Shown piece after piece: positions 1 to 64,000 of a stretch of 64,000 nucleotides of DNA. Under the pieces are notes generated by a model. It ran no database searches and was not told the DNA's origin. It saw only the letters and a program-made list of their open reading frames with translations. This DNA is from Planctomycetota bacterium (lineage in GTDB: Bacteria; Planctomycetota; Phycisphaerae; UBA1845; UTPLA1), in the NCBI GenBank assembly GCA_016235815.1, contig JACRIM010000039.1:62001-126000 (forward strand), in the 5' to 3' direction. The translations under genes and the position numbers were made by a program. Every line of letters starts with the position of its first letter. The stretch's first letter is position 1.

Positions 1-294
1 GAAGTCCCTTGCGAATCCCGGGTCAAACTCGCCCCCGTGACTGCCCACCAGATAAAATCGTACCGAACTTTCGCCTATGATCGATGCAAGGTCGGCCAAC
101 GCGCGCCCCGAAATGACGGCAACATGCGTGTGCGGCGTCGCGGCGAGCGCCCGCATGGCCACCAGCGTGTTTCGGTCGGGCACGGCCAACTCGGGCCGAT
201 CCGCAATGGGCGCGATGGTTCCGTCGCAATCGCAGGCCACGAGTAGAACGGAGGCACGCGATAGTTCATCCAGGGCCGATTCCAGCGATCTCAT
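1..294 (-). CDS. otsB: Trehalose-6-phosphate phosphatase, N-terminal part (runs off left edge)
   Basis: Partial gene reading leftward out of the window; only about 98 residues are present. It would dephosphorylate trehalose-6-phosphate to trehalose. HAD motif I is visible near residues 22-26 (DCDGT, with both catalytic aspartates), followed by ISGR and the GSHGGE segment typical of trehalose phosphatases. The ATG lies at 294-292 and overlaps the otsA stop in an ATGA arrangement, so the two genes are translationally coupled and together complete the two-step OtsAB route. The frame has no stop before the edge. Family assignment is firm; the C-terminal half and its catalytic residues cannot be seen. 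Confidence 0.9.
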   Translation of the reverse strand, partial: MRSLESALDELSRASVLLVACDCDGTIAPIADRPELAVPDRNTLVAMRALAATPHTHVAVISGRALADLASIIGESSVRFYLVGSHGGEFDPGFARDF

Positions 295-1670
295 TCCGGC
301 ATGGCTCCCATGAAATCGCGGCCCCACTGATGGACATGGTGTCGGCGCACATGCATTCGGAGCATGCCCATTCGAAGGCGACCGTCCTTGCGTGATTGGC
401 GGAGGGCAATGTCCATGGATCGTACCATCCCATCCATGTCCCACGGATTGACCAGGTAGGCCTGTCGAAGCTCCTGCGCGGCACCGGCGAATTCACTGAG
501 CACCAGCGCACCCGAGTGATCCAGTCGGCTCGATACATATTCCTTGGCCACGAGGTTCATGCCGTCGCGAAGGGGCGTCACCATCATGACATCCGCCGCG
601 GCATAGTACGCAACCAACTCTCGGCGCGGAATACTCCGGCGGAAATAATGAACGGCCACTCGCCCCGGTATGCTGTACTCGCCGTTAATACGCCCGACAA
701 TGCGCTCAATGGTGGTTCGCATTTCGACATAGTCGCTCACGGTTTCGCGTGTGGGCGAAGCAACCTGAATCATGACGCATTCATCAACCGTCGCAAGGCC
801 GCGCCGCAACAACTCTTCAAAGGCGAGCAGCCTCAAGTCGATGCCTTTGGTGTAGTCGAGTCGATCCACCGCCAGGATGATGCGACGCGATGCCCCGACG
901 CGACGACGAAGTTCCTGAGCATGGCCAATGGTATGTGGATCCGCAGCGCATCGCTCAATCTCATGTGAATCGACAGAAACGGGAAATGTATCGATCTTGA
1001 TCGGACGGCTCTTATGGCGAAGAGCATGATCCGTGCCCGTCGCCGATGTGAAAAGGCGCGCCGCGCGTGAGAAATCCCGGGCGTCCGCCGTGGTCTGAAA
1101 TCCAATCAGATCGGCCCCCAACAGGCCCTCTATGATTTCACGGCGCCACGGAAGCCACGCGAACAACTCTTCCGGTGGAAACGGAATATGCAGGAAGAAC
1201 CCAATCCGCAGGTCTGGCCGCAACTCCCGTAGCATCTTTGGCACAAGTTGAAGTTGATAGTCATGAATCCAGACACGCTGGCGAGGTGTCGCGACTCGTG
1301 CCGCCGCCTGCGCGAAGCGCTTGTTTACATCCACGAATGGCTTCCACCACTTGCGATTGAAGGTTGGTGTGCGTATGGCATCGTGATAAAGCGGCCATAT
1401 CGTTGCGTTTGAGAACCCGTGATAATATTGTTCGACCTCCGATGAGCTTAAGTGAATTGGAATCATCCGCATTCCATCATGCTTGAAGGTGCGAATCCCG
1501 GTCGTCCCCCCGGGCCAGCCGATCCATCCGCTTCCTGAGCCTTTAAGGATGGGGGAAAGCGCTGTAACAAGGCCCCCCGGACTGGTGTCCCAGCGGGCGT
1601 GACGACCCGACCGCACTCGATGGATGGGCAGTCGATTGGCAATGATCAGAACGTTGTCCTTGGCGGCCAT
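291..1670 (-). CDS. otsA: Alpha,alpha-trehalose-6-phosphate synthase (GT20)
   Basis: Predicted 459-residue cytosolic enzyme that joins UDP- or ADP-glucose to glucose-6-phosphate. Hallmarks of GT20 are present: RLP near residues 13-15, HDYQ near 136-139, FLHIPFP near 159-165 and DRLDYTKG near 269-276. The length matches the family (about 450-490). I chose the ATG at 1670 because GAGGATC sits about seven bases upstream and the protein then starts directly with the NVLIIANRLP strand; an in-frame ATG at 1715 would add 15 non-conserved residues. It overlaps otsB by four bases. The product is probably a compatible solute for osmotic or desiccation stress (known role of the pathway). Confidence 0.95.
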   Translation of the reverse strand: MAAKDNVLIIANRLPIHRVRSGRHARWDTSPGGLVTALSPILKGSGSGWIGWPGGTTGIRTFKHDGMRMIPIHLSSSEVEQYYHGFSNATIWPLYHDAIRTPTFNRKWWKPFVDVNKRFAQAAARVATPRQRVWIHDYQLQLVPKMLRELRPDLRIGFFLHIPFPPEELFAWLPWRREIIEGLLGADLIGFQTTADARDFSRAARLFTSATGTDHALRHKSRPIKIDTFPVSVDSHEIERCAADPHTIGHAQELRRRVGASRRIILAVDRLDYTKGIDLRLLAFEELLRRGLATVDECVMIQVASPTRETVSDYVEMRTTIERIVGRINGEYSIPGRVAVHYFRRSIPRRELVAYYAAADVMMVTPLRDGMNLVAKEYVSSRLDHSGALVLSEFAGAAQELRQAYLVNPWDMDGMVRSMDIALRQSRKDGRLRMGMLRMHVRRHHVHQWGRDFMGAMPE

Positions 1671-2025
1671 GGATCGATCCTCACTGCGATCCCACAAGTG
1701 CGGCGACGAATTCACAAGTCCCTTCGTGGGAGCTTATTGTCACAAAAGGACTGAACTATCTGAGATGACGGTTGCCTTGCGTAAGCATGAACTGAACTCG
1801 TTTCGCCGGTGCACGGATCGACGCTAAGTTGAATGGCGGCCCGACCACTCAAGGAGCCTGCATGAACGCTCGTACATGCACCCTTGGAAACGCAGACGTG
1901 TTGTGGATGTAAATGCTAGGTGCGAAATCCTCGCAAGGCAAGTGCCACGGACTTCCTGTTACAAATTGTGGCATTCCCGAACGGTGCAACGCACTCTGGT
2001 TTGGAGGGCGAGCATCGATTCGATC
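1671..2025. other. Intergenic region between motB and otsA
   Basis: About 355 bases lying downstream of motB and upstream of otsA, both on the minus strand. I see no convincing gene, tRNA or T-tailed hairpin. It must contain the otsA promoter, but no clear sigma70-type pair stands out. Reading frames here look like shadows. Confidence 0.5.
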
Positions 2026-2868
2026 TTACTTCTTCTCGTGCAACATCGGCTCGTTGGAAATGTCCTCTTCCTCCGGCATGTAGGTCGGCATGACCATATC
2101 CGTGGGGAAGACCTCGACGCGTTCATTCTCGCGCTGGGCCTTGTCGTCGTAGGCAAGGGGCTTAACCCGATCGTTGTCCTTGCAGGCCACGATGCGAATC
2201 TGACGCCAATCGACGCCGAATTCCACCATCGCGCCGGCAACGGCAAGCGCACGGTCGAAGGAGAGTTTCATCGCCTTCGACGTGTCGCCGAATGCCTCGG
2301 CCGCGCTGGCGTGCCCGCGAAGTTCGAGAATGGTCCGGACACCGGTGAATTGCTTCGCGATCGACCGCGCACTTTCGCGCCCGGCTTCATCCAGCGTGCT
2401 GGAATCGTTGGAAAACCCAACCGCCCCGGCCGGCTTGCGATAATTCGTCGTGCGGATCGACTGCACTTCATGCTTATCGCCGACGATTCCCGCGTCCAGC
2501 GCGAAGCCCGCTTTGGCTCGCTCCAGCACGCGCTTGATCAGCGGCAGCTCATTCGGATTCAGTGAGTTGACATTGACCGGATTATGAAAAGCTTCGCGAA
2601 GTGCAATGGCCATATCCAGCATGTGAGTATCATTAGGCGATGTGCCGCTCCCCGCGCCATTGCCGCTGCCCGTCGGCTTGGCCATGTTCATGGCCAGCAG
2701 AATCACGAAGAAACCCATCATGAGCGTGACGTTGTCGGCGAACGAAATGAGCCACTCAGGCGCGCCCTCGTGCCCCTCTTCGTGGCCGCCGCCGCCATGA
2801 TGGCCGCCGCCGCCGTGCGAGCCGTGGCTCTTGTGCTCTTCCTTGTGTTCGTTGTTGTGTTCAGACAC
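2026..2868 (-). CDS. motB: MotB-type flagellar stator protein with histidine-rich N-terminus
   Basis: A 280-residue stator subunit that couples ion flow to flagellar rotation and anchors to peptidoglycan. The single membrane segment (about residues 38-62) holds the MotB signature around SFADNVTLMMGFF, with the ion-binding aspartate at residue 45. The C-terminal half is an OmpA-like peptidoglycan-binding domain (IRTTNYRK, LELRGHAS and DRALAVAGAMV segments). The cytoplasmic N-terminus is unusual: nine histidines among the first 33 residues, mixed with glycine and glutamate. Start is GTG at 2868 with a modest AGGA upstream. It follows motA after 45 bases, so the two are probably one operon. No other flagellar gene is in the window. 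Confidence 0.9.
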   Translation of the reverse strand: MSEHNNEHKEEHKSHGSHGGGGHHGGGGHEEGHEGAPEWLISFADNVTLMMGFFVILLAMNMAKPTGSGNGAGSGTSPNDTHMLDMAIALREAFHNPVNVNSLNPNELPLIKRVLERAKAGFALDAGIVGDKHEVQSIRTTNYRKPAGAVGFSNDSSTLDEAGRESARSIAKQFTGVRTILELRGHASAAEAFGDTSKAMKLSFDRALAVAGAMVEFGVDWRQIRIVACKDNDRVKPLAYDDKAQRENERVEVFPTDMVMPTYMPEEEDISNEPMLHEKK

Positions 2869-2913
2869 GGCTCAATCCTGCGCTAGACCGCGTTCGCAAT
2901 CGGCGTCGGCGCC

Positions 2914-3702
2914 TTACGCCGCGGCCTGGAGTTTCGCTCGCGCCGCCATCGGAACAAACGCCAGCATCTTCTCGACCGTGATGCGCGGGTTGTCTCCGCC
3001 CATGATGGAGAGGATGCCCTGTAGAACCATTTCGCGGTTCATGATTTCTTCGCTTGAGCGCGTGGCCAGCTTGTCGCCGATCGGCCCCGCGACGGCATTT
3101 GCTAGTACGGTTCCGTACATCGTCGCGCACACGGCAACGGCAAGCATCTTGCCCATCGCGCCAATGGACCCGCCTTCGAGATTACCGAACATACCGATCT
3201 GCCCAACGAGCGTTCCAACCAGTCCCCATCCGGGACCGTAGAGCTTGATCAGATCGAAAAACTTCTTGCCGGCCTTGTGACGTTCCTGCATGGCCATGAT
3301 TTCGAGTCGAAGCGTTTGCTCCACCGCGACCGGGTCCATGCCGTCAATCGTCATGCGCAAGCCAGTAGCGAGAAATGGATCGATCTCTTTGATCCGACCA
3401 TAGTCGGACTCCAACGCCAGCACGCCTTCGCGACGCGCCTTGTCTGCAAGTTCGCCAATTGTCTTCGCGGCGACTTCCGGCGTGCTTCCCTTATGAAACA
3501 TGAATCGCTTGAGATAACCCATGACGCATTTGATTTTCGCCATGGGCATGGCCATGAAGGCGACACTGATGCTGCCGCCGAACACGGTGAACACGCCTTC
3601 CTGTGAATAGAACATGACCCAATGGCCGTGACAGGCTTCGTAGCCCACGAACCCCAGACATCCCAAACCGATGAGAACGCCTATGAGTGATGCAATATCC
3701 AT
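2914..3702 (-). CDS. motA: MotA-type flagellar stator protein
   Basis: Predicted 262-residue inner-membrane stator subunit with about four membrane segments: two near the N-terminus (IGVLIGLGCLGF and VFTVFGGSISVAF regions) and two near the middle (PGWGLVGTLVGQIGMF and MLAVAVCATMYGTVLANA). The cytoplasmic loop between pairs is charged as expected for FliG contact. The length fits the PomA/MotA family (250-290). I chose ATG 3702 because the protein then opens with MDIASLIGVL, as family members do, and GAAG-rich sequence lies just upstream; an ATG at 3780 would add 26 unrelated residues. It lies 45 bases before motB on the same strand. Confidence 0.92.
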   Translation of the reverse strand: MDIASLIGVLIGLGCLGFVGYEACHGHWVMFYSQEGVFTVFGGSISVAFMAMPMAKIKCVMGYLKRFMFHKGSTPEVAAKTIGELADKARREGVLALESDYGRIKEIDPFLATGLRMTIDGMDPVAVEQTLRLEIMAMQERHKAGKKFFDLIKLYGPGWGLVGTLVGQIGMFGNLEGGSIGAMGKMLAVAVCATMYGTVLANAVAGPIGDKLATRSSEEIMNREMVLQGILSIMGGDNPRITVEKMLAFVPMAARAKLQAAA

Positions 3703-4022
3703 GGCTTCTTCAATCCCTCTGCGGAGCCCAACCCGATCTGCGGGTGAACGCGCGACCGTCTCGATCATCGGCGCAGGCACTACGCAGGGTGAGGGATTTG
3801 CGGGTCAAGAGTGGCGGAACGAGTATTCTCGGCCGGGCCGGGATCGCCGATTCTGGGACGCTGGCGGAGTCGCGAATTATCCTGTGGATTTTGCCCCACA
3901 AGACCGTGGAACCGTCCACGACGGATGGTCAGGTTCCTTACCCGATAAACCCGCCGTCATCGCCCCACGAACCAGCGCCGTGGCACGGAGCTTGCAGCGT
4001 TGCCTGTCGGAGGTGATGTGCC
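3703..4022. other. Divergent intergenic region motA / small membrane protein
   Basis: Roughly 320 bases between divergently read genes, expected to hold promoters for both. A strong Shine-Dalgarno (GGAGGTGATG, 4009-4018) ends it. I see no RNA gene or clear operator. Part (3703-3780) stays open in the motA frame but reads as non-conserved sequence. Confidence 0.5.
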
Positions 4023-4229
4023 ATGACACTTCGCTGGTTTCACATGGTGTTTCTACTGATCGTCATGATCGGCGCGGACATGTTCGGTGCCTACGCCTTC
4101 TACCACTACGGCCGCGGCGGTGAGCCTATGATCCTCGCCCTTGGAGCATCAGGCCTTGTCGCAGGCCTGGGCCTGGCCGCCTATGTTGCCTGGCTGGTAA
4201 AAAAGCTGGACGTCGCCGACATTCACTAA
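4023..4229 (+). CDS. Small two-helix membrane protein, function unknown
   Basis: A 68-residue protein that I do not recognise. It has two hydrophobic stretches, about residues 8-28 and 36-58, ending in a short charged tail (VKKLDVADIH), so it should span the inner membrane twice with a cytoplasmic or periplasmic hairpin. A near-perfect ribosome binding site, GGAGGTGA at 4009-4016, six bases before the ATG, argues strongly that the gene is real despite its size. The next gene on the right is convergent and the motor genes on the left are divergent, so it is probably a one-gene transcript. Confidence 0.75.
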   Translation: MTLRWFHMVFLLIVMIGADMFGAYAFYHYGRGGEPMILALGASGLVAGLGLAAYVAWLVKKLDVADIH

Positions 4230-4260
4230 TCAACGAGTGCGCTCGGCCCCTGGCAAATCT

Positions 4261-4291
4261 GCGCGCGGCGGTCCTGTTCGATCCCGCGCGC
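4261..4291. terminator. GC-rich hairpin between convergent small genes, possible bidirectional terminator
   Basis: GCGCGCGG at 4261-4268 pairs perfectly with CCGCGCGC at 4284-4291 around a 15-base loop. It sits between a plus gene ending at 4229 and a minus gene ending at 4310. There is no T-tract on either side, so intrinsic termination is uncertain. Confidence 0.35.
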
Positions 4292-4309
4292 CCATCAAGG
4301 ACAACGCTC

Positions 4310-4489
4310 CTAGACGCACGCGTTGAGCAGCTTCTCCTGCAGCACGATCAACTGATCGCGCGTCCGCTCCAGATCGCGCCGATAGTCCCGTGAGTCCGTG
4401 TGGTGGATTTCAGGACCCAGCGCCTCGATCCGTTGCTCGACCAAGTCCTCGATCAGCTTCATCTCGACCTGATTCATCTCGATTGTCAT
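4310..4489 (-). CDS. 59-residue charged protein, function unknown
   Basis: A small gene easily missed because of its length. The product has 59 residues, opens MTIEMNQVEMKLIEDLV and ends EKLLNACV. It is rich in Glu, Arg, Gln and Leu with heptad-like spacing (LIEDLVEQRIEAL and LERTRDQLIVLQEKLL), so mostly helical and perhaps coiled-coil. There is no signal or membrane segment, so it is likely cytosolic. The upstream GGAAGGAG, about eight bases from the ATG at 4489, is a strong ribosome binding site and the best evidence for the gene. It is divergent from the SDR gene at 4627. I know of no family for it. Confidence 0.72.
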   Translation of the reverse strand: MTIEMNQVEMKLIEDLVEQRIEALGPEIHHTDSRDYRRDLERTRDQLIVLQEKLLNACV

Positions 4490-4626
4490 GGCACACGCTC
4501 CTTCCGGCGCAGCGACCTACCAAATCGTAGGTATGCAAAGGCGTCCGTCCAGCCATCTTCTGGGCAAACGGCGTGCCACGATTCGGTATGCCGGGTACCA
4601 TGCCCCAAAATCGAAGGGAGTTTCAC

Positions 4627-5427
4627 GTGTCCGGTATCGACGGCTATCGTCTGGTGGGCAAACGGGCCATTGTTTGCGGAAGCACGCAGGGGATCGGCCT
4701 GGCCTGCGCCCGGCAATTCGCGGCGTTGGGGGCCGCCGTGGTGTTGGCCGCCCGTGATGAAGCGGCTTTACGCCGGGTCGTTGCGGAATTGCCCGCAGGC
4801 GAAGGGCAACAGCACGCATACCTCTGCGCCGATTTCAACCAGCCCGAACACGTCGCCGCCCGCGTGACAGAATTCATCGCCAAGTGCGGCCCCGTGCAGA
4901 TTCTTCTCAATAACAGCGGCGGCCCGCCGCACGGCCCGATTACCGATGCCACGCCTCAGCAATTCTTCGACGCGATCAATCGCCACCTCGCATGTAACCA
5001 GTTGCTCGTACAGGCGACGCTTCCCGGAATGAAAGCCGGGCAGTATGGCCGCATCATCAATATCATCTCGACATCCGTGAAGGAGCCGATTGCGGGGTTG
5101 GGTGTGTCCAACACCACACGCTGGGCCGTCGCCGCGTGGGCCAAAACGCTGGCCGGCGAGGTGGCAAAATTCGGCGTCACCGTCAACAACCTCCTGCCCG
5201 GCTACACAGCAACGGCGCGGCTCGACGAACTGATCCCCGCGAAGGCCAAGGCAGGGAATAAGTCGATCGACGCCGTCCGCGACGAGATGGTGGCAAAAAT
5301 CCCAATGGGCCGACTCGGAAGCCCGGACGAAATCGCCGCCGGCGCCGCGTTCCTCGCCTCGCCCGCCGCGAGCTATGTCACCGGCATCAACCTGACCGTG
5401 GACGGAGGAAGGACGGGGTCGCTATGA
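4627..5427 (+). CDS. Short-chain dehydrogenase/reductase family protein with non-canonical active site
   Basis: Predicted 266-residue Rossmann protein, FabG-like. The cofactor motif GSTQGIG is at residues 18-24, LLNNSGG near 93-99 and the C-terminal GINLTVDGG is typical. The catalytic region is unusual: after the serine near 148-150, the expected YxxxK is replaced by S161-N-T-T-R165. This variant recurs in an SDR subgroup I recall with an ISTSVK..P..GL.xSN motif, so it may be a real subfamily rather than decay. I chose GTG 4627 because GAAGGGAG lies about seven bases upstream; an ATG at 4573 would add 18 odd residues. The stop overlaps the next start (ATGA), so it is co-translated with the aldehyde dehydrogenase. 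Confidence 0.85.
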   Translation: MSGIDGYRLVGKRAIVCGSTQGIGLACARQFAALGAAVVLAARDEAALRRVVAELPAGEGQQHAYLCADFNQPEHVAARVTEFIAKCGPVQILLNNSGGPPHGPITDATPQQFFDAINRHLACNQLLVQATLPGMKAGQYGRIINIISTSVKEPIAGLGVSNTTRWAVAAWAKTLAGEVAKFGVTVNNLLPGYTATARLDELIPAKAKAGNKSIDAVRDEMVAKIPMGRLGSPDEIAAGAAFLASPAASYVTGINLTVDGGRTGSL

Positions 5428-6887
5428 GCAACTTCTTCAAAATCAAAAACTACATCAACGGCGAAATGGTCGAGCCGGTCGCCGGTCAATACCTTGACAA
5501 CATCGAGCCGGCCACCGGGCAGGTCTATTCCCTCGTGCCCGACAGCGACGCCGCCGACGTAGAGCGCGCCGTCGATGCCGCCGAAAAAGCCTTCCCTGCA
5601 TGGTCGAAAATGCCCGCCGCCCACCGCTCGAAAATCCTCTGCAAGATCGCCGACCTCATCGACCTCGACGTCGACCGCCTCGCCAAGACCGAGACCATCG
5701 ACAACGGCAAACCCCTCTCGCTGGCACGATCGCTCGACATCCCGCGCTGCTCGGCCAATATCCGCCACTTCGCCACGGCCATCCTCCACTTTCACTCCGA
5801 GTCACACGTCACCGACGGCGTCGGCCTGAACTACACGCTCCGCGGCCCGCGCGGCATCGCCGGCATCATCTCGCCTTGGAATCTGCCGCTCTATCTGCTC
5901 ACGTGGAAGGTCGCTCCTGCTCTCGCCACTGGCAACACCGTCGTCGCCAAGCCATCCGAGTTAACGCCGATGACAGCCCACATGTTCAGCGAGATCTGCC
6001 GCGAGGCCGGTCTGCCGCCGGGCGTGCTCAACATCGTCCACGGCCTCGGCGCGAAAGCCGGCGCGGCGATTGTCGGCCACAAGAAGATCAGCACCGTTTC
6101 CTTCACCGGCGGCACCGTCACGGGGCGCGAGGTCGCCAAGACCGCCGCACCGTTCTTCAAAAAAGTCGCGCTCGAAATGGGCGGCAAGAACCCCAACATC
6201 ATCTTCGCCGACGCCGACATGGACGCAGCGATCCAAGGTGGCGTGCGGGCGTCCTTCGCCAATCAGGGCCAAGTCTGCCTCTGCGGCTCGCGCATGTACG
6301 TCGAGGAAAAGATCTACCCGACGTTTCTGGAGAAGTTCGTCGCCGCGGCCAAGATGCTGAAGGTCGGCGACCCGCTCACTGAAGGCGTCGATCAAGGAGC
6401 GGTTGTCTCCAAAACTCAGTTGGAGAAGGTGAAGTTCTACGTCGACCTCGCAAGGCAGGACGGCGGCAAATTCCACTGCGGCGGAAGCTCGCCCACCGAT
6501 CTGCCCGCGCGATGCAGGGATGGCTACTTCTTCTCGCCCACCGTCATCACCGGCCTCTCGCCAACCTGTCGCGTGAATCAGGAGGAGATCTTCGGCCCTG
6601 TCGTCACGATCACACCGTTCAAGGATGAGGACGAAGTCGTGGCCCTCGCCAACGGCACCGAGTACGGCCTGGCCTCGACCGTCTGGACGCAGAACCTCGC
6701 CCGCGCCCATCGCCTCGGCGACCGCATCAACAGCGGCACCGTCTGGGTGAACTGCTGGATGATCCGCGACCTGCGCGTCCCCTTCGGCGGCATGAAGCAA
6801 AGCGGCGTCGGCCGCGAAGGCGGACTTGAGGCGCTTCGGTTCTACACCGAGCCGAAGAACATCTGCATCCAGGTGCCCGGCGTGTGA
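5424..6887 (+). CDS. Aldehyde dehydrogenase, ALDH8-like (2-aminomuconate / 2-hydroxymuconate semialdehyde type)
   Basis: A 487-residue NAD(P)-dependent aldehyde dehydrogenase of full family length. Asn153 (SPWNLP), Glu251 (LEMGGK) and the nucleophile Cys285 in NQGQVCLCGSR form the active site; the C-terminal PFGGMKQSGVGREGG segment is also standard. The CLC around the nucleophile and the overall feel point to the ALDH8 group, which oxidises 2-aminomuconic or 2-hydroxymuconic semialdehyde in tryptophan or catechol meta-cleavage pathways. Substrate is inferred, not shown. Start overlaps the SDR stop by four bases, so the pair is an operon; no ring-cleavage enzyme is present in the window. Confidence 0.9.
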   Translation: MSNFFKIKNYINGEMVEPVAGQYLDNIEPATGQVYSLVPDSDAADVERAVDAAEKAFPAWSKMPAAHRSKILCKIADLIDLDVDRLAKTETIDNGKPLSLARSLDIPRCSANIRHFATAILHFHSESHVTDGVGLNYTLRGPRGIAGIISPWNLPLYLLTWKVAPALATGNTVVAKPSELTPMTAHMFSEICREAGLPPGVLNIVHGLGAKAGAAIVGHKKISTVSFTGGTVTGREVAKTAAPFFKKVALEMGGKNPNIIFADADMDAAIQGGVRASFANQGQVCLCGSRMYVEEKIYPTFLEKFVAAAKMLKVGDPLTEGVDQGAVVSKTQLEKVKFYVDLARQDGGKFHCGGSSPTDLPARCRDGYFFSPTVITGLSPTCRVNQEEIFGPVVTITPFKDEDEVVALANGTEYGLASTVWTQNLARAHRLGDRINSGTVWVNCWMIRDLRVPFGGMKQSGVGREGGLEALRFYTEPKNICIQVPGV

Positions 6888-7005
6888 GCGCTGGCGGATT
6901 CGGAACGTAGCCGGTCATTCACGTTGTTCGCGCAAATACTACAGTGCTGAATATCCAAATAAAATGTGGTGATCAGGCGGTAGGTCGACGGATGTCGAAC
7001 GACCC

Positions 7006-7707
7006 CTATCTCCCTGAATCTACGGATGTAACTGAAATCAGCTTTCCGGGCGGCAGGAGTCTTGCCGCCTTCATCTCAGTCAGAATCATCTCATGAATCG
7101 CCGCGGAGTCGCAGATGGTTAGATGATCGACATCGCGAGCGGAAGGCACGTCGCCTTCCGGACCAACGGCAATGTTCTTAAGACGGGTGTGGTTGTTTCC
7201 CGGTTCCAGCGTCGATCGCGGGCCGCTTCGAAACGACGTGGTTCGTGGAACGACATAGTAGTGGACCGCCGTATCGACGTTCGCCGGAATAGGGTCGGGC
7301 CGGCCTACGTCCAGGAGCACCAGCAGCCTTACCGATATCCCCTCTTGCTCCAGTTCCCGGACAGCAGCCTTGATCGCCACCACCCCCCCGTGCGAATGCC
7401 CGATCAGTACAAGATTCTCGGGGCGATCTCGAACGACATCCCGCATGATGTCCTTCCATTTGCGATAGGGCTCGTTTTGAGCGAAGCAACCGTTCTGTCG
7501 GAGTTTTGCCCCGATCTGATCAAGTCCGCCGGACCAGGCCCGATCGCCAAATCCCATCAACAGGAAAACGCAGGCTTGTTCGTGGGGCAGCGTCTCTGTG
7601 ATTCGATGGCTGGACCTGCGACAGCCAAACGCTGAAAGCGTAACTGCCAGAAGCAGTACACCCCCATAGAACTCCCGCCTGAGGAAACATGATTTTGGTC
7701 TTGGCAT
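7006..7707 (-). CDS. Predicted alpha/beta-hydrolase lipoprotein
   Basis: A 233-residue exported protein. The N-terminus has a basic start, a hydrophobic stretch (GGVLLLAVTLSAF) and a cysteine near residue 29, consistent with a lipoprotein signal (LSAFGC). The mature part shows an alpha/beta-hydrolase pattern: the nucleophile elbow GHSHGG (serine in the middle), a strand followed by an aspartate (LLVLLDVGRPDP) and a late histidine in DVDHLTIC. That triad suggests an esterase or lipase-like hydrolase at the envelope; the substrate is unknown. It stands alone, convergent with the aldehyde dehydrogenase on its left and facing the repeat region on its right. Confidence 0.75.
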   Translation of the reverse strand: MPRPKSCFLRREFYGGVLLLAVTLSAFGCRRSSHRITETLPHEQACVFLLMGFGDRAWSGGLDQIGAKLRQNGCFAQNEPYRKWKDIMRDVVRDRPENLVLIGHSHGGVVAIKAAVRELEQEGISVRLLVLLDVGRPDPIPANVDTAVHYYVVPRTTSFRSGPRSTLEPGNNHTRLKNIAVGPEGDVPSARDVDHLTICDSAAIHEMILTEMKAARLLPPGKLISVTSVDSGR

Positions 7708-7974
7708 GTCCCCTGATCATAGCGGAAACCAAGCATCGACGATTTTGTTCATTATTTTTGGGGTGTTTTGCGCTTCAATTGTCAAATTTCTCTTTTGTCT
7801 ATCCCACATAATGATGACGGCCCAATCGACGGTGGGACGGAAGAAGAGGCGGGAGTCTTTGTCTTGACAATGCGATGCTGAAGCAACATCGACCGCGACT
7901 GCGAAAGATGGCGAGATGCGTATTGGACGCGAGCGACTAGTCGTTCCACCCCGAACCCACCTTCCGCGCACAGT

Positions 7975-8057
7975 TGCCCCGACAGGGGCACCGGAATGTA
8001 GCCACGGGCGCGAGCCCGTGGTATCGATGAGAAAGGAACCAAGCCCCGAAGGGGCGA
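7975..8057. repeat. Three-hairpin dispersed repeat, copy 1
   Basis: Contains three short inverted repeats in a fixed order: TGCCCC-gaca-GGGGCA (7975-7990), CCACGGGC-gcga-GCCCGTGG (8002-8021) and GCCCC-gaa-GGGGC (8043-8055). The reverse complement matches 36039-36125 in order, spacing and linker words. The middle stem differs between copies in both arms at once, so base pairing is preserved. Confidence 0.8.
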
Positions 8058-8125
8058 CGAAGTCGATTTCAGCCCAGCATGATTCGGCGCCAACCCAACT
8101 CACGACCAGGCCGCGACTTGCGCGC

Positions 8126-8200
8126 CGCAGAAAAAATAATCAAAAACCCCCTTGCCTCCAAAAACCCGTGCGCTATATTTGTTAGGTAACAGTTAGGAAT
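8126..8200 (+). promoter_or_regulatory. Promoter-like head of dispersed repeat, copy 1
   Basis: TTGCCT (8152-8157), a 16-base spacer and TATATT (8174-8179) resemble a sigma70 promoter, preceded by an A-rich tract (8131-8145). GTTAGG follows at 8181-8186 and again at 8192-8197, an 11-base direct repeat over the expected start point. The same arrangement occurs on the minus strand at 34325-34373, although the spacer sequence differs there. Confidence 0.55.
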
Positions 8201-8760
8201 CGGCCAAAAAGGAAACCAGCCCATGACCGCCCACGCACAATCCCCGTTCGCTAAGGCTCGACTGAAGTGTGCCGGCTGTTTTTCAAAGACCGTGTCAGCT
8301 TGTGTCACTTCCTGTCAGTTTTTTTTGCCGGCCCCCCGCCTGCGACATTCTGCGAAACCAGCGGTTTCGCCTGTCGGCAACAACCCGCAACGATTTGCGG
8401 CTCCAAGTGCCTGCTATCCGCAACAACGTGCGGCTTCTTGCGGCCAAAAACCGCGATTTGCGGCTATTTGCGGGGGCTCCCGTTTTTTGGACCCGAGCCT
8501 TCAAGGCTCGCGTCCTCTCCGCAGTTTACCAGCCGCAGCGAGCGCCTTCGTGCCTCAGTGCCCTTGTGCCTTCCTCTGTTCCCTGTTCCCCGTTCCCAGT
8601 TCCCTCTTCCCCCAGCACCTCAAGCCTCAAGCCTCAGGTCTCAAGACTCAGGACTCAAGCCTCAAGCCTCTTCCCCCCAAACCCTTTGTGCGTTTTTGCA
8701 CGCGGTAAAACAGTTTTTTGCACTTTTTTGTGGGGGTAGTTTTTTTTCGGCTAACCCGCC
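8126..8760 (+). repeat. Promoter-headed low-complexity repeat, copy 1
   Basis: Beyond the promoter-like head, this copy shares with the 34-kb copy an ATTTGCGGG word, GTTCCCCGTTCCC runs and a tail with TTTTGCAC followed by a G-run and TAG/TAC. Modules are in different order in the two copies. It runs convergently into the 3' end of the glycosyltransferase gene. Confidence 0.6.
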
Positions 8761-9711
8761 CTAACTTCGCAAATCAGCCGGCACCTTGATCCGCCCAAGG
8801 CACGCATTCACAAGCACGCGCCAGGGGTTGGCGGTGAACGGCCAAGTGGCGGCGGCTCGGGCCAGGTTGCGGGCGGCGGAGGGAAGGTCGCCATTCTCCA
8901 GATAGTGCATCCCCGTGCGCTCATGGATGCGCGCCACGGCCCGGCGCTTCAGTCGGCCGGTTGGGTCGAGGTCGTGATACAGACGGTCGTAGTCGACGAG
9001 CAGTCGAAGCATGGCCCGGCGGTGCGTGGCCGGGTCGCGCCAATGGGCAGGCCCGGGGCGCTGCTCGATGAGGCAGTCTGGTAATACAAGCGGCGTATGG
9101 TTTCGAAGCAGCTCAAGGGCAAGGCGGCGATCCTCGCAGCCGCGGCCGTTGGCGAAACCGCCGACGGCAAGCAGAACATCGCGCCGAACGACCAGCGATG
9201 AGCAGATCCCCGTGAAGATATTTCGGACGAGCAGTTCGCTGCGGAGTGCGTCGCGGTCGAGCGGCCCGCTGTAGGCGTGGGGGATCAACTCCCGCGTCGA
9301 CTCGGACCAGACATCAGCCCCGGTGATGCAGAAGTCAGCGTTTGAGTTTGCGGCCAGAGCCTGCAACTGTGCGGCGAGCTTCGACGGCCGCCAGGTGTCA
9401 TCGGCGTCGAGAAAAGCCAGCCACATGCCGGTCGATGCGGCGATGCCCGTGTTTCGCGCGGCGGAGGCCTTGCGATTGCGCTCGTGGCGGATGTAGCGGA
9501 TGCGGTTTCGCATGGTGCCGCAGACGGCGGCGGTCGCATCGGAGCTGGCATCATCAACCACGATCACTTCATTCGGCGCGTGCGTCTGGTTCAGCACCGA
9601 ATGAATCGCATCGGCCAACACCATCGACGAGTTGTACGTCGGGATGATCACCGAGACGGTCCAGTCGCGAGGGATGGAGGTCTGAGGTTGTGTCGTGGAT
9701 GTCATGCTCAA
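8761..9711 (-). CDS. Family 2 glycosyltransferase
   Basis: A 316-residue GT-A enzyme, probably acting at the inner face of the membrane on cell-surface glycans. The N-terminal domain opens SVIIPTYNSSMVLADAI and shows the nucleotide-sugar aspartates (VDDAS near residue 52 and the DxD-type FLDADD near 110). Downstream segments (GGFANGRGCEDRRLALELL) carry the ED acceptor-side motif common in the family. The C-terminal 80 residues form helices typical of processing-type GT2 proteins. The gene is divergent from the zinc-ribbon protein at 9825. Acceptor and sugar cannot be told from sequence. Confidence 0.88.
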   Translation of the reverse strand: MSMTSTTQPQTSIPRDWTVSVIIPTYNSSMVLADAIHSVLNQTHAPNEVIVVDDASSDATAAVCGTMRNRIRYIRHERNRKASAARNTGIAASTGMWLAFLDADDTWRPSKLAAQLQALAANSNADFCITGADVWSESTRELIPHAYSGPLDRDALRSELLVRNIFTGICSSLVVRRDVLLAVGGFANGRGCEDRRLALELLRNHTPLVLPDCLIEQRPGPAHWRDPATHRRAMLRLLVDYDRLYHDLDPTGRLKRRAVARIHERTGMHYLENGDLPSAARNLARAAATWPFTANPWRVLVNACLGRIKVPADLRS

Positions 9712-9824
9712 CCGGCCGGAAAATTCAAACGCCGTATGAACCCATCGGCGGTTTTCGCGTAAATGCTGGAATCAGGCGGGGGCCACGGACGGCGCCCCGC
9801 GGTTCTCTGCCACGGGATGGGGTC

Positions 9825-10331
9825 ATGCTTCGCGAACGCCGGCTGTTTCGGATGTTTCTCCGCTGTCTGGGGGTCTATTTCATCGGCCGCGGGCTGGTGG
9901 ATGGGATGACGGAGGTGGGCTACGACCTCATCGACCAGACCTGGTTCGTCGATTGGTCGTTGCTGGGCCTGTCGTGGATGTACGACTACCTCTCGCCGTT
10001 GGCATCGCTGGCCGTCGGAGCCTATCTGCTTTTCGCGGGGACCACGCTCGTAAACTGGGTCGCGCCGGTGGCACCAGCCCGTTGCTGGGAATGCGGCTAT
10101 GACCTCACCGGCAATCGGAGCGGCCGATGCACCGAATGCGGAGTGCCCTATCCGGCATCCGGCGCGGCGCAGCTGCTCCAAGTCGAGCGTGCCGCCGTCG
10201 TACCCACCCATCGGCGTGCCATTCACTGGACGCCGCATGTCATAATCGCGGCGTTCCTGGCGTGGGCGTTTCTCTGCGCGGCCCACGTGATCTATCTGCG
10301 GTTGGAGGGCGAAGGCCTCTGTGGCTGCTAA
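9825..10331 (+). CDS. Membrane protein with CGYDLTGN zinc ribbon
   Basis: Predicted 168 residues; function unknown. Hydrophobic segments lie near the N-terminus (FLRCLGVYFIGRGLV), the middle (LASLAVGAYLLFAGTTLV) and the C-terminus (VIIAAFLAWAFLCAAHVIY). Between the last two is CWECGYDLTGNRSG followed by CTECG, a four-cysteine zinc ribbon very common in planctomycete membrane proteins. A similar ribbon occurs in the protein at 34579-34926. I set the start at ATG 9825; an in-frame ATG at 9690 would overlap the opposite glycosyltransferase start and adds low-complexity residues. Confidence 0.7.
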   Translation: MLRERRLFRMFLRCLGVYFIGRGLVDGMTEVGYDLIDQTWFVDWSLLGLSWMYDYLSPLASLAVGAYLLFAGTTLVNWVAPVAPARCWECGYDLTGNRSGRCTECGVPYPASGAAQLLQVERAAVVPTHRRAIHWTPHVIIAAFLAWAFLCAAHVIYLRLEGEGLCGC

Positions 10332-10403
10332 GGCCATGCGCTTGAATGCGACCCGATCAACCGGTACCGTGGGGCTTCGGGACTCCGACCCGGAGGGCGA
10401 TCC

Positions 10404-12269
10404 TTGAGTTCACTCTGGCTTCTGCTTGGCGCGCTAGCGGCGTTTTCCATCGCCTATCGACTGTACGGTGCATTCCTCGCGACGAAAGTGGCGATGCTGG
10501 ATGATCGCCGCTCGACTCCCGCGCATCGGCTGAAGGACGGCGTCGACTATCACCCGACGAACAAGTGGGTGCTTTTCGGCCATCACTTCGCGGCCATCGC
10601 CGGGCCGGGGCCGCTGATCGGGCCAGTGCTGGCGTCGCAATGGGGGTACCTGCCGGGGTTTGTGTGGATTGTCATCGGCGCGTGCATGGCGGGCGCGGTG
10701 CATGATTTCGTCATCCTGTGGGCCTCGGTGAGGCAGAATGGTTTGAGCCTGCCCAAGATTGCGCGGACAAACATCGGGCCGGTTGCGGGGCTGACAACTT
10801 CCGTCGCGACGCTGTTCATCATCGTGTGTACGCTGGCGAGCGTTGCCATCGTGGTCGTCAATGCCTTGGCCGAAAGCGCGTGGGGCATGTTCACGATTCT
10901 GGTGACGATCCCCGCTGCTTTGCTCACCGGCCTTTGGATGTACAAACTGCGACCCGGCAAGGTGGCCGAGGCATCAGCGATCGGCGTGACGATCGTGCTG
11001 GCGGGCGTGTTTCTCGGGCAGCCGTTCGCGGAGTCGGCGTGGGGCAACAGCCTGATTTTTCATCCGAAGACGCTGTCACTGATGCTGCCGATCTATGCGG
11101 CCATAGCGTCGATCCTGCCGGTGTGGGTGCTGATGTGCCCGCGCGACTATCTCAGCAGCTACATGAAGATCGGCGTGATGATCGTGCTCGCCGTCGGGCT
11201 GATCGCGGCGAACCCGGCGCTCAAGATGCCGGCGACAACGCCATTTGTGAGCGGTGGCGGGCCGGTGATCCCCGGGGCGGTGTGGCCGTTTGTGTGCATC
11301 GTCATCATGTGCGGCGCGATCTCCGGGTTTCACTCGCTGATCGCCTCGGGCACGACGCCGAAGATGATCTATAAGGAATCCGACATCAAGCCCATTGGGT
11401 ACGGAGCAATGGTGCTGGAGGGCTTCGTCGCGGTGACGGCGCTGGTCGCGGCGTGCGCGCTGGAGCCGGGGGACTATTTCGCAATCAACATTTCGCAATC
11501 GACACCACAACAACAGGCGAGCTATGAGACCTTCGTTTCGACGCACCAGTCAACAAGTAGCTGGGATCTGACAACGAAAGAGCTTCCCGCGTTGGAGGCG
11601 GGCACGAAGGAAAAACTGGCCGGTCGCGTCGGCGGCGCAGTAACGCTGGCCGTGGGCATGGCCAAGGTGTTCTCGAGCTTCCCCGGCATGAAGCAGCTCA
11701 TGGCGTACTGGTATCACTTCGTGATCATGTTTGAGGCGCTATTCATATTGACGCTGTTGGAGACGGGCACGCGCGTGGCGCGGTTTGTATTTCAGGAGGC
11801 GACGGCCCAGGTCACCGGCAAGGAAGCTGCAACGGGGAGGCCCAACTGGTTTCTCAATGTCAGCATGAGCCTGCTGGTCTGCTTCGGCTGGGGCTATCTG
11901 CTTTATCGCGGGGAGCTTTCGACGCTCTGGAAGATGCTGGGCATCGCGAATCAATTGCTCGCGTCGATCGCGCTGGCGGTCGGTACGACCTATCTGCTTA
12001 ATCACGCACCCAAGCGGCGTTACGCCCTTTGCACCGGCATTCCGTATATCGGAATCATCATCACGGTCTTCACCGCGGGAATCATGAACATCCAGAGTTG
12101 GTGGACTCAGACCGCGACGGCTCCGGCGGAACAGGTGTTCCTGCTGAAGCTGATGTGCGGGCTTGCGGCGCTCATGCTCTTTCTGACGGCGGTGATCGCC
12201 GTGGACGCCGCGCGGCGTTGGTGGAATATCCTCGTCGGCGGCGCGGCCCGAGCCGTACCCATTGCCTGA
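10404..12269 (+). CDS. cstA: Carbon starvation protein A family transporter
   Basis: A 621-residue polytopic membrane protein of the CstA family, known in other bacteria to import pyruvate or small peptides under carbon limitation. The N-terminal DGVDYHPTNKWVLFGHHFAA and IAGPGPLIGPVLA segments are the family hallmark, and I count at least twelve hydrophobic helices. It is about 80 residues shorter than E. coli CstA, the usual length for the shorter branch. The start is TTG 10404, supported by GGAGGGCG seven bases upstream; no better ATG lies nearby. The ABC exporter genes follow closely on the same strand and may be co-transcribed. Confidence 0.93.
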   Translation: MSSLWLLLGALAAFSIAYRLYGAFLATKVAMLDDRRSTPAHRLKDGVDYHPTNKWVLFGHHFAAIAGPGPLIGPVLASQWGYLPGFVWIVIGACMAGAVHDFVILWASVRQNGLSLPKIARTNIGPVAGLTTSVATLFIIVCTLASVAIVVVNALAESAWGMFTILVTIPAALLTGLWMYKLRPGKVAEASAIGVTIVLAGVFLGQPFAESAWGNSLIFHPKTLSLMLPIYAAIASILPVWVLMCPRDYLSSYMKIGVMIVLAVGLIAANPALKMPATTPFVSGGGPVIPGAVWPFVCIVIMCGAISGFHSLIASGTTPKMIYKESDIKPIGYGAMVLEGFVAVTALVAACALEPGDYFAINISQSTPQQQASYETFVSTHQSTSSWDLTTKELPALEAGTKEKLAGRVGGAVTLAVGMAKVFSSFPGMKQLMAYWYHFVIMFEALFILTLLETGTRVARFVFQEATAQVTGKEAATGRPNWFLNVSMSLLVCFGWGYLLYRGELSTLWKMLGIANQLLASIALAVGTTYLLNHAPKRRYALCTGIPYIGIIITVFTAGIMNIQSWWTQTATAPAEQVFLLKLMCGLAALMLFLTAVIAVDAARRWWNILVGGAARAVPIA

Positions 12270-12303
12270 AATGACGCTGCCCACCGGGAGCGTTTGGATT
12301 GAA

Positions 12304-13209
12304 ATGTCCTCCGCACTTGCCATTGAAGCAACCGGCCTGACCAAGCAATACGGCGAGATGCGGGCGCTGGGCGGTGTCAATCTGCGCGTCCCGACCGGGA
12401 GCATCTTTGGATTCCTCGGACCGAACGGCGCCGGCAAGACCACCGCGATGCGAATCTTCGTCGGGTTGCTACGGGCGACCGGCGGCGACGCACGCGTGCT
12501 GGGGCTCGATGCATGGCATGATTCGCGGGCCATTCGGGTGCAGGTGGGATACCTGCCCGGCGACGTGCGTCTCTATGAATGGATGAGCGGTCGACGCCTC
12601 TTGGCGTTCTGCAATCGGGCACGCGGCGGTGGCTGCGAGGCCGAGATCGCCCGCCTCACAATGCGATTCGACCTCGACATCAACCGTGTGATTCGCAACT
12701 ACTCACGCGGCATGAAACAGAAACTCGGCCTGATTGCCGCGCTCATGCATCGCCCGAGACTGCTCATTCTCGATGAACCCACGACAGCGCTCGACCCGCT
12801 CGTCCAGCAAACGCTCTACGTGGAACTTCGCGCCGCGGCCGCCGAGGGGCGCACGGTTCTTTTCTCCAGCCACACCCTCGCCGAGGTCGAATCACTCTGC
12901 GACCGCGTCGCCATCATTCGCGGTGGTCGCATTATCGAAGACAGCACGATTGACGCCCTGCAACGCCGGGCCGTACGGCGCGTGGAATTAAGAATAGCGA
13001 ACAGCGAATGGCATAAGAGAACCACGCCGACCGCGTGGAGCGGGATTGAGTCTCGCGACGGTTCAGTCATCGGCACGTGGAAAGGTGAGGTGCGCGAGTT
13101 GCTGTCGTGGCTGGCGGGATTGCCTGTCGACGATGTGGTCATCGGCGCCCCGGACCTGGAAGACCTCTTCGCGGCGTATTACCACATCAATGCGGGAGCG
13201 GCCCCATGA
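12304..13209 (+). CDS. ABC transporter ATP-binding protein (ABC-2 exporter type)
   Basis: Predicted 301-residue ATPase. Walker A GPNGAGKTT is at about residues 39-47, the signature is YSRGMKQKL and Walker B is LLILDEPTTALDP, followed by the H-loop SSHTL. The C-terminal 80 residues are a variable regulatory tail. Within the tail, IANSEWHKR is encoded by a low-complexity AGCGAACAGCGAAT stretch that looks like an inserted dispersed repeat. ATG 12304 is preferred since the conserved domain starts there; ATG 12262 would overlap cstA. The stop overlaps the permease start (ATGA at 13206), so the two act as one exporter of unknown substrate. Confidence 0.9.
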   Translation: MSSALAIEATGLTKQYGEMRALGGVNLRVPTGSIFGFLGPNGAGKTTAMRIFVGLLRATGGDARVLGLDAWHDSRAIRVQVGYLPGDVRLYEWMSGRRLLAFCNRARGGGCEAEIARLTMRFDLDINRVIRNYSRGMKQKLGLIAALMHRPRLLILDEPTTALDPLVQQTLYVELRAAAAEGRTVLFSSHTLAEVESLCDRVAIIRGGRIIEDSTIDALQRRAVRRVELRIANSEWHKRTTPTAWSGIESRDGSVIGTWKGEVRELLSWLAGLPVDDVVIGAPDLEDLFAAYYHINAGAAP

Positions 13210-14024
13210 TCGACTTCCCCTTTCTGCGTCGCACCCTTCGAGACTACGCCGGCCTGTGGCTCGCGACGGCAGCCATTTTGTTCATCTTCGTGAATCTCTT
13301 CATGTATGCGATTCACGCCACGCCGATCGGACAGCAAGGCGCGGACTTTCTCAAGCTGCCGTTTATTCGGCGAATCCTGACGGTGATGCTCGGTACGGAC
13401 CCGTTGGAGATGCTGACGGCGACCGGCATTAGTGCATTCGCATTCACGCATCCGCTGACGTGGACCCTGCTCATTGTATTCGGCCTGACGATGACCTCCG
13501 GCATGATCGCCGGCGAAATGGATCGCGGGACGATGGACCTGCTGGCGACCCTTCCCATCTCTCGCACGCGGCTATTCAACACGGCCGGCCTCGCGACCAT
13601 TTGCCTTCTGATCCCGCTTTGCTGGGTCGTCTGGCTCGGCGTGAAATCCGGCGCGACCATCGCGAAGGCCGAGGGCGTGCGCATGGACGTGCTCGTCCGC
13701 GTGACGTGGCACCTTTGCGCCGTGTGCGTGGTCATCGCGTCATTCTCGTCGGCGGTTTCAGCGATGTGCCCGCGTCGAGGTACGGCCGTCGCGGCCTCGT
13801 TTTTTCTCGTGTTCTATGCCTTCGTGCTCAACGTGCTGCGAGCGTTGTGGTCAGGGCTGGATCTTCTGAAGTGGACGGATTTTCTGTACTACTACCCGAC
13901 GATGCAGGTCGTGCGGCAGGAGGCCTATCAGTGGTGGGATATGGGCGTGTTAGCGACGGCGTCGATCGTTTGGTGGGGAATCGGACTGGTGGTGTTCTCT
14001 CGACGGGATATTCCCGCAAGGTGA
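13206..14024 (+). CDS. ABC-2 family transporter permease
   Basis: Predicted 272-residue membrane partner of the preceding ATPase. Six hydrophobic helices are visible (LWLATAAILFIFVNLFMY, TLLIVFGLTMTSGMIAG, TAGLATICLLIPLCWVVWLG, CAVCVVIASFSSAVSAM, SFFLVFYAFVLNVL and TASIVWWGIGLVVF). The GEMDRGTMDLLATLPISR loop is the ABC-2 permease coupling helix. The start ATG overlaps the upstream stop by four bases, so translation is coupled. The gene ends just before a long inverted repeat and the convergent mreB. Confidence 0.87.
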   Translation: MIDFPFLRRTLRDYAGLWLATAAILFIFVNLFMYAIHATPIGQQGADFLKLPFIRRILTVMLGTDPLEMLTATGISAFAFTHPLTWTLLIVFGLTMTSGMIAGEMDRGTMDLLATLPISRTRLFNTAGLATICLLIPLCWVVWLGVKSGATIAKAEGVRMDVLVRVTWHLCAVCVVIASFSSAVSAMCPRRGTAVAASFFLVFYAFVLNVLRALWSGLDLLKWTDFLYYYPTMQVVRQEAYQWWDMGVLATASIVWWGIGLVVFSRRDIPAR

Positions 14025-14029
14025 ATGAC

Positions 14030-14099
14030 AAATGTCGAATGACCAATTACGAATGTTGAGCCATCGCACGTCCAATTCGTAATTGGTCATTCGTCATTT
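14030..14099. repeat. Long inverted repeat between convergent genes
   Basis: A 17-bp perfect stem (GAATGACCAATTACGAA at 14037-14053 with 14076-14092) extends to about 25 bp with one mismatch; the loop is 22 bases. It lies between the convergent ABC permease and mreB, where a bidirectional terminator would be expected, but lacks T-tracts. It is A+T-rich against a GC-rich background. Confidence 0.8.
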
Positions 14100-14110
14100 G
14101 CAATTGATCA

Positions 14111-15163
14111 TCACATATTCTCGTGATCCGTCTCCATCGTATTGCGCCAGTCCGTAAGGTTGTCGAGATACACAGCCGTACCACGAGCAACGCAGGAAAG
14201 CGGATCGTCCACGACCTTTACCGTCAGGCCGGTGGCTTCCGCCATGACGCGATCGAGGCCGCGCAGGAGCGCCCCGCCGCCGCAAAGGTGAATGCCGGTA
14301 TCAACGAGATCGGCGGCAAGTTCCGGCTCGCAGCGTTCAAGGGTATGCGTGACAGCATCGAGCACGGCGCTGATCGGCTCTCGAAGGGCCTCGCGGATTT
14401 CCTGGCTGGTGACCACGGTCTTACGCGGAAGGCCGCTGATCATGTCGCGACCCCGGACTTCCATGGTCAGTTCGCTTTCAAGCTGAGCGGCAGAGCCGAT
14501 CTCGATCTTCAGGTTCTCGGCCGATTGCGGGCCGATCTGCATGTTATAGGTGCGCTTCATGTGGGCCATGATCGCTTCGTCGAGATCGTCGCCGGCGACG
14601 CGGAGCGATTCGCTCACGCTGATATCAGCGAGGGACATGATGGCAACCTCAGTCGTACCGCCGCCGATGTCGACGATCATGCTGGCACGAGCCTCGGCAA
14701 TCGGCAGACCCGCGCCGATGCCGGCGGCCATGGGTTCCTGCACCAGATACACACGGCGCGCGCCGGCGCGCTCGGCGCTGCCATACACCGCTCGCTTTTC
14801 AACGGCGGTAATTCCGCTCGGCACGGAGATGACGACACGCGGGCGAAGAAATCGTCGACCGCCGTGAACCTTGCGAATGAAATAGCCGAGCATGGCTTCG
14901 GTGATGTCGAAGTCCGCGATGACGCCATCCTTGAGCGGGCGAATGGCGGTGATGCTGCCGGGCGTCTTGCCGAGCATTTCCTTGGCGACGAGCCCGACGG
15001 CGTTTCCGTTTTGCAAAACTTGATTAGTGCCCTTGCGCACGGCGACGACAGACGGCTCGTTGAGCACGATGCCTTCGCCTTTCACACAGACAAGTGTGTT
15101 ACAGGTGCCCAGGTCGATTCCCATGTCGACGCTGAACAATCCGAGTAGGCCGTCAAAGAGCAA
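14111..15163 (-). CDS. mreB: Rod shape-determining protein MreB
   Basis: A 350-residue bacterial actin that guides cell-wall synthesis at the inner membrane. The phosphate-1 loop is DMGIDLGTCNT near residues 13-23, phosphate-2 is VDIGGGTTEVA and the adenosine region LCGGGALLRGLD is near 295. The length is usual (330-350). The start is TTG 15163, preceded by GGAAGGGA seven bases upstream. It is followed by no other mre gene in this window, so mreC/D are elsewhere or absent. Many planctomycetes have atypical shape machinery, so presence here is informative. Confidence 0.94.
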   Translation of the reverse strand: MLFDGLLGLFSVDMGIDLGTCNTLVCVKGEGIVLNEPSVVAVRKGTNQVLQNGNAVGLVAKEMLGKTPGSITAIRPLKDGVIADFDITEAMLGYFIRKVHGGRRFLRPRVVISVPSGITAVEKRAVYGSAERAGARRVYLVQEPMAAGIGAGLPIAEARASMIVDIGGGTTEVAIMSLADISVSESLRVAGDDLDEAIMAHMKRTYNMQIGPQSAENLKIEIGSAAQLESELTMEVRGRDMISGLPRKTVVTSQEIREALREPISAVLDAVTHTLERCEPELAADLVDTGIHLCGGGALLRGLDRVMAEATGLTVKVVDDPLSCVARGTAVYLDNLTDWRNTMETDHENM

Positions 15164-15361
15164 GTGAGAATCCCTTCCAGTGTTGCGCGTCGGGCCGAGA
15201 GATCGATCGCGGAACTATCGACGATAGACGAGGCGTTCGTGCGTCAGCGCGAACTGCATCGTAGCCCGGAACGAGCGCGAAGTCACTTAGCGTGCGGGAT
15301 TATACAGAAACGGGCGCGGCGCAAAGGGCCGGGAGATGTGGCTGTGAAATCTCTGAAATGC

Positions 15362-15583
15362 CTAACCGGCGAAGCCCGGGAACGGCGTCCCGAAGAGTTC
15401 ATTGCAGCGATAGATCACAAAGCCAACCGTTCCAAGGCTGATGAACAAGGCGATGCTGGCCAGCACGGTGTAGATGTCGTTCGGGTAGTTGATGCGCGGG
15501 CCAGGCGGGGCCTTCGGCGGCTTGGGAGCCTTCGGGGCCTTGGGTGCCTTTGGCGGCTTAGGGGCTTTTTCTTTCTTGGCCAT
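15362..15583 (-). CDS. Small membrane protein with Lys-Pro-Ala repeat N-terminus
   Basis: A 73-residue protein, function unknown. Residues 1-28 are a basic PKAP-type repeat (KAPKPPKAPKAPKAP) that should be extended and unstructured, followed by NYPNDIYT and one membrane helix (about 38-58, VLASIALFISLGTVGFVIY). The helix ends near a cysteine and FPGFAG. It starts 32 bases after the coiled-coil membrane protein and is probably in its operon. ATG 15583 has GGAG about ten bases upstream. A proline-rich basic arm can cross peptidoglycan or bind anionic polymers (inference). Confidence 0.75.
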   Translation of the reverse strand: MAKKEKAPKPPKAPKAPKAPKPPKAPPGPRINYPNDIYTVLASIALFISLGTVGFVIYRCNELFGTPFPGFAG

Positions 15584-15615
15584 GGATTTCAGCTCCGGGT
15601 CGATTTCGTTCGCCG

Positions 15616-16518
15616 TTAACCCCGCATCGCGAAGCTGGCTTCGTCTCGGACCACGTCTCCGGCCTTGATGTCGCCAGCCGACTGCTCGACCTCACCGGCG
15701 GCCTCATTGGCATCCACCCGTGTGATCTTGATGCTGCCGAGATACTGTGGTTTGCCGCCCTTGGGGGCCTTGCGATAGACGAGGAAGGTCATGCCGTGGG
15801 CCACACCGTCGGCGCTGCCGACGCTGATGCTGGCCAATCCGGACTTAATGTCTTTGATTTCGCCGCGAATCGGAGCCACCGCGGCGGACATTGCAGGCGC
15901 TGCGGCTGACGGAAGACCGGCTTCGACGATATCCGTGCCACCCGGGACTTGGCGGGCGGCGGTCAGGCCGCCGGACTTTATGCCGTCAAACCCGGCGATC
16001 TGCTGCTGCAACGCACGAACCTGGGCGCGGGCCATTTCCACGTTGACGGTCAATTCCTTGATGCGATCCGTCAGGTCGATATTGCCACGTTCCAACTCGC
16101 TGTTGCGGGCGGCAAGCTTGGTGCTGAATTCCTTTTCACGGTTGATCGCAGCCTGGAGAAGCTTGTTGTGGTCCGAAAGCTTGGTCACATTGCCCTGCTC
16201 GACCGTCAGGCTGGTTCGGGCACCGTTGGTCGCGGTCTCCAGTTCGCCGATCTTGGCGTTTGCTTCGGCGAGCCGGGCATTTACGTCGTTGATCTTGCGA
16301 AGGTCTTCCTGATGCATGTCGAGGGCCCGCTGTTTCTCAATCGCGGCGTTGGCGGCCATGGCTCGCTCTTTGGCCTGGGCGGCGATGGACGCAGCCTGCC
16401 AATCCTCCGCCGAGGCCTTCCAGTTCTGTTGCTGGCTGAAGGCGGCAACGACGAGCATCGACATGGCGATGGACGAAACGGTCAGCAGAACGACAAACAC
16501 TTTTGTCAGAACGCTCAC
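15616..16518 (-). CDS. Membrane-anchored coiled-coil protein with FlgT-C-like domain
   Basis: Predicted 300 residues. One N-terminal membrane helix (VLTKVFVVLLTVSSIAMSML) anchors it; about residues 40-175 form a long coiled coil rich in Ala, Glu, Lys and Leu; the C-terminal 95 residues (EIKDIKSGLASISVGSADG, then LVYRKAP and DIKAGDVV) resemble the small barrel found at the end of FlgT. I set the start at GTG 16518 because GGAGGTATGTC sits directly upstream; an ATG at 16569 would place that ribosome site inside the gene. A related barrel seems present in the PQQ protein at 17295, suggesting a common envelope partner. Confidence 0.75.
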   Translation of the reverse strand: MSVLTKVFVVLLTVSSIAMSMLVVAAFSQQQNWKASAEDWQAASIAAQAKERAMAANAAIEKQRALDMHQEDLRKINDVNARLAEANAKIGELETATNGARTSLTVEQGNVTKLSDHNKLLQAAINREKEFSTKLAARNSELERGNIDLTDRIKELTVNVEMARAQVRALQQQIAGFDGIKSGGLTAARQVPGGTDIVEAGLPSAAAPAMSAAVAPIRGEIKDIKSGLASISVGSADGVAHGMTFLVYRKAPKGGKPQYLGSIKITRVDANEAAGEVEQSAGDIKAGDVVRDEASFAMRG

Positions 16519-16855
16519 GACATACCTCCGAATCAGGTTCAGACGCGCGGGCCGGTAGGAAGACTGCAATGGGATGGTTTGACCATCCGCCCCCGAGGAA
16601 TGCCTTCGGCCGTTTGCGTTTTACTAAACTGCGCGACGGTTTGCTTGCGATGTCGCGCGAGTGAGGGTCCGACGCCTGACAACCCAACCCCGAATGCCGG
16701 GGAAGGCCCGCGCCGGAATCACTGAATTATCCCCTGTCCGGCATGGAATTGCAAGTCTGACAGGCGCGTGAATATGCAGGGCGGTATGCGGACGTGCCAT
16801 TGCGACACCAAGGATCGCGACCTCTCGACTTATCGGTGTCCGGGGGTGGTGATAA
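16519..16855. other. Divergent intergenic region
   Basis: About 337 bases between the minus-strand coiled-coil gene and the plus-strand gene at 16856. It should contain two opposing promoters. I see no RNA gene, strong hairpin or repeat; reading frames on both strands are shadows. Confidence 0.5.
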
Positions 16856-17197
16856 GTGCTTATCTCGACCGTATTTCTTGACCTCACCCATCCCTTGGCC
16901 TTAGATTATCGAAGGATTCAGGCCGCGTTTATGGCCCTTCCGGCGCCACAAGCAGATCGCCCCAACAGCCTCCTGGGTACGATGACGACGGAGGAATGGA
17001 TGCTCGTTCGCCTGCGCGACCAGCTTTACGGGGGGCACTGGGATGAGATGCGGATCGACCTGGAGCAACGGCGGCGAGGTGAGCCGTACATCTTCAAGCT
17101 CGTGCATCGAATCGAAGAAGACCTCGAGCGGATCGCCCGCTTGCAGGAATTGGAAACGCGGCTCGGAATAAACCTCGGCACCCATCTGCCGAAGTAG
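16856..17197 (+). CDS. Conserved-looking small protein, function unknown
   Basis: A 113-residue protein that I cannot place. The start is GTG 16856 with GGTGGTGAT just upstream; an internal ATG at 16931 is possible. The C-terminal 70 residues are helical and charged (EEWMLVRLRDQLYGGHWDE, then FKLVHRIEEDLERIARL), consistent with a soluble protein. There is no signal peptide or metal motif. It lies about 100 bases before the PQQ propeller gene on the same strand and could be its operon leader gene. The opposite strand is also open but yields Ser/Arg-rich shadow sequence. Confidence 0.6.
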   Translation: MLISTVFLDLTHPLALDYRRIQAAFMALPAPQADRPNSLLGTMTTEEWMLVRLRDQLYGGHWDEMRIDLEQRRRGEPYIFKLVHRIEEDLERIARLQELETRLGINLGTHLPK

Positions 17198-17294
17198 CCA
17201 AGCTGACACCGCATCCGGGGGACGCGGTCGCCACACAGTAGTTGACCTACCGCGACGGTCTCGGCCGTCGGTATCCATCCTTGGGAGAGAACGT

Positions 17295-19232
17295 ATGCGT
17301 GCACAACGAATTGCAGTTGGGTTGTCGCTCGCGCTGACACTAACGGCGTCGGCCGTGGCGCGCGGCTCGGACTTCGTGACCGATGCGGACCTGAAGCGCC
17401 TCGACCTGCAGCGATTCTGGCACCTGCACCTCCCGCTGGAAGGCGGCGAATCGGTCACGCGAATGGCGCTTGTTGAGGACACCGTCTATGCGATGACGTC
17501 CGCCAATCGGGCCTTGTCGGTGCACGGCGGCACGGGCGTCGTCCGATGGTCGAATTTCGTCGCCGACGAAGGTCAGACAATTCGCGGCCCGTCGCACGCT
17601 TCCAAGTACGTTTTCTTCACCACGCCCGGCGCCGTTCGTGTTTTCGACCGGCAGACGGGCGAATTGGCCGGCCAGCCGCGCACCCTTCGTGGCGTGGTCA
17701 TCGAAGTCATCAGCGAAACCGTCACGATCAGCATCGGCGAAGAACACGGGGTGCAGATCGGGGACGTGCTCAACATCTATCACGGCAATGAACTCGGTGA
17801 CAAGGAAGGCCCGGTCTTGGCGACGCTCAAGGTCACGTCGGTGCAACGCCGCACCTCGCGAGGACGCATGGAGCGGATGAGCGCGACCGAAAAGCCCAAA
17901 TCCGGCGACAAGGTCGAAGCCGATGTAACGATTCCATTGAAGGAAGTGAAGCTCCCCTTCGCGGCGAGCAGCGCGGCCATCTCGGATAACAAGCGAATCT
18001 ACTTCGGCGCGGCGAATCAACGGTTTTATGCGATCGACATGCTGTCGGGCGTGCAGATTTGGCAGCTCGGCACGCCGCAAACCGTTTCAGCCTCGCCGGT
18101 GCTCGTGAAAGACACACTCTACATCGCCGGTCAGGATGGGCTGGTGATTTCCTGCACCCGCGATGAGAAGGCAAAGAACTGGACCTTTTCCACCGAGGCG
18201 CCGATCTTCGCCGACATGGTCGTCACGGATTCGCGCGTATTCGTCGCCTCGACCGACCGCTCACTGTATTGCATCGATCGAATCAGCGGCCGACGCATCT
18301 GGCGCGAGCGCTTTGATACGCCGTTGAACTCGTCGCCGATCGTCGCCGGACACAATATCTATCAACTCGTCCCCGATCAGGGCCTGATCGTGCTCGACGC
18401 CGAAAGCGGCAAGCGCGTGTGGAAGCGCCCCGAGGGCGGCCGACTGCTCGGACAGATGGGTGATGACGCCTATCTGATCGGGTCGGATGGTTCACCGGAG
18501 ATTTTGCGCGTCAGTGCGGCCGACGGTCGCAAGAAGGAAGAAGCACCCGCCGCGATGGCGGAGTTCGCGCTTGCCGGGCTTGCGAGCCAGTCCATGTTCC
18601 TCGGCAACGCGATCGGCGATGTGGTGTGCCTGAGGCCGGCATCAGCGCCCCGGCTGAAGGTCGAGCACCTGCAGGAAGCGCTACGCGTCGACCGCAAGGT
18701 GCAGCTTGCCGCCGAGATGGATGCAAAGATCAAGTCCGACGAGGCGAAGAAGAAAGCTGCGATGGCACAGGAGCCGAAGAAACGCGGCTTGTTCGATGAT
18801 GACACGGGCCTCGCCAGCCGCAGCACAGCCAAGCCGGTCGGCGGACATGGCCTGATCAAACCGAAGGAAGAGCCGACGACGACCTCGCAACCGGCCGACG
18901 ACGATGCGGAAAAGGCAACGGAGGAGCCGGCCGCCGAAGGCGAAGCCGCAGAAAAGACCGAGGCCGCCGAAGAAAAGAAGACCGACGAAGAATCGGACGA
19001 CGAAGATGCCGACGCCAAGAAGGATGGCGAAGAAAAGAAGGACGCCGAGGAAGAGGACGCCGACGAAGGCGACGAGGAGGGCGACAAGGCCAAGGAAGGC
19101 GAAAAGAAGGACGACGAGAAGGCGTCGGACGACGAAGAAAAAGACGATGAAGAGGCCAAGGAAGAAAAGAAGCCCGGCGAGCGGGACGAAAAGGCCGGCG
19201 AAAAGAAGAAGGAAAAGGACGAAGACGACTAA
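17295..19232 (+). CDS. Exported PQQ-like beta-propeller protein with FlgT-C-like insert and acidic tail
   Basis: A 645-residue secreted protein. Residues 1-24 form a signal peptide (basic start, LSLALTLTASAVA). Propeller blades follow with PQQ-type repeats such as VHGGTGVVRWS, IDMLSGVQIWQ, IDRISGRRIWR and LDAESGKRVWK. Between blades, about residues 135-210, there is a FlgT-C-like barrel (VISETVTISIGEEHG with GDVLNIYHG). From about residue 500 to the end the chain is Glu/Lys/Asp-rich low complexity, highly acidic. GGGAGAG precedes ATG 17295. It probably scaffolds an envelope complex rather than acting as a quinoprotein enzyme, since no dehydrogenase active site is visible. A T-tailed hairpin follows. 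Confidence 0.82.
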   Translation: MRAQRIAVGLSLALTLTASAVARGSDFVTDADLKRLDLQRFWHLHLPLEGGESVTRMALVEDTVYAMTSANRALSVHGGTGVVRWSNFVADEGQTIRGPSHASKYVFFTTPGAVRVFDRQTGELAGQPRTLRGVVIEVISETVTISIGEEHGVQIGDVLNIYHGNELGDKEGPVLATLKVTSVQRRTSRGRMERMSATEKPKSGDKVEADVTIPLKEVKLPFAASSAAISDNKRIYFGAANQRFYAIDMLSGVQIWQLGTPQTVSASPVLVKDTLYIAGQDGLVISCTRDEKAKNWTFSTEAPIFADMVVTDSRVFVASTDRSLYCIDRISGRRIWRERFDTPLNSSPIVAGHNIYQLVPDQGLIVLDAESGKRVWKRPEGGRLLGQMGDDAYLIGSDGSPEILRVSAADGRKKEEAPAAMAEFALAGLASQSMFLGNAIGDVVCLRPASAPRLKVEHLQEALRVDRKVQLAAEMDAKIKSDEAKKKAAMAQEPKKRGLFDDDTGLASRSTAKPVGGHGLIKPKEEPTTTSQPADDDAEKATEEPAAEGEAAEKTEAAEEKKTDEESDDEDADAKKDGEEKKDAEEEDADEGDEEGDKAKEGEKKDDEKASDDEEKDDEEAKEEKKPGERDEKAGEKKKEKDEDD

Positions 19233-19305
19233 TCGTCAAGAATTCACAACACGCTGAATCGTCGGCCCGCCGAAATCTGGCGGGTTCAGCGATCACGGGT
19301 ATCCT

Positions 19306-19347
19306 AACGACCGGTCTCGCAGGTGCGGGGCCGGTCGTTTTTCTTTT
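19306..19347 (+). terminator. Intrinsic terminator of the PQQ protein gene
   Basis: AACGACCGG (19306-19314) pairs with CCGGTCGTT (19331-19339) around a 16-base loop and runs into TTTTTCTTTT. It lies 73 bases after the PQQ gene stop and only 12 bases before the purH start, so purH either has a promoter inside this segment or depends on read-through. Confidence 0.8.
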
Positions 19348-19358
19348 CAAGGGATGCT

Positions 19359-21704
19359 GTGGCCGAGCGCAAGATTAAGCGGGCACTCATCGCCGTCTAT
19401 GACAAGACCGGCATCGCGGATTTCGCCCGCGCCCTCGTGGACGAGTTCGGTATCGAGATCATCTCCACCGGTGGTACGGCCAAGCATCTGAAGGACGCCG
19501 GCATCCCCGTCACGATGGTCGAGGAAGTAACCGGCTTTCCCGAGATGCTCGACGGCCGCGTGAAGACCTTGCACCCGAAGATCCACGCAGCCATCCTCGC
19601 CGACCGCGACAACCCAGAACACATGCGCCAACTCGCCGAGCACGGGATCAAGCCGATCGACATGGTGGTGGTGAATCTGTACCCGTTCGAGAAAACGGTG
19701 GCCGACCCGAACTGCACGATGGAGCAGGCGATTGAGATGATCGACATCGGCGGGCCGTGCATGTTGCGTGCGGCGGCGAAGAATCATCGGCATGTGCTGG
19801 TGGTTCCTTACAGTTGTTACGACGAAGTCCTGGCATACTTGCTGGGGATGCCTTCGCAACGCGACGTGCGTCAATACAACACCGCATGTGCGTTTGCGCT
19901 TACCAATGAGTATGACAAACGGATTGTCGAGTATTTTCAGGGCCGGGTTGGAGGCCGCAATGCATGGAAACGCGCGAACGCCGCTTCTGCAATTCCATGG
20001 GATGCACCTGACTCGCTTGACCTCGATTTAGAGTTGATCTGCCCTTCGAAATACGGCGAAAACCCTCATCAGCGAGGAGGCTATTACGGCTCCAACGACG
20101 GCGGGATTGAGAGGTGCCTCCAGATTCTGGGCGACTTCATAGCGGCGCAACCGACCATCTCATTCAACAACTATGTCGATGCCGATGCAGCCTTGGCGTT
20201 GTGTTCCGAGTTGACGCAGGCAGGTGAGGCTTTGTGGCACCGGTTTTCAACCGGTGTCTGTAGCACAGGTTTTCAACCTGTGCAGGTCCGCCCGGATGTC
20301 ATTGAGACTCGGAAATCAACATCCATTCAATTTGAGACCATAACTCGCCGCAATCTCCCCCATCTCCAGGTCCCCGGATCAACCTACTTTGTGACATTTC
20401 GGCTGCGCGCGGGGGTACTCGTGCCTGAGGAACGCTCAATTGTCCTTGACGCTTGCAAGTTCTGGCACGGGAAAAAAATGACACTGCATTGTGTGGTGAT
20501 CATGCCGGATCATGTTCACCTGCTGATGACACCACACGAGTTGTCACCGGGCAATTGGGTTCCGCTGAGTGAGCTGTTGCATAGCATCAAGCGGCATTCC
20601 GCAAATGAAATCAATAAGGCCCGCGGTGCGACTGGTTCACTTTGGCTGGATGAGTCCTTTGACCGAATGGTGCGAAACAACCGCGAGTTCATGGAGAAAT
20701 GGGAGTACATGGAGGCCAACCCGGTTACTGCCGGAATAGCGAAACCCGGTGAATACCCATGGTGGTGGCAGTCGAGTACGGGGTTTCAAGAGACTCTCGA
20801 TGACACTCACAGGTTGGAAACCTGTGATACAGGACACCGGTTGGAAACCGGTGCCACAGGTTCGGGTGCCGCAAGTGCTGGTTCTCCTAAGAGTGCGACC
20901 TGCTGTTTCATCAAACACACCAACGCCTGCGGAGTCGGAGTGGCGGATGATCCGATCGAGGCCTATCGACGGGCGTACCTCGGCGATGTGAACGCAGCCA
21001 TGGGCGGGATTCTCGCCGTGAACTTCGTAATAACCGCCGAGTTCGCCGAGGCGGTCATGCACTCGTTGGATCGCTGGGGCAAGGCGGAAGGGGCCGGGGC
21101 GTTTTTTGTTGAAGTGTGGGTCGCGCCCTCGTTCGACGAAGACGCGGTCAAAGTAATTCGCAGTGCCAAGAAATGGGGCGAAAACGTTCGCCTTCTCGCG
21201 GTGGGCGACATGAGCGCCGCGCCGGATGCTAATGCTCTTGAATACAAAACAATCGCCGGCGGCATGCTCGTTCAGACGCGCGACAATCTCGGCCTCAACG
21301 AAGATCATTGGAAGGTCGTCACAAAACGGCAACCGACCGAATCTGAAATGTCAGATCTGAGATTATCATGGCTCATCGCCAAGCACACCAAGAGCAACGC
21401 CATCAGCATCTGCAAGGACGGCATGCTCATCGGCAACGGCGCGGGGCAGATGAGTCGCGTCATGAGTTGCCGAATTGCGACGTGGCTGGCAAAGGAAAAT
21501 GGTCATTCCGACATGCTGGCGGGGTCGGCTGCAGCAAGTGATGCGTTTTTCCCCTTTCGCGACGGGCCGGACATTCTCATGGACGCCGGCGTAACGGCCA
21601 TCATTCAGCCCGGCGGCAGCAAGCGCGACGAAGACACCATCAAGGCCTGCGACGAGCGCGGCGTGGCCATGATCTTCACCGGGACGCGGCACTTCAAGCA
21701 CTAA
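19359..21704 (+). CDS. purH: Bifunctional AICAR transformylase/IMP cyclohydrolase interrupted in frame by a RAYT transposase
   Basis: An open frame of 781 codons, against about 520 for normal PurH, which performs the last two steps of IMP synthesis. The cyclohydrolase part is intact (YDKTGIADFA, STGGTAKHLKDAG, GRVKTLHPKIHA, VNLYPFEKTV). The transformylase part carries Lys519-His520 in IKHTNACGVG, GAGQMSRV and SDAFFPFRDG. Between them, about residues 294-499 are foreign: a Y1-type transposase with MPDHVHLL (His385/His387) and Tyr450, bounded by REP palindromes. No stop or frameshift breaks the frame. GTG 19359 follows AAGGGA; an upstream GTG at 19323 lies inside the terminator. Whether the fused protein folds and works is unknown, but both catalytic regions look undamaged. 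Confidence 0.9.
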   Translation: MAERKIKRALIAVYDKTGIADFARALVDEFGIEIISTGGTAKHLKDAGIPVTMVEEVTGFPEMLDGRVKTLHPKIHAAILADRDNPEHMRQLAEHGIKPIDMVVVNLYPFEKTVADPNCTMEQAIEMIDIGGPCMLRAAAKNHRHVLVVPYSCYDEVLAYLLGMPSQRDVRQYNTACAFALTNEYDKRIVEYFQGRVGGRNAWKRANAASAIPWDAPDSLDLDLELICPSKYGENPHQRGGYYGSNDGGIERCLQILGDFIAAQPTISFNNYVDADAALALCSELTQAGEALWHRFSTGVCSTGFQPVQVRPDVIETRKSTSIQFETITRRNLPHLQVPGSTYFVTFRLRAGVLVPEERSIVLDACKFWHGKKMTLHCVVIMPDHVHLLMTPHELSPGNWVPLSELLHSIKRHSANEINKARGATGSLWLDESFDRMVRNNREFMEKWEYMEANPVTAGIAKPGEYPWWWQSSTGFQETLDDTHRLETCDTGHRLETGATGSGAASAGSPKSATCCFIKHTNACGVGVADDPIEAYRRAYLGDVNAAMGGILAVNFVITAEFAEAVMHSLDRWGKAEGAGAFFVEVWVAPSFDEDAVKVIRSAKKWGENVRLLAVGDMSAAPDANALEYKTIAGGMLVQTRDNLGLNEDHWKVVTKRQPTESEMSDLRLSWLIAKHTKSNAISICKDGMLIGNGAGQMSRVMSCRIATWLAKENGHSDMLAGSAAASDAFFPFRDGPDILMDAGVTAIIQPGGSKRDEDTIKACDERGVAMIFTGTRHFKH
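20238..20282. repeat. REP pair, left side of RAYT
   Basis: Two 19-base palindromes, caccggttttcaaccggtg and cacaggttttcaacctgtg, separated by seven bases. Each is an 8-bp stem with a three-base loop. In the purH frame they encode the HRFSTG and TGFQPV peptides. Confidence 0.9.
20808..20853. repeat. REP pair, right side of RAYT (inverted)
   Basis: Palindromes cacaggttggaaacctgtg and caccggttggaaaccggtg, the mirror image of the left pair with one loop base changed. In the purH frame they encode HRLETCDTG and HRLETGATG. Confidence 0.9.
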
Positions 21705-21713
21705 CGCGGCCGC

Positions 21714-23468
21714 TCAATCCTTTCGCCACCGTCGCACCTCATACCCTCCGGGCGAGTTCGTCGGCTCCGCCCATGGAAAATGGGTAATCAACTCGCCTTC
21801 GGGAAAATACCCCGGCTGTTCGATCACGAATCCGCGCGCTCCATGCGGCAGCGAATCCCACGCCTGACGGAATAACTGTTGAGCGTCGGGGTAATTCAGC
21901 GGGTCGCGCGGCGTGAACAAATATCGCCCAACGCGAATCACCTGATGAAAGTTCACCGGCCCGTGCGCCACCAATGGTGGCTCGGCGTGAAGTTCTTTCG
22001 GCGGTATCGGCTCGGCGAGCAGTGCATAGATATACGCCTGATTCGCGCGATTGGTGACCAGCACGAAATCAGCTTCGTTGCGCCGCGCGGCCACGTATTC
22101 CAACGCCCGAATGAGCGGCGTCTGGTATCCGAGTTCGGCATGCGCGGGATACACGCGAAAGTACTGATGCGCGAACCACGCCGCATTCGCAGCAAACAGC
22201 ACGCCGAATGCCAGCCGCGCGGCGCGTGTGCTTGACAACCTCCAGACCTTCATCCGCTCGCACATCCAGTCCGCCCCCACCGCACCCAGGATCGGCCAGA
22301 GCGTCATCGCCGTGATAACACGAATCATGTGTGGCTGAATATCGTCGCAGATGGCCGCGGGCAGCGGCGTGAGCACCAGCCAAAGAAGCAGCGTGCGCGA
22401 CAACGGATCCGTGCGGCTTCGTCGCGCCACCACAAAAACGCCAATCACGATCAGCGGCGCAACGACCCACAGGTGCATCCCGACGCCGGGGATACCGACC
22501 GTCGTGATTTCCTCGGGGTGCGTCACCAGCAAGATGGGGTTGAAATAGGACAGGTAATAGCCGATCGCCCTGGGAATGCTTGCCGGAAGCGCCGCGGCCG
22601 AGAAATCAAGCATCGCAATCTTCGCGCGAGCCGCAAGCCGTTCCGGCTGTCGCAACATCGTGATCCAAAGCGGCGCGCCAGCAATAATCGCCGACGCCAC
22701 GAATGCAACGCACGCCCGGCGCGTTCCCCAATCCGAGCACTGAGGCGCCAGCCCAGTGGCAAGTCTCGAAGTCCCCGACGATGAGTTGATCCAAAGCTCT
22801 TTATAGAAGCACCAATTGCATATTACCAACGCAACGCAAAGGAGAGGCACAACCATGCGCGTCGAAGGATAGGCCCACGCGCAAAACGCCAGCATCGTCG
22901 CGCTCACCACCGCCCACCTTGTCGAACCTCGCCATTTCGCCGCGCCCGGCAGCAGACCGGCTCGCTCGGCCGCATAAAGTCCCGCCGTCAGAAAAAACGG
23001 CACGTACCCAAACTCCCATCCGGTCCGCGTCACCAGCACATGCCACGGATCGAGCGCGAGAAACAACGCGGCCATCAAGGCCAGCCGCTCCGAATGCGCC
23101 CGCCGCAGCCAATCCCAGACGAGCGCCACGGTCACAACGCTCAACAGCGCATCAGGCAGGCGCACCGCGAGCGTGGTTGGCCCTAGGATGGCGACAAACG
23201 GAATCGTGAGGTAGGTCGTGAGCGCCGCGGTGAAGTCGCCTTCGCCGTAGCTTTCAAGAAAGAAAGGCCACGTGCGGCTCGTGCGATCCTTGCCCGTGTC
23301 GAACAGGCTCCACGCATCGTACAGCCGGGAGGCCTCGTCTTGATTCAGGGGGGGCGGCGCCGAATCCAGTGCGGGAAGTCGCAGCAGTGCCGCCGCGAAA
23401 AGAATGATTGCAATCGAACGTCGCGGCGACAGCCACCCCGGGGTACTTCGCGGCGCAACGTGGCTCAT
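21714..23468 (-). CDS. GT-C family membrane glycosyltransferase (ArnT/PMT-like)
   Basis: A 584-residue polytopic protein with ten or more hydrophobic helices and a soluble C-terminal domain. The first periplasmic loop carries NQDEASR, the Asp-Glu acidic pair expected for catalysis in GT-C enzymes of the GT39/GT83 group, which transfer sugars from polyprenyl-phosphate donors. Acceptor is unknown. Its start overlaps the stop of the thioredoxin-like gene (ATGA at 23465-23468), so it is the last gene of a minus-strand operon with ribD and that protein. A second, unrelated-looking GT-C gene lies at 60692. Confidence 0.82.
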   Translation of the reverse strand: MSHVAPRSTPGWLSPRRSIAIILFAAALLRLPALDSAPPPLNQDEASRLYDAWSLFDTGKDRTSRTWPFFLESYGEGDFTAALTTYLTIPFVAILGPTTLAVRLPDALLSVVTVALVWDWLRRAHSERLALMAALFLALDPWHVLVTRTGWEFGYVPFFLTAGLYAAERAGLLPGAAKWRGSTRWAVVSATMLAFCAWAYPSTRMVVPLLCVALVICNWCFYKELWINSSSGTSRLATGLAPQCSDWGTRRACVAFVASAIIAGAPLWITMLRQPERLAARAKIAMLDFSAAALPASIPRAIGYYLSYFNPILLVTHPEEITTVGIPGVGMHLWVVAPLIVIGVFVVARRSRTDPLSRTLLLWLVLTPLPAAICDDIQPHMIRVITAMTLWPILGAVGADWMCERMKVWRLSSTRAARLAFGVLFAANAAWFAHQYFRVYPAHAELGYQTPLIRALEYVAARRNEADFVLVTNRANQAYIYALLAEPIPPKELHAEPPLVAHGPVNFHQVIRVGRYLFTPRDPLNYPDAQQLFRQAWDSLPHGARGFVIEQPGYFPEGELITHFPWAEPTNSPGGYEVRRWRKD

Positions 23469-24688
23469 TTCGAATTCAGCTTTTCCTCAATCAACTTGGC
23501 GAAGTTTTCTTCCGTGCGGGGGTCATAACCGCGGACGATCTGCAGAATCTTGCCGTCCGGGTCGATCAAAAAGATCGCGGGGATACCCGTCACGCCGTAA
23601 GCCGTCGCCGCCTGATCGGCCTTGAGCAATTGCGGATAGGTGAAGCCCTTTGACTTGATATACGCCATCGGGTCGGCCTGCGGAGAACGCTCCCAGCAAT
23701 TCGCCCCAAAGACAATGACCGGCTTGCCCTTCATGCGTTCGTGCAGCTTTTGCAACCCGGGCATCGCCATCTTGCACGGCCCGCACCATGTCGCCCAGAA
23801 GTCAATCACCACAAACGTACCGCGCAGGCTCTTGAGTGCGATCTTCTTGCCGTCGGACGACTGCAGTTCCCAATCGGGCGCGTCTGCGCCGATCGCCACC
23901 GCGCCGCGCTGTTGCTGCTGCGGCTGTTGGACTTCCATTGTCTCGCGGGTGTATCCTACCGGGCAATCGAGAACGAAGTGGCTGTCCTCAATCTTCGGCT
24001 GCGTATCAAGGCCTTCGACGCTGAAGATCACCGTGCCCTGGGTGATTTCCTGCTTGCCTTGCATCCGAAACGCGATGGCCGTTTCAATGCGTCGCAAAAG
24101 GCTGTCTTTCTTGCCGAGGTAGATCTTGGCCGTGCGCATCCCGTTCGCGTCGTACTTCACACTGACGACATCGCACTCAACGCCCTGCACGGTGACGTTT
24201 CCGTCAAAAAGTACCGTACCGCTCTTGGCTTCATCACTAAATGCGGCATCGGAAAGGAACTTCTCCTGATAAAGCATGTTGACCGGCTGAAGCGACGCCA
24301 TCTCTGCTTTGCCGACCGAAAGGCGCTTACGTGCATCCTCTCGCAGGAGGATGTCCGTGCCGTTGTTCACGAAGATGACGTTCTCGATTGATTCCTTTGG
24401 TCCTTCGGGAGTCATCGATCGAGTGACCGCGTTCGCGTCGATTCGCACCTGCTTGAGCTTGCCCACGCCGAGCTTCCGCGCAAGCACCTTGCCGCTCATG
24501 GCCGGAAACTGACCGGCGAATTGACCCTCCGCATAAAGCTTGGCGGTGTACGACACGGCCGACAATGCGGCCGCCGCGGCGTTGGCCTTGGTCAGCAGGT
24601 CGCGCGCATCCTTGGCGCCGTTCGGTTCGGCCGCGGCAATGGTCGCGCAGAGTAAAGGCACGCAATAGAGTAGACGTTGCAATCGCAT
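23465..24688 (-). CDS. Exported TlpA-like thioredoxin with N-terminal LolA/DUF2092-like domain
   Basis: Predicted 407 residues. The start ATG 24688 has CGGAG six bases upstream and gives a clean signal peptide (MRLQRLLYCVPLLCATIAAA); longer frames to 24925 are Arg/Ser-rich and unlikely. Residues about 25-240 look like the beta-rich lipoprotein-carrier or DUF2092 type fold seen in many planctomycete proteins. The C-terminal 150 residues are a TlpA-type thioredoxin with WCGPC and the cis-proline segment TGIPAIFLID. It is probably a periplasmic disulfide reductase or a redox-linked carrier. It sits between ribD and the GT-C gene. Confidence 0.85.
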   Translation of the reverse strand: MRLQRLLYCVPLLCATIAAAEPNGAKDARDLLTKANAAAAALSAVSYTAKLYAEGQFAGQFPAMSGKVLARKLGVGKLKQVRIDANAVTRSMTPEGPKESIENVIFVNNGTDILLREDARKRLSVGKAEMASLQPVNMLYQEKFLSDAAFSDEAKSGTVLFDGNVTVQGVECDVVSVKYDANGMRTAKIYLGKKDSLLRRIETAIAFRMQGKQEITQGTVIFSVEGLDTQPKIEDSHFVLDCPVGYTRETMEVQQPQQQQRGAVAIGADAPDWELQSSDGKKIALKSLRGTFVVIDFWATWCGPCKMAMPGLQKLHERMKGKPVIVFGANCWERSPQADPMAYIKSKGFTYPQLLKADQAATAYGVTGIPAIFLIDPDGKILQIVRGYDPRTEENFAKLIEEKLNSK

Positions 24689-24722
24689 CCAAGGCTCCGA
24701 CGTTTGACTGGGAATTCCGCCC

Positions 24723-25844
24723 TCAGCGGGTCCGGCTCGCGAAGCGAATAGTATAGCACAGATCGCCACGGTTCGAGTGAATCGCCATGACCTCGGCCTC
24801 GGGCAATTGGTCCATCGTGGCGGGTCCGAGATTGCGCAGCGGTCCCGGCGCGTTCTCGCCGCCGATGAGCCGGGGAGCGACAAAAATAAGTCCCTCGTCG
24901 GCGACCCGCTGTTCGACGAATTCACCCAGCGTCCGCCCCCCGCCTTCGACGAGGACGTTGGTCATCGCGCGATCACACAGTGTCCTCAAAAGTGCCCCAA
25001 GGCGAAGCGTCCGGCCGCGCATGGGCACGGCGATCACATCACAACCCCGGGCGATCAGAGCGCGAGCCTTTGCTGAATCCGACCTGGCGGCCGAAGTTGC
25101 GATCAGGGTTGGTTTGCGTCGCGCCGTGCGAACAAGTCGCGCGGCAAGTGGTGTCCGAAGTCGCGGGTCGATGACAACCCGCGTCGCCGCGCGACGTGGT
25201 CGAGCAAGGCGGGCCGTAAGGTCCGGATCATCGGCCATCACGGTGGCAACGCCGACAATCACTGCATCCATCCGCGCCCGGAGTTCGTGTACAACGCGCC
25301 GACTCTCAATGGTGCTGATCCACTTCGATTCGCCGGTTCTCGTCGCAATTTTGCCGTCGATGGACTGTGCCCACTTGAGATACACGTAGGGGCGGTGTTT
25401 CGTGAAACGCGTGATAAACGGAGCATTCAGGGCACGCGCATGCGATTCGAGTAATCCCACCATACACGGAATGCCGGCTGCCCGAAGCCGGCGAAAGCCC
25501 TTGCCGCTCACCAGGGGATTTGGATCCTTCATCGCCGCAATCACGCGCGAAACGCCTGCACGAATCAACGCATCGGTACACGGCGGCGTCCGACCATGGT
25601 GATTGCACGGCTCCAGCGTGACATACGCCGACGCGCCCACCGCCCGCTTCCCGGCGTCGCGAAGCGCCTCCACCTCCGCGTGCGGCCCGCCAAGTTTGTG
25701 ATGAAAGCCCCGCCCCACAACCCGGCCCTTCTTGACGAGAACGCAACCCACCATCGGATTCGGCTCGACCAGCCCGCGACCATTCGCCGCGAGGTCCAGG
25801 GCCTCGGACATGAACGCGATGTCGTGTTTTGTCCAGCCTGTCAT
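24723..25844 (-). CDS. ribD: Bifunctional riboflavin deaminase/reductase RibD
   Basis: Predicted 373-residue enzyme for steps two and three of riboflavin synthesis. The deaminase domain has the zinc motif GGPHAEVEAL and PCNHHGRTPPC, and the N-terminal EPNPMVGCV. The reductase domain starts near residue 150 (YVYLKWAQSIDGKIAT) and shows TRVVIDPRLRTP and VLVEGGG. The length is standard. I prefer ATG 25844 (MTGWTKHDIAF), close to the family start; GTG 25865 is an alternative. No other rib gene is nearby. It follows the NtrC-like gene by about 30 bases. Confidence 0.95.
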   Translation of the reverse strand: MTGWTKHDIAFMSEALDLAANGRGLVEPNPMVGCVLVKKGRVVGRGFHHKLGGPHAEVEALRDAGKRAVGASAYVTLEPCNHHGRTPPCTDALIRAGVSRVIAAMKDPNPLVSGKGFRRLRAAGIPCMVGLLESHARALNAPFITRFTKHRPYVYLKWAQSIDGKIATRTGESKWISTIESRRVVHELRARMDAVIVGVATVMADDPDLTARLARPRRAATRVVIDPRLRTPLAARLVRTARRKPTLIATSAARSDSAKARALIARGCDVIAVPMRGRTLRLGALLRTLCDRAMTNVLVEGGGRTLGEFVEQRVADEGLIFVAPRLIGGENAPGPLRNLGPATMDQLPEAEVMAIHSNRGDLCYTIRFASRTR

Positions 25845-25874
25845 TGAGAGCGCCAACGCCGGCACGAGCGGCGA

Positions 25875-27242
25875 TTACTTGATGTCGTAGTCCTTGATCT
25901 TGCGGTAAAGCGTGCGGGCGCCGATGCCGAGCTGCTTTGCCGCCTTCTCGCGATTGCCCTTGTGCTGCGCGAGGGCATGCTGAATGGCCATCATCTCCAG
26001 CTCGCGAAGGGTCACGTTGAACGGTCTCGGCTTCACCGGAACTATGTCGGTCGTCGCATTAATCGGTGGCGTCGCAGGCAGATCGCGCACGTCGATCTCG
26101 TCGGCCTCGCAAAACACGGTCATCTGGTTCACCACATTCTGCAACTCACGCACGTTGCCGGGCCAGTTGTAATTGTGCAACAGTCGCATCGCCTCGGGTG
26201 TGATGCGTTGGATGTTCTTGTTGTGCAGTTCGTTGGCCCGTTGCAGGAAGTGATAGACCAACGGAAGAATATCCTCGCGCCGGTCGCGAAGCGGCAAAAG
26301 GTTGATGTCGGCCTGATTCACGCGGAAAAAGAGATCCTCGCGAAACGCCTTCTTCTCCACCGCCTCCTTCAAGTCCTTGTTCGTCGCGGCGACGACGCGC
26401 ACATCCACCTTGATCGGCTTGCTCGAACCGACGCGCATCACATCACCGTTCTCCAGCACGCGAAGCAGCTTCGACTGCATTGCCGGGGCCATGTCACCGA
26501 TCTCGTCGAGAAAGATCGTCCCCCCATCGGCCTCCTCAAAGAAGCCACGGCGATCGGCGTGGGCATTGGTGAAGGAACCTCTCACGTGCCCGAACAGCTC
26601 TGATTCGAGAATCCCCTCGGAAATACCGGCGCAGTTCACCGGCACCCACGGCTTCTTTCGTCGATCGGAATTATTGTGAATCGCCCGTGCAATCAATTCC
26701 TTGCCCGTGCCCGACTCGCCGAAAATGAGGACGGTCAGTTTGGTGTTGGCCAGTCGCTTCGCGCGATAAATCACATTGTTCATCGCCCCGCTGACCGCAA
26801 TGATGCCTTCAAAGGTCACCGCCTTGTCGAGTTGATCCTTCATGACGTGGTTTTCACGAAGGGTGATCGCCTGCCGCGCCGCACGCAGCACGGCCACGCG
26901 AAGGGCATCCAGATCGAGCGGCTTCTGCAGGTAGTCGTAGGCTCCCCCCTCGATGATGGCGTCGCGGACCAGTTTCTCATCGCCATGGGCCGTAATGAGG
27001 ATGCCCTGCGTCCATGGACAGATCGTTCGAGACTGCTTGAGCACGTCCAAGCCTGACACGCTCCCGCCAAGGCGATGGTCGGTGACAATCACGTGCGGCG
27101 CGCGATTGCGGAGCGATTCAACGGCCTTCTCGCCGGAATCGACCAGTCGGCAGGCGTGTCCGGCGCGCTCAAGACCCTCCTTGATCGCTTCGCCGTGTGA
27201 GGCCTCGTCTTCGACAATCAATATGAACGCGGTGTCACTCAT
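25875..27242 (-). CDS. NtrC-family sigma54-dependent response regulator
   Basis: Predicted 455 residues in three domains. Receiver: EDE near 11-13 and phospho-Asp55 in IVTDHRLGG. AAA+ domain: Walker A GESGTGKE, Walker B GGTIFLDEIGD and the arginine-finger region. DNA-binding: Fis-type helix-turn-helix at the C-terminus (GNREKAAKQLGIGARTLYRKI). The loop that touches sigma54, normally GAFTGA, reads GSFTNA here. ATG 27242 gives the receiver start; a longer frame to 27449 is unlikely. No partner kinase is adjacent. It implies a sigma54 regulon, target unknown. Confidence 0.93.
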   Translation of the reverse strand: MSDTAFILIVEDEASHGEAIKEGLERAGHACRLVDSGEKAVESLRNRAPHVIVTDHRLGGSVSGLDVLKQSRTICPWTQGILITAHGDEKLVRDAIIEGGAYDYLQKPLDLDALRVAVLRAARQAITLRENHVMKDQLDKAVTFEGIIAVSGAMNNVIYRAKRLANTKLTVLIFGESGTGKELIARAIHNNSDRRKKPWVPVNCAGISEGILESELFGHVRGSFTNAHADRRGFFEEADGGTIFLDEIGDMAPAMQSKLLRVLENGDVMRVGSSKPIKVDVRVVAATNKDLKEAVEKKAFREDLFFRVNQADINLLPLRDRREDILPLVYHFLQRANELHNKNIQRITPEAMRLLHNYNWPGNVRELQNVVNQMTVFCEADEIDVRDLPATPPINATTDIVPVKPRPFNVTLRELEMMAIQHALAQHKGNREKAAKQLGIGARTLYRKIKDYDIK

Positions 27243-27301
27243 GGTCGGGGTACATGGTAGCGATGGCGTCTCGCAGCTTCCAGAAACCAAGCGATCGATG
27301 G

Positions 27302-28093
27302 TCAGGGCGCCGGCGGCAGATCCTTGATCTTTTTCGCCGGCACTCCGGCCCAGACTTCGTACTCGCCAATGGTGGTGAACGGCCGCACGATGGCTCCGCC
27401 GCCGACGATGGCCCCGCGTTTGATGGTGCAGCCTCCGTAAATGACGCATTCCGCGCCGATCAAGACGTCGTCTTCAATGACGGTTCGCGCCACGGTGACG
27501 GCATCACGATCCTGTGTATGCCCTGTGATCGACGTACCGAAGCCGATGACCACATTCTTGCCGATCGTCGTCAAATGCGGGTCGCCGAGGATGGGTTGCG
27601 TCACGTTGACTGATTTGCTCCGCGGTCCGATCGTGGCCCCGACGAACCACCGCAACGGCGGCAGACAAGTAAGCTGATAGACGAAAATCGCTGGAAACGG
27701 GGCTTCGTAGCGGGCCTTTGTAATCACGGAGATCAACGCGGCACGAATGAGTTGTCCGCCAGGCCGCGTGCCCGGTCGCAATTCAAACTTACCCTCTTTC
27801 GGATTGGGAATCGGCACTTTGAGCAAAATCAAGGCGGCAACATACGTCACGTTGAAGACGAGCATCCATAGCGTAATCGCCTGCCCCCAATCCCATGCCA
27901 TGCGAAAATCCGCATTCCAAATCGGTGTGGTCGGCCAACGGTTGAAGTACCGAAGCGTCACGGACGCAACTGCAAACGACGCAGACCAGATCGTCAGTTT
28001 GACGAACATTTCCAGTAACAAAAAGGCCTGCAGGCCCGGTCGGGCATCACGAGAAGAAGTTTGAGTCATGGTCGTCACATCATCTAAATTCAT
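27302..28093 (-). CDS. Membrane-anchored left-handed beta-helix (hexapeptide) protein A
   Basis: Predicted 263 residues. The first 110 residues contain three hydrophobic segments (LLLEMFVKLTIWSASFAVAS, LWMLVFNVTYVAALILL and PFPAIFVYQLTCLPPLRW). The C-terminal half is a hexapeptide-repeat helix (GDPHLTTIGKNVVIGFG, TVIEDDVLIGAECVIYGG, IKRGAIVGGGAIV), the acyl- or acetyltransferase fold. The catalytic histidine is not obvious. It is a close paralogue of the next gene upstream. Start set at ATG 28093 since longer frames give Arg-rich sequence. Possibly modifies a lipid or glycan at the membrane; substrate unknown. Confidence 0.75.
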   Translation of the reverse strand: MNLDDVTTMTQTSSRDARPGLQAFLLLEMFVKLTIWSASFAVASVTLRYFNRWPTTPIWNADFRMAWDWGQAITLWMLVFNVTYVAALILLKVPIPNPKEGKFELRPGTRPGGQLIRAALISVITKARYEAPFPAIFVYQLTCLPPLRWFVGATIGPRSKSVNVTQPILGDPHLTTIGKNVVIGFGTSITGHTQDRDAVTVARTVIEDDVLIGAECVIYGGCTIKRGAIVGGGAIVRPFTTIGEYEVWAGVPAKKIKDLPPAP

Positions 28094-28160
28094 CGTCGCC
28101 CTGCGCGAACGCACACGTTTCGATCGCGACGACGGCCCGATGGTACGACCAGTTCGGTGA

Positions 28161-28958
28161 CTAATCGACTGCGCAGGCGGACGACGCATCGGCCGCGGCC
28201 TCCGGGCCTCGCCGGCGTCGAGCCGGGTTGCCGGACCAGTACTCATTTTCCCCCACCACGGTGCCCGGAAGCACCACCGCGCCGCCGGCGATGCTCGCAC
28301 CTTTGCGGATATGCACGCCGGACATGACCGCATTCGCTCCAATGAGCACGTCGTCCTCGATTTCAGTGCGTTTAAAGACCACGCCGCCCTGATCCTGATA
28401 GTGCCCCGCGATGGTCGCCCCCACGCCGATGACGACGTTTCGCCCGAGCGAAACCATGTGCGGATCGACGATCATCGGCTGAGTGATATTCGCTGAGCCG
28501 CTGCGCGGGCCGAGAGTAGGTCCAACCAGCCAGCGCATCGGCGGCAGGCAGGAAATCTGATAGACCAGAAAGGCGGGGAACGGCGCCTCATGCCGGGCTT
28601 TCGTGAGCACCGCGATCAGCGCCGACCAGAGAACATGCCGATCCGGCGGCTGCCCGGCGCGAAGTTCGTATCGCCCTTCGCGCGGTGTCGGAATCGGCAG
28701 CCGAAGAACGACAAGTAACGCGACATACACAACGTTGTAGAGCAGCACCCACTTTGACAACACCTGGCTCCATTGCCACGCGAGGTCAAACGTCGCTCCG
28801 ACCAGACTCGCCGTCGGCCACATTCCCCATTGTGTGAACAACGCCGTCGTGATGGCCAGCGACCCCGACCAAAGGCCGAGCCGGACAAAGGTATCGAGTG
28901 CGAGAAAGGCAAGAATGCCGTACTTGGCGTCGCCGGGTTTTGCGTTGACGGTGGACAT
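28161..28958 (-). CDS. Membrane-anchored left-handed beta-helix (hexapeptide) protein B
   Basis: Predicted 265 residues and collinear with protein A: matched membrane segments, a shared TKARHEAPFPAFLVYQ region (TKARYEAPFPAIFVYQ in A), shared GPRSGSANITQP (GPRSKSVNVTQP in A) and the hexapeptide coils (RTEIEDDVLIGANAVMSG). The start ATG 28958 has CCGGAG about eight bases upstream. It lies 67 bases upstream of A on the same strand. The pair looks like a tandem duplication, perhaps forming a heteromer since such helices trimerise. Confidence 0.78.
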   Translation of the reverse strand: MSTVNAKPGDAKYGILAFLALDTFVRLGLWSGSLAITTALFTQWGMWPTASLVGATFDLAWQWSQVLSKWVLLYNVVYVALLVVLRLPIPTPREGRYELRAGQPPDRHVLWSALIAVLTKARHEAPFPAFLVYQISCLPPMRWLVGPTLGPRSGSANITQPMIVDPHMVSLGRNVVIGVGATIAGHYQDQGGVVFKRTEIEDDVLIGANAVMSGVHIRKGASIAGGAVVLPGTVVGENEYWSGNPARRRRGPEAAADASSACAVD

Positions 28959-29038
28959 GGTGCATCTCCGGTTGCGGGCAAGACACAAGCCCGCGCTGCG
29001 GCGAAGCGTCACGCGGCGCGGCCGAATTGTCCAGCGGA

Positions 29039-30082
29039 TTACCAGCTCCCCGTCATGTAGAGGCTCAAGACTGCCAATATCGAGGCCGGCAGCAACGCTG
29101 CGGCCAATGCGGCGGCACTCGCCAGCCGCCATGGACGAGGCAAACGAAGGTAATCGCGCAAAGGCACGCCGATGAAATAGACCACAGAGCCATAGGCCGT
29201 CGCCACGATCGCGAAATAGGCGCCCAGCTCAAGTGGCGACAAGTCCGTAATGATGAGCGCGCTTCCCGGGGGTGGCGGCCAGCCGCGGCCGATCCCCGGG
29301 AAAAAGGGAATCGGTCCTCGAAAACTGGAAAATGGCAGCGTCGCCGCTGCGAACATGAGCAGCAGGAATCCCCAAAAGCACATCGCAGGCGTTGCATAGG
29401 CGGCGACGCGAATCAGTTGCGCCCGCCGAACCCGTGTCCGGGACAATGTCTGATGCAACGCAGACAGTATTACAACGATTCCAAGTACACCGAGGACCAT
29501 TCCCGTCGGAATCAGCCAAAACCGATAGTCAAACGTTGCCAACCAATCCAAAATTGGCCGGTGTGGATGCAAGCTAAGCCGGTCAAGTTGAAAGTGCGTG
29601 CGAACCTGCCATGGTTGGTTGTACAGAATGGACCTTGGCCAAATGATCGGCTGCGTTGTGTAGTTAATGACCGGAACAAGCGCGTGGACCAGCCCCTGCG
29701 TCGTAATAAAAAAAAGTACCAGCGACGCGGGTACGGTTACCGCGATAAAGAGCAACAGCGATCCAACGTGCACCCGCTCGTGAATCGATACATGCCGCCA
29801 AAACGACGTCGGCCACAGGCACTTCCACGCCGTTTTCATCCAGGCTCGAAATGGCCGCCGCCGCCACGCGTGTTCGAACAAAAACTCGTCGTGCCGTTCG
29901 GCGCGGTCGAGGACCTCCGCCCACTCAAACGTCAACCCGCACTCAGGGCATCGCGGCGTCGACAACGTGCGCAGGTTGTAATCACACCGCGCGCAGAGTA
30001 CATCATGTTGTATCGCGCTCCAGTCAGGCGATCCGTCGGGAAGCCGCGCGGGGAGTTCCTGCTGACCTGACGGGTTTTCCAT
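29039..30082 (-). CDS. Multi-pass membrane protein with N-terminal zinc ribbon
   Basis: Predicted 347 residues. Near the N-terminus CARCDYNLRTL and CPECGL form a four-cysteine ribbon, a looser relative of the CGYDLTGN ribbons elsewhere in the window. Four or five hydrophobic helices follow (LLLFIAVTVPASLVLFF, LGVLGIVVILSA, FWGFLLLMFAAAT, FAIVATAYGSVVYFIG, AAALAAALLPASILAVLS). Function unknown. Start ATG 30082 (MENPSGQQEL) lies inside the 3' end of mutY, so the genes overlap by 59 bases in different frames; ATG 30124 is an alternative start. Confidence 0.72.
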   Translation of the reverse strand: MENPSGQQELPARLPDGSPDWSAIQHDVLCARCDYNLRTLSTPRCPECGLTFEWAEVLDRAERHDEFLFEHAWRRRPFRAWMKTAWKCLWPTSFWRHVSIHERVHVGSLLLFIAVTVPASLVLFFITTQGLVHALVPVINYTTQPIIWPRSILYNQPWQVRTHFQLDRLSLHPHRPILDWLATFDYRFWLIPTGMVLGVLGIVVILSALHQTLSRTRVRRAQLIRVAAYATPAMCFWGFLLLMFAAATLPFSSFRGPIPFFPGIGRGWPPPPGSALIITDLSPLELGAYFAIVATAYGSVVYFIGVPLRDYLRLPRPWRLASAAALAAALLPASILAVLSLYMTGSW

Positions 30083-31217
30083 GCCGTGATTGTCGCCGGG
30101 AGATCGATCGCGTACCACGATCATTCGATTCGCCCGCGCCAAGCGCCTCGGCGATACGGCGCATGGCCTGCGAGATTCCGAGTTTGCTGAATTGCGCCAA
30201 CGTGACCCATCGTAGGTCGGCATTCATCGAGTCGGCCGCCTCAGTACCCTGCAACGAGCATCGGTATCCCGTGAATCGAATAAGCCGGTGGCTCAATTGG
30301 TGATTCGAAACGCAAAATGGCTGAGTTGAAACGGTGCAACGTGGAACACCAAGCGACCGCGCCAATCGGCGGACTGCTTCGACCGTAGCAGCACCACTTA
30401 CCTGCGCGGACGGCAACTCCCACAAACCGCCCCAAAGCCCGTCGCTCGGTCGTCGGCGAATCAGCCATCGATCGTCTGCGCAAATCGCCGCGACGATGTG
30501 AGTCTCATGACGTACCACGGCCTTCGCTGACTTCCTCGGCAACTCCGCGACCGTCTGCGCCTTGCGCGCTGCACACTGAGCTTGCAGAGGGCATATGTCA
30601 CACCGCGCCGTCGCACCTGGTGTACATACTGTGGCGCCAAGCTCCATGATGGCTTGGTTGTAATCACCGCACCGGCGCGCCGGGGCATGGGAATCGGCGA
30701 TCCCCCAAAGTCGATTGACCGTGGCGGGTTTGCGAACGTCGTCCGAAATGTTGAACAGCCGGGTCAGCACACGGATCACGTTGCCATCCACCACCGCCGC
30801 CCGGCGACCGAAGCAAATCGACGCAATCGCCGCCGCCGTGTAGCGGCCGATCCCGGGCAGCGTGCGAAGCGCCTCGACCGAGTCGGGGAATCGCCCATCG
30901 TGTTCTCGCACGATCTCCGCCGCCGCCTTATGCAGATTTCGGGCACGACTGTAATAACCCAGGCCAGCCCAGAGCTTCAGGACGGCATCGATCCGGGCAG
31001 CAGCAAGGACATGAACTGTCGGAAATCGTCGTACGAACCGCTCGTAGTACGGCATGACCGTTGCCACCTGTGTTTGCTGGAGCATGATCTCGCTGAGCCA
31101 GACGGCATAGGGGTCTTTCGAACGCCGCCAGGGTAGATCGCGACCGTTCCGGTCGTACCACGCCAACAGCTTGCGCTGGAGGGTTTGCTGACGTTTCGTT
31201 ACGGCGGCGGCATTCAT
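30024..31217 (-). CDS. mutY: A/G-specific adenine glycosylase MutY
   Basis: Predicted 397-residue base-excision enzyme that removes adenine opposite 8-oxoguanine. Catalytic Glu43 (SEIMLQQTQV) and Asp144 (VVDGNVIRV), the helix-hairpin-helix LPGIGRYTAAAI (119-130) and four cluster cysteines (198, 206, 209, 215) are present. The first cluster spacing is C-X7-C where C-X6-C is usual. The C-terminal domain is NUDIX-like, as expected for the 8-oxoG-reading part. Start is ATG 31217; much longer frames upstream are Arg/Ser-rich and overlap the opposite lipoprotein gene. It is first in the long minus-strand run. Confidence 0.92.
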   Translation of the reverse strand: MNAAAVTKRQQTLQRKLLAWYDRNGRDLPWRRSKDPYAVWLSEIMLQQTQVATVMPYYERFVRRFPTVHVLAAARIDAVLKLWAGLGYYSRARNLHKAAAEIVREHDGRFPDSVEALRTLPGIGRYTAAAIASICFGRRAAVVDGNVIRVLTRLFNISDDVRKPATVNRLWGIADSHAPARRCGDYNQAIMELGATVCTPGATARCDICPLQAQCAARKAQTVAELPRKSAKAVVRHETHIVAAICADDRWLIRRRPSDGLWGGLWELPSAQVSGAATVEAVRRLARSLGVPRCTVSTQPFCVSNHQLSHRLIRFTGYRCSLQGTEAADSMNADLRWVTLAQFSKLGISQAMRRIAEALGAGESNDRGTRSISRRQSRHGKPVRSAGTPRAASRRIA

Positions 31218-31509
31218 CGCGGGCGTGATTCTAGCCAACCGTTCTCGTTGACGATGAAACCCGGCGGCATCAGGCGCAAAAACCGCGCCCGGCCGATTTG
31301 TTGCGGTGGCCGGACGACCGGGGCCGACGAATACAGTTGAAAGACCGTTGGCGGAGCCGCCGGTTTGATGCAAGGCCCCGGCTTGCCCACGCGAAAACGA
31401 GGTTCTATACTGCGATCCCTCGCATGCGGGTGACCCGCCCGTGCCACACGGGCTGGTGGGGTTGGTGCCCGCAGAATACTCGCGTCCGCTTGTATTGGAG
31501 AAGAATACC

Positions 31510-31776
31510 ATGTCGCCACGTAAGACCCTGAAGTTGGCTCGGATCGGCAAACGTGTCTTGATCGTGTTGGCCGCGTTGCCACTGCTACAGACCACCGGCT
31601 GCGATTTGCTCGGGATCAGCGGGTTCTTTGCGCAAGACTTCACCCAAAACCTCGCATTCGGTTTACTCACCAACGTGGTACGCGGAACGACGTCCACCCT
31701 CTCTGCGTTCTTTCCGTCAGCTGATTTCCTGCAGGCCATGCTTGGCGGCAACCTCACGCAATTCGTTAGAAACTAA
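31510..31776 (+). CDS. Small predicted lipoprotein 1 of a tandem pair
   Basis: An 88-residue exported protein with a basic N-terminus (KTLKLARIGKR), a hydrophobic core (VLIVLAALPLL) and a lipobox ending in TTGC near residue 31. The mature part is only about 57 residues, hydrophobic and without recognised motifs. ATG 31510 follows GGAGAAG. A paralogue follows 24 bases downstream with the same RIG..ILAALPL leader, so the two are a tandem duplication and one operon. Function unknown. Confidence 0.7.
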   Translation: MSPRKTLKLARIGKRVLIVLAALPLLQTTGCDLLGISGFFAQDFTQNLAFGLLTNVVRGTTSTLSAFFPSADFLQAMLGGNLTQFVRN

Positions 31777-31800
31777 CCCGGGCTACCCCCTGAGGCGGAC

Positions 31801-32091
31801 ATGACTTACAAACGATTCCGTAAGATTCGGCGCATCGGCATCATTCTCGCGGCCCTGCCCCTGATGCAGGCCGGCGCCTGCATCACGGGCCTTAATCAGG
31901 TCGCGGGCAACACGCTTAATTCGATTCCCTCGGTTACGTTCAACGCGGCCCTTAGCACGGCCTTGCTGCCCGCGCAAGTTCTTCTCGCCCTTCTCACCGG
32001 AGGCTTCGGCGGTGGCAATCTCGGCGGCGGCAGCGGTATTGGCGGAGGTGGAATCGGTGGCGGTGGAATCGGCGGCGGCGGTGGCATCTAG
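31801..32091 (+). CDS. Small predicted lipoprotein 2 with glycine-rich tail
   Basis: A 96-residue exported protein. The leader KIRRIGIILAALPLMQAGAC parallels lipoprotein 1, with a lipobox cysteine at residue 27. The mature part has a hydrophobic middle and from about residue 66 a glycine-rich repeat tail (GFGGGNLGGGSGIGGGG and onward), which should be flexible. GAGGCGG precedes the ATG. A strong intrinsic terminator follows at 32121. Role unknown; Gly-rich lipoproteins of this kind can be surface-coating (inference). Confidence 0.72.
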   Translation: MTYKRFRKIRRIGIILAALPLMQAGACITGLNQVAGNTLNSIPSVTFNAALSTALLPAQVLLALLTGGFGGGNLGGGSGIGGGGIGGGGIGGGGGI

Positions 32092-32118
32092 CCGCGGTCG
32101 CAAGAAACGAATGTCAAA

Positions 32119-32715
32119 TCAGCCCGGTGCCCTGGCGCCGGGCTTTTTCTTGGAAACGCCCTCTTCATCGCCGTGATCACCGGCGATCTCGTCCATCACC
32201 TTCGTGAGAATTTGTCCGTCGCAGAAGCCGCCCTTGGAGATGAAGAACAGGCTGGCCCGCGTGATGTCGGCGTCGGACAGGCCCGCCTCCTTCAAAACAT
32301 GCCGCGCGACGATGAAGTCGCGCTGGGATGCGCCTTTGCGGGCCGACATCAGCGTCTTCTCGAATTTCTTGAAAAAGCCGACCATCGTGAGTTGCTTGAG
32401 AATGGCGGCCTCGTCGCGGGCGATGTCTTCGCAGCGCGGCATCTTCATCACATCGCGCGCCGTTTCGCCCGGGGCCAGTTCAAACCAGACGATGCCGGCT
32501 CGCAGCTTTTCATACAGATCGGCCGGAAGCGCGGTGACGACATGGTGAAAGCGCTGCTCGGGCAGCAGTCCGGCGAAGTCCGGCGATGTAATGACGACGT
32601 TTGTACCTTTGTAATGGATGCCATCCCCGACCTCGACCTTGACGTCGGTGAACTTCGACGCGAGGGAATCGGTGAGTCGTTTCTGAATCGTGGGGAATTC
32701 TTTCGCGGCAAGCAT
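32119..32715 (-). CDS. BolA-like N-terminal domain protein, function uncertain
   Basis: Predicted 198 residues. The first 90 residues pattern like BolA: IQKRLTDSLASKFTDVKVEV, then NVVITSPDFAGLLPEQRFHHVV, and an acidic end, which resembles the BolA helix-strand-HxR arrangement. The remaining 100 residues (MKMPRCEDIARDEAAILK onward) are helical and unlike BolA, with a lysine-rich terminus. It might act with iron-sulfur or redox proteins as BolA does, but this is a weak similarity seen by eye. Start ATG 32715 has AAAGGG eight bases upstream; longer frames are shadows. Confidence 0.6.
   Translation of the reverse strand: MLAAKEFPTIQKRLTDSLASKFTDVKVEVGDGIHYKGTNVVITSPDFAGLLPEQRFHHVVTALPADLYEKLRAGIVWFELAPGETARDVMKMPRCEDIARDEAAILKQLTMVGFFKKFEKTLMSARKGASQRDFIVARHVLKEAGLSDADITRASLFFISKGGFCDGQILTKVMDEIAGDHGDEEGVSKKKPGARAPG
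32121..32148 (+). terminator. Intrinsic terminator after the tandem lipoprotein genes
   Basis: AGCCCGG (32121-32127) pairs with CCGGGCT (32138-32144), with further pairing inside, then TTTTTC. The hairpin lies within the last codons of the convergent gene on the minus strand, so termination signal and coding sequence overlap. Confidence 0.75.
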
Positions 32716-32920
32716 GATCAGCCCTTTGAACGTGAGTGGTCCGCGGCGTTCGAGACACGAGCCGATTATAGCCGGGCCGCCGCGCGATCCAAGACTCGAT
32801 TCGACTCGTTTCCCGGCGGCTGCGTCCGAGAAAACAAATCCCGCGTCCAGCACTCCCCCGCCCTGCCGTATTTTCAATTGCCTGTGAGTTGCGCGCATCG
32901 TAGACTGGCGTCCTCTCGCC

Positions 32921-33715
32921 GTGGTAATGCCCTTGCAACGACATCGCACCAAATTGTCCGCTCTTCTTATCCTCGCGCCTGTGGCGTGGTGTTCCTGCGA
33001 ACAACCGCCCGTCGTGGAGAGCGGCGCGGACGGTGCGTTCACGATTCGCACGACTGAGATTCTCGATCGATGCGTTGATGCCTATGCAACGGCGCGCACG
33101 CTCACGGCGACCGGCGTGCTTCGCGACTATCGCACCGAGAACCGACGCATCGTGCCGATCCGATGGGACCTGGCAAGGCCCGGCCGGTGCCGGTTGCAGA
33201 TCGACATGGACGCGGCCATCGTGATCGGCGATGCGTGGTGGATCTACGATGCCGAAAGCGGGCAGTACAAGAAGCGCAAGAGCTTCACGCGGACGCCGAT
33301 GGAGACGGCCGGTTACCTCCTTTCGCGCGGGGTGTCATTCCTGACGCCGGCCGTGTTTGCCCGGGGCGAAGCGGCGTTTGGAAAGAGCCGGGCCCGCGGG
33401 TATGTCGATTGGAAATTGCTCGGCGTGGCGTGGATGTATGAGCGACCGTGCTATGTGCTGACCAAGTCGGCCACGGGCAAGGCGACGACGAGCATCCTGC
33501 GTGTGTGGATCGATCAGGATTCGTACCTCGTGCGCGGATGGGATGTGGTCGAGCCGGGCGACGACGGGCGGGAACAGACGATCCTGGCGTGCATGTATCA
33601 TGAGCTGACGGTGAACGCGGGCCAGGGGCCGGCGACCTACGAATTGACGGCCCCGACGGCGTTGGGGAAGCCGCCCGAACCGCGGGCGACGGGCGGGAAG
33701 GAACCACCACGATGA
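32921..33715 (+). CDS. Predicted lipoprotein with LolA/DUF2092-like fold
   Basis: A 264-residue exported protein. The leader KLSALLILAPVAWCSC suggests a lipoprotein with the modified cysteine near residue 24-26. The body (ILDRCVDAYATARTLTATG, WDLARPGRCRLQ, AWWIYDAESGQY, VWIDQDSYLVRGWDV) follows the beta-rich half-barrel pattern of LolA-like lipid-binding proteins common in this phylum. GTG 32921 or ATG 32927 could start it. Its stop overlaps the YhbY start (ATGA), so the two are translationally coupled although functionally unlike. Confidence 0.7.
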   Translation: MVMPLQRHRTKLSALLILAPVAWCSCEQPPVVESGADGAFTIRTTEILDRCVDAYATARTLTATGVLRDYRTENRRIVPIRWDLARPGRCRLQIDMDAAIVIGDAWWIYDAESGQYKKRKSFTRTPMETAGYLLSRGVSFLTPAVFARGEAAFGKSRARGYVDWKLLGVAWMYERPCYVLTKSATGKATTSILRVWIDQDSYLVRGWDVVEPGDDGREQTILACMYHELTVNAGQGPATYELTAPTALGKPPEPRATGGKEPPR

Positions 33716-34002
33716 CCGGCAGCGAGCGACGGACGTTAATGACGCGGGCCAACACAATGAATCCGCAGGTGACGGTCGGCAAGGCCGGGCTGACGGAGGC
33801 GGTGATTGCACAGATTCGCGGCGTCCTCGCGGGAGTTGATCTGCTGAAGATCCGCCTGCCGAAGGAGTCGGACGGAGACGAGTTGGCCGGGCAGATCGCG
33901 GCGGGCGTGCCGTGCGAGGTTGTGGGTCGTCGGGGGTTCACGGTGGTGGTGACGAAGGCGGGCGATGGCACGGGTGGGGAAACCGCGGATGTCGCGGAGT
34001 GA
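33712..34002 (+). CDS. yhbY: YhbY/CRM-domain RNA-binding protein
   Basis: A 96-residue protein of the YhbY family, which binds pre-50S ribosomal particles in E. coli. The signature layout is clear: SERRTLMTRANTMNPQV, VGKAGLTEAVI, LLKIRLPKES and a GRRGFTVVV end replacing the usual GR.lvLyR. Full domain length is present. Start ATG 33712 overlaps the upstream lipoprotein stop. The C-terminal ten residues are a Gly/Glu tail. Directly after the stop the dispersed repeat begins. Confidence 0.88.
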   Translation: MTGSERRTLMTRANTMNPQVTVGKAGLTEAVIAQIRGVLAGVDLLKIRLPKESDGDELAGQIAAGVPCEVVGRRGFTVVVTKAGDGTGGETADVAE

Positions 34003-34029
34003 TGCGGATTTGGTTTGGAATGATGAGAG

Positions 34030-34400
34030 GCTTGCGGGGACCGGGGGACCGGGGGACCGGGGGACCAGGGGACTAGGGGCCAAGGAGTCAAGGGTTCGAG
34101 GGTCCAAGGGGCCGAGGGTTCGAGGGTTCGAGGGTTCGAGGGACCGAGTGGAGGAAGGGGTTGGTTCGCTTGCTTTGGGTTTGCAGAGAAAGTACCCCCG
34201 CAAAATAGTGCAAAAGCCCGCAAATGGCCGCAGGTTGCAGGGAACGGGGAACGGGGAACCTGCCAGGGCGGGTCTTCGACATAGAACTGGGATTGATTGC
34301 ATGGCCGTTTGCCTCCGGGTCGGCTTTCCTAACTTATACCTAACTAATATAGCATGCGGGCGGGCCGGGGCAAGGTGATTTTGATATTTTTTTTGGCTGC
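34030..34400 (-). repeat. Promoter-headed low-complexity repeat, copy 2
   Basis: Read on the minus strand it begins with an A-rich tract, the promoter-like block and GTTAGG direct repeats, then TTCCCCG runs, ATTTGCGGG, TTTTGCAC and a G-run, then CCTCGAAC words. Sequence modules match the copy at 8126-8760. It points into the 3' end of yhbY, antisense to it. Confidence 0.6.
34325..34373 (-). promoter_or_regulatory. Promoter-like head of dispersed repeat, copy 2
   Basis: On the minus strand TTGCCC (34373-34368), a 16-base spacer and TATATT (34351-34346), then two GTTAGG copies 11 bases apart. Spacing is the same as in the copy at 8152-8197, while the spacer itself has diverged. Confidence 0.55.
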
Positions 34401-34578
34401 GCGCAAGCCGTGGCCCGGCCGGGGGTTGGGACTTGGTGGTTTCATGGAATCGCTCGGTAATTTTTGAACGCTGACGGGTGAGGCGGACAATGGTATTCTG
34501 TGTGAATACTTCTTGATTCTGCTGACGAGGTGGGTCGAGTACGACCCACCCTTCGCACTGAGCGATCAGGCCCGATCA

Positions 34579-34926
34579 ATGCACCAGAAACGCAACCTAT
34601 GGTCATTCGGTCCACCTCGACCGCCTGGAACCGGAAAACGGATGGGCACATTGCTCGTGATGATTGGATCGATCGCGTTGACAATCGGCATCCTCTCAAA
34701 ACTAGCGGAACACTTTAATGTTGGATTGCCGGTGGCGCTGCAACTCGCGTTTCCGAGCGCGATCTACTCAGGGCCGGTGCTCATTATCCTTGGCATTGCG
34801 ATCCGAATGCGTCTCATCGGGCCCAGTGAGAGGCAAAACTTGCGGTATTGCCAAGGTTGCGGTTACGACCTCACTGGCAATCGCAGTGGTATTTGCCCTG
34901 AATGCGGTCGTTCGCTACGAATTTGA
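34579..34926 (+). CDS. Small membrane protein with CGYDLTGN zinc ribbon
   Basis: Predicted 115 residues. Two hydrophobic helices (LLVMIGSIALTIGIL and YSGPVLIILGIAIRM) are followed by the C-terminal ribbon CQGCGYDLTGNRSG then CPECGRS. The ribbon matches that at 9825-10331 almost word for word, with the protein otherwise different. I chose ATG 34579; ATG 34513 or 34642 are alternatives. It may pair with the three-helix protein that starts 38 bases downstream. Function unknown. Confidence 0.65.
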   Translation: MHQKRNLWSFGPPRPPGTGKRMGTLLVMIGSIALTIGILSKLAEHFNVGLPVALQLAFPSAIYSGPVLIILGIAIRMRLIGPSERQNLRYCQGCGYDLTGNRSGICPECGRSLRI

Positions 34927-34963
34927 GTAGTTGTTACAATTATTAATCCGGTAACATCAATGT

Positions 34964-35245
34964 ATGAAAAGTCAGTCGAAGCTCGGACTTGTCATTTACT
35001 TGTTAGCCTATGCGATTTTTATCCCGTTTGCGATTGCGGCTCGTAATGGGACGGCCACGGGAGCACAAGCGGCGCTAACGTTTGGCAGCCTAGGAATTCT
35101 CTCGATCATAATGTGGTCGATTAGACTTCAGGCGTTGGATTCCCCACCACGTGCCGATGGATTTGGAAAATACCTTCTGATAATGGCCTTCGCATTCCTA
35201 TTAATCGGTGGCATGTTCTCTTGCCTCCGGGTTTTGAATCTTTAA
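34964..35245 (+). CDS. Small three-helix membrane protein
   Basis: A 93-residue protein with three hydrophobic segments: LGLVIYLLAYAIFIPFAIA, AALTFGSLGILSIIMW and YLLIMAFAFLLIGGMFSC. No motif known to me. It follows the zinc-ribbon membrane protein on the same strand, so the two may form a small complex. Base composition is more A+T-rich than the surroundings. Confidence 0.6.
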   Translation: MKSQSKLGLVIYLLAYAIFIPFAIAARNGTATGAQAALTFGSLGILSIIMWSIRLQALDSPPRADGFGKYLLIMAFAFLLIGGMFSCLRVLNL

Positions 35246-35540
35246 TTCTCTGCAACTTCTGGTAATAGAGTTATTCAAGCAACGCCGACGGTAAGATTCC
35301 ACGGGTCAACGGAGTTGACCCATGCCACTCATGTCGTGGAGTGCGTGGCTTAACCGGTCAAGAGACCGGTACCACAGACCGCAGGTTGGAAACCGGTGCC
35401 ACAAACATACCGGTTAGAGGTCAGTGGAACAGGCACCAATTCATTAACGAATTGGAATCACCCGATCTGCAAAAAATCTGCCTCTTACATCGCATCGTCG
35501 AGGCGGGAGCCGGCGCGATAACCAAACGCTCCCGGCGCGG
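35246..35540. other. Intergenic region with REP remnants
   Basis: About 295 bases between a plus-strand gene and the minus-strand VOC gene. It contains a REP-type cluster at 35352-35415 and, before it, an inverted GGGTCAAC / GTTGACCC (35303-35322). No gene is visible. Confidence 0.5.
35352..35415. repeat. Solo REP cluster related to the RAYT ends
   Basis: Contains ACCGGTcaagagACCGGT (35353-35370), CAGGTTGGAAACCGGTG (35382-35398) and a final ACCGGTT. These share the GGTTGGAAACCGGTG word with the right end of the RAYT in purH but no transposase is present, so it is a dispersed non-autonomous copy. Confidence 0.75.
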
Positions 35541-35885
35541 CTACCGTTGCCAGAGGCCGTGGTGGATACCGCCCTGGATGTAGATGGCGAAGGTGCCGTG
35601 GCCGGGGATTTCCAACGGCGGGTGGGCCACCCTGGCTCCCGCTTTCACCGCCGCGGCGACGGCCGCCCGGATGTCATCCACCAGCCAGTAGGGTCGCACC
35701 ACCGGTCCCTCGGTTTCGTGCATGGGCGCGCGCACCCCCACCAGCCCGCCGCCGGGTAGCGCGGCTGTTCGGGCATTGCCAAGCCCGGCGTCCGGTTCGC
35801 CGAACTGAGCGCCCGTCGCCGCGGCATATGCGGCACACACCGCGCCGACATCCTTGGTCACGATTTCGAGATAGTGGATCTGCAT
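35541..35885 (-). CDS. VOC (glyoxalase/bleomycin-resistance) family protein
   Basis: A 114-residue single-module VOC protein with the beta-alpha-beta pattern: MQIHYLEIVTKDVGAVCAAY, GALPGGGLVGVRAP-like middle, RPYWLVDDIRAAVAAAVKAGA and the closing GTFAIYIQGG. Histidine 4 could be a metal ligand. Members range from isomerases to hydroxylase-associated proteins, so the activity is open. The start ATG 35885 overlaps, on the opposite strand, only a non-coding extension of the M32 frame. It is flanked by repeats on both sides. Confidence 0.82.
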   Translation of the reverse strand: MQIHYLEIVTKDVGAVCAAYAAATGAQFGEPDAGLGNARTAALPGGGLVGVRAPMHETEGPVVRPYWLVDDIRAAVAAAVKAGARVAHPPLEIPGHGTFAIYIQGGIHHGLWQR

Positions 35886-36269
35886 GACACTTTCATCCAG
35901 CGTTTTTCAATGGACCCTTCCCCGCGAGGCGCTCGCAGGTTGATCCGACATTCTACGTGGACCGAGTCCGATTCGGTGTGGATTGTAAGGGCGGGCACGG
36001 GCGCACTTGTGACGAATGTGTCCGATCTTGTTGGCTCCGTCGCCCCTTCGGGGCTTAGTTATGTTTTTTCATCGATACCACTGGCTTGCGCCAGTGGCTA
36101 CATTCCGATGCCCCTGCCCGGGGCAAAAGGCGGCACGTTCCGATACTCCTGCCCAGGGCAATGGGCGGTAGGAAGCGTCGCGCAGTTTGCCGAACGGTTT
36201 TGGTCCGCACGGCGGACCCTACGAATAGATCGTTTTGACATTTCGGCCGGTCGGCGTTTACTTGGCGGG
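35886..36269. other. Repeat-bearing region upstream of the M32 carboxypeptidase
   Basis: About 385 bases between the divergent VOC gene and the carboxypeptidase. The reading frame of the carboxypeptidase stays open backward through the whole stretch to 35874, but the peptide encodes a hairpin repeat (36039-36125) and no conserved residues, so I treat it as non-coding. Confidence 0.65.
36039..36125. repeat. Three-hairpin dispersed repeat, copy 2
   Basis: GCCCC-ttc-GGGGC (36042-36054), CCACTGGC-ttgc-GCCAGTGG (36078-36097) and TGCCCC-tgccc-GGGGCA (36109-36125). This is the reverse complement arrangement of 7975-8057. The middle stem reads CTGGC/GCCAG here against CGGGC/GCCCG there, a compensatory change. 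Confidence 0.8.
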
Positions 36270-37856
36270 ATGAACACCGATTACGACACGCTGATTTCAC
36301 TCGTCAAAGAGGCCAACACGCTGAGTTCCGTTGAATCCCTGCTCGACTGGGACAGCGAGACCTACATGCCGGAGCGCGGGCTGGTCGCACGCGCCGAGCA
36401 ACTCTCGCTCATGGCGGCGCTGTCGCATCAGAAGCGGACCGATCCCCGGATTGGGGAACTATTGGGGAAGGTTGAAGCTGTGATCGGGCATGGCGGGCAG
36501 GGACGCCCGCCCCACTCAACGGAACAGTCACACCACCTCACATCAAACGTACAAATCCGCCCGGCGCAATTGAGCGGTCTCACCTGCGCCGCGAATGTGC
36601 GCGAGATTCGGCGCGGCTACGATCGGGCCGTGAAGATCCCCGAGGACCTGATTCGAAAAATCGCCAAGGCGTCGACGCTCGCCAAGGACGCCTGGGGCAA
36701 GGCGAGGGCCGACAACGACTATGCCGCGTTTGCGCCGCACCTTTCGATGCTGCTCGATCTCAAGCGAAAGGTCGCCGACTGCATCGGCTACAAGGGCGAG
36801 CCTTATGACGCGCTGCTGGATGAGTTCGAGCCGGGCATGACGGCGGCAGAGGTCGGGCGCGTGTTCGATTCCCTGCGCGGGCCGCTGTCGGAGTTCGTGA
36901 AGCGACTGGCAAACGCGCCGAGGCAACCCGACGCGAGCATTTTGCATCGGCATTTCCCCCGCGCGGCGCAGGAGAAGTTCGGCAAGCGGATGGCCGAGGT
37001 GATCGGGTTCGACTTCAAGGCGGGACGGCTGGATGTCTCCAAGCATCCGTTCTGCTCGGGGACCAGCCCCGGCGATGTGCGGCTGACGACGCGGTATTAC
37101 GAGGATTTCTTTTCGCCAAGTGTGTTCGGCGTGCTGCACGAGGCGGGGCACGGGCTTTATGAGCAGGGGCTGCCGGCCGAGCACCTGTTCACGCCGATGT
37201 GCCAGGCGACGAGCCTCGGCATTCACGAATCGCAATCGCGGATGTGGGAGAACTTTGTCGGACGCAGCCGGGCCTTCTGGGAGCGATTCTTCGGCGAGGC
37301 GCAGGGGGCGTTTCCGGCGGCGCTGGGGGATGTGTCGCTGGATGCATTTGTCGGGGCGATCAACACGGTGCAGCCGTCGCTGATCCGCGTGGAGGCGGAT
37401 GAAGTGACTTACAACCTGCACATCATCCTGCGATTCGAACTGGAGCGGCAGCTCATCAGCGGGACGCTGACAGTGAAGGATGTGCCCGCGGCGTGGAATG
37501 CGAAGATGACCGAGTTGCTTGGCGTGACGCCCGCAACGGATCGCGAAGGGTGCTTGCAGGATATTCACTGGTCGATGGGGGCGTTTGGATATTTCCCGAC
37601 GTACGCGCTGGGAAATCTGTACGCGGCGCAGTTCTTCGCGGCAGCGGGCAAGGCCATCCCCGATTTGCAAGGGTGCATCCGGCGCGGCGAGTTTTTGCCG
37701 CTGCTAACGTGGCTGCGCGAGAACATTCACCGGCATGGGCAGATGCATCGCGCGCCGGATTTGGTGCTGCGCGTGACCGGTGCGCCGCTGTCGATCGAGC
37801 CGTTTCTGGCGTATGTGAAGGGAAAGTTCGGCCCGATCTACGGCCTCGTGAATTAG
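36270..37856 (+). CDS. M32 family metallocarboxypeptidase (Taq-type)
   Basis: Predicted 528-residue cytosolic zinc peptidase that trims C-terminal residues. HEAGHG lies at residues 290-295 and the third ligand follows in GIHESQSRMWENF; the downstream HIILRFELERQL and DIHWSMGAFGYFPTYALGNLYAAQ segments are family signatures. Near residues 71-106 there is an extra stretch of about 30 residues (GHGGQGRPPH onward) just before AANVREIRR, encoded by a GC palindrome, which looks like an in-frame repeat insertion. Start ATG 36270 (MNTDYDTLISL) fits the family. Confidence 0.9.
   Translation: MNTDYDTLISLVKEANTLSSVESLLDWDSETYMPERGLVARAEQLSLMAALSHQKRTDPRIGELLGKVEAVIGHGGQGRPPHSTEQSHHLTSNVQIRPAQLSGLTCAANVREIRRGYDRAVKIPEDLIRKIAKASTLAKDAWGKARADNDYAAFAPHLSMLLDLKRKVADCIGYKGEPYDALLDEFEPGMTAAEVGRVFDSLRGPLSEFVKRLANAPRQPDASILHRHFPRAAQEKFGKRMAEVIGFDFKAGRLDVSKHPFCSGTSPGDVRLTTRYYEDFFSPSVFGVLHEAGHGLYEQGLPAEHLFTPMCQATSLGIHESQSRMWENFVGRSRAFWERFFGEAQGAFPAALGDVSLDAFVGAINTVQPSLIRVEADEVTYNLHIILRFELERQLISGTLTVKDVPAAWNAKMTELLGVTPATDREGCLQDIHWSMGAFGYFPTYALGNLYAAQFFAAAGKAIPDLQGCIRRGEFLPLLTWLRENIHRHGQMHRAPDLVLRVTGAPLSIEPFLAYVKGKFGPIYGLVN
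36492..36511. repeat. GC palindrome inserted in the M32 gene
   Basis: GGCGGGC (36492-36498) pairs with GCCCGCC (36505-36511) around AGGGAC. In frame it encodes the GGQGRP peptide, which is absent from normal M32 proteins as far as I recall. Confidence 0.65.
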
Positions 37857-37990
37857 CGCGGTGAGGCGGGCGACGTGCGATTCTCAGGCTCAGAATCGCC
37901 GTTTTCTCGGCGGACTGGCGCGGCAAACGCATCTCCGCCGACAATTACAAGTGGGGGCGGCAATTGTTTCGGTGTTGAATTGCCGCTAGA

Positions 37991-39712
37991 ATGCCCCATT
38001 CAAACGAACGTGGGATGGAAGAGATGAGTGCGACAGAAACGAGGGCCGATCAGCGACAGGTATTGGTGTTTTGTCGTTCAGGAAACCGACGACACCCCTT
38101 GATCGGTCAGATGGCCGATCTGGCGACAATCCAGGAAGTACACACCCTTGAAGAGGCCCTCGCCGCGCTACGGCAGGGCCACTTTGATTTAGTGATCAGC
38201 GAGCAGAGCGATTTTCTTGCTCTGGAGCGCGCCGCCGTCAATCAGCAGGCGGCGATCATTCTCGATTCGATCGGCCAAGGCGTCGCCATCGTCAATCTCG
38301 ACGGGCGGCTGGTCTGGTGCAATCCGAAGATGCAGACGGTGCCCGAGGACATCATGCGGCAGACGTGTGATGCGTGCGTCCGGGCGTTTGGTTCGCCATC
38401 CGAGCAGGATCGCGGCAAGCCGGCTCACCATCGGGCGAGGCGCATGTCTTTCAGCGGCGGCGCGGATCAGCATTTCGAAGTCACGCTCACGCCGGTGGTC
38501 AACGAGGGCGACCAGATCGCACAGGTGGCCGTGGTGGCGTGGGACGTCACGCACTCGCGGCGTCTGCAGAAAAAGATTGACGCCATCGACCTCGCCGGGC
38601 GCGAGTTGGTCCGCATCGACGCCGGCCAGACCGCGGGCATGAATGTGGAAGAGCGCATCAAACTGCTCGAACAGAAGATGCTGCGTTACCTGCACGAGCT
38701 GCTGAGCTTCGACAACTTCGCGGTGTTACTGGTTGATAAGAAAACGAACCAACTGGAGTTCGTGCTGGAACACGGCATGAGCCCGCGAAGCCACGAATAC
38801 GACCTCTTCGTTTCGCCCGAGGGCAACAGCATCAGCGGCTATGTCGCCGCGACCGGGCGCAGCTACATCTGCCACGACACCTCGAAGGATTCGCGCTACA
38901 TGCAGGGTCTGGAGACGGCCCGCAGTTCGCTCACCGTTCCGCTTCGCCTGCACGACAAAGTGATCGGCGTGCTCAACATCGAGTCGGATCGGATCGCCGC
39001 CTTCAACGAGGACGACCGGCAGTACGCCGAGATCCTCGCCCGCTATGTGGCGATCGCGCTGAACATTCTCGACTTGCTCGTGATGGAGCGATTTGAGTCG
39101 ACCGGCCGCGTGGCGGACGACGTGATCGGCGAGATCACCGGGCCGCTTAATGACATCATCACCGACGCCCGCACGCTGATGGATGAGTACATAGGCAACG
39201 ATGAGATGCGTCGCCGACTGAACACGATCGTGGACAACGTCGCCGAGATCAAGCGCAAGGTGAAGGACGTGGCCACGCCCAAGGGCGGCATCCTCGGTTC
39301 GCGGGGCGATTGCGTCGTTGATCCGCTCTTCGACGGGAAGAAGGCCCTCGTCGCCGATGATGAGGAGACCATTCGCGAGACCATCGCCGAAGTGCTCCGC
39401 AAGAAAGGCTGCATCGTGCAGACGGCCTGCGACGGCCGCGACGCCATCGAAAAGTTGAATGTGGCACCGCCGGATATTCTGTTGGCCGACATTCGCATGC
39501 CCCACAAGAACGGATATGAAGTTTTCGCAGCCGCCAAGGATGCCAACGCCAAGTGTTGTGTCATCCTTATGACGGGATTCGGGTACGATCCGAACCACTC
39601 CGTGGTGCGCGCCCGCCAGGAGGGCCTGAGTGCGGTGCTGTTCAAACCGTTCAAGGTGGACCAGCTCGTCGCCGAGATTCGTTCGGCCCTCCAGCCCGGC
39701 ACCACCACCTGA
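37991..39712 (+). CDS. PAS-GAF-receiver signalling protein without a kinase domain
   Basis: A 573-residue cytosolic protein. An N-terminal 60 residues resemble a degenerate receiver (VLVFCRSGN, FDLVISEQSD). A PAS domain follows (IILDSIGQGVAIVNLDGRLVWCNPKM), then a GAF domain (about 225-380, LLSFDNFAVLLVDKK, SISGYVAATGRSYIC, SLTVPLRLHDKVIGVLNIE), a helical linker and a complete C-terminal receiver with DD, phospho-Asp in LLADIRMPHKNG and Lys in FKPFKVD. No HATPase is present, so it is probably an adaptor that takes phosphate from another kinase. ATG 38015 or 38024 (after GGAAGAG) may be the true start. Confidence 0.78.
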   Translation: MPHSNERGMEEMSATETRADQRQVLVFCRSGNRRHPLIGQMADLATIQEVHTLEEALAALRQGHFDLVISEQSDFLALERAAVNQQAAIILDSIGQGVAIVNLDGRLVWCNPKMQTVPEDIMRQTCDACVRAFGSPSEQDRGKPAHHRARRMSFSGGADQHFEVTLTPVVNEGDQIAQVAVVAWDVTHSRRLQKKIDAIDLAGRELVRIDAGQTAGMNVEERIKLLEQKMLRYLHELLSFDNFAVLLVDKKTNQLEFVLEHGMSPRSHEYDLFVSPEGNSISGYVAATGRSYICHDTSKDSRYMQGLETARSSLTVPLRLHDKVIGVLNIESDRIAAFNEDDRQYAEILARYVAIALNILDLLVMERFESTGRVADDVIGEITGPLNDIITDARTLMDEYIGNDEMRRRLNTIVDNVAEIKRKVKDVATPKGGILGSRGDCVVDPLFDGKKALVADDEETIRETIAEVLRKKGCIVQTACDGRDAIEKLNVAPPDILLADIRMPHKNGYEVFAAAKDANAKCCVILMTGFGYDPNHSVVRARQEGLSAVLFKPFKVDQLVAEIRSALQPGTTT

Positions 39713-39718
39713 CCGACC

Positions 39719-41011
39719 ATGAAACTTCGCTGCCCCCGCTGCCAACAAAAACTTACCATCGCCGACAAGTTCGCCGGCCGGGGTGTCCGCTGCCCTGCGT
39801 GCAACAAACCCTTCACGGTCCCCACTCCGAAAAGCTCGACCGAAGCACTCGCCGACAAGATGGACCTCGATCTTGAGGGCCTGGCCGGCATGGAACAGCA
39901 GTCCACCGAGATGGACGTGAAGGAGCGCAAGTTCGTCGAGAAGGCCATCAAAGAAAAAGCGGCCGGTCCGAAGGTCGACCCCAACATGCGCACGTGCCCG
40001 ACCTGCCAAAAGCAGACGCTGTCGCACGACCCGTATGTGGAAATCCTCTGCTCGAACTGCTGGAATCCGATCCCGCCGAAGGTACGGGCCGTATCGGATC
40101 AGGACGTGGCCCATCGGCTCGCGACTCGTGCCACCGAGGGTTTCTACGCGCAGATCGGTGAGAGCATTACGTATCCAATCCCAGCGCTCGGCTCCATCTT
40201 CACGGCCGCAGGCGTTGCGTTTGCCGCGGGGATCGTCCCGATTGCGACGCTCGCGACTCTTTCCAACGTCATGGACCAATCCAATTACGGAGGGTATTAC
40301 GATCAGAAGTCGGTGAGCCTATCCACCCAGTCGCTCATTCTGATGGGCACGTTTGCACTCGAAGTGTTTTTCTTCTCCGCCGTGGCCATTCACGGATTCT
40401 TCGACGTGGTGCGAACCACCTCCATCGGGACGGACAAGCCGCCGGCGATCACATGGAGCCCCGGGCAGTGGGGCAAGAGTTTTGCGGGGTTTGTTTTGCT
40501 CGCGGTCTACCTGCTTGGAATGACGGCGCTGGCGCTTTGGCTGTCCGTCGACGGCGGCGTCATGGTTGTGTTCGAGAATCGGAGTATCGCGTCGTTGATG
40601 CAGATCGGTGGCAAGGGATTTCTGGCGATCATGGTGCTGGTCACCATCGGCATCCCGATGAATCTGCTGGGAATGTCGCTTGGCAACACCGTGCAGGCGG
40701 TCAGCCCGGTGCGTGTGCTTACCTCCATCGGCAAGACGCATGTGCATTACCTTTTCTTGGTCATGCTTGTCGCGATGTACGGCATCTTCTTTGGCGGGGC
40801 GTTTTGGACGATCGTGCATGACTGGTTCGTGCCGCAGATTGAGAAGATGGCCGCCGGCTCGAAGGAAGGCGACTTTGTGAAGGTGTCGTTGGGCCTTCTG
40901 GCATGGGGCGTGGTGATGTCGCTTTATTTCTATGGGGCCTATGTCATGGGCCGTCTGCACGGGCTTTTCGCGCAGTCATTTCGCAAGAGCCTCAAGTTCG
41001 GGACACTGTAA
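39719..41011 (+). CDS. Zinc-ribbon membrane protein (MJ0042-like ribbon, Yip1-like helices)
   Basis: A 430-residue protein. The N-terminus MKLRCPRCQQKL with VRCPACNKPF is an MJ0042-type ribbon, and a second four-cysteine unit (CPTCQKQTL, CSNCWNPIP) follows near residues 95-120. After about residue 150 there are six hydrophobic helices (IFTAAGVAFAAGIVPIATLA, LFILMGTFALEVFFF-like, FAGFVLLAVYLLGMTALALW, FLAIMVLVTIGIPMNLLG, YLFLVMLVAMYGIFFGGAFW, LLAWGVVMSLYFYGAYVMG). Starts seven bases after the receiver protein, probably one operon. Function unknown. Confidence 0.72.
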   Translation: MKLRCPRCQQKLTIADKFAGRGVRCPACNKPFTVPTPKSSTEALADKMDLDLEGLAGMEQQSTEMDVKERKFVEKAIKEKAAGPKVDPNMRTCPTCQKQTLSHDPYVEILCSNCWNPIPPKVRAVSDQDVAHRLATRATEGFYAQIGESITYPIPALGSIFTAAGVAFAAGIVPIATLATLSNVMDQSNYGGYYDQKSVSLSTQSLILMGTFALEVFFFSAVAIHGFFDVVRTTSIGTDKPPAITWSPGQWGKSFAGFVLLAVYLLGMTALALWLSVDGGVMVVFENRSIASLMQIGGKGFLAIMVLVTIGIPMNLLGMSLGNTVQAVSPVRVLTSIGKTHVHYLFLVMLVAMYGIFFGGAFWTIVHDWFVPQIEKMAAGSKEGDFVKVSLGLLAWGVVMSLYFYGAYVMGRLHGLFAQSFRKSLKFGTL

Positions 41012-41012
41012 A

Positions 41013-42101
41013 TCACTCGATGTAAGCCTTAAGCACCGGTGGCAGTTGCGCGCAATGCGGCGCCAAATCCGGCCGTGGGCCGATGGCGTGAAATGTGTGC
41101 CAAAGCAGGTGCACGCGATCTTGCAGCTTGTTCGCCTCGATGAATTGCATCATGCCGTGCGCCGCCTTGGCGGTGTAGGTGCCATCCAGTTCGATTCCTT
41201 CCGCTGCACGCATTCGCTCTGCAAGACGCGTCGCGCCTTCGGACACAAGGGCGTATCCCCTGCCCAGCGCCGAGCCGACAATGTGAAAACGCGCGCGGTC
41301 AATACCGCATTCAGGCACTGTTGCATCGGCGCGTCGCATTTGCTTGTGGACGCGTCGGGCCAGGCGCAGCCACCGCCCTTTGGTGGCGTACCATCGATGA
41401 CTGACCACGACGCCGACGATCTGCGTCGGCAGGCCCGCCAGTGCGCAACCAACGGCAAGGCCCGCTGCCGTGCCGAGGCTGCCCATCGCAACATACAGGT
41501 AGTCCGGGATCGGCAGTTGGCCCGCGTCGATTTGCCGCCGAAGCTCGAATGCGGCGTTGACATGGCCGAGGCAGGAAAGCGGTGTGGTGCCGCCGGGGGC
41601 GATCCAGTATGGCCGCTGCTTATGCTCGTTACGCCGCAGAAGTTCGCGAATGACTTTCGGAATGGCGGTAACGTAATTCGCGGGGACATATCGCGTGCCG
41701 ACGGAGGCTCCGAGTAGTAGATTTCGTGCGACATAGGCGGCCTTTGGTTGCGGCACGACGATGGCGACGGTGTCGATGCCGAGCTGACGGGCGTGCCACG
41801 CTGTCTTGCAGACATGATGGCTGCCAACCGCGCTGGCCGTCACGATGGTGCGTGCGCCGCGAAGCTGAGCATCGGCCAACAGGAACTCAAGCCCGCGTAC
41901 CTTGTTACCCGCGCCGTGCGGATGGGAGAGGTCTTCGCGCTTAATAAAAAATTGACGCAGCCCGAACTCGCTTGCGAAGCGCTTCGCCTCCTGCACCGGC
42001 GTTGGCCAGTGCCCCAGTGACATCCACGACACGCACGACGCGAGTTTCGGAAACGCATCGAAGAGCGGAAGTGTGGGTTGTGAACGAGGCGCGTCAAGCA
42101 T
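41013..42101 (-). CDS. PLP-dependent ACC deaminase / D-cysteine desulfhydrase-like enzyme
   Basis: Predicted 362 residues of the fold-type II tryptophan-synthase-beta group. The Schiff-base lysine is in GAGNKVRGLEFLLA and the phosphate-binding loop in VAMGSLGTAAGLAVG; SLGHWPTPVQEAKR and FIKREDLSHPHGAGNK are typical of the ACC-deaminase/D-cysteine-desulfhydrase branch. Substrate cannot be told from sequence. I chose ATG 42101, which overlaps the GMC oxidoreductase stop by eight bases, so the two genes are coupled on the minus strand. A weaker ATG at 42143 lies inside that gene. Confidence 0.85.
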   Translation of the reverse strand: MLDAPRSQPTLPLFDAFPKLASCVSWMSLGHWPTPVQEAKRFASEFGLRQFFIKREDLSHPHGAGNKVRGLEFLLADAQLRGARTIVTASAVGSHHVCKTAWHARQLGIDTVAIVVPQPKAAYVARNLLLGASVGTRYVPANYVTAIPKVIRELLRRNEHKQRPYWIAPGGTTPLSCLGHVNAAFELRRQIDAGQLPIPDYLYVAMGSLGTAAGLAVGCALAGLPTQIVGVVVSHRWYATKGRWLRLARRVHKQMRRADATVPECGIDRARFHIVGSALGRGYALVSEGATRLAERMRAAEGIELDGTYTAKAAHGMMQFIEANKLQDRVHLLWHTFHAIGPRPDLAPHCAQLPPVLKAYIE

Positions 42102-43464
42102 GGGACACAAGATGCTCCGAAACGTGCTCGGCGAGGGCTGCAATCGTCATCGACGGCGCAACGCCCGTCGGCGTGGGCAGGATGCTTCCATCGGCGACGT
42201 ACAGGCCCGGGTACCCGAACATCTCGCCATTTGCATCGACGACGCCCAGCTCTGCGCGATCGGCCATTCGTGCGCCGCCGAGTGGGTGAACGGTCGCGGG
42301 TTTGGTTCGAGTTGCAAATGCCGGCGGTGCAATCAGCGCACCACCCGCAGCGGCGGCGAACTCGCGAAGGCGTCGCATTCGAGCGGCGTGGAACGCTGGC
42401 GACGGGCCGGCCGAATGATGTTGCAATCGCCCGCGCTCGTCCAGCGAGAGTCGACCGGGCGAATCATCAAACCCCATCACCGCGATGGACCAGACACGCC
42501 CGCCCAGAAACGCACCGGTCTCCATAAGAAAAAGCCGATCGGTGTTCCAACAATCAATCCAACTCGTCACTGGAGGCCCGTCGTCGCGGTCGATGTCCAA
42601 AGAGAAGCCGGCGACCGCTGCGCCGAAATCGCCGTTGGTGTAGAACCGTTCGCCGAGGGCCGCGCTGATCGCCGGAAGCGTGGCGTAGATGTCGCGGCAC
42701 CGCACTAAGAACGGAACGGTGTTCATCGTTCCCGCAGCAAGCACCACTTTTCGCGCGGTAAGTTCGCCCTCGCGCCAATCATCGTCGACCAACTGGCGAA
42801 GTCGCACGCGATAGCCGCCCGCGATCGGCGTAATCGACAGCGCCTCATGCAACGGCAGCACTCGGGTGCCGGCGCGCTCGGCTTGGGCGAGGTACGACAT
42901 GTCCAGAGTTCGTTTGCGATAACCAGGCCCGCCGCGAAGCCAAGTGGCGATGTGACCGCGAAGTGTTGACGGCGAGGCATGATCGTTGTGGCCGCGCTTT
43001 TCCACGACCAGAGGCAGCACGACGGCCGGCGCTGCCATACGCTCGCCGATCTCCTGCATTCGCCTTGTGCGCGACGGGATTTCCGCCAGTGGCGTCGGAC
43101 GCAGGACACGCTCCGCGCGTTCATAAAGTTCACGCATTCGCCCGACGGTGAGCGCGGCGGGCCAGTCGTTCGCGAACACTTCATCGGGCGCGGGCATGGT
43201 GACGGCCGTGTAGACATGCGAACCACCCCCGACCGCGCATCCGCCGGCCGTCGCAAGCCCGTGCTGCATCTTGATATCGAAAAGGCCCGGTTGTTCGCGA
43301 CGATTAATCAGCGGGAGTCGTCCATCAGCAAGCTTTTCATAGGCCGCGTCGTCCATGCGCCGACCGCGTTCGAGCACAACGACCCGCAGGCCCGCCTCCG
43401 CCGCGCGAAGCGCACAGACGCTGCCGCCAAAGCCCGAACCAACCACGATGACATCTGCATCCAT
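42094..43464 (-). CDS. GMC-family FAD oxidoreductase (cholesterol-oxidase-like)
   Basis: Predicted 456-residue flavoprotein. The dinucleotide-binding VIVVGSGFGGSVCALRAAEAG starts at residue 5, the GGGSHVYTAV segment is the GMC substrate-side motif and the C-terminal HPLGGARMAD and LYVADGSILPTPTGVAPSMT are standard. It oxidises an alcohol using FAD; cholesterol-oxidase-like members often act on bulky lipids. Start ATG 43464 (MDADVIVVG); an ATG at 43470 is two codons earlier. It is divergent from the amidohydrolase with about 34 bases between starts, so the promoters overlap. The PLP enzyme follows it. Confidence 0.88.
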   Translation of the reverse strand: MDADVIVVGSGFGGSVCALRAAEAGLRVVVLERGRRMDDAAYEKLADGRLPLINRREQPGLFDIKMQHGLATAGGCAVGGGSHVYTAVTMPAPDEVFANDWPAALTVGRMRELYERAERVLRPTPLAEIPSRTRRMQEIGERMAAPAVVLPLVVEKRGHNDHASPSTLRGHIATWLRGGPGYRKRTLDMSYLAQAERAGTRVLPLHEALSITPIAGGYRVRLRQLVDDDWREGELTARKVVLAAGTMNTVPFLVRCRDIYATLPAISAALGERFYTNGDFGAAVAGFSLDIDRDDGPPVTSWIDCWNTDRLFLMETGAFLGGRVWSIAVMGFDDSPGRLSLDERGRLQHHSAGPSPAFHAARMRRLREFAAAAGGALIAPPAFATRTKPATVHPLGGARMADRAELGVVDANGEMFGYPGLYVADGSILPTPTGVAPSMTIAALAEHVSEHLVSHA

Positions 43465-43498
43465 GCGCAATGCGATTATACCCCGCTATCATGCGCGC

Positions 43499-44587
43499 AT
43501 GGTCATCGACGTTCACTGCCACGTCGGCTACTCGGCCCGCCGCGCGGATCCTTCCATCGAGCGATTCTCATTTGAGCGCGCAGGTGCGAGCGGATCGCCG
43601 GGCTTTGACAGCTATCTTTCGCCACGACTGCTTGACCGTGCGGCGTGGTATTTCGTGAAACGCTGGCTCGGCATCGACCCCCGCCTTGGCCGCGGCGATG
43701 AATTGGACCGACGCATCGAAGCGGTCAACGAATCACACTGGTCCGCGATGCCCGGCGTCGATCGCCTGGTGTTGCTGGCGTTTGATGAATACTACGAATC
43801 GTCCGGTCGGGTGATTGGGATGGCTGAGCGCGGGCATCGATTCGGAAGCGACCTGTACGCCTCGAACTCGTATGTGCGCGACCTTTGTCGAAAGCGGCCG
43901 GACCGTTATCTGTTGGGTGCGTCGGTGCATCCCTATCGCGCTAATGCAATCGCGTGCCTCGAAGAAGTTGCCGCCGCGGGCGCCGCGTTGATCAAGTGGC
44001 TGCCGATTCACCAGAACATGGACATCACGGACGAGCGGTGCGTTGCATTCCTGCGAGCGGCGGCGCGACTGCGGGTGCCGATGCTGATTCACTACGGCGG
44101 CGAAATGTCCCTTTCACGGCAGCACATGGAATTCGAAAGTGCCCTGCCGCTCCTTGGCGTGCTTCGGACGCTTCGGTCGGCGGGAGCAATGCCGACTGTG
44201 ATCGTGGCCCACGTGGCGACGCCCTCGTTTCCGTGGCAACCGAGGCGACATTGCCTTGCCTTTGTCGATGCAATGATCAATGAGTTTCGCGACGCCCCGC
44301 TCTATGCCGATATCTCAGCGCTCGCCGCCTTCGGGCGCACGGGCTGGCTGGCGCGATTCGCAAGGCAGCGCGATGTGCAGGCGAAGCTCGTCTGGGGCAG
44401 CGATTACCCGATCCCGGTGCTGACGTCGCTTTTCTGGCGGCACTTGCCGCGCACCGAGCGCAGACGCCTCGCGGCGATTCCATCGTGGGTCGAACGTGAT
44501 TTGCAGTTGAAGCGCGCCCTCGGCTTCGACGACGCGGTCTTCACGCGGGCCGCGACGATTCTAGCGCCGGCGGCGACGCACGCCTGA
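43499..44587 (+). CDS. Amidohydrolase (TIM-barrel metal-dependent hydrolase, Amidohydro_2 type)
   Basis: Predicted 362 residues. The N-terminal metal motif is VIDVHCHVG; later ligands are plausible in IHYGGEMS, IVAHVATPS and WGSDYPIPV. This layout fits the Amidohydro_2 (ACMSD/decarboxylase-like) group. Substrate unknown. ATG 43499 gives the conserved start; the longer frame overlaps the divergent GMC gene. Its 3' end overlaps the convergent beta-propeller gene by 27 bases. Placed beside a GMC oxidase and a PLP enzyme it may belong to a small catabolic set, though it is on the other strand. Confidence 0.82.
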   Translation: MVIDVHCHVGYSARRADPSIERFSFERAGASGSPGFDSYLSPRLLDRAAWYFVKRWLGIDPRLGRGDELDRRIEAVNESHWSAMPGVDRLVLLAFDEYYESSGRVIGMAERGHRFGSDLYASNSYVRDLCRKRPDRYLLGASVHPYRANAIACLEEVAAAGAALIKWLPIHQNMDITDERCVAFLRAAARLRVPMLIHYGGEMSLSRQHMEFESALPLLGVLRTLRSAGAMPTVIVAHVATPSFPWQPRRHCLAFVDAMINEFRDAPLYADISALAAFGRTGWLARFARQRDVQAKLVWGSDYPIPVLTSLFWRHLPRTERRRLAAIPSWVERDLQLKRALGFDDAVFTRAATILAPAATHA

Positions 44588-46525
44588 ACGCATGAACGCC
44601 ATTCCAGCCGCAAGCATGAGCATCGGCGTCGCGCCAGTAGTGCCGCAGTATTGGCTGAGCAACTGGGCAAGGGCCGCGAAATCGAGCGCCGTGCCGCCGC
44701 CGACGTTGTCGATCGGCAAACCGTAGTAGAAGTTGCAGTCGTCAAACTGCGCCTCGGCATCGGTAAAGAAATTGACCACTCCGACCTGAGTCGGATTGTC
44801 CCGGTCGGTGATGTTCATCGTCTGGAACTGGGCCTGTGACAATGCAAAGACGCGACCGCCGATGACGCCGACCCGCTCCACCTTGCCCTTGTTCTCGAAG
44901 TACCCGCGAGCCGTCAGCGCCGTATCGCTGAAGTCAACAAGCTGCACGCCATTGGTGCAAGTCGGGCCTTGTTGGTTCACGTCACTCGCAGACGTCGGGT
45001 CGCTTCCACCTTCGGAGCCGCTCCCACTATTCGGCGGGCTGGTGCCGCCGCCGTCCCCCGGCAAAGGCACGACGTCGGGATATTCGACATGGCGAAACGG
45101 AACCGCGATCAAGTTTAGATCATCAACAATCTTGAACGCCTTTTCATCGTAGGTCGCATCCGACTCCGTGAACGAACCCGGCGGGCCGAGCACCACGCGG
45201 CCGAGTTGCGACGGATTCGCAGGATCGGTCACGTCGTAATAGGCGACCGCAGGCCGATTGCCGTCCGTGTCATCAATACCGACGGCGATCAGGCGATCAC
45301 CGCGCGGCTCAATATGCGTGGAGTAGCCGGGTACCTCCAACTGGCCTGACACGCTTGGATTTGCTGGGTCGGAAATGTCGAGCACAAAGAGCGGATCGAC
45401 GCGGAAAAACGTCACGGCATAGCCGCGATCACCGTCAAAGCGAACCGCCTCAAGCGATTCACCTTCTTCGACGAGTACCGACGCGATCGGCGTGATGTTG
45501 TCGAGATCCGCAAGGTCGTAGGTATAGAGATTCACTTCATTGAAGCCGAATCCGTTGGTCTGCGTCACGATGCGCATGACGCCGAGGTAGTCATCAAGGA
45601 AGAAGCGGTTACGAATCATGCCGGGCACGCTGACGGTGCCGCGAATCACGATGAGGCCGGTCGGGTCGGAGATGTCGATGGCCTGCACCAGCGTATTCGT
45701 GCCGCCACTGTCGGGGTCGTACTCGTGTGATGCCGCGAGAATAAGCGCGTCGGAGACGTGGATATCCAGCGATGTACCACTGAACGTCTTGCGCTCGACC
45801 GGGATGACATTATTCGGATCGGCCACATCAATCGACGCAACGAAACCCATGTCTGCCTGGTTGTCGTCTTCCTGTCGGAAGTAGAACGGATAATCGTTGG
45901 CACCGACGACGTAAATGATGTCGCCCACGCGCCGGCTTTCATTCGCGAACCCGGCGAGATTGATCTTGCTGATCAACTGCGGGACGGCGGGATTGAGCAC
46001 ATTGATAATCGCAAGCTGGCTGCCTTCGAAATCCGGCGCGGGCACGGTTGGTCCGGGCAGGATGGCCACGTCCGTTGAACTTGCGGTGCCGGGCGCGCCG
46101 AGCGGAACCGGATCGCCGCCGCCATAGTAATAAGCATAATCCGCACTCAGCACGACATAGGCCTGATTGTCGCTGACGTACATCTCAATGCCGCGACCCT
46201 TGAGGTCGAACGAGCCGAGCAGTGCCGGGTTGTCGGGGTCGGCCACATCGATGATCAGCAGGCCTTTGTATCGATTCAGGGCGTACAGCTTGCCATCGAC
46301 GATCTTGATGATGTCGGCCTCTTCGATGTCGCGCGTCACATTAGCCAGATCCGCAGCGGCATCGGCGGCCAGCGGTGTGCCGGCCCCGAATCCGCCCTCC
46401 CCGGACAGATTGGGCGCACCGGTACCCTGATTCAGGGTATTGCATCCGAGGCCTCCGGCGCTCCAAGCGAGAAAACTCAAGACAACGAGACGATGGGAGA
46501 GAAAGTTTTTCAGGCGGGTATACAT
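44561..46525 (-). CDS. Exported beta-propeller lipoprotein with C-terminal anchor-like tail
   Basis: A 654-residue surface or periplasmic protein. The leader (VVLSFLAWSAGGLGC) ends in a lipobox cysteine near 28. The body is a repeated-blade propeller of the Beta_propel type (IVDGKLYALNRYKGLLIIDVA, LFVLDISDPANPSVSGQL, VAYYDVTDPANPSQLG). A Gly/Ser linker lies near residues 500-530. The C-terminus GATPMLMLAAGMAFMRSG followed by five arginines resembles PEP-CTERM or similar sorting tails: helix plus basic end. GAGGAA seven bases before ATG 46525 supports the start. Function unknown; probably binding or scaffolding. Confidence 0.82.
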   Translation of the reverse strand: MYTRLKNFLSHRLVVLSFLAWSAGGLGCNTLNQGTGAPNLSGEGGFGAGTPLAADAAADLANVTRDIEEADIIKIVDGKLYALNRYKGLLIIDVADPDNPALLGSFDLKGRGIEMYVSDNQAYVVLSADYAYYYGGGDPVPLGAPGTASSTDVAILPGPTVPAPDFEGSQLAIINVLNPAVPQLISKINLAGFANESRRVGDIIYVVGANDYPFYFRQEDDNQADMGFVASIDVADPNNVIPVERKTFSGTSLDIHVSDALILAASHEYDPDSGGTNTLVQAIDISDPTGLIVIRGTVSVPGMIRNRFFLDDYLGVMRIVTQTNGFGFNEVNLYTYDLADLDNITPIASVLVEEGESLEAVRFDGDRGYAVTFFRVDPLFVLDISDPANPSVSGQLEVPGYSTHIEPRGDRLIAVGIDDTDGNRPAVAYYDVTDPANPSQLGRVVLGPPGSFTESDATYDEKAFKIVDDLNLIAVPFRHVEYPDVVPLPGDGGGTSPPNSGSGSEGGSDPTSASDVNQQGPTCTNGVQLVDFSDTALTARGYFENKGKVERVGVIGGRVFALSQAQFQTMNITDRDNPTQVGVVNFFTDAEAQFDDCNFYYGLPIDNVGGGTALDFAALAQLLSQYCGTTGATPMLMLAAGMAFMRSGVRRRRR

Positions 46526-46651
46526 GACGATTCCTCACGCGAGGGGAAGGTGGGCTGGCAACTCCGAGAAAATGGCATGGCTCGGATGTCCAGTGCGAGG
46601 AAGGACCCTTGTAAGTATAGTCAATCGGCGTTCTGATGCAAGGGAGGATAA

Positions 46652-47266
46652 TCATCCACAGGGCATCACGCGGATGGCACGAACGGGCCGTGTCGGGCAG
46701 TATTGCTCACAAACGCCACACCCTGTGCAACCAGTACCAGTCGTTTTCGGGTCGATCACTGCGATTCGCCCGTCGTCATCCACGTAAATCGCCGTCGACC
46801 CCAGTGGGCACTTTTCCACACAAATGGTGCAGTTTTCGCCGGTGGTCCGCGCGCAAACGGAATGATCGACAGTGGCAATCCCCATGCGAATTGCGAACCG
46901 ATCCACCAACGTCAGCGCCCCGCTCGGGCACACCTTCATGCACGACAAGTCCTCGCAGATGACACACGCCTGACGCGCCGGCTCAACATACGGCGTTCCC
47001 TTGATGCGGGGATCGCTCGATGCTGACAGAGCAATCGCATTCGCAGGGCAGGAATCGGCACATTTGCCGCATCGCAGGCAGGTTTCGAGAAACCGACTCT
47101 CCTCCATCGCCCCCGGCGGACGAAGCATGGTGCGTTCGGCGGCCAATGGGACGGGAATGCGTTTTTCCACATAGTCCGCCAGCGGCCGCAAGATTCGGCC
47201 CAGCCCGGCCGCGAAAAAACGACGCCGGTCGTGGGGCGGTATGTTTTCAATCGGGTCGTCGGGCAT
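46652..47266 (-). CDS. 4Fe-4S ferredoxin-type protein (NapG/MauM-like)
   Basis: A 204-residue iron-sulfur protein with four cluster-binding cysteine sets: CLRCGKCADSCP, CVICEDLSCMKVCP, CTICVEKCP and CTGCGVCEQYCP. This is the arrangement of NapG and MauM, electron-transfer proteins of periplasmic nitrate or methylamine systems. The N-terminus RRRFFAAGLGRIL could be a weak membrane or export helix but lacks a proper twin-arginine pattern with a hydrophobic core. It ends 126 bases upstream of the propeller gene on the same strand. The RHS island begins immediately on its other side. Confidence 0.87.
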   Translation of the reverse strand: MPDDPIENIPPHDRRRFFAAGLGRILRPLADYVEKRIPVPLAAERTMLRPPGAMEESRFLETCLRCGKCADSCPANAIALSASSDPRIKGTPYVEPARQACVICEDLSCMKVCPSGALTLVDRFAIRMGIATVDHSVCARTTGENCTICVEKCPLGSTAIYVDDDGRIAVIDPKTTGTGCTGCGVCEQYCPTRPVRAIRVMPCG

Positions 47267-47324
47267 GGTGTTTGGATTCTACAACGATACGGTACCCAAT
47301 ACTGGCGATCACTTCCGCTGAGTT

Positions 47325-48932
47325 TTGCCAGAGCGGGTCTTGATCTACAGGGTTCGAGTCTCCGTTTCGACGGCTCGTTTTATTTTGCTGCAACCCACGG
47401 TTCGGCCGAGGGGCTTGGTCCACGGGGCCGGTTGCCTCCCGTCGGTGACGCTCACCTACGACCAAGCCGGGAATCTGACGGTCAATCCCCTGGCCCGGGT
47501 GGTGGGTGATGCGCCGGGGGCGTCCGGCGGGCAGTGGTACAAATACGACGAAGAGAACCGCGTCGTCGAGATTCGCAAGACCGGCTTCAACGGCGCCCTG
47601 CTTCTGCAATTCACCTACGACGCCCTGGGGCGGCGCGTGCAGACGACCGAGTACATCGATCCACAGAGTGGCACCTCGTGGGACGGCCTCAGTGGCCATC
47701 CATCGCCGCGAATCACTCGGCACATCTATGCGGGTCTGGAGCCGATCCAGGAGTACACCTGTGGTGGACCGGGCACCCCGGCCTGCGATGGGTCCTACAC
47801 CCTGGCCCGCGAGTTCATCTGGGGCCGACCGCTGAGTTCCTCGAACGGTCTCGAGCCGGTGGCGATGGTGGATTACACAGGCGCGAACGGCGTCAGCGGT
47901 TGTAGCACGGGCGCCCCGCCGGCGGGCTGCGTGTATCACTACCTGCGCGATGCGCTGGGCAGCGTGACGGGTTTGACCGACTCGACCGGCCATCTCGTCG
48001 AGCGGTACACGTGCGATCCTTATGGAAAAACTCTTATCGAGCGATACGACCCGTCCGCCAACGGCGGCGCGGGTGCCTGGATTGCCACGAATGCCTCTTC
48101 CTTCGGCAACCCGTGGATGTGGACGGGGCATCGGTATGACGCCGCCGTCGGGTTGTATCACACGCTGTTCCGACACTACTCGCCGCAACTGGGTCGATGG
48201 CTGCAACGCGATCCGATCGGGTATGCCGCCGGGTCGGTGAACTTGTATGAGTACGTGTTGGGCAATCCGCTGTATTGGGTCGATCCATTCGGATTGGAGG
48301 CCTACAACGAGACCGCGAGTGACGCAGAGGCGGCGGAGGGCGCCTACGGCGATGCGGTTGGACAACTCACAGGCATGATCAACACCGGCGCGCAGATTGC
48401 CGAGGCCGCCGGTGAATTTACCGGCGGAGTACTGATTACTGCGGCTACAATTGTGACTCCGACGCCCGGCGACGAATTGGCCTCCGCCACAATGCTGGCC
48501 AACCGCTTGGGCCGCCTCATCGGCAAGCTCGAGGATCTGGCCAAGAAAAGTGCGAAGGCCAAACGGCTGTTGGAAAAGGCCAAGAAGCTTCGTGATAAGG
48601 CTGCGAAAAAGGCTGATGAACTCCGCGAGACGAGAAAGTCAAATGGTTGCAAAGGCAACCCGGATCATCAAAATAAGGTCAAAGAAATAGCAGAAGAAAA
48701 GCGCAAGACACTTGAGGATGGCGAGGAGGTTCTTACTGAAAAAAAGATTCGTCATCCGGAGTCAAATCGGCGCCCAGATGTCCAAGTTGTTGGACGAGAC
48801 AAGAAAGTCAAAGAAATTGTGGAAGTCGAGCGCCGCCCAAATAGCGCCCGAAACTTACGCCGCGAGCAGGAGTATAACGACCTAGGAATTCCACATGAGA
48901 CAGTTCCTCTTCCTCCGAAGCCTGATCCTTGA
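47325..48932 (+). CDS. Truncated RHS core with C-terminal nuclease-like toxin (cassette 1)
   Basis: Open frame of 535 codons. Recognisable RHS sequence starts near 47436 (TLTYDQAGNLT) and continues through YKYDEENRVVEIRK, FTYDALGRRVQTTEY and the core end motif LGRWLQRDPIGY with NLYEYVLGNPLYWVDPFGL. The toxin follows from about 48298: an Ala/Lys helical linker and a tail with RRPDVQVVGRDKK and IVEVERRP, which patterns like a PD-(D/E)xK nuclease. The large N-terminal part of an RHS protein, including any export signal, is missing; the TTG at 47325 is not a convincing start. It may be a silent cassette. Confidence 0.8.
   Translation: MPERVLIYRVRVSVSTARFILLQPTVRPRGLVHGAGCLPSVTLTYDQAGNLTVNPLARVVGDAPGASGGQWYKYDEENRVVEIRKTGFNGALLLQFTYDALGRRVQTTEYIDPQSGTSWDGLSGHPSPRITRHIYAGLEPIQEYTCGGPGTPACDGSYTLAREFIWGRPLSSSNGLEPVAMVDYTGANGVSGCSTGAPPAGCVYHYLRDALGSVTGLTDSTGHLVERYTCDPYGKTLIERYDPSANGGAGAWIATNASSFGNPWMWTGHRYDAAVGLYHTLFRHYSPQLGRWLQRDPIGYAAGSVNLYEYVLGNPLYWVDPFGLEAYNETASDAEAAEGAYGDAVGQLTGMINTGAQIAEAAGEFTGGVLITAATIVTPTPGDELASATMLANRLGRLIGKLEDLAKKSAKAKRLLEKAKKLRDKAAKKADELRETRKSNGCKGNPDHQNKVKEIAEEKRKTLEDGEEVLTEKKIRHPESNRRPDVQVVGRDKKVKEIVEVERRPNSARNLRREQEYNDLGIPHETVPLPPKPDP
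47934..48208 (+). repeat. RHS core direct repeat, copy 1
   Basis: A 275-base block almost identical to 50786-51060; I find only two mismatches. It lies just before the toxin junction, where recombination would exchange toxin ends. Homology at lower identity extends to about 47538-48262. Confidence 0.9.
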
Positions 48933-48998
48933 CGGAACGGAGTGCGCGATCAACCAGACAGATTGAGTATGTAAGATCGAGTTGGAGTTCAGTTCGAA

Positions 48999-49598
48999 AT
49001 GCCGGAAATAGATTTTTTCTTTGTTGACAACGAAATGGAAGCTCTGATGGACTATGCGCTTGGGTTGGGCTTTCAGTTCACTCCAGCGATTCATTATGTT
49101 ACGGTGCCTCCGCCACAATTCACTGAACGAGCGGACATATTACAGTATTCCCCAGATCATCCGTTGTGGCACCTAACCAGGAGCGACTACGCAGACTTGC
49201 CGTTTTCTATGAAGCGATTGGATGGTGGCCGTGACGTCGGTAAATATTACATTGTGCAGCGCGAAGGCGGGCCAATGATTGATCTCTCATGGTCGGGAAT
49301 TCGCTCAAAGGATAACCTACCATTTGTTTGCTGGGGCAATTTGTCGCATTATGCAACATTCTGGTTTCCTGAAACCAGTGAATTCAAGCGAGTTCCTGAC
49401 TCACTGCGGGTCGCGTTTAACCAATTAGCCACATTTATTAGGGCCCATTCGGTCGCAAGTGATAATCCTGTAAGCGAGAAAACCGGCAAGCCTTGGCGTT
49501 CTGTTAGAATTGGAAAGGAGGCAGCCCGTCAATGGGCCAATGGTTTGAGGCTTGGAACTGAACCCTATCTCCGCAAACCCAAAATGATGCCGTCGTAG
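48999..49598 (+). CDS. Putative immunity protein for cassette 1
   Basis: A 199-residue soluble protein directly after toxin cassette 1, where the cognate immunity gene is expected. I do not recognise a named family. The middle (GKYYIVQREGGPMIDLSWSG, then HYATFWFPE) matches the layout of the immunity-like protein at 49769 (GKYFVQPRTNYTAITASFHG, then HHRDWLELP), so both belong to one family by eye. Base composition is lower in GC than neighbouring core genes, typical of acquired toxin modules. Start ATG 48999. Confidence 0.65.
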   Translation: MPEIDFFFVDNEMEALMDYALGLGFQFTPAIHYVTVPPPQFTERADILQYSPDHPLWHLTRSDYADLPFSMKRLDGGRDVGKYYIVQREGGPMIDLSWSGIRSKDNLPFVCWGNLSHYATFWFPETSEFKRVPDSLRVAFNQLATFIRAHSVASDNPVSEKTGKPWRSVRIGKEAARQWANGLRLGTEPYLRKPKMMPS

Positions 49599-49637
49599 CA
49601 ATCTCCTGATACGGATTTGACCAGTACCCTTTAGAAC

Positions 49638-49763
49638 TTGACCTGCTCCCGGGAACTTGATCCAGATGCAATGAGAGTCTTTACTGCCCGCCTGGGCAAG
49701 GAGATTTTAGAGGGTAGCGGTATCGAGGTGCAAACTCGTCCAATTCCTCCAAAGCCCAACTGA
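49638..49763 (+). pseudogene. Orphan toxin C-terminal tail
   Basis: A 41-codon frame without a convincing start, ending in IEVQTRPIPPKPN. Its end resembles the end of toxin 1 (HETVPLPPKPDP), so it looks like the last part of a related toxin whose body was deleted. It is followed six bases later by an immunity-like gene, as a displaced toxin/immunity module would be. Confidence 0.6.
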
Positions 49764-49768
49764 TCTTT

Positions 49769-50344
49769 ATGTCTGATCGAGAATTTGTTCATTCAACGAT
49801 TGATGTGGCATCGACGCTACTTTTCGCGCTCGATTCCGGCATGCAAGTAATTGTGGATACTCCCCAACTTGAACCACGCCCACAGCTGTTGTCTCTGTCA
49901 CAGGCCGCCAAGATGGAAAAGGGCGTATTCTATCTCTTTCGCCCTGAATGGGTCTCTGGCTCGTTTCATACGATGATGATCTCTAGCGGTTACAACAAAG
50001 GAAAATATTTCGTGCAGCCTCGCACAAACTACACCGCCATTACGGCTTCCTTTCACGGCGAACGAATTGAACAAGGACTACGGAAATTGGGATGCGCGAT
50101 TGTCTCTCATCACCGCGATTGGTTGGAATTGCCTGCCAAGATTGTAAGACCGGCTCCGCCCGATGCGAAAGAATGGTTTAAGCGAATTGTCTCGCATTTG
50201 TCATCTGGTGTAATCGTTCGGGCAGGCGTTCATAAATACCACATTTGTAAAGGCGTATTAGCCGACCATGCATTCGGACAGTGTCTCCCACCCTTCGACT
50301 TTATTCCTTGGGATGAAAGCATTCTAAAGACTGGAGAGAAGTAA
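49769..50344 (+). CDS. Putative orphan immunity protein (partner of the tail at 49638)
   Basis: A 191-residue soluble protein. It shares overall order and the GKYF/Y-x-Q element with the immunity protein at 48999, yet differs at most positions, as expected for immunity proteins selected against different variants of one toxin family. It starts six bases after the orphan tail. Retaining immunity after losing the toxin protects against siblings that still carry it (established idea for such arrays). Not a named family to my knowledge. Confidence 0.6.
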   Translation: MSDREFVHSTIDVASTLLFALDSGMQVIVDTPQLEPRPQLLSLSQAAKMEKGVFYLFRPEWVSGSFHTMMISSGYNKGKYFVQPRTNYTAITASFHGERIEQGLRKLGCAIVSHHRDWLELPAKIVRPAPPDAKEWFKRIVSHLSSGVIVRAGVHKYHICKGVLADHAFGQCLPPFDFIPWDESILKTGEK

Positions 50345-50383
50345 CTAACCACGGCCAGAAGGTGTGGCATTAGGTAGCCCTCA

Positions 50384-51712
50384 ATGAGGGCTAAGGGGTA
50401 CAAATACGACGAGGAAAATCGCGTCGTCGAGATTCGCAAGACGAGTTCCACCGGCCCCCTGCTTCTGCAATTCACCTACGACGCCCTGGGGCGGCGCGTG
50501 CAGACGACCGAGTACATCGATCCGCAGAGCGGCGCCTCGTGGGACGGCCTCGGTGGCCGCCCATCGCCGCGCACGACCCGGCACATCTACTCGGGTCTGG
50601 AGCCGATCCAAGAGTACATCTGCGGCGGACCGGGCGCGCCTGCCTGCGATGGGTCCTACACCCTGGCCCGCGAGTTCGTGTGGGGAGATTCCGCGCGCTT
50701 CCCCGAGCCGGTGGCGATGGTGGATTACACCGGCGCGAACGGTGTCAGCGGTTGTGGCGCGGGCACCCCGCCGGTCGGCTGCGCGTATCACTACCTGCGC
50801 GATGCGCTGGGCAGCGTGACGGGTTTGACCGACTCGACCGGCCATCTCGTCGAGCGGTACACGTGCGATCCTTATGGAAAAACTCTTATCGAGCGATACG
50901 ACCCGTCCGCAAACGGCGGCGCGGGTGCCTGGATTGCCACGAATGCCTCTTCCTTCGGCAACCCATGGATGTGGACGGGGCATCGGTATGACGCCGCCGT
51001 CGGGTTGTATCACACGCTGTTCCGACACTACTCGCCGCAACTGGGTCGATGGCTGCAACGAGACCCGATTGGGTATGCGGGTGGTTCGGTAAACCTCTAT
51101 GAGTACGCCGTAAGTGCTCCGCTTTTCTGGATCGACCCGTATGGCTTGGATCTGATCACCTTTAGTTCGATACAAGGGCTAACCAGCTCGCCAATTGGTG
51201 GGCACCATTGGGTGCCGCAGGCCGTCAGGCGAAACCACCTAGACGACCTTAGCCCTGAAGCAGATGGTGTACTTAAGAAAAACACTTCGGGGCCCCTCGA
51301 CGATCACGGTTGGACTAAGGAGCATCTGGAATACAATGACGAAGTGGACAAGGAACTTCAAAAGTTCAAGAAGAAGAAGGGGATTAGCAAGGCCAGGAAA
51401 ATGAATGAAGCCGAAGCAAAGGAGTTTGTCGAGACAATTCGAGACAGATGCGGTAACGAGAAGATCAAGCGATTTAACGAGGCGATAAAAAAGTCGGTAA
51501 TCAAGACTGAAAAGGAGGTCGCCGAAAAGACAGAGGAAACAGTCGTGAAAAAAGTCGTGAAAAGAGTGAGAAAACGGGTTGGCAAAGGCATCGCTAGCAA
51601 GATCGTTCCCTTTATCGGTGTTGGGTTTTTCGCCTACGATTGGTATCAGGGAGGACTTGGCCATGCAGTCAACGAAGCGACATGGCCGGTGAGCGAGATC
51701 TGGGTTGACTAG
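50384..51712 (+). CDS. Truncated RHS core with C-terminal HH-motif toxin (cassette 2)
   Basis: A 442-codon frame that begins abruptly inside the RHS core (YKYDEENRVVEIRK) and repeats cassette 1 to LGRWLQRDPIGY and DPYGLD. The toxin region from about 51151 is unrelated to toxin 1: GGHHWVPQAVRRN near its start has paired histidines as in HNH/ENDO VII-type toxins, followed by a charged lysine-rich helical region and a hydrophobic end (IVPFIGVGFFAYDWY). No upstream RHS N-terminus or ribosome site is evident at ATG 50384, so expression is doubtful unless recombined onto a full-length gene. Confidence 0.78.
   Translation: MRAKGYKYDEENRVVEIRKTSSTGPLLLQFTYDALGRRVQTTEYIDPQSGASWDGLGGRPSPRTTRHIYSGLEPIQEYICGGPGAPACDGSYTLAREFVWGDSARFPEPVAMVDYTGANGVSGCGAGTPPVGCAYHYLRDALGSVTGLTDSTGHLVERYTCDPYGKTLIERYDPSANGGAGAWIATNASSFGNPWMWTGHRYDAAVGLYHTLFRHYSPQLGRWLQRDPIGYAGGSVNLYEYAVSAPLFWIDPYGLDLITFSSIQGLTSSPIGGHHWVPQAVRRNHLDDLSPEADGVLKKNTSGPLDDHGWTKEHLEYNDEVDKELQKFKKKKGISKARKMNEAEAKEFVETIRDRCGNEKIKRFNEAIKKSVIKTEKEVAEKTEETVVKKVVKRVRKRVGKGIASKIVPFIGVGFFAYDWYQGGLGHAVNEATWPVSEIWVD
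50786..51060 (+). repeat. RHS core direct repeat, copy 2
   Basis: Near-identical to 47934-48208. The two copies are separated by 2852 bases in direct orientation; homologous recombination would delete the intervening modules and join core 1 to toxin 2. Confidence 0.9.
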
Positions 51713-51717
51713 TCATC

Positions 51718-52188
51718 ATGATTAGTAAAAATAATAATAAACGTTACATTTATAATACTCCAAGCACTGAAGACTGGAGCGGATTATGGAAGAGCACTCC
51801 TTCGGACTCCAATGTCTCAAATGACGAATATGAAACGGTATATGAGGCGTTCGAAAAATGGTTAGGCGGAATTGGAACAGTCGGGTATTCGGACGGATGC
51901 GATTTTTACTTTCGTGGCGATAATTATGGAGATCGTACACAGTATCTTGAAATTGTGAGTCCTTCTGTATTGCGAATGGAAACTCTCATGGCGTTACAAG
52001 GATTGCTGCAAAAACCGAGATTTGCGCAATGGCGAATCGTCATCCCAACTTATCTGGATGCGCCGTCTGGTATTATGGTCTACCCGGCAGCGATCGTTGT
52101 TGGAAAGCCGGGACATGAAATAACTTCATCGGAATTAGAGGATATTCAACGTCGAATGCTTGCACGAAGAAATCGCAAGGACCAGTAG
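51718..52188 (+). CDS. Putative immunity protein for cassette 2
   Basis: A 156-residue soluble, A+T-rich gene starting six bases after toxin 2, the position of its immunity gene. The product opens MISKNNNKRYIYNTPS and is acidic in the middle (SNDEYETVYEAFEKWLGG). It shares no clear similarity with the other two immunity-like proteins, in line with a toxin of different family. I know no named family for it. Confidence 0.6.
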   Translation: MISKNNNKRYIYNTPSTEDWSGLWKSTPSDSNVSNDEYETVYEAFEKWLGGIGTVGYSDGCDFYFRGDNYGDRTQYLEIVSPSVLRMETLMALQGLLQKPRFAQWRIVIPTYLDAPSGIMVYPAAIVVGKPGHEITSSELEDIQRRMLARRNRKDQ

Positions 52189-52199
52189 GCGCAAGTCGG

Positions 52200-52493
52200 T
52201 TCTACCCGACTTTTGATCCGCTTGGTGAAGAGCACAACCGTCTGACGGGGATGGATCGGGGCGACCTGCTCCCGGACCGTGCTGGCGTGGCGACGCCGAT
52301 CAACAGTCCGCACCTGGATTCGAAGCAGCAATGGACGGACCTGGACCGGCGGGGGAACTGGAAGGACTACCGATGGACCGACTCACCGTCGGGGACGCCG
52401 GCGCTGCATCAGCGGACCAGCACGGTGAGCGGAGTCAAAGCGTATTTGAGCGGGAAAAGGGTACGACAGTCGCTAGCCGACTTACCCATCTGA
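52200..52493 (+). pseudogene. Stray RHS-repeat fragment
   Basis: About 98 codons in one frame with RHS-like sequence: FDPLGEEHNRLTGMDRGDL, QQWTDLDRRGNWKDYRWTD and ALHQRTSTVSGV, matching the spacing of RHS/YD repeats (RLTGM...RGNW...). It lacks a start and ends at TGA 52493. It looks like a displaced piece of the upstream part of the RHS gene. The 245 bases from 52494 to 52739 hold no gene I can support. Confidence 0.65.
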
Positions 52494-52739
52494 CTTCGGC
52501 GCGGCGATCGCCAGATGTTCGACGATTTATACCAAGCGTCGCAATCGCACAACGCGTTTCGCCAAATGACGTGGTTCGCCCGTAATCTCGGCACCGGCAT
52601 CCACAACTGGACGCAATCGCAGGGCCATGTACCATTCGCAACCGGATCATGAACTATCGGCTTCTGCCCATGCCGCCACGCGTTCGCGTGGGACATGGCG
52701 TGTCAGAACGCCGTTGGCTACTTGGGAACATCGACCTTC

Positions 52740-53618
52740 ATGCCCGATTCGACCGACACCGTTATTCGCGTCCGCAATCTGCGCAAGCAGTTCAACAATA
52801 ACAACGGTGAACCGCAGACGGTGCTTGATGATGTGAGCTTTGATGTTCACCGCGGTGAGACGATCATCATCATGGGCGGCAGCGGATGCGGAAAAAGCAC
52901 GCTGCTCAACTGCCTCATCGGCGAATACGACGTGGACGGCGGGGAGATCTGCTACCGTACCAAGGAAATGCCCGCGCCGGTCAACATCGTCGGCATGGAA
53001 GAGAATCGCCTCAACGAGATCCGCAAAAAGTTCGCCATCCTCTTTCAGAGCGGGGCGCTCTTCAATTCGATGAGCCTCGCCGAAAACGTGGCGTTGCCCC
53101 TTCGCGAACACAGCAACGTGAGCGACGCCGTCATTGACATCGTCGTCACACTGAAGCTTCAACAGGTTCACATGCTGCCGCATCGCGACAAGATGCCGTC
53201 GCAGCTTTCCGGCGGGCAGAAGAAACGCGCCGGCCTGGCCCGCGCCACCGTCCTCGATCCGGAGATCATCTTCTACGACGAGCCGTCGGCCGGCCTCGAC
53301 CCCGTGACCAGCGCCGCCATCGACGAGCTTATCATGGACCTCTCGAAGAAGCTGCACGTCACCAGCATTGTCGTGACGCACGAAATGGATTCGGCCTTTC
53401 GCATCGCCGACCGCATGGTGATGCTGGACCGCGGCCGCGTGCTAAAGATCGGCGAACGGGCCGAGTTTGAAGCCCTGCGCGGCGCCGACCCTGAGAAACT
53501 GGAGTCCCGCGAGGATCGGCTCATGAACCAGTTTCTCAACGGCTTCATCACCGGGCCGCTGACCGACGCCGACGGCCTGAGCCAGTTCGAACAACTCTTG
53601 ATTGCAAGTGAACGCTAG
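52740..53618 (+). CDS. mlaF: MlaF-type ABC transporter ATPase
   Basis: Predicted 292-residue ATPase of the MCE/Mla phospholipid transport family. Walker A is GGSGCGKST, the signature LSGGQKKRAGLARA, Walker B IIFYDEPSAGLDP and the H-loop VVTHEM. A short insertion (CYRTKEMPAPVNIVGMEENRL) lies between Walker A and the Q-loop FQSGALFNSMS, the latter typical of MlaF. Start ATG 52740; ATG-like frames upstream belong to RHS debris. mlaD follows 9 bases downstream. No permease (mlaE) gene is present on either side. Confidence 0.92.
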   Translation: MPDSTDTVIRVRNLRKQFNNNNGEPQTVLDDVSFDVHRGETIIIMGGSGCGKSTLLNCLIGEYDVDGGEICYRTKEMPAPVNIVGMEENRLNEIRKKFAILFQSGALFNSMSLAENVALPLREHSNVSDAVIDIVVTLKLQQVHMLPHRDKMPSQLSGGQKKRAGLARATVLDPEIIFYDEPSAGLDPVTSAAIDELIMDLSKKLHVTSIVVTHEMDSAFRIADRMVMLDRGRVLKIGERAEFEALRGADPEKLESREDRLMNQFLNGFITGPLTDADGLSQFEQLLIASER

Positions 53619-53627
53619 GAGTCCGAA

Positions 53628-54959
53628 ATGTCCGCGAAGCAAAACAGTTTTCAGGTGGGCATCGTCACCATCACCGTGGTGCTCATGTTTTTTGCGATCC
53701 TGCTGTGGATCAGCAAGGGCTTCAGCGGTGATACGCGACCCGTCACCATTCGATTCAAGTCCTCGCCCGACATGCCCACGCTCGCGGCCGGTTCGGATGT
53801 GCTCGTCGGCGGACAAAAAGTCGGCAAGGTTAAGAAAGCCTCACTCGAAAAAGGACCGTCCACGGACCCGAAAAGCGGTGTGACCACCGAACACTTCTTC
53901 GTCGTCGTGCACGCCGATCTGCGGAAGGACATCATCCTCCGCTTAAACTGCAAGGCCATCGCCGAGGGTCCGCCGCTCGGGGGCGACGGCATCGTAAAAA
54001 TCGACATCGGAAACAGCGAGGACCCATGGCCGGAGGGCCGCGAGATCGAAGGCTCGGAGCCGGCCGGCTTCGCCGCGATCCTTGCATCGTTGCAGGATGA
54101 ATTCAACGGCGACGACCCCAACAGCCTGCTCGGGCAGATCAAGACGCAGCTTTCCCCCGATGCCAAGGCATCGCTCATGGCCAAGCTGCACCAATCCTTC
54201 AACGACATTAACGCCATCACCGGTGCCCTTGGAAAACAGTTCAACGCCGATGAACGAGCCACGCTCCTCGCAAAGATCACCGAGATCGCCGACAACGTGA
54301 ATGCCGCGACCAGCGCGCTTCGCGCCGAGTTCGCCACGCAGAAGCCCGACGTGCTGCTCGGAAAGATTCATCTCGCCATGGATGCCATGAACGACGGGCT
54401 TGGAAGCCTGTCCCGCGTGCTCAAGACAAATGAGCCGGTGATCAATCGCACCTTCACCCACGTCGAATCGGCCGCCGGCAATATCGCAAACGAAACCGAT
54501 CCATCCCGGCCGGACAGTCTCATGGCCCATTTCAAGGATGCCGGCGATTTGCTGAACAAGACGCTCGGGGACATTCAGACCGTCACCGCTACGACGCGCG
54601 ATGTGATGGTGCTCAATCGCGAGAACATCAACCGCATGTTGGCGAATTTCAAAGAGGCCTCCGACCATGTGAAGACGGGAATGAAGTACGTCCTGCGCCA
54701 TCCGTGGCGGCTTCTCAATGCACCCGATCCGACGGAAATCAAACAGCAGGCCATTTTCGACGCGGCTCGCAGCTTTGCAGAAGCGGCGACGCGGATTGAC
54801 GACGCGGCCAGTCAACTCAAGTCCCTTTCCGAATTGCACAACGGGGCCATCCCCTCAACCAGCCCCGACCTTGCCCGGCTGGAGACCGAGCTAAAGGCGA
54901 CACAGGAAAAGTATCGCCGGGCGGAAAACGAACTTTGGCGGCAGTTGGGCGTGAAATAG
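53628..54959 (+). CDS. mlaD: MlaD/MCE-domain lipid transport protein
   Basis: A 443-residue protein with an N-terminal membrane helix (VGIVTITVVLMFFAILLWI), one MCE domain (VTIRFKSSPDMPTLAAGSDV, then GGQKVGKVKKASL) and a long helical region to the C-terminus rich in Ala, Asn and Leu, with a final coiled coil. MCE proteins form rings that pass phospholipids between membranes. TAGGAGT is well placed before ATG 53628. It is in an operon with mlaF. Longer than E. coli MlaD (183), as in YrbD-like proteins with extended tails. Confidence 0.9.
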   Translation: MSAKQNSFQVGIVTITVVLMFFAILLWISKGFSGDTRPVTIRFKSSPDMPTLAAGSDVLVGGQKVGKVKKASLEKGPSTDPKSGVTTEHFFVVVHADLRKDIILRLNCKAIAEGPPLGGDGIVKIDIGNSEDPWPEGREIEGSEPAGFAAILASLQDEFNGDDPNSLLGQIKTQLSPDAKASLMAKLHQSFNDINAITGALGKQFNADERATLLAKITEIADNVNAATSALRAEFATQKPDVLLGKIHLAMDAMNDGLGSLSRVLKTNEPVINRTFTHVESAAGNIANETDPSRPDSLMAHFKDAGDLLNKTLGDIQTVTATTRDVMVLNRENINRMLANFKEASDHVKTGMKYVLRHPWRLLNAPDPTEIKQQAIFDAARSFAEAATRIDDAASQLKSLSELHNGAIPSTSPDLARLETELKATQEKYRRAENELWRQLGVK

Positions 54960-55115
54960 CAGGTCGCGTGGCATCGGCGTTGGGGGCGGTTGCTTACCGT
55001 CCGGCGATTTTTCCCGAGAATCTTCAATCGAACCCCTAGTGGTATATGAGCGGACGATTACCGATGCATCGGCGGTATTCCGCACCTTGAGAACCGTGGT
55101 TTGTATAATGGGCGA

Positions 55116-55706
55116 ATGTTTGCCCATTCGACCACGCATGGCACCCTGCTGGCCCGTATTGCCAATCCGGGCGACGCCGAGGCCTGGCCCGAGTTCTGCG
55201 CGAAATACGAGGAGATGATCCGCGCCTTTGCCCGTCGACAAGGCGTGATGGGGGCCAACGCCGACGACATCGTGCAGGATGTGCTCATGTCGCTGTCGAA
55301 GGCGATGCCGGGATTCGAATACCGACCGGAAAAGGGGAAGTTTCGGTCCTACCTGAAGACCGTCGTGGTGCGTTCGATCTATCGTTGGCGCGAGCGGGAA
55401 TCCGGCGAAGCCCGCGCTCAGGATGTGGATGAGATAAGCCGTGCCGCCGACAACGACGAGGCCCTAAGCGTCGTTTGGGAAGAAGAATGGCGACAACATC
55501 ATCTGCGCCGGGCCATGCGAATGATCCAGGCGGAATTCAATGCGGCCGACCTCGCGTGCTTTCAGGCCTATGTGGTCGATGGTGAAGGCGCGGCCGAGGT
55601 CGCGAGCCGGATGGGAATGACGACGAGCCATGTGTATGACGCCAAGTATCGAATTCTCAATCGACTGCGTGCCGTCGTCGCGGATCAAATCGAGGACGAA
55701 GGCTAA
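55116..55706 (+). CDS. ECF-type RNA polymerase sigma factor
   Basis: Predicted 196 residues. Region 2 is seen in GANADDIVQDVLMSLSKAMPGFEYRP with the FRSYLKTVVVRSIYRW core-binding and -10 recognition helices; region 4 is EVASRMGMTTSHVYDAKYRILNRLR near the C-terminus. It belongs to the large planctomycete ECF groups that sit beside protein kinases. ATG 55116 (MFAHSTTHG) is preferred over TTG 55101. TATAAT lies at 55104-55109, close to the start. The kinase gene follows 24 bases later, so the pair is probably one signalling unit. Confidence 0.88.
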   Translation: MFAHSTTHGTLLARIANPGDAEAWPEFCAKYEEMIRAFARRQGVMGANADDIVQDVLMSLSKAMPGFEYRPEKGKFRSYLKTVVVRSIYRWRERESGEARAQDVDEISRAADNDEALSVVWEEEWRQHHLRRAMRMIQAEFNAADLACFQAYVVDGEGAAEVASRMGMTTSHVYDAKYRILNRLRAVVADQIEDEG

Positions 55707-55730
55707 GCAGCCTTTGGCCAAGGGGCCCTC

Positions 55731-58469
55731 GTGACAGACAGTAAATCACTTTCCAAATGGTGCGACGACGACGACCAGCTTGTTCGGGAGCTGCGCCGCG
55801 CGAAAAAATCGCACGCCGCGCCGCGAATCCCCGGCTATGAAGACCTCAAGGAATTGCGCCGTGGTGGTCAGGGCGTGGTCTTCATCGCTCGCCAGGTTTC
55901 CACCAGTCGAACCGTCGCCGTGAAACTGGTGCTCGACGGCGCTTTGGCGTCGCGAGAGGTTCGCCTGCGGTTTGAACGCGAAGTGGAGCTGGTCGCCACG
56001 CTGCGGCATCCAAATGTTGTCCGCATCTACGACAGCGGCGAAACAGACGACGGTCTCACCTATTACGTCATGGAGTTCATTGAAGGCGCGGGGCTCGACG
56101 AGGTGATCGATCACCTGGCGCCAACACACAGACCGGCCGATTCCATACTCGATTGTTGGTGTGACCTGTTTCGCACGGAGCGCGATGTGCTCGCGATGTT
56201 CGCGAAAATCTGCGACGGAGTTCAGCACGCCCATCAAAAAGGCGTCATTCATCGCGACCTCAAACCGAGCAATGTCCGCATCGACCCTGCCGGCGAGCCG
56301 CACGTACTCGACTTCGGCCTGGCCAAGCTTGCCGACGCATCACCCGAAGCCACTCGCATGAGCCGCACCGGCTCCTTCATGGGGTCGCTCCCGTGGGCCA
56401 GCCCGGAACAGGCCGATGGCACCCTTCGCTCGGTCGATGTTCGCAGCGATGTGTACTCGCTCGGCGTGATGCTCTTTCAGTTGGTGACTGGAGAGTTCCC
56501 CTATCGTGTCGATGGTACTCTTCGCGAGACATTGCAGAACATTCAAACGGCGATGCCACGCTCTCCGCGGGATGTCCGTCGCGACATCAACGATGAGCTT
56601 GCCACCATCGCGCTCAAGTGCCTCGCCAAAGAACCCGAACGCCGCTACCAGAGCGCCGGCGACCTTGCCCGCGACATACGCCGATACCTCGCCGGTGAGC
56701 CGATCGAGGCCAAGCGCGACAGCGCGTGGTACTCGGTTCGCAAGACGATCGACCGCTACAAGACCACCGTCCGCGCATTCGCCGTCCTGCTGATCTGCTC
56801 GCTGGTGTTCAGTATCGCGATGGTATGGCTGCGTGCCCGGGCCGTGGACGCCGAGCGACTCGCGGCGCAGCGGCTCGCGGCGTTGGAGATCGCGCACAAG
56901 GCGGAAGTGGAAACGCGCGAGGCGCTCAAGGCGCAGATCGCGAAGAAGGACAAGGTCCGCGCTTTCCTCGATTCGACGCTCCGCGCCGTCGACCCGTGGA
57001 AGCACCCCGGTCGCGACCTCGGCCCTCTTCGTGAACTGTTGGACAGCGCCGTCGCCCGCCTTGGCACCGCCTTTCCCGATCAGCCGGAAGTCGAAGCCGT
57101 GATTGCCGGCACACTCGGGTGGGACTATCGCGAACTCGGGATGAATGAGCCGGCCGAGAAACTTCTCCGACGAAGCTACGAGCTTTCGTCCAACGCGCTG
57201 GGGGAAGAACACCCCGATTCGATGAATGCACTCACGAACCTGGCCACTCTTCTGACCGATCAGGCGCGGCACGCTGAGTCGGAGAAACTCTTTACGAAGC
57301 TATACGAGTTACAAAAGAAAACGCTCGGTGCAGAACATCCGACGACACTGGTGACGCTCAATAATCTCGCACTCGACATCGACTGGCAGGGCCGATCGGT
57401 CGAGGCCGAGGCGATGTATCGCACTGCGCTTGAGACGCAAACGCGTATTCTCGGCGAGGCCCACCGCGATCGGCTGAGCACACTGAACAATCTCGCCGCG
57501 TGCCTGCCGGCGCTGGGAAAATCGGATGAGGCGCAGGCATTGCAAGCCCACCTAATTGAGATTCGGACAAAGACGTATGGCGCCAATGATCCCGAGACGC
57601 TTCAGGCCCGCAGCAATCTGGCGACGATTCTCCTGCAGGCGGGCAAGATCAATGAAGCTGAGACCCTGCTTCGCGAATTGCTGACGTCAATGGAAACCGT
57701 GCTCACGCCCAATCACCCGATGACGATCGGCGCGATGCACAATCTCGCGGATGCCCTTTCCAACCTCGGACGCCTCGACGAGGCGCTCGCACTCGTCCGC
57801 CGCGCCTTCGATGCACAGGTCGCGTTCTCCGGGCCGGATCATCCGACGACACTCAATCGGAAAAATGAGCTGGCGTGTGCGCTCATTGAGGCAAAACGAT
57901 TTGACGAGGCCATCCCACTCGCCACCGAACTTTGCCGGCAATATGAAACGCTCGTCGGCGCCGCCGACTGGCGCACTCTGAATTCGCTTGGCAACCTTGC
58001 CTTTGCGCTAAACCAAAAAGGCGACACCAAAAAGGCTGAGGAGCTTTGGAACCGTGTCATTGCGACGGCCGATCCGAATCGCGAGGCATCCGCGACGCCG
58101 GCCGTAACGGCTCGGGCAAACCTTGCGGCCCTGCTGGCCGATCAGGGTCGCTGGGCCGAAGCCGAGTCCACTTTCCGCGCGGCCATTTCAACACAGGAGA
58201 AACTGAGCCAGCCGGACAACTGGCGCACGGCCTACATGCGCGCGGGGCTTGGACGAGTTCTTGCCGAAACGGGCCGTCTGGATGATGCGGAGAAACTGCT
58301 TGTACCGGCCTACGACGTGCTGCGAGGCGCACTCGGAGACCGCCACGACCGAACCCAGCGAGCCATTGGCTACCTCATCCGGCTGTACGAGCGACAGGGT
58401 AATGAACCGGCCGCGAGTAGCTTCCGGCAGAAAGTCGCCGACAAATCACCAGAACCAACGTCCCGCTGA
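55731..58469 (+). CDS. Membrane serine/threonine protein kinase with C-terminal TPR array
   Basis: A 912-residue Hanks-type kinase. The N-terminal 30 residues are charged, then the kinase domain: glycine loop RRGGQGVVF, Lys65 in VAVK, HRDLKPSN at 174-181, DFGLAKL at 194-200 and ASPEQADG. One membrane helix spans about 348-367. The extracytoplasmic part has about ten TPR-like repeats of the TPR_10 type (LTNLATLLTDQARHAESEKL, LNNLALDIDWQGRSVEAEAM and similar). GTG 55731 follows AAGGGG. It likely senses an envelope signal and works with the ECF sigma factor upstream; targets are unknown. Confidence 0.9.
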   Translation: MTDSKSLSKWCDDDDQLVRELRRAKKSHAAPRIPGYEDLKELRRGGQGVVFIARQVSTSRTVAVKLVLDGALASREVRLRFEREVELVATLRHPNVVRIYDSGETDDGLTYYVMEFIEGAGLDEVIDHLAPTHRPADSILDCWCDLFRTERDVLAMFAKICDGVQHAHQKGVIHRDLKPSNVRIDPAGEPHVLDFGLAKLADASPEATRMSRTGSFMGSLPWASPEQADGTLRSVDVRSDVYSLGVMLFQLVTGEFPYRVDGTLRETLQNIQTAMPRSPRDVRRDINDELATIALKCLAKEPERRYQSAGDLARDIRRYLAGEPIEAKRDSAWYSVRKTIDRYKTTVRAFAVLLICSLVFSIAMVWLRARAVDAERLAAQRLAALEIAHKAEVETREALKAQIAKKDKVRAFLDSTLRAVDPWKHPGRDLGPLRELLDSAVARLGTAFPDQPEVEAVIAGTLGWDYRELGMNEPAEKLLRRSYELSSNALGEEHPDSMNALTNLATLLTDQARHAESEKLFTKLYELQKKTLGAEHPTTLVTLNNLALDIDWQGRSVEAEAMYRTALETQTRILGEAHRDRLSTLNNLAACLPALGKSDEAQALQAHLIEIRTKTYGANDPETLQARSNLATILLQAGKINEAETLLRELLTSMETVLTPNHPMTIGAMHNLADALSNLGRLDEALALVRRAFDAQVAFSGPDHPTTLNRKNELACALIEAKRFDEAIPLATELCRQYETLVGAADWRTLNSLGNLAFALNQKGDTKKAEELWNRVIATADPNREASATPAVTARANLAALLADQGRWAEAESTFRAAISTQEKLSQPDNWRTAYMRAGLGRVLAETGRLDDAEKLLVPAYDVLRGALGDRHDRTQRAIGYLIRLYERQGNEPAASSFRQKVADKSPEPTSR

Positions 58470-58569
58470 TCCTGAACCGGGCCGAAGTGCGGCAACCTCC
58501 TGTTTTTCAATCACTTAGGTTCGGGCACGACTGCTGAGTTTAGCTCGAAACACCGAGCCTCACCGTTGG

Positions 58570-58598
58570 TTGATCCTTGGCCGATAGTCCTTTACACT
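58570..58598 (+). promoter_or_regulatory. Sigma70-type promoter of rpsU
   Basis: TTGATC (58570-58575), 17-base spacer and TACACT (58593-58598) match the consensus well. The expected start point near 58605 falls at the base of a leader hairpin. Confidence 0.6.
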
Positions 58599-58601
58599 AT
58601 G

Positions 58602-58629
58602 TGGCTCGCTTGGATAGCTCAGCGAGCCA
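58602..58629 (+). promoter_or_regulatory. Hairpin at the 5' end of the rpsU transcript
   Basis: TGGCTCGCT (58602-58610) pairs perfectly with AGCGAGCCA (58621-58629) around a ten-base loop. No T-tract follows, so it is not a terminator. It starts where transcription should begin and could stabilise the mRNA or be a binding site for S21 (autoregulation by ribosomal proteins is a known pattern). Confidence 0.5.
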
Positions 58630-58684
58630 ATGGCCTCAGGCGATTTGACCCCGGCAATCCTCGAAAGGAGCCTTGCGGAATCCC

Positions 58685-58867
58685 ATGATCAAAGTGCGAC
58701 CCCGACCAGGTGAACCCGTTCAGCAGCTCATGCGACGTCTCAAGAAGCTCTGCGAGCGCGAAGGCGTCCTCCGCGAAATGAAGCGAACCGCCTACTACGA
58801 GAAGCCCTCCGACCGCAATCGACGCAACCATCGCAAGGCCCAGCGCCGAACCCAAATTCCGAAGTGA
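58685..58867 (+). CDS. rpsU: Small ribosomal subunit protein bS21
   Basis: A 60-residue basic protein of the S21 family. It opens MIKVRPRPGEPVQQLMRR, contains CEREGVLREMKRTAYYEKPS and ends in an Arg/Lys-rich tail, exactly the family layout. S21 helps the 30S subunit initiate on mRNAs. AAAGGAG at 58660-58668 lies somewhat far from ATG 58685 and nearer to an in-frame TTG at 58673, which would add four residues; I keep ATG because family members start there. The gene has its own promoter and leader hairpin. Confidence 0.9.
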   Translation: MIKVRPRPGEPVQQLMRRLKKLCEREGVLREMKRTAYYEKPSDRNRRNHRKAQRRTQIPK

Positions 58868-58986
58868 CCGCCACCCTCAAATAACCGTTCAGTTCTATCG
58901 CCGTAAATCTCGCAACGCTTCGTCAGCCATTCGTACTTTAAGCCGGTACGATGGAGGGCACGCGCCGACTGGCGCCGAGCCTTGGC

Positions 58987-60594
58987 ATGACAACAGCGAT
59001 CATCTACCTGTTCAGCATTATCGCCGTCGGCATGTTGATCGGCGCAATTCGAATTCGCGGCATCGCCCTCGGGTCGGCCGCCGTTTTTTTTGTTGCCCTG
59101 CTCGCCGGTCACTTTCAAATAACGCTTCCTTCAGAATTGACAGAGCTTGGTTTGGCGCTCTTCGTTTATAGCGTCGGCCTCCAGACCGGTCCCCGATTCT
59201 TCAGCATCTTCAAGGCGAGGGGAACGGCATTCCTGTCGGTGGGGCTTGCTTCGACCATCGCCGGCGCAGTTATGGCGCTGCTTATGGCGTATCTGCTCAA
59301 GATGCCGGCGCATGTTGCGGCCGGCATGTACTGCGGCGCGGGCACCTGCACCCCCGCACTCGCAGGCGTCCTCGATGCCGTGCAGCGCGGTAACCCGACC
59401 GGCGTCGCGCCCGCATCCGTCGGCTATGCATCGGCATACCCGTTCAGCGTGCTCGCCGTTGTCCTCACGGTGCAGTGGCTTCCTCGAATCCTTGGCACAA
59501 CCGCCCGCGATGCCGCGGCACGATACCTGGCCGAACAGGCCTCGCGTAATCCCCCGCTGGAGGAGTGCGCGTTTCGCATTTCCAATCCGAATTGCGTCAA
59601 CATGTCCATCACCGAGTTCCAGACCCTGCATATGACCCGCGCCGTCATTTGTCGAATCAAACATGATGGAGAAATTGCGGCCGTGCGCCCGGACACCCGA
59701 CTGGGCATGGGCGACGTCGTCCTCGCCGTGGGGGAGCCCGACGAACTCGCCAAGTTGGAACACGTATTGGGCGACGTCGCGGTTGAGCCGATGTACGACC
59801 CGACCGGAAACGTGGCGAGCGATCTTGTTGTGGTCTCAAATCGATCAACCGTGGGCCGAACACTACGTGAAGTGCAATTGTGGGAGCGGTTCGGAATCGT
59901 GGCGACACGCGTACGCCGCGAAGGCATTGAGATGACTCCGCATGGAGACCTTGTCCTTGAATTGGGAGACGTTCTCCGGCTGGTCGGCGCACGGCGTGAC
60001 GTCATGGCGGCGGCTGATGTGTTGGGTCGTCAGGAGCGCCGGCTCGACGAAACAAGTTTTATTCCGTTCGCCGCCGGTCTTGCGATCGGGGCGGCCGTGG
60101 GGCTGATTCCGTTGCCCCTGCCCGGCGGTATGGAAGTCAGGCTTGGGCTGAGCGGTGGAGTGCTGTTGGTTGCGCTGATACTCGGCCGGCTGGGACAGGT
60201 CGGCCCCATGCGGCTCTATGTTCCGAATGCAGCAAAGCACTTTGCTCGCGAGTTGGGACTGGTGATGTTTTTGGCCGGCGCCGGCACGGGCGCGGGCCGG
60301 GCGTTAATCCCGGTCTTACGGGAGACCGGTCCGGCTCTGCCGTTGGCGGGCGCGGCCGTAACATTGACCATGATCGCCGCTGCCTCGTTGACCATGTTCG
60401 CCATGCTCCGATGGAATGTGCTGTATGCCGCCGGTGCCCTAAGCGCCTGCATGACCAACCCACCCGGATTGGCCGCGGCGACCCAGTTGTCCGACACGGA
60501 TGCCGCAGCATTGGGCTTTGCAAGCGTCTATCCAGTCGCTCTCTTGGGGAAGATCGTGATGGCGACAATCCTCTATGTCCTGCTTTGCATGTGA
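58987..60594 (+). CDS. AspT/YidE-family transporter with two RCK_C domains
   Basis: Predicted 535-residue membrane protein. Two blocks of about five helices flank a central soluble region with two TrkA-C (RCK_C) type domains (MSITEFQTLHMTRAVICRIK and DLVVVSNRSTVGRTLREVQ). The GLQTGPRFF and GYASAYPFSV segments in the first block and GFASVYPVALLGKI in the second are signature repeats of AspT-type exchangers (aspartate:alanine and relatives). Substrate is unknown. Start ATG 58987 fits the family; ATG 58951 is possible. It follows rpsU by about 120 bases. Confidence 0.85.
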   Translation: MTTAIIYLFSIIAVGMLIGAIRIRGIALGSAAVFFVALLAGHFQITLPSELTELGLALFVYSVGLQTGPRFFSIFKARGTAFLSVGLASTIAGAVMALLMAYLLKMPAHVAAGMYCGAGTCTPALAGVLDAVQRGNPTGVAPASVGYASAYPFSVLAVVLTVQWLPRILGTTARDAAARYLAEQASRNPPLEECAFRISNPNCVNMSITEFQTLHMTRAVICRIKHDGEIAAVRPDTRLGMGDVVLAVGEPDELAKLEHVLGDVAVEPMYDPTGNVASDLVVVSNRSTVGRTLREVQLWERFGIVATRVRREGIEMTPHGDLVLELGDVLRLVGARRDVMAAADVLGRQERRLDETSFIPFAAGLAIGAAVGLIPLPLPGGMEVRLGLSGGVLLVALILGRLGQVGPMRLYVPNAAKHFARELGLVMFLAGAGTGAGRALIPVLRETGPALPLAGAAVTLTMIAAASLTMFAMLRWNVLYAAGALSACMTNPPGLAAATQLSDTDAAALGFASVYPVALLGKIVMATILYVLLCM

Positions 60595-60691
60595 CCATGC
60601 GTACCCCCTGTCAAAACCGGTCGCGATCGGCCAGCCCTGATGTGACGCAATCTCGGTTCCCAATCCCAGCGACCATTAGTATTCTCTCCGC

Positions 60692-62152
60692 ATGAAATCA
60701 GAGCGCGTCTATTGGGCCAGCTACGCCGTCTTGGCGATTGGATTCGCGCTTCGCTTCGCACTCACCGTTGCAACGCCCGCTCGGCTCGCTTACGACGACC
60801 ATTTCCCTCCAGTCGAAATCATCGCGAACGAACACCGCTTGCCCCTGCCCGCCGAATGTTGGGAGTGCTATCAGCCGCCTGCCTATTACATGGTCGCCGC
60901 CGCCGCCTTCGGTTTGACTGAAAACGCAAGCAAAGCAGTGGGCTCGACCGATCAAATCGCCGCCGCCCATGCGAAGAAGGCTGTCCAGTTCCTCTCCACT
61001 CTCGCGGGCTGCGCAACGCTGTGGTTTTGCCTGCTCATCCTGCGCATTCCCTCGCGCCGGCCGCCCACGGTGGAAGCACTCGCGCTCGGATGCGCTGCCC
61101 TCCTTCCGCAGCACATCTACATGTCTGCGATGGTGACCAACGACGCATTCACCTATCTCGTGGCCACCCTCGCCGTCTTTACATTCTTGCGGGCATCGTC
61201 AAAAAACTGGCCCCTCGGCGGTTACGCCCTTAGCGGCGCCCTCGCCGGACTGGCGATCCTCTGCAAGGCTTACTCCATCATGACGGCCGCCGCACTTATC
61301 GGTGCACTTCTTCTGCGTCGCAACGACAAGCCAATCGAACCACCCCGCAAGAAGCGAGATGCCAGCACCACCCAACGATCACTGCTTGCCCCCCTTTTCG
61401 CGTTTACCGCCGCCTGTTTGGCAGTCGGCATCTGGCCGACCGTTCGAAATCTCGCCCATTACAACAAGCTCCACGTCGACAACTTCGATATGTTTCAGAC
61501 CGCGATGCAGTCGCAATTCCCGGGCACGCGCGACGACATTGAATTCACGACGTTTCGATTTCCCGCCCTCGTAAGGCACCCGTGGGTCCACATCTCGCAG
61601 GTCAACAGCTTCTGGACCGAGCTGTATGCCCGCTATTGGTTCGACTACGAGGGAATCCCGATCAGCCTCTCGGTTTCGCGCGAGTGGCGCGACCACATTC
61701 GCAGCCTGCACATAACCAGCTCACAACGCACGCGCGAGGACTGGCAGCGAGCCCTTTCATGGAGGGACGGTGCTGTTCCCGCTGTGCTGCACACATCGGC
61801 GGTCGCATCCTATTTCGCCGGTTTGCCGATCACGCTGATGTTGCTACTCGGTTGGGTCGTCGCCCTCGGCCGGCTCCGCGCGTCGACGCCCGCTTGCATT
61901 CACGCCTTACACGTGCCCGCGTGCATCCTCGTGCCGCTCGTGCAGGTCTGGCGGCTGCCGTTCATGTCGGCCATGAAAGCCGCCTTCACACTTAATGCCG
62001 TCGCCTCGGGTCCGTGGCTGATTGCCGAGGCCCTTGAGCGAGTCCCTGCCAAAGCCCGCCCCATCGTCAGTTTTCTGCTCGGCCTGGGCTTGCTGATTCT
62101 CGTCGTCGCCAATGTCGCGTTTATCGTCTACATGGCCCAGCGTGCCGCATAG
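60692..62152 (+). CDS. GT-C family membrane glycosyltransferase (PMT/ArnT-like)
   Basis: A 486-residue polytopic protein with about ten hydrophobic helices. The first periplasmic loop (AYDDHFPPVE) holds an Asp-Asp/His cluster in the position of the GT-C catalytic acid, followed by CYQPPAYYMVAAA, a typical second helix motif of polyprenyl-phosphate-sugar transferases. A soluble stretch near residues 255-330 (FQTAMQSQFPGTRDDIEF onward) may bind the acceptor. Acceptor and donor are unknown. It starts 98 bases after the transporter on the same strand without a clear ribosome site. Confidence 0.78.
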   Translation: MKSERVYWASYAVLAIGFALRFALTVATPARLAYDDHFPPVEIIANEHRLPLPAECWECYQPPAYYMVAAAAFGLTENASKAVGSTDQIAAAHAKKAVQFLSTLAGCATLWFCLLILRIPSRRPPTVEALALGCAALLPQHIYMSAMVTNDAFTYLVATLAVFTFLRASSKNWPLGGYALSGALAGLAILCKAYSIMTAAALIGALLLRRNDKPIEPPRKKRDASTTQRSLLAPLFAFTAACLAVGIWPTVRNLAHYNKLHVDNFDMFQTAMQSQFPGTRDDIEFTTFRFPALVRHPWVHISQVNSFWTELYARYWFDYEGIPISLSVSREWRDHIRSLHITSSQRTREDWQRALSWRDGAVPAVLHTSAVASYFAGLPITLMLLLGWVVALGRLRASTPACIHALHVPACILVPLVQVWRLPFMSAMKAAFTLNAVASGPWLIAEALERVPAKARPIVSFLLGLGLLILVVANVAFIVYMAQRAA

Positions 62153-62225
62153 CCGCCCATTCGACGCGCCTGCCCGCATTCGATAAAGTGCCGCGAAAGT
62201 CAATCAACACGACACGATTCGAACC

Positions 62226-63761
62226 ATGCCGACGCAAACACCCATCACCATCACGCTCGACGGCGGGCCTATCGCCCTTGAAACTCTCGACCTCGCGCTC
62301 GGCCATCCGATACGCGCCGCCATTCCCGATGCAGCATGGCAGCGTGTCCGCAACTCGCGAGCCGTGATCGAAAAGCACCTCGCCGCCGGCAACGTGATTT
62401 ACGGCGTCAACACCGGCTTCGGAAAGCTCTGCAACAAGCGTATCTCCAACGCCGAGCTTGCAAAGCTGCAGGAGAATCTCATCCTCTCGCACGCCGTCGG
62501 CGTCGGGCCGCCCATTCCCGCCGACATCGTCCGCTTCATGCTGCTCTTCAAGATCAACGCCTTGCTGGCCGGCGCGAGCGGCATTCAACCGGCCTGCGTG
62601 GAATGGCTCGTGGCGATGCTCAACGCCGACCTGTTGCCCGTGGTGCCGACGCGCGGCTCGCTCGGTGCCAGCGGCGACCTTGCTCCGCTTGCGCATCTGG
62701 TCATGCCCATGATCGGCCGCGGCAGCGTGCTGGAGAATGGCGTCGAGAAGCCCGCCGCCGAAGCCATGGCCCGACACGGGATCAAACCAGTTGCGCTGGC
62801 CGCGAAGGACGGCCTCGCCCTGATCAACGGCACACAGATGATGCTCGCCTACCTGGCGGAGATCGTCGTGCGCGGCCGTCGCCTCGCCAAGCACGCCGAT
62901 GTGATCGCCGCCATGTCGCTGGAGGCCGCTCGCGGAAGCTTAAAACCCTTTAGCGAAGGTCTGCTCGCACTTCGCCCGCACGCCGGAGCGGTGGAGGTTG
63001 GCGAGAATGTCCGCCGCCTCATGGTCGATAGCGAGATTCTGATTTCCCACGCCAATTGCGACAAGGTTCAGGACCCCTACAGCCTGCGCTGCGTGCCGCA
63101 GGTTCACGGCGCCTGCCGCGATGCCCTTCGCCACGCGGCCGCGACGCTTCAAACCGAACTCGCCTGCGTCACCGACAATCCCGTCATCGTCGGCGACGAC
63201 GTAATCAGCGGCGGCAACTTCCACGGCGAGCCGCTCGCACTGGTGCTTGACTATCTCGCGATGGCCCTCGCCGAGTGGGCCAACATCTCCGAGCGCCGCA
63301 CGTATCTCCTCCTCTCCGGCCCCGACGGTCTGCCGACGCTGCTCATGCAGGACACCGGCCTCAACAGCGGCTTCATGATCCCGCAGTACACCGCCGCCGC
63401 TTTGGTGAATGAGAACAAGGTGCTGTGCACACCGGCCAGCGTGGACTCCATCCCCTCCAGCCTCGGTCAGGAGGATCACGTCAGCATGGGCGCGACCAGC
63501 GCGCTGAAGTGTCGACAGGTGCTGGAGAATGCGGAGACCGTCCTCGCTATCGAATTACTCTGCGCCGGCCAGGGTCTCGACTTCCGCCTCCCCACGAAAC
63601 CCGGCATCGGCCCGCGCCTCGCGTTGGAAACGCTGCGCACCCGCATCGCCCACGCAGACGCGGACCGGGCGTTTGGCGAGGATATTCAGGCGTCCATCGC
63701 GCTTCTTCGGGAGCAGAAAATCGTGCAGGCGGTGGAAAAGGCGGTCGGATTTATTCACTGA
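62226..63761 (+). CDS. hutH: Histidine ammonia-lyase
   Basis: A 511-residue enzyme that removes ammonia from histidine to give urocanate. The MIO cofactor triad Ala148-Ser149-Gly150 lies in TRGSLGASGDLAPLAHL, and Tyr59 in VIYGVNTGFGKL and NEN-type sequence VNENKVLCTPAS with QEDHVSMGATSA complete the active site. The length is standard (500-515). Other hut genes are not in the window. It could alternatively be a related aromatic amino acid lyase, but the QEDHVSMG segment favours histidine. Confidence 0.93.
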   Translation: MPTQTPITITLDGGPIALETLDLALGHPIRAAIPDAAWQRVRNSRAVIEKHLAAGNVIYGVNTGFGKLCNKRISNAELAKLQENLILSHAVGVGPPIPADIVRFMLLFKINALLAGASGIQPACVEWLVAMLNADLLPVVPTRGSLGASGDLAPLAHLVMPMIGRGSVLENGVEKPAAEAMARHGIKPVALAAKDGLALINGTQMMLAYLAEIVVRGRRLAKHADVIAAMSLEAARGSLKPFSEGLLALRPHAGAVEVGENVRRLMVDSEILISHANCDKVQDPYSLRCVPQVHGACRDALRHAAATLQTELACVTDNPVIVGDDVISGGNFHGEPLALVLDYLAMALAEWANISERRTYLLLSGPDGLPTLLMQDTGLNSGFMIPQYTAAALVNENKVLCTPASVDSIPSSLGQEDHVSMGATSALKCRQVLENAETVLAIELLCAGQGLDFRLPTKPGIGPRLALETLRTRIAHADADRAFGEDIQASIALLREQKIVQAVEKAVGFIH

Positions 63762-64000
63762 CGGCGCTGGTTTTTGTGGCGGGTTGGGTGCAGGGAAAAT
63801 CCTTTGTGTTCCATTCAACCAGGTCGATGGTACTTGGGTGGGGAGCCTCGGGGTTTGCCTCAAAAAATTGGCGAGCACCGTCCGGGAGGGGGTTGCGATG
63901 TACAAGCTCTCCACTGGAATTGATAACGAAATCGACGGCTCCCACCTTTGCAAACCGGGAATCTGGCGACGCAAATAAGACAACCTGGATGTGTTCTACG
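63751..64000 (-). CDS. C-terminal part of an unknown protein (runs off right edge)
   Basis: A frame open from the right edge to TAA at 63751, giving about 82 residues; the start lies beyond the window. The segment VEHIQVVLFASPDSRFAKVG then VDFVINSSGELVHRNPLPDG looks like genuine protein with strands and a beta-turn, not a shadow. It overlaps the hutH stop by 11 bases convergently. I do not recognise a family. Confidence 0.55.
   Translation of the reverse strand, partial: VEHIQVVLFASPDSRFAKVGAVDFVINSSGELVHRNPLPDGARQFFEANPEAPHPSTIDLVEWNTKDFPCTQPATKTSAVSE

Follow-up and report, generated by a model that had tools for sequence, protein, structure and literature searches.

Correia elements and MITEs are short blocks with many intergenic copies that carry a promoter and a protein-binding site. 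In E. coli, LexA also controls genes for toxins and small proteins other than SymE. For SymE, LexA control is described in PMC1891008. The LexA operator of alphaproteobacteria is GTTC-N7-GTTC (PMC8565304, PMC3323433); 17 LexA motifs had been counted up to the date of PMC8565304, and the LexA of Planctomycetes does not use the E. coli motif (PMC3108266).

Here we describe a block in a 64-kb stretch of planctomycete DNA (64,000 nucleotides; the window) that is probably a LexA-controlled (SOS) promoter of the sigma-70 type, dispersed in about 20 copies. Its direct repeat, GTTHGG-N5-GTTHGG, resembles the alphaproteobacterial SOS box in its 11-bp period and in its occurrence at the lexA, recA, imuA-imuB, and dinB promoters; the half-site, however, is GTTHGG rather than GTTC. 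A search of the open literature, with subscription papers outside its scope, found no report of this motif. Like Correia elements and MITEs, the block, which we call the header, is short, has many intergenic copies, and combines a promoter with a predicted protein-binding site. Unlike them, it lacks a constant 3' end, terminal inverted repeats did not turn up in the three regions examined, and the regulator that probably binds it is the SOS repressor. As with SymE, an SOS-controlled promoter would stand ahead of a short translated frame; here, however, there are about 20 copies and the frames encode no conserved protein.

The header and its copies

Two copies of the conserved header lie in the window, on opposite strands (Table 1). 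Exact matches to TATATTNGTTAGGTANNNGTTAGGAA occur in the window only at 8174-8199 (+) and 34326-34351 (-), with a chance expectation of 0.00 in 100 window shuffles. An earlier note on this DNA had pointed out the two look-alike blocks, their hexamers, a pair of GTTAGG words 11 bp apart and a spacer that differs in sequence between the copies; all of these are present where it placed them, the spacer being 17 nt when counted after CTTGCC and 16 nt when counted after TTGCCT. The note had also named a genome-wide total of only two copies as part of what would count against it, and this condition fails. The genome to which the window belongs (G000; 4.58 Mb in 60 contigs, searched by pattern and profile only) contains 14 close copies at up to 3 mismatches, compared to 0 for a reversed control pattern, and 21 matches to a sequence-only profile of the 109-bp block at E < 1e-4, among them a truncated tandem header copy at G000:C4:12352-12454.

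Table 1. Positions of the header, its predicted elements and associated features. Plain positions are those of the window; G000 denotes its genome, C a contig and L an extracted locus.
Feature	Position	Strand	Remarks
Copy 1 header (upstream CCCAAC...CTT region, A-rich tract, promoter, SOS box)	8094..8202	+	14-copy alignment
Copy 1, match to profile R1	G000:C21:70094-70201		E 1.6e-23
Copy 1 -35 hexamer TTGCCT	8152..8157	+	conserved CTTGCC at 8151-8156
Copy 1 -10 hexamer TATATT	8174..8179	+	alignment and sigma-70-like site
Copy 1 predicted LexA operator (SOS box) GTTAGG-TAACA-GTTAGG	8181..8197	+	over the expected start site
Copy 1 reading frame, 161 aa, behind AAAAGGAAACCAGCCCATG	8223..8708	+	product not conserved between copies
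3' module TTTGTGCG...TTTTTTGCACTTTTTTGTGGGGGTAG-T8	8684..8748	+	common to many copies, both header types
Copy 2 conserved header block	34323..34431	-	alignment; profile E 2.5e-22
Copy 2 CTTGCC, -35 region	34369..34374	-	alignment
Copy 2 -10 hexamer TATATT	34346..34351	-	alignment
Copy 2 predicted LexA operator GTTAGG-TATAA-GTTAGG	34328..34344	-	matrix score 24.9
Copy 2 reading frame, 188 aa, behind GGAGG...ATG	33736..34302	-	product not conserved
Period-10 module TTTGCGGGCTTTTGCACTATTTTGCGGGGGTAC, copy 2	34188..34224	-	without a long T-run
Second header sites	G000:C27:254234, C21:1242, C29:166, C4:122808, C56:16011 and ten more (L241-L255)
Terminase and Mu-like head cluster	L256:5698-12768 (G000:C4)	-	behind second header

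In the alignment of the 14 close copies, CTTGCC, TATATT, and both GTT words with their spacing show little or no variation, and the invariant form of the repeat is GTTAGG-N5-GTTAGG; the spacer between CTTGCC and TATATT has diverged among the copies. The distance between the two hexamers falls within the 16-18 nt of a sigma-70-type promoter and is conserved across copies, and TTGCCT-16-TATATT at 8152-8179 is the sole sigma-70-like site between 8000 and 8800. The direct repeat begins one or two bases past the -10 hexamer and therefore covers the expected start site.

The family is patchy. Among 17 genomes of the same taxonomic family it is clear only in G000 and in G008, which belongs to another genus and has six dispersed copies with CTTGCC, a TAT-containing -10, and the box; G001 yielded one partial match. 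In some of the G008 copies the box overlaps the -10 in a differing register, so that the operator is kept though its position relative to the -10 varies. Elsewhere in sequenced genomes, a search for promoter plus box returned one chance-like match only, in a Clostridia genome.

Low-complexity units behind two headers

Behind the header, both window copies traverse low-complexity sequence and are directed into a gene of convergent orientation, just as the earlier note had described, and the copy 2 frame extends opposite that gene. This layout is not general, as the genes downstream of other header copies lie in either orientation. In 12 of the 14 close copies, a pattern match places a Shine-Dalgarno sequence and a start codon 47-88 nt past the first base of the -10, and copy 2 adds a thirteenth case with GGAGG and ATG. 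The frames that open there are 67-202 aa long and share no protein among copies. As to the non-coding transcripts raised in the earlier note, most copies thus retain a Shine-Dalgarno sequence and ATG, but the frames behind them lack conservation. The patchwork is made up of short words repeated at 7-10 bp and of the 3' module with its terminal T-run, which is found again in many copies. In 19 copies, the three forward frames contain 68 stop codons, compared to 112 expected from dinucleotide-preserving shuffles.

Two candidate explanations of the patchwork were rejected. Some copies share an MxRA...RCAAT start, suggesting a conserved family of small proteins; this was discarded because the reading frame of the common 3' module differs between copies. 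A structured RNA at the 3' module was dropped as well, with single-sequence folds surpassing shuffles by a small margin (z -1.5 to -2.2). A search of 14 loci for Rfam families returned just a tRNA.

The same type of patchwork is mostly what follows a second promoter-like header, CTGAAACRCYGAGCAAGATTGATAGGTGT, which has 15 copies in the genome (reversed control, 0). Several payload copies that lack the SOS header bear a variant of this second header.

Other observations concern the payloads and the window. The palindromes GTTGCGNAGCAAC, GTCGCGCAGCGAC, and CCGCCGCGGCGG recur within payloads (for example L008, L013, L029, L032, and L035) and are perhaps REP-like. In two payloads, L090 and L098 (G000:C24:55269 and C44:69767), words like GTTAGGTTTNNAGTTATG stand on the opposite strand beside the palindrome GTTCCACGTGGAAC. 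The window also contains a PurH-like frame of 793 aa at 19323-21704 (+), in which residues 347-481, between two PurH parts, match a REP-associated tyrosine transposase.

These units could be promoter-bearing miniature mobile elements with the SOS box as cargo, an explanation that we regard as possible although we doubt it. Dispersal of the copies in intergenic sites speaks for it, as do the tandem truncated copy, the patchwork modules common to different sites, and the palindromes and RAYT-like domain in the genome. Against it, terminal inverted repeats were not found in the three copies examined, the 3' end is not constant, and the same payload also occurs behind the second, unrelated header. 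Viral contigs searched for both headers gave no matches, which also speaks against it, and the idea of an element carried on phages was rejected. Of the mobile promoter raised in the earlier note, then, the dispersal holds, while inverted repeats in the examined copies and viral-contig copies failed to appear. We favor an SOS promoter whose payload is, at a guess, a rapidly rearranging and probable hitch-hiker.

A candidate SOS box across the order

The profile and footprint searches spanned the order. Among relatives, the N5 box lies upstream of recA at 22 of 28 loci, upstream of the lexA operon at 21 of 30, upstream of imuA/dinB at 8 of 15, and upstream of a COG2401-like ATPase gene at 13 of 27; in control stretches of the same length downstream of the SOS genes, the corresponding counts are 0 of 28, 0, 1, and 0. 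(The labels COG2401, imuA, and DUF1579 come from reading sequence and position, not from a family search.) Dinucleotide shuffles give averages of 0.06-0.39, and other spacer lengths (2-4, 6-8, 15, and 16) mostly give 0-4 matches, the exception being N6 at lexA with 11 of 30. About 20-50% of the SOS-gene loci have no box match, perhaps partly due to cut contigs or the strict wording of the pattern. At several loci the lexA operon has two boxes 23 bp apart. A search immediately 5' of the lexA start codon found no box, since another gene of the operon seems to precede lexA.

The dinB gene of G068 and a sigma-factor-like gene of G107 are likewise preceded by the box. In three genera it stands before the gene for the COG2401-like ATPase/acetyltransferase, which we predict to be a new SOS gene across the order; we had considered the box a mark of this ATPase alone and dropped that idea once recA, imuA, and dinB turned up. 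In G008, this ABC-ATPase gene (L102:3293-5586, contig C13) has an SOS box and an XRE-S24 (LexA-like) gene just before it.

The genome of the window shows the same arrangement. Boxes precede its recA (G000:C36:25293-25309), imuA-imuB, dinB, COG2401 ATPase, sigma-factor, and DUF1579-like genes, and the lexA operon has weaker boxes (scores 18.2 and 14.1). These scores come from a matrix trained on 55 sites from other genomes, all upstream of SOS-type genes (recA, lexA, imu-dinB, COG2401); it is not fully blind, as a regular expression built from the family served to gather the training sites, although the choice of genes and positions was independent. The best sites in the window are exactly the two header operators, copy 2 followed by copy 1 at 20.6; the third best scores 12.6. 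That a matrix trained on outside sites picks these two indicates that the repeat is very probably a LexA operator. The 20 dispersed copies score 16.0-26.7, compared to 21.3 for the genome's recA and 26.2 for its imuA. Examined by eye, the genome's LexA shows what is expected of a cleavable repressor: a winged-helix HTH, an Ala-Gly site for cleavage, and the residues Ser and Lys.

Because throughout the order the box precedes recA, lexA, imuA, dinB, and further genes, its repressor is likely LexA, and we very probably have in GTTHGG-N5-GTTHGG the order's LexA operator (SOS box). These positions also lend good support to the proposal in the earlier note of a regulated family with a repressor on the direct repeat.

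It is unlikely that the repeat instead serves another damage-responsive regulator, for example the XRE-S24 protein of G008. In G008, the gene with HTH_3 and Peptidase_S24 domains that immediately precedes the box-bearing ATPase gene would fit such a regulator, and matches to the LexA family also adjoin the ATPase gene in G021 and G028. An XRE-S24 protein is found beside the ATPase in only a few genomes, however, whereas TIGR00498 (LexA) scores above its curated cut-off in 29 of 31, and the box before the lexA operon itself is what autoregulation predicts.

The copies might also be decoys that titrate LexA and set the threshold of the SOS response, their transcripts being by-products. In favor of this, of the 27 sites in the genome that match GTTAGG-N5-GTTAGG with at most 1 mismatch, we attribute 19 to dispersed headers and about 5 to genes of SOS type; most strong SOS operators of this genome seem to precede dispersed low-complexity units, not repair genes. 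Yet the -35, -10, fixed spacing, Shine-Dalgarno sequence, and ATG, all kept in most copies, would be superfluous in a decoy, and we consider this explanation improbable. Finally, TATATT and GTTAGG as common promoter text without a regulator can be set aside almost entirely: the direct repeat alone is not enriched at one mismatch (27 sites compared to 35 for the reversed control), but the full block gives 14 matches against 0 and the footprint at SOS genes far exceeds shuffles and controls.

Under LexA control, the SOS-headed units would work as follows. LexA bound to the direct repeat would block initiation. Upon DNA damage, RecA filaments would promote LexA self-cleavage and so release the promoter, and all copies would fire jointly with recA, lexA, imuA-imuB, and dinB, switching on some 20 dispersed units. 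Their transcripts would carry a ribosome-binding site and a start codon, then the stop-poor low-complexity patchwork up to a T-rich end. That patchwork would be a rapidly rearranging, probably hitch-hiking payload and not a conserved gene or RNA.

The second header and a Mu-like head cluster

The second header is also found before a terminase gene, behind which lie Mu-like genes for portal, protease, major head, Gp36, and Gp37. GAGCAAG again precedes that terminase in several members of the taxonomic family. Of 114 genomes in the order, 77 encode the terminase, in most cases as a single close copy with about 45-65% identity; the best match from a phage stands at 37% identity. In the terminase tree, families f1 and f8 are separated with full support. 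Family f4 is without the terminase, one weak match excepted, and without the SOS-boxed ATPase. Orthologs in this many genomes and a family-consistent tree suggest a gene transfer agent, and the cluster looks vertically inherited.

Two similar proteins of about 180 aa are encoded just 3' of one SOS-headed unit (L010, 329 nt past the -10) and one second-header unit (L249, 355 nt past the header). Both resemble a G001 protein (L107:5158-6648) with a weak match to Mu Gp27. Separately, a gene for a protein with sigma-70 region 2 (Sigma70_r2; L104:4043-4958, at G000:C4:160042-160957, and L068) is SOS-boxed in two families of the order.

Such an SOS-boxed sigma factor might connect the second header with the SOS response. 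More speculatively, and with rather low confidence, the SOS and second (GAAAC...CAAGATTGATAGG) promoters may be two branches of a single damage programme, which would also govern the head/terminase cluster as a gene transfer agent, possibly via this sigma factor, with the low-complexity units as its working part, for example as packaging or regulatory sequences.

The motif described here is a candidate SOS box for a whole bacterial order, for which we found none reported, and it makes the order's damage regulon readable from sequence. The apparent placement of most strong operators before dispersed low-complexity units and not before repair genes was unexpected. The second header, in turn, points to a phage-head cluster that is possibly linked to damage and seemingly conserved by descent.
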